Source: Candidatus Sumerlaeota bacterium (GTDB lineage: Bacteria; Sumerlaeota; Sumerlaeia; JAFGJS01). Taken from it: 36,323 nt of DNA. Location of the stretch: positions 1-36,323 of the forward strand of contig JAFGJS010000108.1 of the NCBI GenBank assembly GCA_016928995.1, in the 5' to 3' direction. Positions 1 to 36,323 of this stretch are shown here, piece after piece. The notes beneath the pieces were generated by a model. That model saw only the letters and a list, made by a program, of their open reading frames with translations. It was not told where the DNA came from and ran no database searches. The translations under genes and the position numbers were made by a program. How positions within the stretch are numbered: position 1 is the stretch's first letter; the number at the start of each line of letters is the position of its first letter.

Positions 1-69
1 CTGATGGCGCTGGAACTTGCCAGACGTAACAACGACTGGGAAAGAATCTGGGGAGAAATCGCTGCGTAG
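1..69 (+). CDS. C-terminal end of an unidentified protein (partial)
   Basis: Frame 1 is open from the first base and ends in TAG at 67-69. It encodes the last 22 residues of a protein, ending NNDWERIWGEIAA. The amphipathic, Trp-containing tail looks like ordinary coding sequence, but it is too short to assign to a family. Its start lies outside the window. A weak hairpin at 83-101 follows it. Confidence 0.45.
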   Translation: MMALELARRNNDWERIWGEIAA

Positions 70-82
70 CTGAAGAGAGTTG

Positions 83-114
83 CGCCCTAGCGGATGGGGC
101 GTATCTTGATTTTG
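83..114 (+). terminator. weak hairpin after the partial gene
   Basis: CGCCC (83-87) pairs with GGGCG (97-101) across a nine-base loop, and a short T-containing tract follows at 102-113. The stem is short, so this is only a possible factor-independent terminator for the gene ending at 69. Confidence 0.25.
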
Positions 115-128
115 TCTGGTGTTTTTTC

Positions 129-152
129 TTGCTCCTGCTCTTGCTCTTGCTC
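129..152. repeat. hexamer array (TTGCTC)n, four units
   Basis: Four phased hexamers lie here: TTGCTC, CTGCTC, TTGCTC, TTGCTC. The complementary type of unit (GAGCAA/AAGCAA) recurs in opposite orientation at 378-392, on the other side of the palindrome at 229-285. No gene covers it. Confidence 0.7.
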
Positions 153-228
153 GGATAAACCGTCTTTTCATGCAGCCGGACATTTCTTTTCATAGACATC
201 TCTCGAAAGTCATAGCGGATTCAATCAA

Positions 229-285
229 GTGGGAACGACCGTCCTCAGCCGCGAATGATTCGGGGCTGAGGACAGCCTCTCCCAC
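229..285. repeat. 57-bp palindromic repeat, copy A
   Basis: An imperfect inverted repeat begins GTGGGA (229-234) and ends TCCCAC (280-285), with inner arms GTCCTCAGCC (241-250) and GGCTGAGGAC (263-272). The right half, read in reverse complement, matches the left half of the repeat at 29116-29143 with one mismatch in 28 bases. A T-rich run at 294-301 follows, so on the plus strand it could also act as a terminator. It is intergenic, about 160 bases beyond the partial gene at 1-69. Confidence 0.75.
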
Positions 286-313
286 ATGAACGTTATTTTT
301 TTATGAGATGTTC

Positions 314-395
314 TAATCGAAATCGCTATCGGAATCGATTTGACGCCACTTGATCTTATAGAGCCGATCTCGATTGAGAGCAAAAGCAAGAGTCA
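314..395. repeat. degenerate hexamer repeats (ATCG-type and GAGCAA-type)
   Basis: Positions 314-341 hold four units of the form NNATCG (TAATCG, AAATCG, CTATCG, GAATCG). Positions 366-392 continue with GATCTC, GATTGA and then GAGCAA, AAGCAA, GAG. The same GATNNN-type units form a cleaner array at 29054-29101 and a partial one at 10753-10846. The rest of 70-518 contains no convincing gene. Confidence 0.55.
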
Positions 396-444
396 TATGC
401 GCAAAATCCGGATTTAGTTGATCTGCGCCAGGATGCATGAAAAT

Positions 445-484
445 AATGTGGCGCCGCGCGGGATTCGAGAACCCGCGCGGCGCC
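445..484 (-). terminator. terminator of the flagellar operon
   Basis: A perfect 13-bp G+C-rich stem is formed by GGCGCCGCGCGGG (450-462) and CCCGCGCGGCGCC (472-484) around a nine-base loop. Read on the minus strand it lies 34 bases after the flgE stop and is followed by a T-rich stretch (ACATTATTTTCAT). Position and structure fit a factor-independent terminator ending the fliF-flgE transcript. Confidence 0.7.
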
Positions 485-518
485 GGATGTGTTACGAACC
501 GCTCAACGATGTTGGGGT

Positions 519-1838
519 TTACCGTTTCAGGTTCACCACTTCTTCAAGCATATCGTCGCTGGTGGAGAGGACGCGCGAGCTGGCTTGCAGCGCGCGCTGG
601 CTGCTGATCAGTTTCACGAATTCACCGGAGATATCGACGTTCGAGAGTTCCAGCGATTCCGCGATGATCTTTCCGGCTGAGCCAGTTCCTGGCGTGCTGA
701 TATTCGGCACGCCCGATTCGGGCGAATCAGCCCAGCGGTTGCCCGCCACTTTGATTAAACCGTTCTGATTCTGGAAAGTGGCCAGCGCCAACTGCGCCAG
801 GCTGCGCGAACGCCCATTGCTGAACACGCCGGTGATGACGCCCTCATTGTCGATGGAGATGCCGCGCAGCGTTCCTGCCCCGTAGCCGTCTTGCGAGACG
901 TAATTGATCAGGGACGCGGAGGCGAATTGAGTCGTGCCGTCATATCCCGTGCCTCCATCGTCGACAGCGTCTCCAAAGTTGAATCCGATGGCCTGATTAA
1001 GCACCACTCCGCCAGCGAAACTGAAACTTGAGGAAGTGAGCGTGGAGGTTTGCAGCGCGCCGCTGGTGTCGAAGATCAGCGTGCCGTTGGCTTGTATCGC
1101 GCCGTCAGCGCCGGCTGGGATCGTCACGCTGGAATCCAGCTCGTCGGCGTCCACCATGGCGTTCCAGTCCCAGGAGTTCGGAGCGGTCGCTGGATCTTGC
1201 TTGGTGAAATAGACCGTCACGGTATGGCTGCTGCCGAGCGAATCGTAGACTTCGACCGAGGTGTAGAAATTGGATGTGCCGGTCGGATTCGTCACGTCGA
1301 AGGGGCCGACGTAATCGTCATCCGCGTTCAGATTGGCGTTCAGCTGCACGCCGGTTCCCGGCTCCACGCCGTCTCCTGTCGGGTTCGGCGGCGACACGGC
1401 GCTGCTCAGGGCGATGCTTTGCAGCTCCAAGTCGAGAGTTCCACTTTCGTTGAACTGGTAGCCCTGGACAAACATGCCGTCGCTGGCGACGACGTAGCCG
1501 TCCGCATTCAGTTCAAATGCGCCGGTGCGCGTGTATCGCTGAGTGGCGCCGACCTCGTCGCTAAGGACGAAAAAGCCGTCGCCGTCGATCGCAAGATCGA
1601 GCACCTGGCCTGTGTTCTCAAACGATCCCTGAGAATAATTGGTCTGCACATTGTTGACCATGACGCCGCGGCCCAATGGATTGGACAGGTTCGAACCGAC
1701 CAAATCGGCGAAACGCACTGCCGAGGACTTGAAGCCGTTCGTGTTGACGTTCGCGATGTTGTTGCCGATGGCCTGCAGCGCGGCGCTGTTGCTGCGAATG
1801 CCGGACACCCCGGTGTAAAGAGCGCTAACGAGTGACAT
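519..1838 (-). CDS. flgE: Flagellar hook protein FlgE
   Basis: FlgE polymerises outside the cell into the hook that joins the basal-body rod to the filament. The protein has 439 residues, normal for the family. The N-terminal rod/hook segment (residues 1-35) carries the diagnostic NIANVNTNGFK motif. The FlgE core beta domains follow, and the C-terminal coiled segment ends with NVDISGEFVKLISSQRALQ, typical of hook and rod proteins. The start is fixed by a good Shine-Dalgarno (AAGGAGA, on the complement of 1846-1852) about eight bases upstream of ATG. It is the last gene of the operon, 59 bases after flgD and just before the hairpin terminator at 450-484. Chance of another axial protein (FlgG/FlgF) is small because of the length and the flgD neighbour. 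Confidence 0.95.
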   Translation of the reverse strand: MSLVSALYTGVSGIRSNSAALQAIGNNIANVNTNGFKSSAVRFADLVGSNLSNPLGRGVMVNNVQTNYSQGSFENTGQVLDLAIDGDGFFVLSDEVGATQRYTRTGAFELNADGYVVASDGMFVQGYQFNESGTLDLELQSIALSSAVSPPNPTGDGVEPGTGVQLNANLNADDDYVGPFDVTNPTGTSNFYTSVEVYDSLGSSHTVTVYFTKQDPATAPNSWDWNAMVDADELDSSVTIPAGADGAIQANGTLIFDTSGALQTSTLTSSSFSFAGGVVLNQAIGFNFGDAVDDGGTGYDGTTQFASASLINYVSQDGYGAGTLRGISIDNEGVITGVFSNGRSRSLAQLALATFQNQNGLIKVAGNRWADSPESGVPNISTPGTGSAGKIIAESLELSNVDISGEFVKLISSQRALQASSRVLSTSDDMLEEVVNLKR

Positions 1839-1897
1839 TGTCGTATCTCCTTCGTGTTATATGATCATCGTTTCATTGATTATTTTCGGTGTAATTT

Positions 1898-2584
1898 TTA
1901 TTCTGCCCCGCTCTCGGGTTGTTGCACGGCGATCACCTGGCTCAAACTGACCAGTCCCGAGGCGGTCTGCAAATAAGCCTCGCCGTTGACGAATTCCACG
2001 CCCGTCACGATGTGAGTGGAGCACGCCGCCGCGCTCACCGCGTAGCCGGAGCTGTCCGTCGCCACGATTGTGAAGGAATAGTCGCCGTCTTGAACTTTTT
2101 GGCCGAATTTATCCATCCCATCCCATTCGAAGACGTTCGAGCCGGAGGTAAGATCCGAGAGTTGGTACGTGTTGATTTCGTTGCCGGTGTTGTCGAAGAA
2201 CGTGATCGCCACGTTTTCCGCGTCGTCTTCCAGGCTGAATTCCAGCGCGGCCGCTTCGCCGTCGGCCACGGTCAGCGTATCCGTGGACAGCTGCACTTCG
2301 TTGCCGATCAGGTTCAGTGTGCCGAGTTTGCTCAATGCGGATTGCGCGTTGGTCAAATCCTCGAATGAGTCGTTGATGTTGATCATCTGCTCCAGCGCGG
2401 AGAACTGCGCAAGCTGTGCGGCAAATTCAGCGCTGTCTTGAGGATTCAGCGGATCTTGATTTTTGAGTTGAGTGACTAGCAGATTGAGAAAATCCAGTTG
2501 ACCCAGTTCGGAGTTGCTCGAACTTGATTTCGTTGAAGTCGTGGTGGCCGCCGCCAGCGAACTGTTCACTGATGAAATTGACAT
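1898..2584 (-). CDS. flgD: Hook-capping scaffold protein FlgD
   Basis: FlgD caps the growing hook and guides FlgE assembly; it is exported and later replaced. The 228-residue protein starts with a Ser/Thr-rich disordered tail (residues 1-27). The family signature FLNLLVTQLKNQDPLNPQDS (about residues 32-51) and QFSALEQM follow. The C-terminal half fits the FlgD Tudor-like/FnIII-like domain, with an FEWDGMDKFGQKVQDGDYSF segment typical of FlgD. A strong AAGGAG site precedes the ATG. It sits between fliK and flgE, the standard order, with 53- and 59-base spacers. Confidence 0.95.
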   Translation of the reverse strand: MSISSVNSSLAAATTTSTKSSSSNSELGQLDFLNLLVTQLKNQDPLNPQDSAEFAAQLAQFSALEQMININDSFEDLTNAQSALSKLGTLNLIGNEVQLSTDTLTVADGEAAALEFSLEDDAENVAITFFDNTGNEINTYQLSDLTSGSNVFEWDGMDKFGQKVQDGDYSFTIVATDSSGYAVSAAACSTHIVTGVEFVNGEAYLQTASGLVSLSQVIAVQQPESGAE

Positions 2585-2637
2585 GATCGTCTCCTTCGAC
2601 TATTAACCTTCCTGAATTTAATATCTTCGCATGCCGC

Positions 2638-4155
2638 TTACGCCACGATGCTCACTTTGCGATAGCCGGTGTGCCAGCCGATGATTGAGCGCAGACGCGC
2701 CCGATTCAGCCATGCCGCGTCGTCCGTCTCGTCGTCGGACAGCGCCGGTCCGTTCCAGCCCGTCGCGCCGGATGCGCCGGAGTTTTGCGTGTTGCGGTTG
2801 TCCTGCCGTCCCTGCGCCCAGCTGCCCAGCGTGAACTCCAGTTGCGCGTCGGAGTAGCCTTGTTGGGCGAATGCCTGGCGCAATTCCGTGACGTTGTTTT
2901 GCAAGATCTCGCGCACGATCGGGGTTTCCGTGTGAAACACCGTGCGCAGGGCATGACCGGAGCGCAGATCCAGCTCTACCTGCAGCCGACCCAGTTCCGG
3001 CGGCCGCAGTTCCATTTTCAGCGACTGGTTGTCCTGTTGGGCCAATTGTCTCAGATTCAGCCTTCCGCGCACTTGATCCAGCACGTCGATTTGCAGGATG
3101 CGCTGGTCGCTGCGCGGCGTTGTGTCAAGCGCGTTGGTCTCGGCCACGCCGGATGGCGCGGGAGCGTCCGCGATTTGTTGAATTCCCACGGGCAGCGCGC
3201 GCGTTTCGACTCCCCGAACGCCCAGACGTTCGGCAAGGCTGTCGATGACGCGCCGCGCCGGCGCCAGTTCAGGATCAACGCCCTTTTGCGCCATGACGCT
3301 CGCCAGTCCCAGCAGCGCAGAGAGATTGGCGGAAGGCGCCGCGATTGCATTCGCGGCGCTCGATGTCGATGCGTTTTGTGAAACTTGAGTCAGCGCCTGG
3401 CTGGCGGCTTCGCGTCCGGCGAGGATTAATTGCGCCGCCTGGCGCAGATTGGATACGTCCAGCAAGGGCGATGCGTCGTCTTGCGTATTGGGCAACGCAG
3501 ATTCCAGCGATGCATCCAACGTAAAGATTCCAGCTTGCAGCGTCTTGCCGGTTTGTCCGTTGAGCAGCGAAGCATCGGCGGCCGCGGGAAAATAAAAGCG
3601 TTGTTCGCTGCTCGACCATTGCGGCGCCATCGTGAACAGCGTTGTTCCGTTTTGCATGCCGCTTGATTGTGTTTCAAAGGGTAGGAAAATTTTTCCCTGT
3701 ATATCTCCCGGCAATGCCAAATCCGGAAATGCTGGAATCGCAATGGCGTTTTGTCCTGAAGCGGTGTTGATTGCATCGCTTGCCGCTTGCATGGCTGCCG
3801 CTGGATCGTCGCTGGAGGCGCAGAGCAGCTGCATCATGCATGAGAGCGCGGAAAGGATCGTTCCGCTTTTGTCCTGCTGCTGAAGTTGCTCGAAGATTTC
3901 GGCGTTTTCAGGGTCCATCAACTGCAGCAATTCCAGCGTTTCGTCAGACTGCCCGGTTTGCCCGGCGATCTGGATCGCAGCGTTGGAACTACCGGAAAAA
4001 TCAGCAGGAAAAAGGCCGGCTAGCAACGAGCGAAAGCGCTGTGCGGCCGTGGTTTGCAGCGCGACGGATTGCGGCGATCCGCTGACTGTCCCGGAGGCGC
4101 CGCCAGCCTGCGTCAGCTGCGGCATTGGCAGGAATTGCAAAAATGATAGAGACAT
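2638..4155 (-). CDS. fliK: Flagellar hook-length control protein FliK
   Basis: FliK measures hook length and switches the export gate from hook to filament substrates. From the chosen start the protein has 505 residues. The N-terminal two-thirds is low-complexity, rich in Ala, Gln and Ser, as usual for FliK. The C-terminal Flg_hook domain (around residues 365-460) shows the conserved MELRPPELGRLQVELDLRSG stretch and then LRQAFAQQGY. I chose the ATG at 4155 (MSLSFLQFLPM) because an AAGG lies eight bases upstream. The frame stays open to an ATG at 4260, directly after the MotE-like stop, so a 35-residue longer, translationally coupled form is possible, but its extra residues are basic and unlike a FliK N-terminus. 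Confidence 0.88.
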   Translation of the reverse strand: MSLSFLQFLPMPQLTQAGGASGTVSGSPQSVALQTTAAQRFRSLLAGLFPADFSGSSNAAIQIAGQTGQSDETLELLQLMDPENAEIFEQLQQQDKSGTILSALSCMMQLLCASSDDPAAAMQAASDAINTASGQNAIAIPAFPDLALPGDIQGKIFLPFETQSSGMQNGTTLFTMAPQWSSSEQRFYFPAAADASLLNGQTGKTLQAGIFTLDASLESALPNTQDDASPLLDVSNLRQAAQLILAGREAASQALTQVSQNASTSSAANAIAAPSANLSALLGLASVMAQKGVDPELAPARRVIDSLAERLGVRGVETRALPVGIQQIADAPAPSGVAETNALDTTPRSDQRILQIDVLDQVRGRLNLRQLAQQDNQSLKMELRPPELGRLQVELDLRSGHALRTVFHTETPIVREILQNNVTELRQAFAQQGYSDAQLEFTLGSWAQGRQDNRNTQNSGASGATGWNGPALSDDETDDAAWLNRARLRSIIGWHTGYRKVSIVA

Positions 4156-4262
4156 GGCGCGAACCTTAATACGAAATGCGTTCGTGATGCGCCATGCCGG
4201 CAAGACAACTGCTCTCTTCCCTGACGCGCCCGTGATTTTCGGGGCGCGACGCCGCTCCATGA

Positions 4263-4925
4263 TTACGGCAGATTTTGCGCGTCCGGTTTGTGAATGCGGT
4301 TCATCTCTGCGATCATTTTCGCCGTCACATCGGCGTCAAGGGCGGAGACGATTTCGCCTGCTTTTTTCGAGTCCAGTTGGAGCAGGATCGAGGCCGCGAG
4401 GCCGATGTCGATCTGCTGAAAGATCTCCGCCGCTTTCCGTGCGTCGGTTTTTTTGTCGTTCAGCACCACGACCAACTGATCGATCTTTTTTTGGCGGACC
4501 TTGTCCACCTTGAGGATCTCCTGATCGAGCCGTTCGCGCAGCGTCTTGATCTGCTGCGCTTGCCGTTCGATGTCTTGCTCCAGAGTCAGGAGTTCCTGCC
4601 GTTTATGCTCCAGCTGTTTCTCACGCTTCTGGATTTGCTGCTCGCGGTCGCGCAGGTCGCGAATCCATTCGCGTAGGATCGAATCTTCCTTGCCTGTTTC
4701 GGCCTGCCCGATCCGCTGAGCGTAATCCATCGGCGCTTCGGACGCTTCTGCCGGCGCGGCGTTTTTTGCCTCGTCCGGTCTGGCGTTTTTATCTTCCGCA
4801 TAAGACGTGCCAGAAAGCGCGCCGGTGAACATCGCCGCAGGTAATACTGCCATGCCGATGGCTATGAATAGGACGCTTAGCGTCCGGCGTCCGATGCGTC
4901 CGTTTGCTGATTGATTCGGATTCAT
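4263..4925 (-). CDS. MotE-like flagellar protein (COG3334 type)
   Basis: This is a membrane-anchored coiled-coil protein of 220 residues. An N-terminal hydrophobic segment (about residues 15-38) could be a signal anchor. A long charged heptad region (about residues 80-160) is followed by a MgtE-N-like module (about 163-215) with IDIGLAASILLQLDSKKAGE and IVSALDADVTAKMIAEM. This architecture is known for MotE-family proteins encoded between fliJ and fliK, thought to help motor or export assembly in the periplasm. Its start overlaps the fliJ stop by four bases (ATGA), implying translational coupling. It is not a magnesium transporter, since the MgtE membrane domain is absent. Confidence 0.8.
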   Translation of the reverse strand: MNPNQSANGRIGRRTLSVLFIAIGMAVLPAAMFTGALSGTSYAEDKNARPDEAKNAAPAEASEAPMDYAQRIGQAETGKEDSILREWIRDLRDREQQIQKREKQLEHKRQELLTLEQDIERQAQQIKTLRERLDQEILKVDKVRQKKIDQLVVVLNDKKTDARKAAEIFQQIDIGLAASILLQLDSKKAGEIVSALDADVTAKMIAEMNRIHKPDAQNLP

Positions 4926-5398
4926 GATTGCGTCACCTTTTCTTCCACGGCATTTTTTTCCCGTTCGCGGCGGCTGAACTGAAAAACCGCGAAGTCGTTC
5001 ATTTCCTTCATTTCCTGCCTTCGCTCGTCATACTCATAAGCCTTTAATTCTTCTTTTTTCAGCGCTTCCAGGGTTTCCACTTCCCGCAGAGCTTCCACCA
5101 GGTGCTGTCGGCGGATTTCCGCGATTCGCCGCAACTGCACAACGCGTTCATCCTGATCGCGGATTTGCAGCGCGAGTCCATCCAGATGGCGCTGACGCAA
5201 CAAGTATTCATGCGGCGGGATGCCATGCTCGGCGCAAAGGCTCAAATCCATCGCGGCGTCAACGCGCGCATGACGCAGCGCCTCTCGAAACTGCTCTGCG
5301 TCGTTCAGCCGCGATTGAGCCGCGGTGTATTCGCGCTGCCGTTCGTCCTGCAACGTCAGGCGATACTCCAGGACTTCTTCGAGTGAAAAATGAAACAT
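4922..5398 (-). CDS. fliJ: Flagellar export protein FliJ
   Basis: FliJ is the coiled-coil stalk of the FliHIJ export ATPase complex and escorts chaperones to the gate. The 158-residue protein is almost entirely charged alpha-helix, beginning MFHFSLEEVLEYRLTLQDER, a common FliJ N-terminus, and ending in a Glu/Lys-rich helix. The sequence is poorly conserved in this family, so the call leans on size, coiled coil and position between fliI and the MotE-like gene. It overlaps the latter by four bases. A 112-base spacer with a large AT-rich inverted repeat separates it from fliI, an unusually long gap inside this operon. Confidence 0.85.
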   Translation of the reverse strand: MFHFSLEEVLEYRLTLQDERQREYTAAQSRLNDAEQFREALRHARVDAAMDLSLCAEHGIPPHEYLLRQRHLDGLALQIRDQDERVVQLRRIAEIRRQHLVEALREVETLEALKKEELKAYEYDERRQEMKEMNDFAVFQFSRREREKNAVEEKVTQS

Positions 5399-5410
5399 GG
5401 CGTCGACTGT

Positions 5411-5500
5411 TAATTTGGATTTTTGAATTTAGATTTTAGATTTACTCAAGCAAACCGCCCTTTATGAAAATCGAAAATCTAAATTCCAAAATCAAAAATT
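5411..5500. repeat. AT-rich long inverted repeat between fliI and fliJ
   Basis: The left arm (5411-5443) and right arm (5467-5500) are near-perfect reverse complements of about 33 bases, each built of ATTTAGATTTT/GATTTTGG-like words. The core is a non-AT-rich loop (CTCAAGCAAACCGCCC). It fills the fliI-fliJ spacer and would form a long hairpin in the mRNA. The arms resemble an inserted palindromic element more than a terminator, since transcription must continue to flgE. Confidence 0.75.
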
Positions 5501-5510
5501 ACTGTTTCCT

Positions 5511-6860
5511 TTATCGTTGCTGTTGTTGTTCCTTTCTTCCGGCCTGCATGGTTTTCACGAGGTCTTGCAGACTGCTTTGAAAATCCGCCGATTCGCTGAG
5601 ATCCTGCTTCAGGTATTTGATGATATGGGGATAATCCCGGATCGCCTGATCCACTTCGGGATTCGCGCCCGATTTATACGCGCCGATGTTGATCAGCGTT
5701 TCCGCCTTTTGATACGCGGATATACTGGAGAGCGTTTGACCCGCGAGCCGGAAATGCTCGTTTGCCACTACATCCACCATCAGGCGGCTTTTGCTGCGCA
5801 GCACGTCGATGGCCGGGAAGTGGTGCTTGTCGGCCAGGTCGCGGCTGAGCACGATGTGCCCATCGAGGATCGAACGCACCGCGTCGGCGATGGGATCGTT
5901 CATGTCGTCCCCCTCGACGAGCACGGTGTAAAAACCGGTGACCGATCCGCATCCCGCCGCGCCCATGCCGGCTTGTTCCAGCAGCTTCGGCAGCATCGCC
6001 AGCACGGACGGAGTGTAACCCTTGGTGGTGGGCGGTTCGCCGATGGCCAGGCCGATCTCACGTTGGGCCATGGCCAGGCGCGTGACGCTGTCCATCATCA
6101 ACATCACGTTCCGGCCTTGTGCGCTGAACCAGCGCGCAAGGGCCGTGGCTACGAACGCGCCGTGTACGCGCTCCAACGGCGAACTGTCGCTCGTGGCGAC
6201 GACGACGACGCTGCGTTTCAGGCCCTCTTCGCCCAGGTCTTTCTCCAGAAACTCGCGCACCTCGCGTCCACGTTCACCGATCAGTCCGATGACATTGATG
6301 TCGGCCTTGGTGTAGCGCGCCATCATGCCCAGCAGCACGCTCTTGCCCACGCCGGAACCGGACATGATGCCGACGCGCTGGCCGATGGCGCAAGTCAGCA
6401 GGCCGTTGATCGCGCGCACGCCCACATCCAGCGGATGCTCGATGCGTTGACGTTCAAACGGATTGATCGGCGCGTTGTAAATTGGAAATTCCTCAGTGTA
6501 ATCGAGCCGGTCCTTGCCGTCGATGGGGCGGCCCAAGCCGTTGAGCACGCGGCCCATCAATCCCGGTCCGACACGCACGGTGGGATTTTGCTTCACTGCC
6601 ACGATCCGCGAGCCGGGATGCAGGCCGCGCATCGCGCCCAGCGGCATCAGGATCACCTTGTCCTCGCGGAATCCGACGATTTCAGCAAACACCGGCTCGT
6701 CCGAGTGGGAGGAGTAAATTTCGCACAGACGGCCGACGGATGCATCCGGGCAGTGTCCTTCGATGACCGTGCCGACAACCTGCGTCACCTTGCCCGAGGC
6801 CTGGATCGTCTCCAGCCCTTCGACGGTGCGTTCATAATTTTGCAGACAGCTGCCCATCAT
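5511..6860 (-). CDS. fliI: Flagellum-specific export ATPase FliI
   Basis: FliI is the cytoplasmic hexameric ATPase that energises substrate loading at the flagellar type III export gate. The protein has 449 residues, the usual length. An N-terminal beta-barrel domain (about 1-95) precedes the Walker A loop SGSGVGKS (about residue 165). LIGERGREVREF, the Walker B strand VMLMMDSVTRLAMAQREIGL and EPPTTKGYTPSVLAMLPKLLE are all diagnostic of FliI over F1-ATPase beta. Two adjacent ATG codons (6860 and 6857) are possible starts, with GGCGAG just upstream. It lies 16 bases downstream of fliH. Confidence 0.97.
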   Translation of the reverse strand: MMGSCLQNYERTVEGLETIQASGKVTQVVGTVIEGHCPDASVGRLCEIYSSHSDEPVFAEIVGFREDKVILMPLGAMRGLHPGSRIVAVKQNPTVRVGPGLMGRVLNGLGRPIDGKDRLDYTEEFPIYNAPINPFERQRIEHPLDVGVRAINGLLTCAIGQRVGIMSGSGVGKSVLLGMMARYTKADINVIGLIGERGREVREFLEKDLGEEGLKRSVVVVATSDSSPLERVHGAFVATALARWFSAQGRNVMLMMDSVTRLAMAQREIGLAIGEPPTTKGYTPSVLAMLPKLLEQAGMGAAGCGSVTGFYTVLVEGDDMNDPIADAVRSILDGHIVLSRDLADKHHFPAIDVLRSKSRLMVDVVANEHFRLAGQTLSSISAYQKAETLINIGAYKSGANPEVDQAIRDYPHIIKYLKQDLSESADFQSSLQDLVKTMQAGRKEQQQQR

Positions 6861-6876
6861 TCTCGCCTGTTCAGTT

Positions 6877-7641
6877 CTACTGATTTTTTTCCAGCAATTC
6901 GTCGCGCACGAGTTTCAATTGATTGGGAATCGTGGCGTCGATCTCGCCGAAGGAGGTGAGGAGGATGCAGCCGCCGCGCTCGATCTTGGGCTCTTCGCGG
7001 ATCGTCAAGTGCTCATAGCGCTCGGCGAACTCCGGGATGGAGCCGCCGTGCTGCTCGATGAGTTGCGCGTCCTGCGGGTGAATCAGCAGCGTCACCGGCT
7101 CGCCCTTGATCGTTTTTTGCAACGCCGCGCGGGCGATATTCAACGTCACCTCGTCATTTGACTTCAATTCGTGATGAACCACTTGCTCCGCGATGCGCAC
7201 GACGAGGCGGATCAGCTGTTTTTGCTCCTCCTGGAACACCGTCTCCTTGACGTTCGCCAGCGCATCGATCAGCTCCTGTAATTTGCGCACGGATTTCTCC
7301 AGCATCTGGCGGCCGAATTCCTCGCCGGCTTTCTGACCCTGCTCAAAGCCGCGTTCATAGGCCTCGCGCTCGATGCGCTCCACTTCGCGCCGCGCCTGTG
7401 CCAGTTGGGCTTCGGCTTCCTTGCGCATGCTCGCTTCAGGGCTCAGGGCCGGCTCATGGCCTTCAGCAAATACGCGCGAGCATTTGCTGCCGGAGCGCGG
7501 CTGGCCGTCTTCCCGGTAGATTTCAAACACGCGCTGATTTGGATCGTCGACCTGTTCATAGTCCTCGACCTGATCCAGATACGAAGGCAGCCCCAGTTGC
7601 GCCTCTTCCGCTTTGATGATTTTGCCTTTTATTTCAGCCAT
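6877..7641 (-). CDS. fliH: Flagellar assembly protein FliH
   Basis: FliH binds FliI and anchors it to the C-ring and export gate. From the chosen start it has 254 residues. The central helix (about 80-150) has the glycine-spaced pattern ERGFEQGQKAGEEFGRQML, a GxxxG-like repeat known in FliH. The C-terminal domain (about 150-250) shows IRLVVRIAEQVVHHEL and GGCILLTSFGEIDATIPNQL, the FliH/V-ATPase E-subunit-like fold. The frame is open further upstream to 7767, but those residues overlap the fliG C-terminus and are basic low-complexity. The ATG at 7641, 49 bases after fliG and preceded by GGCGGG, is the better start. Confidence 0.93.
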   Translation of the reverse strand: MAEIKGKIIKAEEAQLGLPSYLDQVEDYEQVDDPNQRVFEIYREDGQPRSGSKCSRVFAEGHEPALSPEASMRKEAEAQLAQARREVERIEREAYERGFEQGQKAGEEFGRQMLEKSVRKLQELIDALANVKETVFQEEQKQLIRLVVRIAEQVVHHELKSNDEVTLNIARAALQKTIKGEPVTLLIHPQDAQLIEQHGGSIPEFAERYEHLTIREEPKIERGGCILLTSFGEIDATIPNQLKLVRDELLEKNQ

Positions 7642-7690
7642 TGTTTTCCCGCCGTGATTCGATGCTGAACCGGATCTGACGCTTGAGGGT

Positions 7691-8722
7691 TTACACCAGG
7701 ATGTCTCCGCCGCCGCGGCCGGCGAGCACGATCTTGCCTTCTTCTTCGAGGCGGCGCGCCACGGCAAGAATCTCTTGCTGCGCCGCTTCCACTTCGGTGA
7801 CGCGCACCGGTCCCATCACTTCCATCTCTTCCCGGATCATCTGCGCCGCGCGTTGCGACACGTTGCCAAGCATCTTGTCCATCATCTCCGGGCTGGCGGT
7901 CTTCAGCGCCAGCGTCAGCGTTTCGTTGCTCACTTCCTTCATCACGTTCTGCATGCCGCGATTATCGAGCGAAAGCAAGTCTTCGAACACGAACATCAGG
8001 TCGCGGATGTTATCGCTGAGCTGCGGATCGATCTCCTCGATGGCGTTGAACACCTGCTGTTTATCCTCTTTATCCAAATGATTGAAGATTTCCGCCACAG
8101 TCTCCAAACCTCCGGCCAGTTCGCCTTTCGAAGTCCCTTGCGAGAGCATCTCCTTGCGGATCACGTTGTTGATCTCGCTGAGGATCGAAGGCGAGATTCG
8201 CTCCAGCGTGGCGAGGCGGATGCAGACGTCGGCGCGCAGCATTTCCGGGATCATGCTCAGAACCTCGGCCGCCGTGCCGGCTTCCATATGCGCCAGCACG
8301 ATGGCGATGGTCTGCGGATGCTCATAACGCAGGAAAGTGGCGACGGACTGGCTGTCGAGCCATTTCAGCGCCTCGATCCCTTCGTTTTGCAGGGACGTCT
8401 CCATCTGTTCGACGATTTTATTCACTTTGTCCTGGGGCAGGGTTTTTTCCAGCAGCGAGCGGATGATTTCGCGGCCCTGGTTTTGCGCGATGCCTTGCGA
8501 ACGCATCAGCTGCTCATAGAATTCCGATTTGACCGTTTCGACCATCTCCGGAGGCACTTCGCGCAGCCGCGCCACGTAGTTCGTGAGCTGCTGCAAGTCC
8601 TCGATGTCCATCCGCCGCAAAATCTCCGAGGCGGTTTTCTCTTCGAGCGAAAGCAGCGCGATCGCCGCTTTTTCCGGTCCGCTTAAAGGACGGTTTCCTG
8701 CTTGAGTTTGGCCTGCCATCAT
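7691..8722 (-). CDS. fliG: Flagellar motor switch protein FliG
   Basis: FliG is the rotor protein that docks on the MS ring and transmits torque and switching. The 343-residue length is standard. The N-terminal FliF-binding domain begins LSGPEKAAIALLSLEEKTASEIL. The middle domain carries the EHPQTIA motif, which contacts FliM, and the C-terminal domain has the charged torque helix region DIRDLMFVFEDLLSLDNRG. Two ATGs (8722, 8719) follow a GAGG site. It lies 60 bases after fliF. Confidence 0.97.
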   Translation of the reverse strand: MMAGQTQAGNRPLSGPEKAAIALLSLEEKTASEILRRMDIEDLQQLTNYVARLREVPPEMVETVKSEFYEQLMRSQGIAQNQGREIIRSLLEKTLPQDKVNKIVEQMETSLQNEGIEALKWLDSQSVATFLRYEHPQTIAIVLAHMEAGTAAEVLSMIPEMLRADVCIRLATLERISPSILSEINNVIRKEMLSQGTSKGELAGGLETVAEIFNHLDKEDKQQVFNAIEEIDPQLSDNIRDLMFVFEDLLSLDNRGMQNVMKEVSNETLTLALKTASPEMMDKMLGNVSQRAAQMIREEMEVMGPVRVTEVEAAQQEILAVARRLEEEGKIVLAGRGGGDILV

Positions 8723-8782
8723 GCACCTCGATATAATCGTTTAGGGCAAGTTGTCATATCTGGGAATCCAGCGTTTAATGTT

Positions 8783-10492
8783 CTATCCGTTCATCCATTT
8801 TTTCAGCAGCTGCACCGCCTTGTCGGGATTGGTCTGGGCGACTCTGCTGATTTCCTGGCTCAGCGTTTCGCTCAACGCGGTTTCCGGTCTGTTTTGCGCT
8901 TGCAGCAGTTTGACCACCGATTCCGGGCTGGCGCCGCTTTCCAATGCGCGGGCGATGTCGAATCCGCCTCCGCCTTCGCCGCCGGCTAAAAGCCGTTCAT
9001 CCTGTTCATCGGAGGACGGCAGCGCCATGCCGCCAGGTCCGTGCGCCGTGCGCGCCGTCACCTGCGGCGGAGCCAGCGCGCGAGCCGCGGGGCGCATCAC
9101 CAGCAGGGCGAAGAGCAATCCGAGAAAGCCGACGATGCCCCATTCCACGGCGTGGCGGATGATCTGGTTGCGCCCTTCGACGTTCAGCGCGGCGATCGCC
9201 ACGGAGTCGGATTGTTCTTCCATGCGGTTGAAGGGGATGAAACTCACGGTGAGCTGATGCCGTTCATTCTCAGCGTCCATATTCGCCGCCGCGCGGATCG
9301 CCGCTTCCAGTTCCTTGCGCTCCGCGTCGCTGCGTTTTTCCAGTTTCCCGGTGGTTTCGCCTGCCTCGCTGGTTTCCGTCATGGTCTTCATCTCGTCGAT
9401 CAACGCGGCGACGCTCAGGCGCGTCAAGGTTCCCACTGGATCCTTCTGGCTGGTTTCGGTCACGGTGACCTCATAGGAGTTTTCCGAAGTGGTGCGGATA
9501 TGGTTGCGGCTGACGGATCCGGCGCCGGCATCATCGGCATCGCCGGCCAGATTCGCGTCCACGCCTGGCACTCCCGCCACGACCGCCTCGCCGGAGCCGA
9601 TTGTTTCCTGGAGGATGCGGCTTTTAATCGGCACTGCGCTGCCTTCCTCCACTTCCCGGCGCCGTGTTTCTTTTTCCGTGAAATTCAATTCTGCCGTCAC
9701 GCGCACGTTGGAATTGCCCTCGCCGATGGTCCGGTCCAGCATGCTTTGAATCTTTTTTTGCAGGTCTTCTTCAAACTCGCGCCGGATTTGCATTTGCAGG
9801 TCCAGCGCGGTCTTGGCGCCTTCCGGTTCGCCGCCCTGCAGCAGGTTCCCCTTGCCGTCCACCACGGTCACATTGTTATCCGTTAATCCGTCCACGGCGT
9901 GGCTGACCAGATGGATGATGCCGCGCACGTTTTTATACGACAGCCGCTCGCCGTCCTTCAAATTGACCACCACGGAGGCCTTGGGCGGATTCTGTTCGCT
10001 GAGAAACGGCGTCGCCTCTGGAATCGAGAGCATCACCTTGGCGCTCTGCACGGGTTCCAATCGCATGATGGTCTTGGCCAGTTCTCCCTGCAGCGCCCGC
10101 AGCTTGTTGGTCTTGATGATTTCGTTGGGAACAAAGGATTGTGTCTCGTTCATCAGATCGTAGCCAGCGATGCCGCCGTTGGGCAGCCCCTCGCCGTTCA
10201 ATCTCAGCCGCACCTCGTCCGCGCGGTTGGCCGGCACGGAGAGCACGGTCTGATTCGCGGCCCAGCGCGGCTCGATGCTCATCGAGCGCACGATGCTGTC
10301 GATTTTTGACGCGTCCTCCGGGCCTAGCCCGTGATAGATCGCGACGTATTCCGGCGCGCTGGCCTGCATAACCAGGAAGATCAAGCCTGCCAGCGAGATC
10401 AGCAGAGTCAGCGCGGCGATGACGCGCTTGGTCATCGATAACTCGCCATAAACTGATTTAAATTGATCCCCGACTTGTGCGAAGTAACCCAT
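8783..10492 (-). CDS. fliF: Flagellar MS-ring protein FliF
   Basis: FliF forms the inner-membrane MS ring, the base on which the rotor and export gate assemble. From the chosen start it has 569 residues. It shows a first TM helix (about 22-44), then the ring-building motifs YHGLGPEDASKI and GYDLMNETQSFVPNEIIKTN, the AKVMLSIPE segment and a second TM helix near 447-470. The C-terminal tail ends NPDKAVQLLKKWMNG, the FliG-binding region. The ATG at 10492 (MGYFAQVGDQFK) has a GGGGGCG seven bases upstream. A start at 10549 would add 19 residues of no FliF character. It is the first gene of the operon. Confidence 0.96.
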   Translation of the reverse strand: MGYFAQVGDQFKSVYGELSMTKRVIAALTLLISLAGLIFLVMQASAPEYVAIYHGLGPEDASKIDSIVRSMSIEPRWAANQTVLSVPANRADEVRLRLNGEGLPNGGIAGYDLMNETQSFVPNEIIKTNKLRALQGELAKTIMRLEPVQSAKVMLSIPEATPFLSEQNPPKASVVVNLKDGERLSYKNVRGIIHLVSHAVDGLTDNNVTVVDGKGNLLQGGEPEGAKTALDLQMQIRREFEEDLQKKIQSMLDRTIGEGNSNVRVTAELNFTEKETRRREVEEGSAVPIKSRILQETIGSGEAVVAGVPGVDANLAGDADDAGAGSVSRNHIRTTSENSYEVTVTETSQKDPVGTLTRLSVAALIDEMKTMTETSEAGETTGKLEKRSDAERKELEAAIRAAANMDAENERHQLTVSFIPFNRMEEQSDSVAIAALNVEGRNQIIRHAVEWGIVGFLGLLFALLVMRPAARALAPPQVTARTAHGPGGMALPSSDEQDERLLAGGEGGGGFDIARALESGASPESVVKLLQAQNRPETALSETLSQEISRVAQTNPDKAVQLLKKWMNG

Positions 10493-10892
10493 CCCGGTAC
10501 GCCCCCATTGACTATTTAATGACGCAGGCGAATGAAGCGCAAGAGGCATACCTAGCAGAAAGGGTTGGCAATGATTTTATAAGATATGTTATTTCAGCGA
10601 TACACGTATTGGCAAGATTTAGACGGACGTTCGAAATTGTGACGCTTTGGCGGGATGGCATTCAAAAAAATGACGCTCAGCGTGGCAATGATTTAATTGA
10701 AGCTATCGGTGTCTTTCGTTCCGGATTTCTCTTTATCGGGATGTTTTCATTTGAATTCGGGATCGGGATCGAAATGCAGCGGTGATATTTGGATCGATTG
10801 CGATTGCGATCCCGGTATCGATTTCGAAACCGATTGAGATTGATGGTATAATGAGCAGGAAAACTGGTATTGGCGAATCGCAAGGCCGATGG
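10493..10892. other. intergenic region upstream of the flagellar operon, with hexamer repeats
   Basis: About 400 bases lie between fliF and the CYTH gene, which both run on the minus strand. The segment 10753-10846 is built of degenerate phased hexamers (GAATTC, GGGATC, then CGATTG, CGATTG, CGATCC, CGGTAT, CGATTT, CGAAAC, CGATTG). A 12-base direct repeat TGGCAATGATTT occurs at 10566-10577 and 10683-10694. The fliF promoter should lie here, but I found no convincing sigma-28, sigma-54 or sigma-70 match. Confidence 0.55.
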
Positions 10893-11390
10893 CTATGCCT
10901 TTTTTTCCTCTTCACTCCACTCGCTATAAGGATGGCGCGAGAGATTCAGGTTTGCATAGCGCGAATCCTGGGTGATTTCCCGCTCCACATCGATCCATGC
11001 GGGCAGCTGGATCGGATTGTCCATGCTGGGCGTTTCAACTTCAGCGGTGATGAGGCCGTTATTTTTCCCCTCATAGACGTCCAGTTCCCAAATGAATCCA
11101 TCGGAGCCGATGAACTTGTGGCGCGTCTTAATCACCGGCGCCCAGAGCGCCAGACGGCAAAGCATCTCAATGTCGTCCGGCAAGGCGCTTTCGCGTACGG
11201 CTTCAAATTCAAAGCGCTCGCCGGGGGCGAAGAATTTTTTCACGCACAGGACGACGGTTTGGCCATCGATGACGCGAAAGCGAATTTGAGGATCTTCCTG
11301 AAGGTAGCCTTGAATGTAACGCTCTCCGCCGTCGAGCCGGGGCAATCGCTCGCGGTGGACATGAAACTTGCGTTCAATTTCCATGGGCAT
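10893..11390 (-). CDS. CYTH-domain protein (triphosphate tunnel family)
   Basis: This is a cytoplasmic protein of 165 residues with the CYTH signature ExExK at the N-terminus (EIERKF, residues 4-9), as in bacterial NEMA/CYTH triphosphatases and class IV adenylate cyclases. Alternating basic and acidic strands follow (IRFRVIDG, LCVKKFF, RFEFEAV, KTRHKFIG, WELDVYEG, ITAEVETP), matching the eight-strand tunnel that binds triphosphates with metal. The RHKFIG...WELDVYEG...AEVE pattern supports the family strongly. The substrate (tripolyphosphate, ATP or thiamine triphosphate) cannot be read from sequence. ATG at 11390 is favoured over 11384 because GAGG lies eight bases upstream. Confidence 0.85.
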   Translation of the reverse strand: MPMEIERKFHVHRERLPRLDGGERYIQGYLQEDPQIRFRVIDGQTVVLCVKKFFAPGERFEFEAVRESALPDDIEMLCRLALWAPVIKTRHKFIGSDGFIWELDVYEGKNNGLITAEVETPSMDNPIQLPAWIDVEREITQDSRYANLNLSRHPYSEWSEEEKKA

Positions 11391-11458
11391 GATGCGGCCT
11401 CGATGCTGTTGACTTGCATTCTTCGCAGGATGGAACCGATTTTGGCTTATCTGGCGGC

Positions 11459-11484
11459 GGATGGGAAGCTCAATTTTCCCATCC
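11459..11484. other. perfect hairpin in a divergent intergenic region
   Basis: GGATGGGAA (11459-11467) and TTCCCATCC (11476-11484) form a perfect nine-pair stem with an eight-base loop between the divergent CYTH and AMMECR1 genes. No T tract follows. It could be an operator-like palindrome or an RNA hairpin; nothing else supports a function. Confidence 0.4.
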
Positions 11485-11579
11485 GGGAGGCGTAGCGCGA
11501 AGACGCGCCGGATTGAAACTCTGAATCCTCTATAGCAATCGCCGCTTGATTTTCATCTCGCGTTCAGCGACGATTCAAT

Positions 11580-12143
11580 ATGGACTTGGAATTGACGCAA
11601 GAAGAACAGGCGGCGCTGCTGGCACTGGCGCGCCGGACGATCGAGGCGGAAACGTCCGGCGGCCGTCTGGAGGATGCGCTGGAGGACTTCGCGCCTTCGC
11701 CGGCGATGCGGATGATTCTGCCGTGCTTTGTGACGCTGCGAAAACATGGGGAACTGCGCGGATGCATCGGCGGCCTGTCCGCCAATGAGCCGCTGTATGA
11801 AAATGTAGCCTGGATGGCGCAGCGAGCGGCGTTTTTTGATCCGCGCTTCGGACCGGTGCAGGCTGAGGAGACGCCGGAGCTGACGATTGAGATTTCGGTG
11901 CTTTCCGCGCCGCACGCCGTCGAATCATACGAAGACGTTAAACTGGGGCAGCATGGCGTTGTGCTGGAGAAAGGCCCCTGCCGGGCCGTTTATCTGCCGG
12001 ATGTGGCCGAACAATTTGGATGGGATCGCGAGGCGATGCTGAGCCACCTGGCGCGAAAAGCCGGATTGCCGCGGGATGGCTGGCGCGAGGGCGCGTCGTT
12101 TCAGGTCTTCACCACCTTGAAATTCGCGGAACATCGGGATTAG
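11580..12143 (+). CDS. AMMECR1-domain protein (AmmeMemoRadiSam protein A type)
   Basis: The 187-residue protein consists of one AMMECR1 domain. The hallmark LRGCIG loop is present (residues 58-63, in KHGELRGCIGGLSANEPLYE). It is followed by AFFDPRFGPVQAEETPELTIEISVLS and the GVVLEKG...YLPDVAEQFGWDREAMLSHLARKAGLP segment seen throughout the family. In many prokaryotes it is encoded with a Memo protein and a radical-SAM protein as the AmmeMemoRadiSam system, but neither partner is nearby, so this copy stands alone. The biochemical role is unproven. No strong ribosome site precedes the ATG. Confidence 0.9.
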   Translation: MDLELTQEEQAALLALARRTIEAETSGGRLEDALEDFAPSPAMRMILPCFVTLRKHGELRGCIGGLSANEPLYENVAWMAQRAAFFDPRFGPVQAEETPELTIEISVLSAPHAVESYEDVKLGQHGVVLEKGPCRAVYLPDVAEQFGWDREAMLSHLARKAGLPRDGWREGASFQVFTTLKFAEHRD

Positions 12144-12166
12144 CGGTTGATTGGGGTGATGCGAGG

Positions 12167-12961
12167 ATGAAGCTGACAATGATTCGGGGCGTGATCGACC
12201 GCCGGATTTTGATCAATTACCGGGTGAAGCCGGAGGCTCTGCAGGCTTTGCTGCCCGAGCCGTTTGCGCCGCATGTCACGCACGGCTGGGGCATGGCGGG
12301 GATTTGTCTGATCCGTTTGAAGCAGCTGCGTCCGGCGGGCATGCCGGCGATGATTGGTCTGACCTCGGAAAACGCGGCGCATCGCATCGCTGTCGAGTGG
12401 CTGGAGGAGGGCGAGCGGCGCGTCGGCGTGTATATTCCGCGCCGCGACACGTCGTCGCGATTGAACACCTGGGCGGGCGGACGGATTTTTCCTGGCGCGC
12501 ATCGACGGGCGCATTTCCAGGTTCAAGAGAATGAAGCGCGGTTTGATATTTCGATGCGCAGCGACGATGGGGAGGCTTCGTTGCATTTTCGCGGAGCGCT
12601 GGCTCAGGCGATGCCGCCTGGCTCGATGTTCGGCTCCGTGGCGGACGCGGGCGCCTTTTTCGAGCAAGGCTCTCTGGGATATTCGCCGTCATTGTTGCAG
12701 AGCGAGTATGAATCGCTGGAACTGCGCACGGAGCAGTGGCGCTTGCAACCGCTGGCGATGCATGAGACGCGCTCGAGCTACTTCGACGATCCGCAACGCT
12801 TCCCGCCGTGCTCCGTCGAATTCGACTGCGCTTTGATCATGCTGGACGCCGAATGCGCCTGGGCGCGCGGTCAGGCGTTGGATCCTTCCGCCGTGGCCTT
12901 GGTGCGCGCGCCGCGCGCCGTCACGGCGCAATGCCTGGGTCTGAGCGGAACGTGGCGCTGA
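12167..12961 (+). CDS. DUF2071 family protein
   Basis: From the chosen ATG the protein has 264 residues and reads as a DUF2071 (YqjF-like) protein, related in fold to acetoacetate decarboxylase. Visible family traits are an opening INYRVKPEALQALLPEPFAP, a GICLIRLKQLRP strand, VGVYIPRRDTSSRLNTWAGG and a C-terminal domain ending near FDCALIMLDAECAW. No enzymatic function is established. The start is uncertain: ATG at 12167 lies directly after a GAGG, while ATG at 12179 has GAGG at a longer distance; the frame is open further upstream but overlaps the AMMECR1 gene. The gene starts 23 bases after that gene and is probably cotranscribed. Confidence 0.8.
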   Translation: MKLTMIRGVIDRRILINYRVKPEALQALLPEPFAPHVTHGWGMAGICLIRLKQLRPAGMPAMIGLTSENAAHRIAVEWLEEGERRVGVYIPRRDTSSRLNTWAGGRIFPGAHRRAHFQVQENEARFDISMRSDDGEASLHFRGALAQAMPPGSMFGSVADAGAFFEQGSLGYSPSLLQSEYESLELRTEQWRLQPLAMHETRSSYFDDPQRFPPCSVEFDCALIMLDAECAWARGQALDPSAVALVRAPRAVTAQCLGLSGTWR

Positions 12962-13072
12962 GGAACGCGCCGTTTCCTTCCTGCTATAAGCTTGCTTTTT
13001 GCATCCGCCATTTTAGAGTGTTCGTCAGTGTCTTTTGCAAATGCAATCCTTGATGCATGATCCAGTGAGAAG

Positions 13073-15670
13073 ATGAATCCGAATCCCGCTCCATCGATCG
13101 AGCCTGATTTCATCGAACTGCGCGAGGCGCAAGGCCTTTGGGCGCGCAGGTCGCTGAGCGTCATCTATGCGGCGCTGACGGCGTTGATGCTGGCTTGGTG
13201 CGCGGCGTATATCGCCAAGCCGTGCAATTTCCGTTTGCTCAGCTTCGCTTTTTGCGCGGCCGGTCTGATCGTCAGTCTGGTTTCATGGCGACGTTTTGTG
13301 GAGATCGTTCCGATCGTGGCGCCGCTGACGGCAGTGATCCCGGTGAAACTGGGATATGTGAATTATAGTTTGACGCTGCTCATGCTGCTGGGCGGGCTGG
13401 GCGGCATTTTTTTGCGGCTGGCCGCGCGTCCGCGCGTCTTTCGGATGCGTTGTCCGGCGGGACCGCTGTTGTTTACGCTGGCTGGAATGGGGGCGATTTC
13501 CAGCCTGTTTTTCATCTATGATTGCACTGGCGCAAACATCTGGAACTATATGTTGCTGATGAAGCTTGGCGTGACGGATTCAATCACGTTTCAGCAGGAA
13601 CAGCCTGTGCATACCTTCGGAGCCACGCTGGGTTTGCTGGAGATGGCGATTTATTTCCTGCTGGCGCTGCGTTTGGCCCAGAGCGGCTCCGGCCGCCGGC
13701 GCTTGCTGCGAGCGCTGGCCATCGGCGGAGCGCTCGCAGCTGGAATTGGAATGTACCAGTTGATTCGATGGTGGGCGGGCATGGAGAGTTTCAATGTGCG
13801 GTTCGGTCTCTTGCGCGTGTGCGGCCCCTGGCACGATCCGAATGGCTTCGCCAGCCATTTGACGCTTGCCATATTTGCGCTGCCGGCATGGCTTGCGGAT
13901 GCTCCCCGGCGGCGTTGGCTATATTGCGCTCCGCTGATCGCGGCGATGCTCTTCGTCATCTTCGCCACGGGCAGCCGCATTGCTTACGCTGGCATCATCG
14001 CTGGATTGCTGGCTTGGATCGCGATGCATCGTTTGAACTGCGCGGATCGCGCGATGCGGCTATACCGCCATCGCAGGATGCTGTTCGCCGCGGCGGCGTT
14101 GATTGCGTCGGGCGCGATTCTGCTGCTGGCTTACCGTGTTGAACCGCACAACCCCGATTCATTGAAATGGATGTTGTCGCATGGAGCGGAACAGACTCCT
14201 CTCACGGCGCGCCTCAACATTTGGCGTCGCGCATTGCTGCTTTTCGCGCTGGATCCCTGGACGGGCATCGGCTCAGGTCAGCTCTACAGCATGCTGGATC
14301 GCTATTATCAGCCAGGAAGCGTGATCTCACGGATGTTCAATCCGATTCACGAAAACGCGCATAATCAGTTTTTGCAATACATGACGGAATTGGGCGTGTT
14401 TGGCTTCGCGGTTTTCTTGCTGTTGAATCTATATGCCGGGCTGCGCGGAAGCTACGGAGCGTTATGCGCCAAGGGCGCTGCTCGCAACCGCATGGCCTGG
14501 CTGACCGCAGCATGGCTGGGTTTCATAATCACGCTGCTCAGCGGGCATGCCTTGATCCATCGGGAAATGCTGCTGCTGTATGCGGCTCTGCTGGCTCTGC
14601 TGTATGCGCCGCTGCCGGATGCGGCCGCATTGCTCACGAGCGATCCCCGCTTATCGCGCTGGCGCTGGTTTTTTGTATGCGGCGCGCTGTGCGTTTATGC
14701 GGCGCTGCATATATTCAGTAAATCGAACGCGAACTATCGCACTGAATTCATCGCCACAGGTCTTTATGGGCCGGAAAGCGACCGGAGCGGGGACTATGTC
14801 TGGAGCAGTCCGCGCAGCATGATTTTTTTGAAAAAGACCACGCCTTATTTCTGCCTGCAGCTGGCCTGCGAGCGAGCCAGACTGCAAAATCCAATGCCAA
14901 TGACAATCCGTTACGCCGGACTGACGCGTTATTTTGTGCTGACGGATCCATACTGGCATTGGTTGAATTTCAAGCTTCCGCCGGAGAAGATCGGCGAGCG
15001 GATGATGCTTTCGTTGGAATTTGACCAGTTCTGGCGTTCGGCGGATGTTGATCCTGGATCGACGGATCAACGCGCATTGACGATGACACTCTACAACTTG
15101 ATCGCGGATTTAAATATCGATGCGCCGATTCAGCCGCCGGTTCCTGAGCGCTATGTGGTGCGCACAGCAGAGGGCGTGAAGATCGCGGACGCACCTGAAG
15201 AATTACAGGGATTGCCAGAAGAAGTGCGGCGGATGATCGAGGAATACATTCCGCGTCCGAAGTATGGATTCAACCGCTACGCGGAATTTATTGGTTTATC
15301 CGGCCGGCGTCTGGACGAGTCGAATTTCATGCTTTATTATGTGATTCGCGTGAAACAGAAGCCTCCGATGCCGTTAACTATCAATCTAATCGGGCGGGTG
15401 AGAGATGAGCATGTGGCCTTGCTGCCTCCGGGACGCCGTGAGAAAAAATCCGCCGCTTTTTTTCTTAGTCCTGATCCGCCAGGTACGCAATGGGAGACGG
15501 GTGATTTTGTCGTGCTTCAACGGAAAGTCAGCGCCAGTCCGATTCCGTACGAGCTGAGAACCGGCTTCTCCGAAAAGACGTTCGACGCCGCAGGAGATGC
15601 GCAATACAAGGCCGTCGATTATTCATTGGAATTGGGCTGGATCGATTTTTCCACGTTCCCGGTTGAATAA
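13073..15670 (+). CDS. O-antigen ligase-like polytopic membrane protein with extra C-terminal domain
   Basis: The protein has 865 residues. About a dozen hydrophobic helices span residues 25-545. They carry Wzy_C/O-antigen ligase-type features: GSRIAYAGIIAGLLAW near residue 300, the NIWRRALLLFALDPWTGIGSG loop, and NAHNQFLQYMTELGVFGF near residue 430, whose His and downstream helix are typical of ligases and polymerases. This suggests transfer of an undecaprenyl-linked glycan on the periplasmic side. Usual family members have 400-500 residues; here roughly 320 residues of soluble sequence are added (about 549-865), rich in beta-like segments and without a motif I recognise. It ends 82 bases before the chosen start of the hybrid kinase. 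Whether it acts on LPS core, protein or another polymer is unknown. Confidence 0.75.
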   Translation: MNPNPAPSIEPDFIELREAQGLWARRSLSVIYAALTALMLAWCAAYIAKPCNFRLLSFAFCAAGLIVSLVSWRRFVEIVPIVAPLTAVIPVKLGYVNYSLTLLMLLGGLGGIFLRLAARPRVFRMRCPAGPLLFTLAGMGAISSLFFIYDCTGANIWNYMLLMKLGVTDSITFQQEQPVHTFGATLGLLEMAIYFLLALRLAQSGSGRRRLLRALAIGGALAAGIGMYQLIRWWAGMESFNVRFGLLRVCGPWHDPNGFASHLTLAIFALPAWLADAPRRRWLYCAPLIAAMLFVIFATGSRIAYAGIIAGLLAWIAMHRLNCADRAMRLYRHRRMLFAAAALIASGAILLLAYRVEPHNPDSLKWMLSHGAEQTPLTARLNIWRRALLLFALDPWTGIGSGQLYSMLDRYYQPGSVISRMFNPIHENAHNQFLQYMTELGVFGFAVFLLLNLYAGLRGSYGALCAKGAARNRMAWLTAAWLGFIITLLSGHALIHREMLLLYAALLALLYAPLPDAAALLTSDPRLSRWRWFFVCGALCVYAALHIFSKSNANYRTEFIATGLYGPESDRSGDYVWSSPRSMIFLKKTTPYFCLQLACERARLQNPMPMTIRYAGLTRYFVLTDPYWHWLNFKLPPEKIGERMMLSLEFDQFWRSADVDPGSTDQRALTMTLYNLIADLNIDAPIQPPVPERYVVRTAEGVKIADAPEELQGLPEEVRRMIEEYIPRPKYGFNRYAEFIGLSGRRLDESNFMLYYVIRVKQKPPMPLTINLIGRVRDEHVALLPPGRREKKSAAFFLSPDPPGTQWETGDFVVLQRKVSASPIPYELRTGFSEKTFDAAGDAQYKAVDYSLELGWIDFSTFPVE

Positions 15671-15752
15671 CCGTTTCGATTTGCATATTGACTTGCGCGC
15701 GGTTTCTCTGCTTAGCTTTGCAGGCAGGCAAATTCCATTCGTCAAGCGGCGG

Positions 15753-17897
15753 ATGGCAAAAGAAAACGGCGAACCAATGCCCAATTCAGCTGAACTCAGC
15801 AAAATTCGCGTGTTGCTGGCTGACGATCAGGAAGCTGTGCATCTTTTATTCCGCAAGGTGCTCTGTCCGCAATCCCCCGTCAAAACCGAGGAGCCGGACG
15901 GCGGCGCGATCCCCATTGATTTCACGATCACGACATGCACAAGCGGCGAGGATGCCGTGGAACTGACCCGGCAGGCGTTGGAACAGGATGAGCCGTTCGC
16001 CCTGGCCTTCATCGATATTTTCATGCCTCCTGGCAAGGGCGGCGAATGGGCGATGGAGCAGATCCGATCGATGGACTCTGATGTGATTCTGATTGTGATC
16101 AGCGGCGAAGACGCAGTGCAACCGAGCGAGATTGCGGCGAATGTTCCGCCTGCGGATAAATTGCTGTATCTGCACAAGCCGTTCAACCTGCTGGAAATCC
16201 GGCAGGTCGCCACGGCGATGGCGGCGAAGTGGGAATTGGACCGCCAGATGCGCGAGATTCTGTCTGAACTCGAACAACGGATCGTTGAGCGTACGCGCGA
16301 GCTGGAGACGGCGAATCAGCAGTTGACGAAAGCTCTGGAGGAGATGCGGCGCGCGGAAAAGCAACTGAGCGAAAGCGAAGAGCTGGTGCGTTTGATGGTC
16401 GCGCACGCGCCGGTCGCCATCGCCATGTTCGACACGGAAATGCGGTGCCTGATGGCCAGCCGGCGTTGGCTGGAGATCAACAATCAAACCACCGAAATCA
16501 TCGGCCAATGTTTTTATGACGTGATGCCGGACATTCCGGAAAGATGGATCAAAAGCCACATGCGCGCTCTGGACGGCGCAAGCGAGGCGTGCGCGGAGGA
16601 CCGGATTGAACGCGCGGATGGCGCCGTGGATTGGGTGCGCTGGGAGGTTCATCCATGGTACCGGGAGAGCGGCGAGGTGGGCGGCATCGTCATGTTCTGC
16701 GAATACATCAACGACCGGATCAAAGCCCGTGAAGAGCGCGAGCGATTGGAGGAGCAGCTGCACCATTCACAGAAGATGGACGCGCTGGGCAAACTGGCCG
16801 GAGGGATCGCGCATGATTTCAACAATCTGCTGCAGATCATCAATGGCAACAGCGAATTGTTGTTTAACGAGATCGGCGATCCGGTGTATCATGACAAGAT
16901 TATGGAAATCCTGAGCGCCGGCGATCATGCCGCGAGCCTGACGCGCCAGTTGCTGGCTTTCAGCCGCAAGCAAACGCATAAGCCGCGCGTGTTGGATCTG
17001 AACATCGAAGTGTCGAAGCTTGGACGCATGCTGAAGCGTCTGATCGGAGCGAGCATCAGTCTGGACATCCAGATCAATCCAGAACCGCTGATGATCCGCG
17101 CCGACGTGGGTAAAATTCAGAACGTGCTGATTAATCTGGCGATCAACGCGCGCGACGCGATGCCGCAACAAGGGAAATTGTCGATTCATACTTCAGCCAA
17201 GCATGTGACGCCGGACACGATAGGGGAGCATTTCGAACTTCCGCCGGGTGAATACGCGCAAATCATGGTTTGCGACACAGGCGTCGGCATGGACGAGCAA
17301 ATCAAATCGAGAATCTTTGAGCCGTTTTTCACCACCAAGCCGATGAGCAAAGGGACCGGGTTGGGGCTTTCCACGGTGTATGGCTTTGTGCGGCAAAACC
17401 AGGGGGCGATTCAGGTGGAGAGCGAGCCGGATAAAGGAACGACGTTTTACATCTATTTCCCGCGGCTGAGCGTGAGCGAGTTAATCGAGACGGAAGTGGC
17501 GGCGCCGGTCGCTTCTTCCATTTCCGGCAGCGAGACGATCCTCGTGGTGGACGACGAACCGTCCGTTTTGAAGATCACAGCGGGCATCTTGAAGAAAAAC
17601 GGCTATCGCGTCATCGCAGCCGAAAGACCGAAGGAAGCGCTGGAAAAGTTGAAGAGCAACTCCGGCAAGATCGACTTGATGTTGACGGATGTGATTATGC
17701 CGGAGATGGACGGCGTCCAGCTCGGCGTGCACGCGAAAGGATTATGTCCGGAACTCAGGGTGCTGTATATGTCTGGTTTTTCCGAACAAAACCTGAACGT
17801 CGGCGAGGATGTCATCGAGGGTTCGAATTTCATCGCTAAGCCGTTCACGATTAATGAACTCACCGTCAAAGTCAAAGATATGCTTGAGCGCGCTTAA
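15753..17897 (+). CDS. Hybrid sensor histidine kinase (REC-PAS-HisKA-HATPase-REC)
   Basis: This is a cytoplasmic two-component protein of 714 residues without TM helices. Domains in order: a receiver (about 12-150, acceptor Asp88 in FIDIFMPP), a coiled coil (155-210), a PAS domain (about 212-330), HisKA with [16 protein letters not shown] and phospho-acceptor His354, HATPase_c with [20 protein letters not shown] and [11 protein letters not shown], and a C-terminal receiver (about 590-712, Asp646 in [11 protein letters not shown]). It probably senses through the PAS domain and is modulated by an upstream kinase via the first receiver. No output domain is present, so a partner regulator is needed. 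ATG 15753 is chosen; ATG 15777 is possible, and an upstream start at 15597 would overlap the preceding gene. Confidence 0.9.
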
Positions 17898-17937
17898 CCG
17901 GAGCGCATCTCCTTTGCAATCGCTTTAGTCAATGATG

Positions 17938-18438
17938 TCAGGGCGTTCTCGCCGCCGGAGCGGATTCTTCAAAAATGCTGGTATGGAATGGTTCGATGCG
18001 CGTCCGCACGGGATCGGCCTGGGGTTTGGGGTAATACACCAGCCAGCGTCCGACGAGATCAGTGCGCTCGCCGAAATTCAAGATGCCCACGGTCGATTCG
18101 CCGGGCTTGAGCTCGCGCACGGGCATGCGATGCTTCATGCTGCCCCGTTTCCATTTGATCAGCTCCTCGGTGGACTCAGTCCGGCCGGGCACGATGAGGG
18201 CGAAGCGTTCGGGTTGAACCGGGATCGTCACATCGAGGCCGTTGACGATCTCCACGCGCACGAAGTTGTCCTTGCCGTCGGCGCGCAAGACGATCTCATC
18301 GCGCGTTTCCGCTTGCGGTTCAAGCGAAGGCATAGGGGGAGGCAGCGATGAAACGTCAGGTTGGGCTTGATGATGCCCGCAGCCCGATCCTGAGGCGGCC
18401 AGTATGCCGGTGAAAATCAAAAATAAAATGCGGCGCAT
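17938..18438 (-). CDS. Predicted lipoprotein of unknown function
   Basis: The 166-residue protein has a signal peptide with a lipobox ending at Cys20 (ILAASGSGC). A Pro/Gln-rich linker follows, then one compact beta-rich domain (about 50-150) with RVEIVNGLDVTIPVQPERFAL and VRELKPGESTVGILNFGER. The segment looks immunoglobulin-like, as in small periplasmic lipoproteins, but I do not recognise the family. It is encoded convergently to the hybrid kinase (40 bases between stops) and downstream of the CarboxypepD-like gene. Confidence 0.7.
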   Translation of the reverse strand: MRRILFLIFTGILAASGSGCGHHQAQPDVSSLPPPMPSLEPQAETRDEIVLRADGKDNFVRVEIVNGLDVTIPVQPERFALIVPGRTESTEELIKWKRGSMKHRMPVRELKPGESTVGILNFGERTDLVGRWLVYYPKPQADPVRTRIEPFHTSIFEESAPAARTP

Positions 18439-18531
18439 GCGAAGGCTCCCTGAATGGTTGTTTTCTTACCCGTGCCATGATTCGATGCATTGTGCATATC
18501 CGCCGCCCGGCAGGCAAGTGTTTTACCGCGC

Positions 18532-21099
18532 TTACTGCGCCTGTTCCGACGGCGCTGAGGGGAATGGGGCGCGAATTTCAATCAGCTGTCCGGCGTAGTT
18601 GCGCAGATCGATGCGGCCGACATCGATGGATTCCGCGGCGTTCGCCGGGCGCAGGCGCACGTGATAAATCTGCGGAGCAAGTCCCCGCGCTTCAAACATG
18701 CCTTGCGTATCCGTCTGGAACAAGCGCCCGGTGAGCCGCATGGGATATTCCTCATCGTCGAGTTCCTCGGGTTGCCATTCGAACATCAATGCAGCCTGAC
18801 CCAACGGCAGACCGGTGCTTTGCTCATAAGCGACGCCGCGGACGGAGATGTCGCGCAGGATCAGGTCGATCGGGTTTTCGCCCGGTCGCGGCTCCACGCG
18901 CTGGAAGGTTTGATAACGTTCAGTCGAGCCGGAGATTTGCAGCGCGCCGCAAATCAGGAGAGGCTCCAGGCTGGGCAAGCGCATCACGCAACTCGGACTG
19001 CGCAACGTTTTCTTGGCCGTCCAGGGATCGCCGCTGACGGGATCGTGGCCGAAGAGGGTGATCCGCGCGCGGCCATCTTCAAGCCGCAGGCCGTCCAGCA
19101 GAACCAGCCGGATAAAGAGATACGGTTCCGGCAAGGCGCGGAATTCGATCGGAGGCGGAGTAGAACTGCTTTGAACCGGGACGCGTTGCGATTCAAAAAC
19201 ATATGGCAGCGTTCGCCCCGGTTGACGGGGCATGCAATACGCAGTCCAATCGCCGGTTGCAAGCGTGAGACGAAATGCGCCGTTGCTGTCTGTGTCCGCG
19301 TGAGCCTGGATGCGCGCGGATTCCGGCTTATCCGGGATCGTGGCGGAGAGCGCTGTCACGCGCAGATCCGGCAACGGATCGCCGTTCGGATCAACGGCCC
19401 GGCCTGACACGATTTGCGGAGGATTCACGCGAATATCTCCCATGTCCGTTGGGCTTTGCTCCGGCAGAGCGACGGACTGGCGATGGAAGTTCATGCCATC
19501 CCGCGAGGCCAGCAGCGAGTAGTCGTCGGGATGATAAAATTCGACGTTAAAACGGCCATCAGCGTCAGATATCGCGCTCGCGCTGGACGAATCCTCCTCG
19601 CCGGATCGAACGAGGACGACGATGGCGTTATCAACGGGCGCGTTGGTCTGCGTATCGATCAGGCGTCCCGTGGCAAGATTGCCGGGCGTCAGCGCCAGCG
19701 TTTGTTGCGTAATTTGTCCCGCGGCGATTTCCACTGCGACCGGGCCAGCCGCGGCATATCCGTCCGTATCGAGGAAGAGCTGATAGGCGCCGGGCGGGAT
19801 TCCGCGCAAATGCAGCGTTCCGCCTTCGGTCCGCGCGGCGCCGTCAATAACGGCCGATTGCTGCGCGTTCGCCTCCGCTGTAGACATGCGCAGTTGAAAC
19901 TCCACTTCCGCCAACGGCAGACCGGTCTGTGCGTCGGCGAGACTCAATGACAACTCCCCATTTTGCGGCAAGCGCAATTCGACATCTTCCGCCGGGAGAT
20001 CGAGCGGGGGATATTGGATTTCGGTCGAAAGCTGCAGGTCAGCGCTGGGCAATTCATGCTCTTGATGCAGTTGCACGATGCATGGATCCGGCGGCAGCGC
20101 ATCGAAAAGGAATTCGCCGTTGTCGCCGGTGAACATGGATTGGCTAGCCTCATCCAGCCTTCCGGCGCGGCGTCCCAGTGTTTGCACGGTCGCCTGGACG
20201 CCCGGTATGGCGCGGCCGTCATAATCAATGACCCGGCCGGAGAGCGAGACGGCGGGCTCCAGTTCGATCTGGATGCGTTGCGGCTCCTGTTCGCCGCTGA
20301 CAGGATTGAGCATGCGCACATCGCGCTGCTCGGCGACATAGCCCTGCGCCGAGGCGCGAATTTGCTGGAACGGCGCAAACACCTGATCAAAAAAAGCCAT
20401 GCCGTCGCTGTTGGCGATTTGCGTGCGGCTGGTCGCCATTTGATTGGCTTGGGTTCGGCTGATGATTTGCACTTGCGCGCCGGCTAGCGGACTGCCGCTG
20501 TTCTCCAGCACTTCAACGGCGAGGGCGTATCCGGAAGCGAGCGTCAGGCGGACGGCGCTCGAGGTGATCCTGCTGTCGAGCTGAACCTCCGCCGAGTGCG
20601 AAGGAGCGTAGCCCTGCGCTTCAGCGACGACGCGGAGCTGAACTTCTCCTTTATAGCGCAGCGGACCGAGTTGAAACGCGCCGTCGCCGCCGGATTGGAC
20701 GCCGAATGTTTCGGGCGCGTCCAGCAAGACGCCGAACGGCAGCGGCTCGTGCGGCTCCAGCCGGATCGCCGCGCCAGAGATTGGCGCGTTGTCTGCGTTC
20801 AGCGCGACGCCGTAGATCCAGCCTTTGCAGGTTCCATCGCCGCTGAGCGCATTGTCACCAGATGCGGTTGATGTTTGCGGTGTAGCTGTATTGCGGCCGG
20901 CGCCGTCCGGGACAAAGGTGATCGTCGGGCCGTGATCGGCGGCTGCCGGATTAACGTTGCGCGGATCCATGACAGCGCCGGCCCCGCGATCCATGTCAGC
21001 GGGTCGCGACAGCCAGAACGCGATGCAGACGGCCGCCGCCAGCACGACGCCAATGACAAGACCGGCAATCCGGAATGTGTTTTTTGCAGGTTCGCTCAT
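18532..21099 (-). CDS. Membrane-anchored protein with repeated carboxypeptidase-regulatory-like domains
   Basis: The 855-residue protein has a short cytoplasmic N-terminus, one TM helix (about 10-31), and then a large extracytoplasmic part. That part is made of repeated prealbumin/CarboxypepD-regulatory-like beta sandwiches, each opening with a GxV.D..G..IPGV-type strand: GWIYGVALNADNAPISGA, LSGRVIDYDGRAIPGV, ATGRLIDTQTNAPVDNA, VSGRAVDPNGDPLPDLRV. Downstream strands follow the usual DxxGxFxF pattern (DADGRFNVEFY, DSNGAFRLTLA). Such proteins usually have structural or binding roles at the envelope; no catalytic domain is seen. The ATG at 21099 (MSEPAK) is preferred over 21135, which adds a basic stretch. 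It precedes the small lipoprotein gene with 93 bases between. Confidence 0.78.
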   Translation of the reverse strand: MSEPAKNTFRIAGLVIGVVLAAAVCIAFWLSRPADMDRGAGAVMDPRNVNPAAADHGPTITFVPDGAGRNTATPQTSTASGDNALSGDGTCKGWIYGVALNADNAPISGAAIRLEPHEPLPFGVLLDAPETFGVQSGGDGAFQLGPLRYKGEVQLRVVAEAQGYAPSHSAEVQLDSRITSSAVRLTLASGYALAVEVLENSGSPLAGAQVQIISRTQANQMATSRTQIANSDGMAFFDQVFAPFQQIRASAQGYVAEQRDVRMLNPVSGEQEPQRIQIELEPAVSLSGRVIDYDGRAIPGVQATVQTLGRRAGRLDEASQSMFTGDNGEFLFDALPPDPCIVQLHQEHELPSADLQLSTEIQYPPLDLPAEDVELRLPQNGELSLSLADAQTGLPLAEVEFQLRMSTAEANAQQSAVIDGAARTEGGTLHLRGIPPGAYQLFLDTDGYAAAGPVAVEIAAGQITQQTLALTPGNLATGRLIDTQTNAPVDNAIVVLVRSGEEDSSSASAISDADGRFNVEFYHPDDYSLLASRDGMNFHRQSVALPEQSPTDMGDIRVNPPQIVSGRAVDPNGDPLPDLRVTALSATIPDKPESARIQAHADTDSNGAFRLTLATGDWTAYCMPRQPGRTLPYVFESQRVPVQSSSTPPPIEFRALPEPYLFIRLVLLDGLRLEDGRARITLFGHDPVSGDPWTAKKTLRSPSCVMRLPSLEPLLICGALQISGSTERYQTFQRVEPRPGENPIDLILRDISVRGVAYEQSTGLPLGQAALMFEWQPEELDDEEYPMRLTGRLFQTDTQGMFEARGLAPQIYHVRLRPANAAESIDVGRIDLRNYAGQLIEIRAPFPSAPSEQAQ

Positions 21100-21229
21100 A
21101 AGGATATTCGCCCGTTTCACGCGCTGAATGAGCATGACTCGATCGAAGCGTCATCGCAACGGCTTTTTGATGCATGCCGGGCTTGATTGCATCGCGCGCA
21201 TATGGCAACATTCCATTTTGCGCGATGCT

Positions 21230-21281
21230 GGACACGGACGGACATGGACGGACATGGACGGATACGGACGAACATGGACGG
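21230..21281. repeat. 10-bp tandem repeat, five units
   Basis: The unit GACATGGACG is repeated in strict 10-base register from 21231 to 21280: GACACGGACG, GACATGGACG twice, GATACGGACG, AACATGGACG. It lies in the divergent spacer between the CarboxypepD-like gene and yjbQ, 43 bases before the yjbQ start. No frame gives a sensible protein. Confidence 0.85.
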
Positions 21282-21323
21282 TTGCGGGCATCCGTGTAAA
21301 CTCATTCAGTAAGGCGGTTGTTT

Positions 21324-21731
21324 ATGGTGCGGACGATTTCGGTGCAAACGCGCGGCCAGGGGCTGCTGGAGATCACAGGTCAGGTGGAGGCGCTGGTGCA
21401 TGAGTCCGGCGTGCAAGAAGGGCTTTGCACGCTGCTGGCGCAGCACACCTCGGCGAGCTTGACGATTCAGGAGAACGCCGATCCATCGGCGCGGCGCGAT
21501 CTGGAGGCGTTCCTCAACCGGCTGGTTCCGGAGCACGATCCGCACTACACGCATACGCTGGAAGGAGCAGACGACATGCCGTCGCACATCAAGTCGGCGC
21601 TGACCAGCGTGACGCTTTCCATCCCCGTGCAGAACGGCCGCCTGGCGCTGGGCACGTGGCAAGGCATCTACCTCTGGGAGCACCGCAAACACCCACATCG
21701 CCGCAGCGTCGTGGTGCATGTGGGTGAATGA
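21324..21731 (+). CDS. yjbQ: YjbQ family protein (UPF0047)
   Basis: The protein has 135 residues, the normal size for YjbQ/UPF0047. Conserved blocks are TLLAQHTSASLTIQENADPS (with the family His and Asn), HIKSALTSVTLSIPVQNGRL and LGTWQGIYLWEHR followed by the terminal VVVHV. Family members form a compact trimer with a conserved His-rich pocket and show weak thiamine-phosphate-synthase activity; the physiological role is unsettled. ATG 21324 is used because AAGG lies nine bases upstream; the TTG at 21318 would be too close to that site. Confidence 0.93.
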   Translation: MVRTISVQTRGQGLLEITGQVEALVHESGVQEGLCTLLAQHTSASLTIQENADPSARRDLEAFLNRLVPEHDPHYTHTLEGADDMPSHIKSALTSVTLSIPVQNGRLALGTWQGIYLWEHRKHPHRRSVVVHVGE

Positions 21732-21761
21732 GTCTTTCGCACGTAATTTATTAGGTATCCC

Positions 21762-21767
21762 TATAAT
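21762..21767 (+). promoter_or_regulatory. possible -10 element (TATAAT)
   Basis: A perfect TATAAT lies 35 bases before the start of the AT-rich gene. No good -35 box is found 16-18 bases upstream, so the match may be chance in AT-rich DNA. Confidence 0.25.
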
Positions 21768-21788
21768 CGAAATCATTTATATTTTCGT

Positions 21789-21794
21789 AAGGAG
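21789..21794 (+). promoter_or_regulatory. strong ribosome-binding site of the AT-rich gene
   Basis: AAGGAG ends seven bases before ATG 21802, in the context TTTCGTAAGGAGATTTAAA. It is stronger than most sites in this window and sets the start of the gene that is now frameshifted. Confidence 0.7.
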
Positions 21795-21801
21795 ATTTAA
21801 A

Positions 21802-22324
21802 ATGAGATATAATAGAAAATACGCTATCGTCATTTTTGCAGTGCTCATTGTATTGACCGTTTTTGGATATACTATCACAATTGGATGGAGTGGGGCTTTC
21901 ACAGCAAAGCATATTGATGAATTAACTAATGACGCACCAATAGTACTACTCCGCTCAATATGAGGATAAAGTTGCTCTAGATATTGGACAGCAGTATTAT
22001 TATCGCTTTGCTCAATTTAAGGTTGTTGAGCAACTAAAAGGTGATGAAATCCCAACAGTAATTATCGAATCTAAAGTTGATAAAAATCTGGAAACTCATC
22101 AAACCTTTGGGAAAATATTTATGGTGGCACATGTGGCTAGTAGAGACGAAAATATTAATGAATATATACCAAACTATAAAAAGGGTGAAAAATATATACT
22201 ATGCATAAAAGAGACGGAATTTGAAGGGATTTATCGAAGAACCGCATACAGTGTATTTGAAGAAAGATATACTCCGGAATTATATGAAAAAGTTAAAAAA
22301 GCGCTTGGGATCGAAACAGAGTAG
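21802..22324 (+). pseudogene. frameshifted AT-rich gene for a small membrane-anchored or secreted protein
   Basis: The first frame encodes MRYNRKYAIVIFAVLIVL and about 35 more residues, then stops at 21961-21963. From about 21944 the +1 frame is open without interruption to TAG at 22322-22324 and continues plausibly: AQYEDKVALDIGQQYYYRF, AQFKVVEQLKGDEIPTVII, PNYKKGEKYILCIKE. Removing one base near 21950-21956 joins both parts into one protein of about 173 residues with an N-terminal signal/TM segment. The KVVEQLKGDEIP...YKKGEKYIL pattern recalls small secreted proteins of Firmicutes, but I do not know the family. G+C is roughly one third against well over half in the neighbours. It could be a true pseudogene, a sequencing error or a programmed shift. 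Confidence 0.7.
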
Positions 22325-22379
22325 GCGTTGTTTTATCGTTGAAGCATTTGCTTGATGGTTTTTTTTCAGTCACGCAGGA

Positions 22380-22571
22380 TTACGAGGCCGCCTTATTATC
22401 CTCGCCCGCAATGCTCCAAACGCACGCCCGTGAATCGCGATGGCGAACGATCGGCACGATCATCCGTTGCATTTGGATGAGGATGCGAACTTTTTCCGGC
22501 CACGGCAGGGCAGATAGCTCCTTGCGCCGCTGGCTTTTGCCCTGGATCATTTTTTCGAATGCCGGATTCAT
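22380..22571 (-). CDS. Small protein paired with the nucleotidyltransferase
   Basis: The 63-residue basic protein begins MNPAFEKMIQGKSQRRKELS and continues LPWPEKVRILIQMQRMIVPIVR. Its ATG (22571-22569) overlaps the TGA of the upstream gene (22570-22568) as ATGA, which strongly suggests translational coupling and sets the start. The pattern (R)KELAxLPxxEKxRIL-xxMQ is one I associate with short proteins encoded next to AbiEii/DUF6036-like nucleotidyltransferases; the function is unknown. A toxin-antitoxin-like partnership is an inference only. Confidence 0.65.
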   Translation of the reverse strand: MNPAFEKMIQGKSQRRKELSALPWPEKVRILIQMQRMIVPIVRHRDSRACVWSIAGEDNKAAS

Positions 22572-23062
22572 GGGTTCCATTGCCGCCAACGCTCTTCCAA
22601 TCCATGTTTTTGCACGATTGACCGGAGCATATCGTCGTCAATCGCCGCTTCTTCTCTCAGCAAACGGACTCGTTCGCGATCCTTTGTTCGTCCCGTTTGC
22701 AGGCAAATCGCGATTAAATGTTCCGCCCGCATCACGCGCGTGGGCGTGGATTCGTATTGGGTCTCAATGGCCTGTTTAAGCGCGTCTTCCAGCAATGCAT
22801 TATAAGCAGGCAAGAATTGAACGGGAACGCCTTCGATCATGACGCATTCGCCGTGCTCTTTGAATCCCATTGCATGGAGGGTTTCATAGAGCGGAGTCAA
22901 GGTTAAGATCCCTCGTTGTTCCGGGAGCAGCATAAAAACATCCAGATCGAATGTTGAAACAGGTTCCGCATAAAACATCGCCGCCATCGCGCCGCCAATG
23001 GCATACTCCGACAAGACGCCTTCTCGTTCAAGTTGATTCAGGATTTTAAGTGTTTCTTCCAT
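22568..23062 (-). CDS. Nucleotidyltransferase-fold protein (AbiEii/DUF6036-like)
   Basis: The 164-residue protein has the Pol-beta-type nucleotidyltransferase signature: YAIGGAMAAMFYAEP (Gly23-Gly24) followed by TFDLDVFM, with metal-ligand Asp39 and Asp41. The third acidic position is not obvious; the equivalent strand reads VPVQFLPAYNALLEDAL. The C-terminal half has AEHLIAICLQTGRTKDRERV, common in this group. Members of the fold include antibiotic nucleotidyltransferases, MNT antitoxins and AbiEii toxins. The start at 23062 is preferred since AAGAGA lies just upstream; the frame reaches 23095 without a ribosome site. It overlaps the small gene downstream by four bases. Confidence 0.78.
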   Translation of the reverse strand: MEETLKILNQLEREGVLSEYAIGGAMAAMFYAEPVSTFDLDVFMLLPEQRGILTLTPLYETLHAMGFKEHGECVMIEGVPVQFLPAYNALLEDALKQAIETQYESTPTRVMRAEHLIAICLQTGRTKDRERVRLLREEAAIDDDMLRSIVQKHGLEERWRQWNP

Positions 23063-23128
23063 GATCTCTTTTTTGACCAAACCTCGTTCCGCCATACTGG
23101 CGGCGTGGAAGCATCCGGCGGTATCGCA

Positions 23129-24388
23129 TCAGCTATGGATGAATTCGGAGAGCAGGGCGCCGTTGAACATTTTTTCGATGTCGCGGCGGAGCTCTTCTTT
23201 GTTGAAGCGCCAGCCGGCCTCGAAGACTTTGGCGTATTGATCGGCCAGTACGCCGCCGATGCATTGCCGCGCATGATCCCATTTGTAGAGCAACTGCTCG
23301 AGCACGCGGCAGTCGGAGTGCTGCGGGATGAAGCCGGGACCGAGCATTTCGAGGCGCAGGCGCGTGACTTCGTCCATTAATGACGGGACGATCATGTACC
23401 ACCAGCAGCCGAAGAGCATCAGGTTTTTGAATTTGCGGCTGAGCACGGTGAGCTCGTGCTGATTTTCGCGCGAGAGCATGGTGCAGAGGAAGCGGTTGCC
23501 GGGATGTTCGCGCACAAGCGCGGCGAGCGAATCGCAGTCGGAGCGGCCAAGGCTATCGCCCGCTTCGCGCAGTTCGGGATTCGTCGCGCGGTTCACGCCG
23601 ATCATCAGCGCCATGGGCATGTTGTGCTTGCGGCAGACCGGCAGCACGCATTCGCGCAGCAGGATCGAGGCCGGAGTGCTGTCCGGATAGCGCCACGAGG
23701 GCGGCAGCGAGCAGGCCATATACAGCGGCTGGATGCGTTCGACCCAGCTTTCGAGAAAGTTGCGCACGCCTTCCAGCGTGGCGGCGAAGGCCAGGTCGGC
23801 GTTGACGCCGGAGCAGCCGAGAACCTGAAGTTTCTTCCAGGTCTCTTCCCACTCAACAAGCAGCGGATCGATGCGCAAGGCGGCGACGAAGCGCGGATCG
23901 CGCTCCGGGTTGGACTCCCAGGCTTGACGCTCCGTGTCGTCGAACGGATCGTTGGTCATCACGACATGCGTGATGTTGGCCGCGCCGAAGATGCGCTCGA
24001 CCAATTCGGCCCGGCTGGTCTCGGCATAGAACCGGCGAATGGCTTGGATGTCGCGGATGTTCTTCTTGAAGCCCAGACGGCGCAGAGTCGTGACGACGCC
24101 GCGCGCGGATTCCGTCAGGGGGATGTTGCGCACGAACAGCGCGTCCCAGACGAGGTCGGCCTTGCCTTGCAGCGTCTGGCTCCAGTAGTCCTCATAGGGG
24201 AGGTCCGGCCGCAGGCGGAACATTTCGGAACGGCAGTAGTGATAATGCAACAATTCATCGATGCCCGCCAGCAGCAGTTCGCCCAGCGCGGGATCGAACA
24301 GGTGGGTGTGCATGTCAAAAATCGGGGTTTGATCGACGATTTTACGGACGGCTTTTCGCACGTCCTTGGCGGCGTCAAAATTTTTCAT
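23129..24388 (-). CDS. Glucuronate (uronate) isomerase-like amidohydrolase-fold protein
   Basis: The 419-residue protein resembles the UxaC family, which interconverts uronates and ketouronates in a TIM barrel. Visible features are the metal-binding HxH in IFDMHTHLFDP (His27 and His29), a YWSQTLQG region, GDSLGRSDCDSLAALV, LMLFGCWWYMIVPSLMDEV and PQHSDCRVLEQLLYKWDHARQ in places where UxaC has its own WW, SR and RH motifs. The canonical MQLHIG strand is replaced by MPMALMIGVNRATN. It is somewhat shorter than typical UxaC (about 470). Without other uronate genes nearby, the substrate is uncertain. It lies 20 bases after the LptD-like gene and may be cotranscribed with it. Confidence 0.7.
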   Translation of the reverse strand: MKNFDAAKDVRKAVRKIVDQTPIFDMHTHLFDPALGELLLAGIDELLHYHYCRSEMFRLRPDLPYEDYWSQTLQGKADLVWDALFVRNIPLTESARGVVTTLRRLGFKKNIRDIQAIRRFYAETSRAELVERIFGAANITHVVMTNDPFDDTERQAWESNPERDPRFVAALRIDPLLVEWEETWKKLQVLGCSGVNADLAFAATLEGVRNFLESWVERIQPLYMACSLPPSWRYPDSTPASILLRECVLPVCRKHNMPMALMIGVNRATNPELREAGDSLGRSDCDSLAALVREHPGNRFLCTMLSRENQHELTVLSRKFKNLMLFGCWWYMIVPSLMDEVTRLRLEMLGPGFIPQHSDCRVLEQLLYKWDHARQCIGGVLADQYAKVFEAGWRFNKEELRRDIEKMFNGALLSEFIHS

Positions 24389-24408
24389 ACGGAACGTCTT
24401 TCATGACA

Positions 24409-27168
24409 TCATGAGTCTTCTTCCACTGTCCGTCGTCCGCGCAAGGCGGCTTCGATGGGCTTGGAATCGAGGAAATCCTCATCAGGCAATTTGAAGGTGA
24501 AATAGATGCGATAGCTCAGGTAATCGCTGAGGCTTTTGTCATTATTGCCATTGTCCTCATTGTCGTCGTAGCGGTCGTCGAAGTAATTGTCGTCCAGATC
24601 GAGTTCGAAATTCATCACGCCGTCGTGCAGGTCGCGCTTGAAGAGCAGGGAGGCGTGATTCAGGTCCGATGTCTCGAATTCGTAATCCGCGCGCAGTTCC
24701 AAGGCCCATTTCGGTCCGATGCGAGTGGTGAATTCGAGATACGCATAGTAGCGATTATCGCCTTCATCGTAGCGGTCGTCATCGTTCGTATCGTCTTCGT
24801 CAACCTGGTCTTCGAGCAGCTTGCGGTTTTCCTCTTCGAGCGGATCATCGTCGAGATCGTGACTGAAGGCGAGACCAAGATTGCTCCACCAGTTGTCGTG
24901 CAACGGCCGCAAACCTAGATTCAGGCTGGTGCGATAGACGTCGCCTTCATACATGTATTCGTCGTTATGCGCGCGGTATTGGATCGTGCTGAGCGTATGG
25001 CGGTTTTCAATGGTGAAAACCTCGCGCGGCGAGCGATAACGGATGCTCCCCGCCAACTGCTGGATTATTTCGTTGGGCGTGATGTCGGAGCCGGATTGCA
25101 GGTTGCGTTCCGCGGCCAGAATGACGTTCAAATCCGGGTAGCGCAGCCGGTAGTTCAAGGTGGCTTTGATCCAATGCTCGCGCAGGCGGTAATCATAAAG
25201 ATCGCTGCGCGCCGTATGATTGCCGATGGACTCGTACCATTCGCTCAGGCTGTCCTCGGCGCCTTCCCGGATGAAGTGCTCCGCTTCGCCCGTGAGCGAG
25301 CGGCTGAAGCGATGAGTCAGCAAGGTGTCGGCGTCGTAATATACGAAGTTGCTTTGCACTTCGCTCAGGCTGCGTTCATCCCTGCCGACGAGGAAGGTTT
25401 CATAGTCGTCATCAGTGAAGACAAGGCGGCTGCCGTTCTCGCGGATGCCGTCCTCGGCGTGCTCTCGATCATCGATGTCGAAATCGAAGGTGTAGCGCTC
25501 GCGGTCCATCTGGCCGAAACCCGCGCCCAGTTTCATCATCAGGTTGGTGTCGTCGCTGAAGGCGTGGAAGAACATCAAACGGTTATAGACATCGTAGCCT
25601 TCCACCCAGGCGTCGTCTTCCCGGCTGCCGGAGTTCAGGCCTTTGTCCAGATTGCGGAAGGCTCGCACATTCAGGTTGTAGTAATATGGCGAGCGGAAGA
25701 TGTTCAGCCACGAGGTCGAGAGAGTCAGTTCCGGCAGGCGCTTGCTCACTGCGCTATAGCGATCCGGATCAATGCCTTCGTCATCCAGATTGTTATCGTC
25801 GGTCCATAATCCTTCCTGCAGCAGCGTCAGTTCATCGTCGGTGTCATAATCGCGGTCGTCGTCGCCCGGTTCGGCATAATCCGTGATGCGGTCGCGGCTG
25901 ATGCGCTCCTTGCGTTCCACGAGCGCGCGCAGCAGGTAGTAATCGTCCACCCAATCGAGCGAAGAGCGGATGCGGCGCTCCGCAAGCCGGCCGCGTTCGT
26001 AGTCATCCCGGTTTTTCTTGTCGATGATGTCGTAATAAATCTCGGGATCGGACATCCAGTCGGCGTTGAAGCGCCACCAGAGGCGGCGTGTGATACGGGA
26101 GCGATGTTTCCAGTCGGCGATCCAGCGGTCCGCCTCATTGTCGTCGCGCACGTTGTAATCGTCGTCGCTGATGCGGTAGAGTTCCCAGTCTCCCGCGTGT
26201 TTTTCATAGTTGAGACTATAGCCGTGCTGCATGCCGTAGCCCACGCCCCGGTCGCCGAAATAATCGAGATGGTATTTCACGTCGCCGTGCGAGCGGAAGA
26301 TCAGCTCGTCCTCGTCTTCAAACGAGGGCTCCATGCTGTGATACTTCCATTGATACGTGCCCATGACGAAGCCGCCCAGATCGTTGTCGTTTCCGAAAAC
26401 GAAGTGCCACGCTTGCCGTTCCTCGATGCTGCGATTGAACATCGCAAAATACATCACGGGCTTTTCGCGGATGTATAGCACGGCGTTGCGCATGAAGATG
26501 CGGTCTTGCGGGAAAAGGACCGCCTCGCGCGCCTTGATTTCGTACATCGGGCGCGGGAAATCGTCGGTGGTGAAACGCGATTTTTGGAAGAGATACTGGT
26601 TTTCGTTCAGTTGCCGGAAACTTGGCGCGTCGCTGTCCTGCTCGTTCGGATCAGCGCGGAAATAAACATGCTGGTATTGGCCGTCGGACTGATATGCCAC
26701 GCCTTCGCTGCTGCCAAAGTTGTAGTACAGGCGCGTGGCCTTGATTTCGGATTTATTGACCGTGAGCAACACGTCGCCTTCGGCTTCGATCTCCTCGCTG
26801 ACGATGTTGATCGTCACGCGGTCGGCTTCAAGGCTGAAGCGCTCGCCGGCGGTGATGCGCGTGCGTCGCCGTCCGTAAACGACCTGGGTTTTGTCGTCCA
26901 GCACGAGGGAGTCGATGGAGCGGATGCTGATGCCTTCGGCGCCGCTGAATTGATAGCCCGCGCTCACAGCCTCTTCCTCGCCGCCGTCCCCTTCTTCTTC
27001 CTCAAGCCCCTCCAGGCGCGCCATGGCGCGGTCCACGGCGGTTGCGCGCGCGCGGAGCCTGTCGTATTCCTCCGCGTCGAAACCTTCCGGGATTTCCTGG
27101 GGCTTGGCTGCGGCGTTCAGCGCGCACAACACCCATGCCAGCGCCATCAGCGCGAATATGCGTTTCAT
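24409..27168 (-). CDS. LptD/OstA-like outer-membrane protein, Asp-rich
   Basis: The 919-residue protein has a signal peptide (MKRIFALMALAWVLCALNAA) and a Glu-rich linker. An OstA/LptA-like jelly-roll segment follows (about 75-170, with TRITAGERFSLEADRVTINI and EIEAEGDVLL). A long stretch of alternating beta strands, expected to form a barrel, runs to residue 919. The NAVLYIREKPVMYFAMFNRS segment corresponds to the strand-PY region of LptD, which inserts LPS into the outer leaflet. Its sequence is very divergent and has many Asp-rich segments (GDDDRDYDTDDE, DEDDTNDDDRYDEGDN, NYFDDRYDDNEDNGNND). The usual disulfide-forming Cys pairs of E. coli LptD are not seen. A promoter-like sequence lies at 27219-27248. 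Confidence 0.72.
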   Translation of the reverse strand: MKRIFALMALAWVLCALNAAAKPQEIPEGFDAEEYDRLRARATAVDRAMARLEGLEEEEGDGGEEEAVSAGYQFSGAEGISIRSIDSLVLDDKTQVVYGRRRTRITAGERFSLEADRVTINIVSEEIEAEGDVLLTVNKSEIKATRLYYNFGSSEGVAYQSDGQYQHVYFRADPNEQDSDAPSFRQLNENQYLFQKSRFTTDDFPRPMYEIKAREAVLFPQDRIFMRNAVLYIREKPVMYFAMFNRSIEERQAWHFVFGNDNDLGGFVMGTYQWKYHSMEPSFEDEDELIFRSHGDVKYHLDYFGDRGVGYGMQHGYSLNYEKHAGDWELYRISDDDYNVRDDNEADRWIADWKHRSRITRRLWWRFNADWMSDPEIYYDIIDKKNRDDYERGRLAERRIRSSLDWVDDYYLLRALVERKERISRDRITDYAEPGDDDRDYDTDDELTLLQEGLWTDDNNLDDEGIDPDRYSAVSKRLPELTLSTSWLNIFRSPYYYNLNVRAFRNLDKGLNSGSREDDAWVEGYDVYNRLMFFHAFSDDTNLMMKLGAGFGQMDRERYTFDFDIDDREHAEDGIRENGSRLVFTDDDYETFLVGRDERSLSEVQSNFVYYDADTLLTHRFSRSLTGEAEHFIREGAEDSLSEWYESIGNHTARSDLYDYRLREHWIKATLNYRLRYPDLNVILAAERNLQSGSDITPNEIIQQLAGSIRYRSPREVFTIENRHTLSTIQYRAHNDEYMYEGDVYRTSLNLGLRPLHDNWWSNLGLAFSHDLDDDPLEEENRKLLEDQVDEDDTNDDDRYDEGDNRYYAYLEFTTRIGPKWALELRADYEFETSDLNHASLLFKRDLHDGVMNFELDLDDNYFDDRYDDNEDNGNNDKSLSDYLSYRIYFTFKLPDEDFLDSKPIEAALRGRRTVEEDS

Positions 27169-27218
27169 AGGCTTATCGTCTCACTTCCCGTAATCATGCG
27201 TGTCATTCCGTCGCATGC

Positions 27219-27248
27219 ATTTGAGAGGTTTTAGCGGCGCCTTGTCAA
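27219..27248 (-). promoter_or_regulatory. putative sigma-70 promoter upstream of the LptD-like gene
   Basis: On the minus strand TTGACA (complement of 27243-27248) and TCAAAT (complement of 27219-27224) are 18 bases apart, leaving a leader of about 50 bases before the ATG at 27168. The -35 box is perfect; the -10 box matches four of six. Confidence 0.4.
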
Positions 27249-27294
27249 GCCAAACCGCCGTTGGGATGGAAAGCAGCGAGGATTCATCGAAAAA

Positions 27295-28953
27295 CTATTC
27301 ACTATCAGCGTTGACGAGTCCGGCCGGGCTATCGAGCGTTTGGAGCGCGTGGAGCGAGAGTTGGCGCACGGGGAGAGCAAGCGTGTTGGCGTCCACGCTG
27401 TTTTGATAGGCCTGGCGGGCGGCTGCGGTGTCGCCATGCAGTTCGCGCCAGATACCAATGGTATGCCATGCTTCGCATTGCCGTTCGGCCTGCTTGGAAG
27501 GAGAAGGGTGAATGGTCTCTTTGAGCAGCTCTTCCGGTGTGATTTCATCAAGGAACATCAGGACGATGGGCTTGGGCCACTCGATCGCAACCCAGGTTTC
27601 ACGCAAATTGCGGAGTTCCGCCCGGGCGTCCTGTTCGCCGCGTTGCGACAGGATGATGTAACGGCGAAGGTTGGACGTGAAGTCGATGGGCATGCGGTCC
27701 AGAGCCTGCTGGAATTGGCGCATGGCTTCATCGGGATCGTCCCGTAAAAGATAGACATAGCCGAGGTGGCGGTAAGTGGCGAAATCGTCGGGATCTTCCT
27801 CGCTCAGTTTGAGCAGCTTCTCCCCGGCGGATTGGAGCTTCCCTTCGGCGATATCCAGTCGCGCCAGGGCTTGGAGCGCCTCGATGTACTCCGGATTGAT
27901 CTGCATTGCGGTTTTGTAGTCTTCCCGGGCATCGTCGAGCTGATTGAGTTTCTCAAACACCACAGCGCGGCTTTTGTAGGTCTGTTCGTTTTGCGGATCG
28001 ATCTGCAGCGCGGTCTGGATTTCCTGGAGGGCGCGTTCACGCTGGCCCTGCAGGCAGTAGGTGATCGCGCAGTTGTGATATCCCGCCATGTCTTCCGGAT
28101 CAATCTGCTTGGCTCGCTGAAAGTCGGCGAGGGCGTCGTCGTAACGCGCCAGACAGTTCCAGGCGTAACCGCGGAAGCAGTAATATTTGGTGTTGAGCGG
28201 ATCGTAGCGGATGGCGCGGCTGAAATCCTGATGGGCCTGTTGGTATTCTCCGCGTTGCAGGTGGATGTGGCCGCGCGTGTTCCACATGGCCGGACTGCGC
28301 GAATTCAACTCAGCGGACTTGTTGACGTTCTCCAGGGCTTCATCGTAGCGGCCGAGTTTGAACAGCGCATAGGCCTTGCGCTCCAGCCCCTGGGCGCTTT
28401 GAGGATAGAGTTTGAGGCCCTGGTCAAGGTCGGCGATGGATTCGCGATATTGTTCGAGGCAAATCCGGCACATGCCGCGTCCCAGCCAGGGACGCGCGTC
28501 ATTCGGTTTGAGCTCGATGGCGCGATCGTAATCATCGAAGGCCCGTTCAAAGCCGGCTATATAGCGCCAGTGTTTGTCTTGGGTGAGAGTCCGTTGATGC
28601 CGGGCGCGGCCGCGTTGGATGTAGACCTCGGCGAGATTCGGAGAGAGGACGGCGGCGCGGTCGAGAAAATCAATGGCGGGATCCCACGCGCCCTGTTCGA
28701 CGCTGAGGTAGCCCAGCCCCAGCAAGGCTTCGCTGTTTTGGGGTTCTTTTTCAAGCACGCGGCGAAAGAGCGTTTCGGCGCGGTCGAAATCTCCGTCCAC
28801 CAGCGCGATCTGGGCTTGTCTCATATCGGAGCCGAGAAAGCCCTTGAAGAGCCATAGCAGCGCAGCCGCCAGTAATGCGGCGATCAGGAGCAGAATCAAG
28901 AGCGATCGCGTGACACGCTGACGGACGGTTTGTGTTCGAGGCGCCTGGGCCAT
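27295..28953 (-). CDS. Membrane-anchored TPR-repeat protein
   Basis: The 552-residue protein has one N-terminal TM helix (about 16-40) and then about a dozen tetratricopeptide repeats to residue 430. Units are easy to see: ALVDGDFDRAETLFRRVLEK, SEALLGLGYLSVEQGAWDPA, PAMWNTRGHIHLQRGEYQQA, TYKSRAVVFEKLNQLDDARE, ATYRHLGYVYLLRDDPDEAM. Repeats of this type are protein-binding scaffolds on the periplasmic side; no catalytic domain is present. A candidate ribosome site AAGGGTG precedes the ATG. It lies on the same strand 126 bases upstream of the LptD-like gene, with a promoter-like sequence between, so coregulation is possible but not required. Confidence 0.88.
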   Translation of the reverse strand: MAQAPRTQTVRQRVTRSLLILLLIAALLAAALLWLFKGFLGSDMRQAQIALVDGDFDRAETLFRRVLEKEPQNSEALLGLGYLSVEQGAWDPAIDFLDRAAVLSPNLAEVYIQRGRARHQRTLTQDKHWRYIAGFERAFDDYDRAIELKPNDARPWLGRGMCRICLEQYRESIADLDQGLKLYPQSAQGLERKAYALFKLGRYDEALENVNKSAELNSRSPAMWNTRGHIHLQRGEYQQAHQDFSRAIRYDPLNTKYYCFRGYAWNCLARYDDALADFQRAKQIDPEDMAGYHNCAITYCLQGQRERALQEIQTALQIDPQNEQTYKSRAVVFEKLNQLDDAREDYKTAMQINPEYIEALQALARLDIAEGKLQSAGEKLLKLSEEDPDDFATYRHLGYVYLLRDDPDEAMRQFQQALDRMPIDFTSNLRRYIILSQRGEQDARAELRNLRETWVAIEWPKPIVLMFLDEITPEELLKETIHPSPSKQAERQCEAWHTIGIWRELHGDTAAARQAYQNSVDANTLALPVRQLSLHALQTLDSPAGLVNADSE

Positions 28954-29053
28954 GCTTTGTCACCCTTTGTTTCGATGTATGCAGGCGATGCTATAATGAG
29001 AAGTCCGCCGTGTTCCATGAAAAAAGACGCCGAGTGATCCTCAGCACTAAAAT

Positions 29054-29101
29054 GATTTCGATTTCGATAGCGATTTCGATCCCGATTTCGATAGTGATTT
29101 C
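29054..29101. repeat. phased hexamer array, eight GATNNN units
   Basis: Eight consecutive hexamers lie in perfect register: GATTTC, GATTTC, GATAGC, GATTTC, GATCCC, GATTTC, GATAGT, GATTTC. The same type of array, less regular, is found at 314-341 and 10753-10846. It lies 14 bases before the palindromic repeat at 29116-29210, in a 348-base intergenic region with no convincing gene. Confidence 0.85.
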
Positions 29102-29115
29102 GGATGGATGTCAAA

Positions 29116-29210
29116 GTGGGAGGGGCTGTCCTCAGCCCCGAATGTTCGCGACCGGGACGGCCGCTCCCACATCGGGACGGCCGCTCCCACATCGGGACGG
29201 CCGCTCCCAC
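29116..29210. repeat. palindromic repeat, copy B, with 20-bp tandem expansion
   Basis: This starts GTGGGAGGGGCTGTCCTCAG and ends CTCCCAC, the same arrangement as copy A at 229-285. The first 28 bases match the reverse complement of copy A's right arm with one mismatch. The right side has three copies of a 20-base unit (29151-29170, 29171-29190, 29191-29210; the last two identical, the first with one change), each ending CGGCCGCTCCCAC. Any one of them could pair with the left arm. Confidence 0.85.
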
Positions 29211-29301
29211 TTCATCGGGCAGAATCACTGTGATTGGAATAGTATTGAGCGCCTTCTGATTTTGCTTTTCTCCGCATGATGGCGCAACTTATGATGCGGC
29301 T

Positions 29302-30054
29302 ATGTGGCGTCGTTTACTCAATTGGGGCGTGTTTTTTGATCTCGCGGCCACGGTTCCGGCCGTGGTCCATGCCGTTTATTGCATCAACCGATTGTTCAGC
29401 GGTGTTAAGTTCGCCGAGCTTGAGGTGATGCTCGGTATCGTCATCATCTCGGCGGCCAATCTGCTCTGGCTGCCGTACCGGATGATGCCCCTTACGCTGA
29501 GTTTGGCCGAACGCCGCCGCCGCGAAGAGTTGGCGCTCACGCTGCTCACGCCGCGCGAATATCTCTGGCCGCGAGTGCGCTGGACGTTGCTGCGCGCCAT
29601 GCTTCCCTGGCTCTGCGGCGCGTTTCCAATGTTGATCGCGCTGATGATCGATAGCATTACGGATATCGTCTCACCGTATTGTTGGTATATGTGCATTTTT
29701 TTGACAACATACATTGCGATGCTGGGTTTCACCGTAAAAAATTTCGAGCATGCCTGTCTTATGCAATCTCTGGGATATTCCGGTTCTCAGTTTCTCTTTT
29801 TTACGGCTCCGCTCATCGCATTTATCTTATTCACTTCCCTATCGATCGGCGTTCCTTGGATTGCCATGCTTTTTCTAGAACCAAATTCAGCTTCTGAGGG
29901 TATGATCATACTCGTGCCCTATTATATTGCACTAGGTGCGGTGTTCGTCCATTGGACTCGCGACGTTGTGCGAAAAGCCCTGTGGGGATTTTTCCAGTTT
30001 GAATCGCCTGGTGGCTCTATTCCTCCCGGCCGGGATCGGCGCCGATCAGGTTGA
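29302..30054 (+). CDS. Six-TM membrane protein of unknown function (permease-like)
   Basis: The 250-residue protein has about six hydrophobic helices: FFDLAATVPAVVHAVYCI, VMLGIVIISAANLLWLPY, LPWLCGAFPMLIALMI, YMCIFLTTYIAMLGFTV, FLFFTAPLIAFILFTSLSIG and ILVPYYIALGAVFVHW. Between helices 2 and 3 lies a charged loop SLAERRRREELALTLLTPRE, which resembles the coupling region seen in ABC-2-type permease relatives (ELALTLLTPRE), but no ATPase gene is adjacent. Its C-terminal 13 codons overlap the end of the convergent RND gene by 38 bases, so the true C-terminus may be ordinary read-through of that region. Confidence 0.65.
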   Translation: MWRRLLNWGVFFDLAATVPAVVHAVYCINRLFSGVKFAELEVMLGIVIISAANLLWLPYRMMPLTLSLAERRRREELALTLLTPREYLWPRVRWTLLRAMLPWLCGAFPMLIALMIDSITDIVSPYCWYMCIFLTTYIAMLGFTVKNFEHACLMQSLGYSGSQFLFFTAPLIAFILFTSLSIGVPWIAMLFLEPNSASEGMIILVPYYIALGAVFVHWTRDVVRKALWGFFQFESPGGSIPPGRDRRRSG

Positions 30055-32569
30055 ATAGATTCATGCCTTCGCCCATGACCCAGAGCATGGCCGGCAGCAG
30101 CAGCAGCGAGGCGAACAGCGCGCAGCCGACGCCGATCACGCACATCAACCCCATTTCTCTCACGCTGCTGAAGGTCGCCATCAGCAGGCAACCGAAACTC
30201 AGCATCGTGGTGAACGAAGAGATCGTCACGGCGCGGCCCGTGGAGAGGATCGCCGAGCGAATGTCGCGCTCCTCACGCTCGTAATAGCACTGCATGATGT
30301 AGATGCCGTCGTCGATCCCCAGGCCCGCGACCATCGGGATGGCGATGATGTTCATGAAGTTCAGGTCGATGTTCAGCAGCCGCATGATGCCCAGCATCCA
30401 GATCAGGCTGCACATCACCGGTATCATGCTGACTAGGGCGTACAGCGGTTTCTTGAAATGGAGCAACAGGATGAGCAGGATGCCGAGGAGCACGTAGCCC
30501 ATCACGCGCGCCAGGTCGTGCAGCAGAAGATTTTCCAATTCGCGCGCGATGATCACGGCGCCGGTGAATTGCACGGGGCCGGCCTCGTCGTTGCAGAGTT
30601 GCTTGAACTCCGCCGGAATTTGCTGCCGCCAGGAAGCGTTGCCCGGATAGATGTACGTCACCACGCGATACCGCTGTTGATCATGGTAAATGTAGCGCTG
30701 CACCGTCTCGATGGTGATCGGATTGAGTTCCATGCTCCAGGTCAGCAAGCTCTGCTTCAACCGCGCATCGTCCTGCCAGCCGCGCAGCCGCCGCCAATAA
30801 TCGCGGTAGGCCGCGCTGCTGAGCCCCAGATCGCGCGCCTCAACGCGCAGCATTTCGTCCAGTTTGATGAAGTCCAGTTCCTGAATGATGCGCACCTGGC
30901 TTTTGCGCTGGCTGGCCACGGACGGCAGCAGTGTGCGCAGGCTGTCGTAGGCGACGATTTCGTATTTTACCTGATTTTGCTCAAGCACGTCATACAGCCG
31001 GTCGTTGCGTTGCAGCGCCTCCTCCAGCGTCGGGGCGCTGACGATGGCGATGATCTGGCAGGCGGGCAGTTCGAACTGCGCCGCCACGCGCCGCCGGATT
31101 TCACGATACTCCAATGGAGGCTGCTTGAGGCCGGAAAGGTCCGCATCGAACTGGATCTGGCTGCCGTAATGCGCCAGGAACGCGGTGATAATCATCCCCA
31201 GCAGCGTGAGCAGACGCGGATACGCCGCCACAGCCACCGCCACGCGGTGCAGACCGAGCGTGATGAAACCGTGCGTGGCGAACGGTCTCGCGCGGAATGA
31301 TTCCCGGATCACGATCAGCGATGGAAGCACTAGCAGCATCGACGCCAGACACAGCAGGATCCCCGTGCCGGCCACGACGCCGAGCTCTTTAAATCCGCGG
31401 AATTGGGTGAAGATGAGTCCATAAAACGCAATCGCCGTGGTGAGCGCTCCGGAGATCAGCCCCCGGCCGTTCTCCACGATCGCCATTTCCAGCGCCATAT
31501 GCACGGAGCGTTGCTGATTCAGCTCCTGAACGAAGCGATTGTAGATATGGATCGCGAAGTCGATGGCTAGTCCGAGCATCACGGCGGTGAAGGCCAGCGT
31601 GATCGATGTCAGCCGGCCATAGACCAGCGCGGCGAAGCCCATGGTCCAGGCTAATCCCAGGATCAGCGGCACGCCGACGAAGATCACTGCGCCCATCCGT
31701 TTGAAGGCGATGATGAACAGCCCGATCACCAGCACGAAACTGCTCAACAGCGCCAGTTGCACGTCCTGCCGGATGTTCGCCGCGTCCTCCTGCATCTCCA
31801 CATGCGGACCGATGAAGTGAATCTGTAAATGACGGCGATACTCCGGATTACGGTTGAAGAAATAATCGCGAGTGCCGCGCAGAAAGCGCATGTATTCGCG
31901 GTTGAACAGCAGGTCGCTCGGCGGTTTGACCGGCTTGACAATCAGCACGAGCATGCGGCCGTCGCCGCTGATGTAATAACCCTGACGCAGGTTCGCCTTC
32001 AGCGGCCCGAGTGAGTGGACCAGCCGCCGTTCCACCACCGACGCCAGATCGAGCGGATCCTCGAGCAGCGCCTTGTTGTCCAGCGGAACGCCATTGCTGA
32101 GCAACATCCCCCGGATAAACTCCAGGTTCTTGCGGATCGATATCGGAGTCAGACGCTGCAGGATCTGATCCCAATCCGCTTCCGTGAGCAAGTTGATGAT
32201 TCGCCGGTCCGGTTCGCTGAAGAAATCACGGGCCTGCGCATTGAAACGATAGTTGATGTCGAGGATGTAATGCCGGTCGTTCAGACTGCGCGCGAGCAGT
32301 TCCGCGGCTTCGATCAGGCGCTGGCGCTCCTTGGGCTCGTAAGTCTCCAGCACCACGAGATTATAATCGAATGCGCCGAATTGCTTCAGCGTTTCACGGT
32401 ATTGGCGGATTTCGGGCGAATCGGGCAGCAGCTGCAGCACGTCGGTCTGCAGTTTCATGCGGCTGATGAAAATCGCGGACACGCCGGTGAGAATCAGCGC
32501 CAGAAACACCACCGTGTACGGCACATTGAAGGCCAGCCAGGAAACCCATTTTAGCAAGATACGTCGCAT
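30017..32569 (-). CDS. MMPL/RND-family exporter (HpnN-like)
   Basis: The 850-residue inner-membrane transporter has a duplicated RND layout: one TM helix (about 13-36), a large periplasmic loop (to about 265), five helices with AVMLGLAIDFAIHIYNRFVQ, a second long loop (about 475-660), then helices with MVAGLGIDDGIYIMQCYYERE and GRAVTISSFTTMLSFGCLLMA. The paired GLxxDxxI/GLGIDDGI motifs, with charged residues for proton relay, are typical of MMPL lipid exporters, including HpnN (hopanoid export). The opening MKLQTDVLQLLPDSPEIRQY also matches that group. The lipid substrate is unknown; no hopanoid genes are visible here. Confidence 0.88.
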   Translation of the reverse strand: MRRILLKWVSWLAFNVPYTVVFLALILTGVSAIFISRMKLQTDVLQLLPDSPEIRQYRETLKQFGAFDYNLVVLETYEPKERQRLIEAAELLARSLNDRHYILDINYRFNAQARDFFSEPDRRIINLLTEADWDQILQRLTPISIRKNLEFIRGMLLSNGVPLDNKALLEDPLDLASVVERRLVHSLGPLKANLRQGYYISGDGRMLVLIVKPVKPPSDLLFNREYMRFLRGTRDYFFNRNPEYRRHLQIHFIGPHVEMQEDAANIRQDVQLALLSSFVLVIGLFIIAFKRMGAVIFVGVPLILGLAWTMGFAALVYGRLTSITLAFTAVMLGLAIDFAIHIYNRFVQELNQQRSVHMALEMAIVENGRGLISGALTTAIAFYGLIFTQFRGFKELGVVAGTGILLCLASMLLVLPSLIVIRESFRARPFATHGFITLGLHRVAVAVAAYPRLLTLLGMIITAFLAHYGSQIQFDADLSGLKQPPLEYREIRRRVAAQFELPACQIIAIVSAPTLEEALQRNDRLYDVLEQNQVKYEIVAYDSLRTLLPSVASQRKSQVRIIQELDFIKLDEMLRVEARDLGLSSAAYRDYWRRLRGWQDDARLKQSLLTWSMELNPITIETVQRYIYHDQQRYRVVTYIYPGNASWRQQIPAEFKQLCNDEAGPVQFTGAVIIARELENLLLHDLARVMGYVLLGILLILLLHFKKPLYALVSMIPVMCSLIWMLGIMRLLNIDLNFMNIIAIPMVAGLGIDDGIYIMQCYYEREERDIRSAILSTGRAVTISSFTTMLSFGCLLMATFSSVREMGLMCVIGVGCALFASLLLLPAMLWVMGEGMNLFNLIGADPGREE

Positions 32570-32646
32570 ATGGCAGCATCATCGCCGTACAACGCCAAAG
32601 GATGCAACAGCAAAAGGGCGATCCATTTCATGCAACGGCTCGATGT

Positions 32647-34755
32647 TCATCGCCTGGGAGCGTCTGTGCGGAAGGGAGAGGCGGGCAGGCCTTCCGCGTT
32701 GTAGAGATTGCACTGCGGATTATCCGCCCAACCGTAGCGCACGGCCGCGGGCTGCGTAATCTGAGTGCTGCTCACCACGACGGAGCGGCCTTCGATCCGC
32801 GCGTCGGCCCAGACGAATTTCCCGTCGGCGCCGGCGATGGCGAAACCCGCAAGTTTTCCATTGTTGCCTTGGGCGACGAGTCCGCTGCCCACGCTGTCGA
32901 ACGATAGCCGCGCCTTTCCGTCCCTTTCGAACTGGACGGAGCGGTAAAGCGGTCCGGATGCGACAAGGTACGGCCCGCCGTCATAGACGAGTTTTCGTGC
33001 GGCGAGCGTCAGACGTTGGGCCGCGTCCTGCTTGTTGCGTGGATTGATCTCGTTTGATTCGCCGATGTCGATGGTCACGGCCATCGCCGTTTCCGGTTCG
33101 TTCAGCGTCAGGAGCTGCGCCTCGCGCAGCAAGGCCCACGGAGAGTCTCCCGGCTCGGCTTGGCGCTCCTTGAAGTTCGCCAGTTGCACGTAGAGCAAAG
33201 GAAAATCGCCCTGCCCGAAGTTCGCGCGCCAATCGCGCAGCATCAGCGGAAATAGCGAGCGGTATTGCGCCGCTCGTTCGAAACTATCCGTGTTCTCTTC
33301 GCCCTGATACCAGATCGCGCCGCGGATTGCGAACGGAAGCAGGGGATGAATCATACCATTGAACAGCGCGCCCGGAGTATGCAGGGAATGAATGTATGTT
33401 TGGGGGCGTTTGGGCAGCTCCGTCAACGGCAGGCTGATCCGGTATTTCCATTCGCCAGAGATGGAAACATCGCTGCCGTCTTCGAACAGGATATGATTGT
33501 CTCCGCTTTCGCCGGTCAATCCGCCGTCGCCATGCAGGTCGATCACACGGATCGCGATGACATTTGGTCCTGGTTGCAGGACGTAGAGCGGAATCGAATA
33601 GCGTCGTGGAACGTTCCAGAAGCGGGTCCATTCCTGGTTCACGTCCATCGTGCCGCCAATGTAATGTCCATTGATCCAGACCATGTCCAAGTCGTCGATG
33701 CCGCGCTCGAACAACAGCATGGCGGCCTGGCTGGCGCGCTGTCCGCTGAGTGCCACGACGCGGCGGATCCATACTGCGCCGTCGAATTGCGCCAGTTCCG
33801 GAGCTTGCTTCCAGCCATAAGGTTCGTTGAAGGTTTTCCAATTCGAGTCGTCAAATTCTGCCCGGCGCCAACGTTTGGCTGTTTTATCTTTTGATGATTC
33901 GCGTTTGTCCAATTGGCGAATCCATGATTTCAAGCGTTGATCGAGAAACGATTCGCGGTGTTTTTCCGGCATGTCGGCGAACTTGATCCAGCGCTGCGCT
34001 TCATCGCGGTAATCCGGATGAGACAGGAGACTTTTGCAGCTGGTCCACGTTTCTGCTGGCGAGCGCGGCACGCTGCAATCAATCAGGCCGATGGGGACGT
34101 TAAGTCTGCGATGCAACTCTCGTCCGTAGAAATACCCCACGGCGCTGAATTCGCGGACGCTGTTGGGCGTGCAGAGCGACCAGCCCGTTGATCCTTTGAG
34201 GTCATCTTTCGGCTCCGGCGAAAGTTCATCTTCAAGTTCGATGATCCGGATATCGGGCCAGTGCGCCTTGGAGACTTCGATCTGTGAATTGACGACGGCG
34301 CTCACGGGCAATTCCATATTCGCTTCTCCGCCGCAGAGCCAGACCTCGCCGATCATCACATCGCGCAGTTCGATTGTTGCTTGCCCCTGCGCGATGAGCA
34401 CGTAAGGGCCGCCTGCCTTGCCCAGCTCCAGCCAGGCCATCCATTTGCCGTCGCAGTCCGCTCGCGTCAGGTCCGCCGCCAGAGGTTCAAGCCGCCGTTC
34501 GCCGCTTTCCTCCAACGATTCCCGCGCCAGCGTCACCTGCACAACGCCGCCAGGATCCGACCAGCCCCATACGGGGACGGTCTTTTCCTGCTGCAAGACC
34601 ATGTGATCTCCGAAGATCTTGGCGAACCGCAAGTTCTCCGCATTAGGTTTCGCCATCCCGGGCAGGCAGATGCGTCCGCATCCTGCCGCTAAAACGGCCA
34701 GCAGCGCGAAGATCGCCGCCAATGAGCTCGATTGCCGCATGGATTGCTGTTTCAT
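32647..34755 (-). CDS. Sialate O-acetylesterase-like lipoprotein lacking catalytic Ser and His
   Basis: The 702-residue protein has a lipobox at Cys26 (LLAVLAAGC) and the full SASA-family layout. It has an N-terminal sandwich (FAKIFGDHMVLQQEKTVPVWG), the SGNH-like block 1 region GEVWLCGGEANMELP, an inserted GH2-like jelly roll (about 280-410, with DDSNWKTFNEPYGW and VWIRRVVALSG), then GAIWYQGEENTD and AVTIDIGESNEINPRNKQDA. In active members block 1 reads GQSNM and the last block reads DIHPKNK; here they are GEANM (Ala145) and EINPRNK (Asn571). Both catalytic residues are therefore replaced, suggesting a carbohydrate-binding pseudoenzyme or an altered mechanism. The reading frame is intact. 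It runs on the same strand as the RND gene, with 77 bases between. Confidence 0.85.
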   Translation of the reverse strand: MKQQSMRQSSSLAAIFALLAVLAAGCGRICLPGMAKPNAENLRFAKIFGDHMVLQQEKTVPVWGWSDPGGVVQVTLARESLEESGERRLEPLAADLTRADCDGKWMAWLELGKAGGPYVLIAQGQATIELRDVMIGEVWLCGGEANMELPVSAVVNSQIEVSKAHWPDIRIIELEDELSPEPKDDLKGSTGWSLCTPNSVREFSAVGYFYGRELHRRLNVPIGLIDCSVPRSPAETWTSCKSLLSHPDYRDEAQRWIKFADMPEKHRESFLDQRLKSWIRQLDKRESSKDKTAKRWRRAEFDDSNWKTFNEPYGWKQAPELAQFDGAVWIRRVVALSGQRASQAAMLLFERGIDDLDMVWINGHYIGGTMDVNQEWTRFWNVPRRYSIPLYVLQPGPNVIAIRVIDLHGDGGLTGESGDNHILFEDGSDVSISGEWKYRISLPLTELPKRPQTYIHSLHTPGALFNGMIHPLLPFAIRGAIWYQGEENTDSFERAAQYRSLFPLMLRDWRANFGQGDFPLLYVQLANFKERQAEPGDSPWALLREAQLLTLNEPETAMAVTIDIGESNEINPRNKQDAAQRLTLAARKLVYDGGPYLVASGPLYRSVQFERDGKARLSFDSVGSGLVAQGNNGKLAGFAIAGADGKFVWADARIEGRSVVVSSTQITQPAAVRYGWADNPQCNLYNAEGLPASPFRTDAPRR

Positions 34756-35112
34756 GGCCGGATCATCCTGAAACGATATGTCAATATTAATGATAGAACC
34801 TTGTGTTCAGCAGACAAGACATTCTTCCCAGATTGGATGTTTGCCGCACTACTGGCATCGTCCATTGATGTATTTATACGCATCATCCGCCCAAAGGTCA
34901 AGCATTTCAGCGGATCAAATTGAATACCAGCCATCACTTGATCTCATCGCCCTTGTTTGGCAATGACCCAAAGACTGTGCGCAACGCGCGAGTTTTATTT
35001 TTTCTTGATTTCCGTGGAAAAGCCCGCTACTTTGGCGCTCAATCAATTTTCTTCACCGGACAAAGAACAGCCAGCCCTTTCACTCCATAGTCTTAACGGC
35101 GATGATCAACCG
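34756..35112. other. divergent intergenic region without recognised features
   Basis: This 357-base spacer separates the SASA-like gene (minus) from the glycosyltransferase gene (plus). It is more AT-rich than the genes and should hold both promoters. A TGTCAA (34779-34784, TTGACA on the minus strand) lies too near the minus-strand start to be its -35 box. No repeat or RNA gene was recognised. Short open frames here have no coding character. Confidence 0.5.
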
Positions 35113-36323
35113 ATGACCGAAATTGGAAACTCCCCCGCGCTTCCGGCCAGCCCCTTGCGGCATGGCGTCGGCTTGGCGTCCGAATGGTACGCCCGGCGCG
35201 AGCTTCCCATGCTTGCGCTCCTCGCTATCGGCGCCTTTCTTATCAATCTCGGCCGCGGATTCGAGGAAAATGAATATATCACCAACTGGGTCTGTACGAT
35301 GGATCGCAACACGTTGATCCAAAACCGGTTTAACGCCGGGCACTTTCCCTATTGGTTTCTCTGGATGCAATTCTGGACCACGCATCTGGGCGACTCTGAA
35401 ATCATATACCGTCTTCCCAGCGTCGCCGCTGTCGTTGCCGCCGTTTTCGCCTTTCGCGCCACAGTTCGCGAGCTCTTTGACCTTGATCGCGCTCGGCTGG
35501 CCGCGCTGATTTTCACGATCCACCAACTCACGATCTGGTGCGCGCAAACCGCGCGGCCATGGTCTGGCATCCTGCTCTGCGGCGCGCTGCTCACATGGGG
35601 CGTCATGCGCTGGATTCATTCCCGCGATTGGCGATGGCTCATCCTCATCGCCGCCGCCACCTTCGTCGGATATGCTCATCACCCCAACTTCGTTTTCGGC
35701 GTCGCCGCCATTGCGTTCCCGCTGCTCTATCTCGCCGTGCGCCGCTGCGCCGTTGGAATTACGCCGCTGGCCGCCATGCTTTTTTCCATACTGATGCAAT
35801 CCCATGCCACCGTTGTGCTGGCCGGAAAGCAGGACGACATCGTTGTGACGCATGAGTTCCACTTCAGACTCAAACAAGGACTTAACGCTGCCAGCCAGCT
35901 CTGGTTTGGAGACTGGAAACTCTGGACGGAGGACTGGGCGAAATATACGGCATTGCTGCTGATTATTCTCGCCAGCGTTGCTTTCTGGCGCGCCACCCGG
36001 AGCGCGAGCTCATTTCATTCCGCCGGTCTCCAGAATCAGCCGTTAAACCAGTGTCCACTCCCGCCCCGTCACTGGAGCGCCTTTCAGCGTATTTTTGTGC
36101 TGAGTTGGATCTGGACGCCATGGACCATCATCCTCATCATCGCCAGCGGTTACGCCCATCATCCGATGCTCTCACAAATACGCTACCAAACCCTGGCTAT
36201 CGGCGGAATCGCCACGCTCCTCGCCGTCGCCATCGCTTGGTGGCTCCAGGAAACAGGCGCCTCTGGCCGCAAATGGCGGTTGATCCCTCTGGGGGCCGTC
36301 TGCTTTTTGCTTCTGGCGAACAC
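35113..36323 (+). CDS. GT39/ArnT-like polyprenyl-dependent glycosyltransferase (partial)
   Basis: The gene is open from ATG 35113 to the window end (403 codons); the C-terminus is missing. It encodes a polytopic membrane protein of the GT-C type. After a first TM helix (LALLAIGAFLINLGRGF), the first loop has the acidic EENEYITNW in the position of the catalytic Asp/Glu of GT39 enzymes, then HFPYWFLWMQFWTTHLGDSE and IYRLPSVAAVVAAVFAFRAT, typical of PMT_2 proteins. At least eight helices are seen. Such enzymes move sugars from polyprenyl phosphates to lipids or proteins on the periplasmic side. An in-frame ATG at 34963 would add 50 residues of low likeness to the family. Neither start has a good ribosome site. 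Confidence 0.8.
   Translation, partial: MTEIGNSPALPASPLRHGVGLASEWYARRELPMLALLAIGAFLINLGRGFEENEYITNWVCTMDRNTLIQNRFNAGHFPYWFLWMQFWTTHLGDSEIIYRLPSVAAVVAAVFAFRATVRELFDLDRARLAALIFTIHQLTIWCAQTARPWSGILLCGALLTWGVMRWIHSRDWRWLILIAAATFVGYAHHPNFVFGVAAIAFPLLYLAVRRCAVGITPLAAMLFSILMQSHATVVLAGKQDDIVVTHEFHFRLKQGLNAASQLWFGDWKLWTEDWAKYTALLLIILASVAFWRATRSASSFHSAGLQNQPLNQCPLPPRHWSAFQRIFVLSWIWTPWTIILIIASGYAHHPMLSQIRYQTLAIGGIATLLAVAIAWWLQETGASGRKWRLIPLGAVCFLLLAN

Follow-up and report, generated by a model that had tools for sequence, protein, structure and literature searches.

A CE20 (SASA) homologue with replaced catalytic residues and a retained predicted fold in a Candidatus Sumerlaeota bacterium

Catalysis and glycan binding in described esterases

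The catalytic residues of CE20 enzymes have been established by structures and mutants (PMC12313940). In Fl8CE20_II (9h4u), they comprise the nucleophile Ser112, the base His515, the water-holding Asp513, and an oxyanion hole formed by Gly199 and the Gln of the GQSNM motif (PMC12313940). The equivalent Gln18 of Escherichia coli NanS, adjacent to Ser19, likewise forms the oxyanion hole (PMC9063846). Replacing the water-holding Asp by Glu (D513E) reduced the kcat of Fl8CE20_II from 9.70 to 0.43 per s, about 20-fold, and the D513A mutant was inactive (PMC12313940). Fl8CE20_II, PpCE20_II (9ega) and XacXaeA (7kmm) share one domain order: an N-terminal beta-sandwich, a split SGNH domain with an inserted ancillary sandwich, and a C-terminal beta-sandwich. 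Members of the fucoxyloglucan cluster within CE20 conserve Trp329-Asn330 of XacXaeA (PMC12313940).

Binding without catalysis is known from another SGNH-type esterase, CtCE2 of Clostridium thermocellum (2wao, 2wab), whose active site binds cellulose non-catalytically (PMC2661963). Its nucleophile mutant S612A bound cellohexaose about 8-fold tighter. The catalytic His is a main binding contact, and the H791A mutation lowers affinity about 20-fold (PMC2661963). We found no report of inactive CE20 proteins in the open-access papers searched.

A full-length CE20 homologue with an altered active site

The window analyzed here, the whole 36,323-nucleotide stretch of a Candidatus Sumerlaeota contig, carries a gene for a 702-aa CE20/SASA homologue with a replaced active site (32647..34755, minus strand). 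The frame, read from 34755 to 32647, starts with ATG and has no internal stop or frameshift, and the codon-position GC along the gene is normal; on the plus strand, stops interrupt this span. The initial annotation had described an intact frame, which holds, but on the minus strand. It had also named GEVWLC, NMELP, GAIWYQGEENTD and NPRNK as retained family landmarks, and all of them are found in the translation. Pfam SASA (PF03629) matches the protein with 46 bits against a cut-off of 24.8, the SASA stretch covering residues 476-565. Full-length matches to solved CE20 enzymes (9h4u, E 1e-138; 9ega, 4e-120; 7kmm, 7e-120), with the 9h4u alignment spanning residues 38-698, place the protein in CE20 by descent.

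The protein has the domain order of Fl8CE20_II, PpCE20_II and XacXaeA, and shares with them the fold and most invariant framework residues. It begins with a predicted lipoprotein signal peptide (residues 1-26, 34678..34755), in which a PROSITE-type pattern at residues 16-26 ends in the lipobox LAAG-C26. By this pattern the protein is likely a lipoprotein; a lipobox-like string occurs at the matching place in 25 of the 112 aligned family members. An N-terminal beta-sandwich (about residues 41-131, 34363..34635), delimited by the 9h4u alignment and the model strands, is followed by the first half of the SGNH domain with blocks I and II (about residues 132-245, 34021..34362). The second half, with blocks III and V (about residues 455-592, 32980..33393), includes the Pfam SASA stretch; both halves are also supported by the 9h4u alignment and by fold matches, and the first half by the model. 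Between them lies a beta-sandwich ancillary domain resembling the GH2 sugar-binding domain (about residues 291-445, 33421..33885). It is indicated by the 9h4u alignment, by GH2 fold matches over residues 281-457, and by a PF02837 match (E 3.8e-4) below the Pfam cut-off. The C-terminal beta-sandwich (about residues 593-699, 32659..32979; 9h4u alignment and model) is 62% identical to that of L084, an intact relative from the same class. All these features lie on the minus strand.

Within the ancillary domain, the aromatic loop Trp380-Asn381 is retained, its WNVPR sequence resembling Trp329-Asn330 of XacXaeA. Immediately before this cleft-lining loop is an extra loop, DVNQEWTRF (residues 371-379, 33619-33645, minus strand), modeled with low confidence, where most relatives have a gap.

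An AlphaFold2 model, built with 57 aligned rows, reached a pLDDT of 91.2 and a pTM of 0.88. Its core superposes on XacXaeA (7kmm) with a Z of 49.8 and 1.6 Å over 432 residues, with the N- and C-terminal beta-sandwiches around the SGNH core, and on SIAE with about 2 Å over 435 residues. The intact L084, modeled likewise as a control, gave 1.6 Å over 428 residues to 7kmm. The substitutions thus leave the overall fold intact, as predicted by the model. A disturbed domain packing, raised by the 8.7 Å over 618 residues to 9h4u, was rejected, as the L084 control gives 8.9 Å over 619. Since the intact relative has the same large deviation, the placement of the ancillary domain is not peculiar to the window protein. 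A further structural match of the CE20 core and sandwiches is to the tailspike of the cyanopodophage Pan3 (9vyh; Z 20, 3.6 Å over 329 residues), a model-based likeness that may point to esterases of the CE20 type in phage tails.

Unlike Fl8CE20_II, PpCE20_II and XacXaeA, the window protein has the whole water-mediated triad and the oxyanion hole replaced. In the alignment with 9h4u, GQSN has become GEAN, with Glu144 (GAA) and Ala145 (GCG) in place of the oxyanion Gln111 and the nucleophile Ser112 (34321..34326, minus strand). Block II is altered as a whole, from SWGGT to SVPRS, so that Pro230 and Arg231 (CGC) stand for Gly198 and the oxyanion-hole Gly199 (34063..34068, minus strand). DIHP reads EINP: Glu569 (GAG; 33049..33051, minus strand) takes the place of the water-anchoring Asp513, a position occupied by Asp or Asn in 103 of the 111 relatives, and Asn571 (AAT; 33043..33045, minus strand) that of the base His515, which is H in 108 of 110 relatives. 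Glu486 of WYQGE is retained, and a three-residue insertion lies a little downstream of WYQGEEN. No Ser or His has been gained beside the lost positions in the sequence; the initial annotation had proposed that a Ser and His from elsewhere, occupying the same places in space, would refute its reading. Its central claim, that Ser and His are replaced by Ala145 and Asn571 on a retained scaffold, is confirmed by the alignment with Ser112 and His515. However, its count of two lost catalytic residues was too low, because Glu144, Arg231 and Glu569 are changes too, five in total, and the replacement is more thorough than claimed. The core fold is also shared with mammalian SIAE (8f9o and relatives; 8f9p is its S128A mutant), which lacks the ancillary domain and keeps Ser and His, the opposite of what is seen here.

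The alignment of 111 relatives and the window protein has 57 near-invariant columns (at least 93% conserved), the catalytic ones among them being Q in 109, S in 109, G in 103 and H in 108 of the relatives. The window protein departs at seven of the 57, namely those of Gln111, Ser112, Gly198, Gly199 and His515 and two conservative swaps (I to L and F to L), and the median sequence at one. Altered columns thus make up four of the four catalytic, but three of the 53 other near-invariant columns (one-sided Fisher p about 9e-5). With Ser and His omitted, because these two had prompted the finding, both remaining near-invariant catalytic columns are altered (p about 0.007, calculated by hand from the same counts). 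Judged by these columns, the clustering of changes on catalytic positions is not due to chance.

Relatives and genomic surroundings

The comparison took in about 220 homologues belonging to several phyla, the best relatives being 43-48% identical. GQSN is present in 229 of their 232 aligned pieces, a total in which some genes appear twice, and neither GEAN nor the His-to-Asn change occurs in any of the 232. Glu at the anchor position is found in two relatives, both with His kept. The search for a clade sharing GEAN and the His-to-Asn change covered the class (39 genomes), the phylum (40), an order of 9, 80 GTDB loci, viral contigs, 392 genomes from the Planctomycetota (the phylum of L010) and 395 from the phylum of L003. 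No such clade was found in these sets, an absence that is incomplete, as both large-phylum sets are samples, reading within the L003-phylum set was confined to the best matches, and the scan of GTDB relied on exact peptide words. Among the homologues checked, the GEAN/EINP protein is a singleton by its aligned sequence. In a tree of 104 proteins it has no settled place among the intact relatives.

Other replacements were found elsewhere. L110 (G038:C372; the same gene in L206), from the same class, is open over about 560 aa and reads GQGN, SN and RVQS: Ser is changed to Gly, Gly-Gly to Ser-Asn, and DIHP to RVQS, so that Ser, Gly-Gly, anchor and His are all lost. Like the window protein, it has lost catalytic residues within an open frame. 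It differs in the replacement residues, in the number of altered near-invariant columns (12 of 57 versus 7), and in lacking the ancillary domain, judged by its length; the tree does not settle how it is related to the window gene. L184 (G138:C31), a SASA paralogue with an open frame, has GQSH, a broken WYQGE and DLRI for DIHP, and its genome also has an intact SASA copy, L146. As L110 and L184 carry different replacements, the loss of catalytic residues seems, from the alignments, to be a rare event that has nevertheless occurred repeatedly. Recoding of the nucleophile, for example to selenocysteine, was considered as well, since relatives had been flagged with one in-frame stop. It was rejected: wherever the stop was seen, it proved to be the ordinary C-terminal stop, and these relatives have Ser as nucleophile.

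The gene is outside any polysaccharide utilisation locus. A gap of 77 bases separates it from the downstream gene on the same strand, which encodes an HpnN-like RND protein; upstream, in divergent orientation, is a PMT_2-like glycosyltransferase gene cut off by the window end. Flagellar, O-antigen-ligase-like, histidine kinase, TPR and HpnN-like genes are the recognizable genes of the window. HpnN-like proteins are encoded in 29 of the 39 class genomes, yet in five relatives no SASA gene was beside an HpnN-like gene, within 17-20 kb around it. The other window neighbors tested in those five gave one weak histidine-kinase match only, and the intact L084 adjoins a polysaccharide deacetylase. The functional hint that the initial annotation had taken from the RND exporter and the glycosyltransferase therefore did not hold up. 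Because the neighborhood is not conserved, the surroundings give no guide to function, and an operon-based function was ruled out.

Two other proteins of the window are worth mentioning. A 919-aa protein (24409-27168, minus strand) with a signal-peptide-like start is rich in Asp, Glu and Tyr and has no match in Pfam or NCBIfam; judged by eye only, it resembles outer-membrane barrels of the LptD type. An 867-aa protein (18532-21135, minus strand) has repeated carboxypeptidase-regulatory-like domains and a weak match to the model of the anammox S-layer glycoprotein Kustd1514.

Probable loss of the esterase mechanism and its possible outcomes

We favor, with a probability of roughly 55%, a catalytically dead CE20 homologue, folded and probably anchored in the membrane, that is presumably retained as a putative non-catalytic glycan-binding lipoprotein. 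The sequence argues strongly for the loss of the CE20 mechanism: because nucleophile, base and oxyanion hole are all missing, the protein would not deacetylate by the CE20 route. Glycan binding is weakly suggested, by analogy with CtCE2. The cleft between the SGNH and ancillary domains, with its aromatic loop W380-N381, may, less surely, still bind glycan chains, and the match of Trp380-Asn381 to XacXaeA suggests, no more, a hemicellulose-like ligand. As a guess, Glu144 and Arg231, at the two oxyanion-facing positions, could fill the acetyl pocket through a salt bridge, or alternatively could adapt the former pocket to an acidic sugar. CtCE2 itself belongs to family CE2 and is active with Ser and His retained, whereas the window protein is a CE20 member that has lost both. 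The His that aids binding in CtCE2 is among the lost residues, which speaks against glycan binding, and the lack of a polysaccharide utilisation locus and of any relative with the same substitutions in the sets searched speaks against the favored reading as a whole.

The main rival, which we hold to be possible but rather unlikely, is a gene out of use and in early decay, whose scaffold looks conserved merely because the loss is recent. It would fit with this being the only SASA gene in the source genome (estimated 92% complete), with changes unshared by any relative in an order that has no second genome in the sets searched, and with an end branch of 0.82 in the tree versus a median of 0.49. 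Yet decay should hit positions at random, and random decay is disfavored because the changes concentrate at the active site; 702 codons without stop or frameshift and a normal codon-position GC do not look like decay either. A sequencing, binning or assembly error is hardly credible. The sequence is a single contig from an assembly of 161, but five or six independent errors would be required, all confined to catalytic codons and leaving the frame intact, and on this ground we ruled it out. The initial annotation had proposed that close relatives with GQSN/DIHP would point to such an error. Homologues do carry GQSN/DIHP, but they do not point to an error because none is a close relative.

The pocket might instead have been rebuilt for a different reaction, with Glu144, Glu569 and Arg231 doing acid/base chemistry on an acidic sugar, which we regard as improbable. 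The replacements are not inert, since two Glu and one Arg stand for Gln, Asp and Gly while Glu486 is kept, and the remodeled block II and the insertion past WYQGEEN would agree with such a rebuilding. However, we found no known SGNH enzyme with the same residue set in the open-access papers searched, and two relatives that keep His likewise have Glu at the anchor position. The broader proposal, that Glu144, Glu569, Asn571 and Arg231 have turned an SGNH esterase pocket into a receptor for acidic sugars or a new active site, is equally improbable. That the protein remains an esterase through other residues is very improbable: fold and aromatic sugar loop are retained, but the nucleophile and base have been lost together with both oxyanion residues, and the sequence offers no new Ser or His nearby.

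The non-catalytic CE20 homologue that we favor would be a pseudoenzyme candidate apparently undescribed in CE20, though of a known type of evolutionary event. SASA proteins are commonly annotated as sialate O-acetylesterases by family match alone, and the window protein would get this name despite lacking every catalytic residue. Moreover, its five changes provide a ready set of mutants to dissect the role of each residue in the recently described water-mediated triad.
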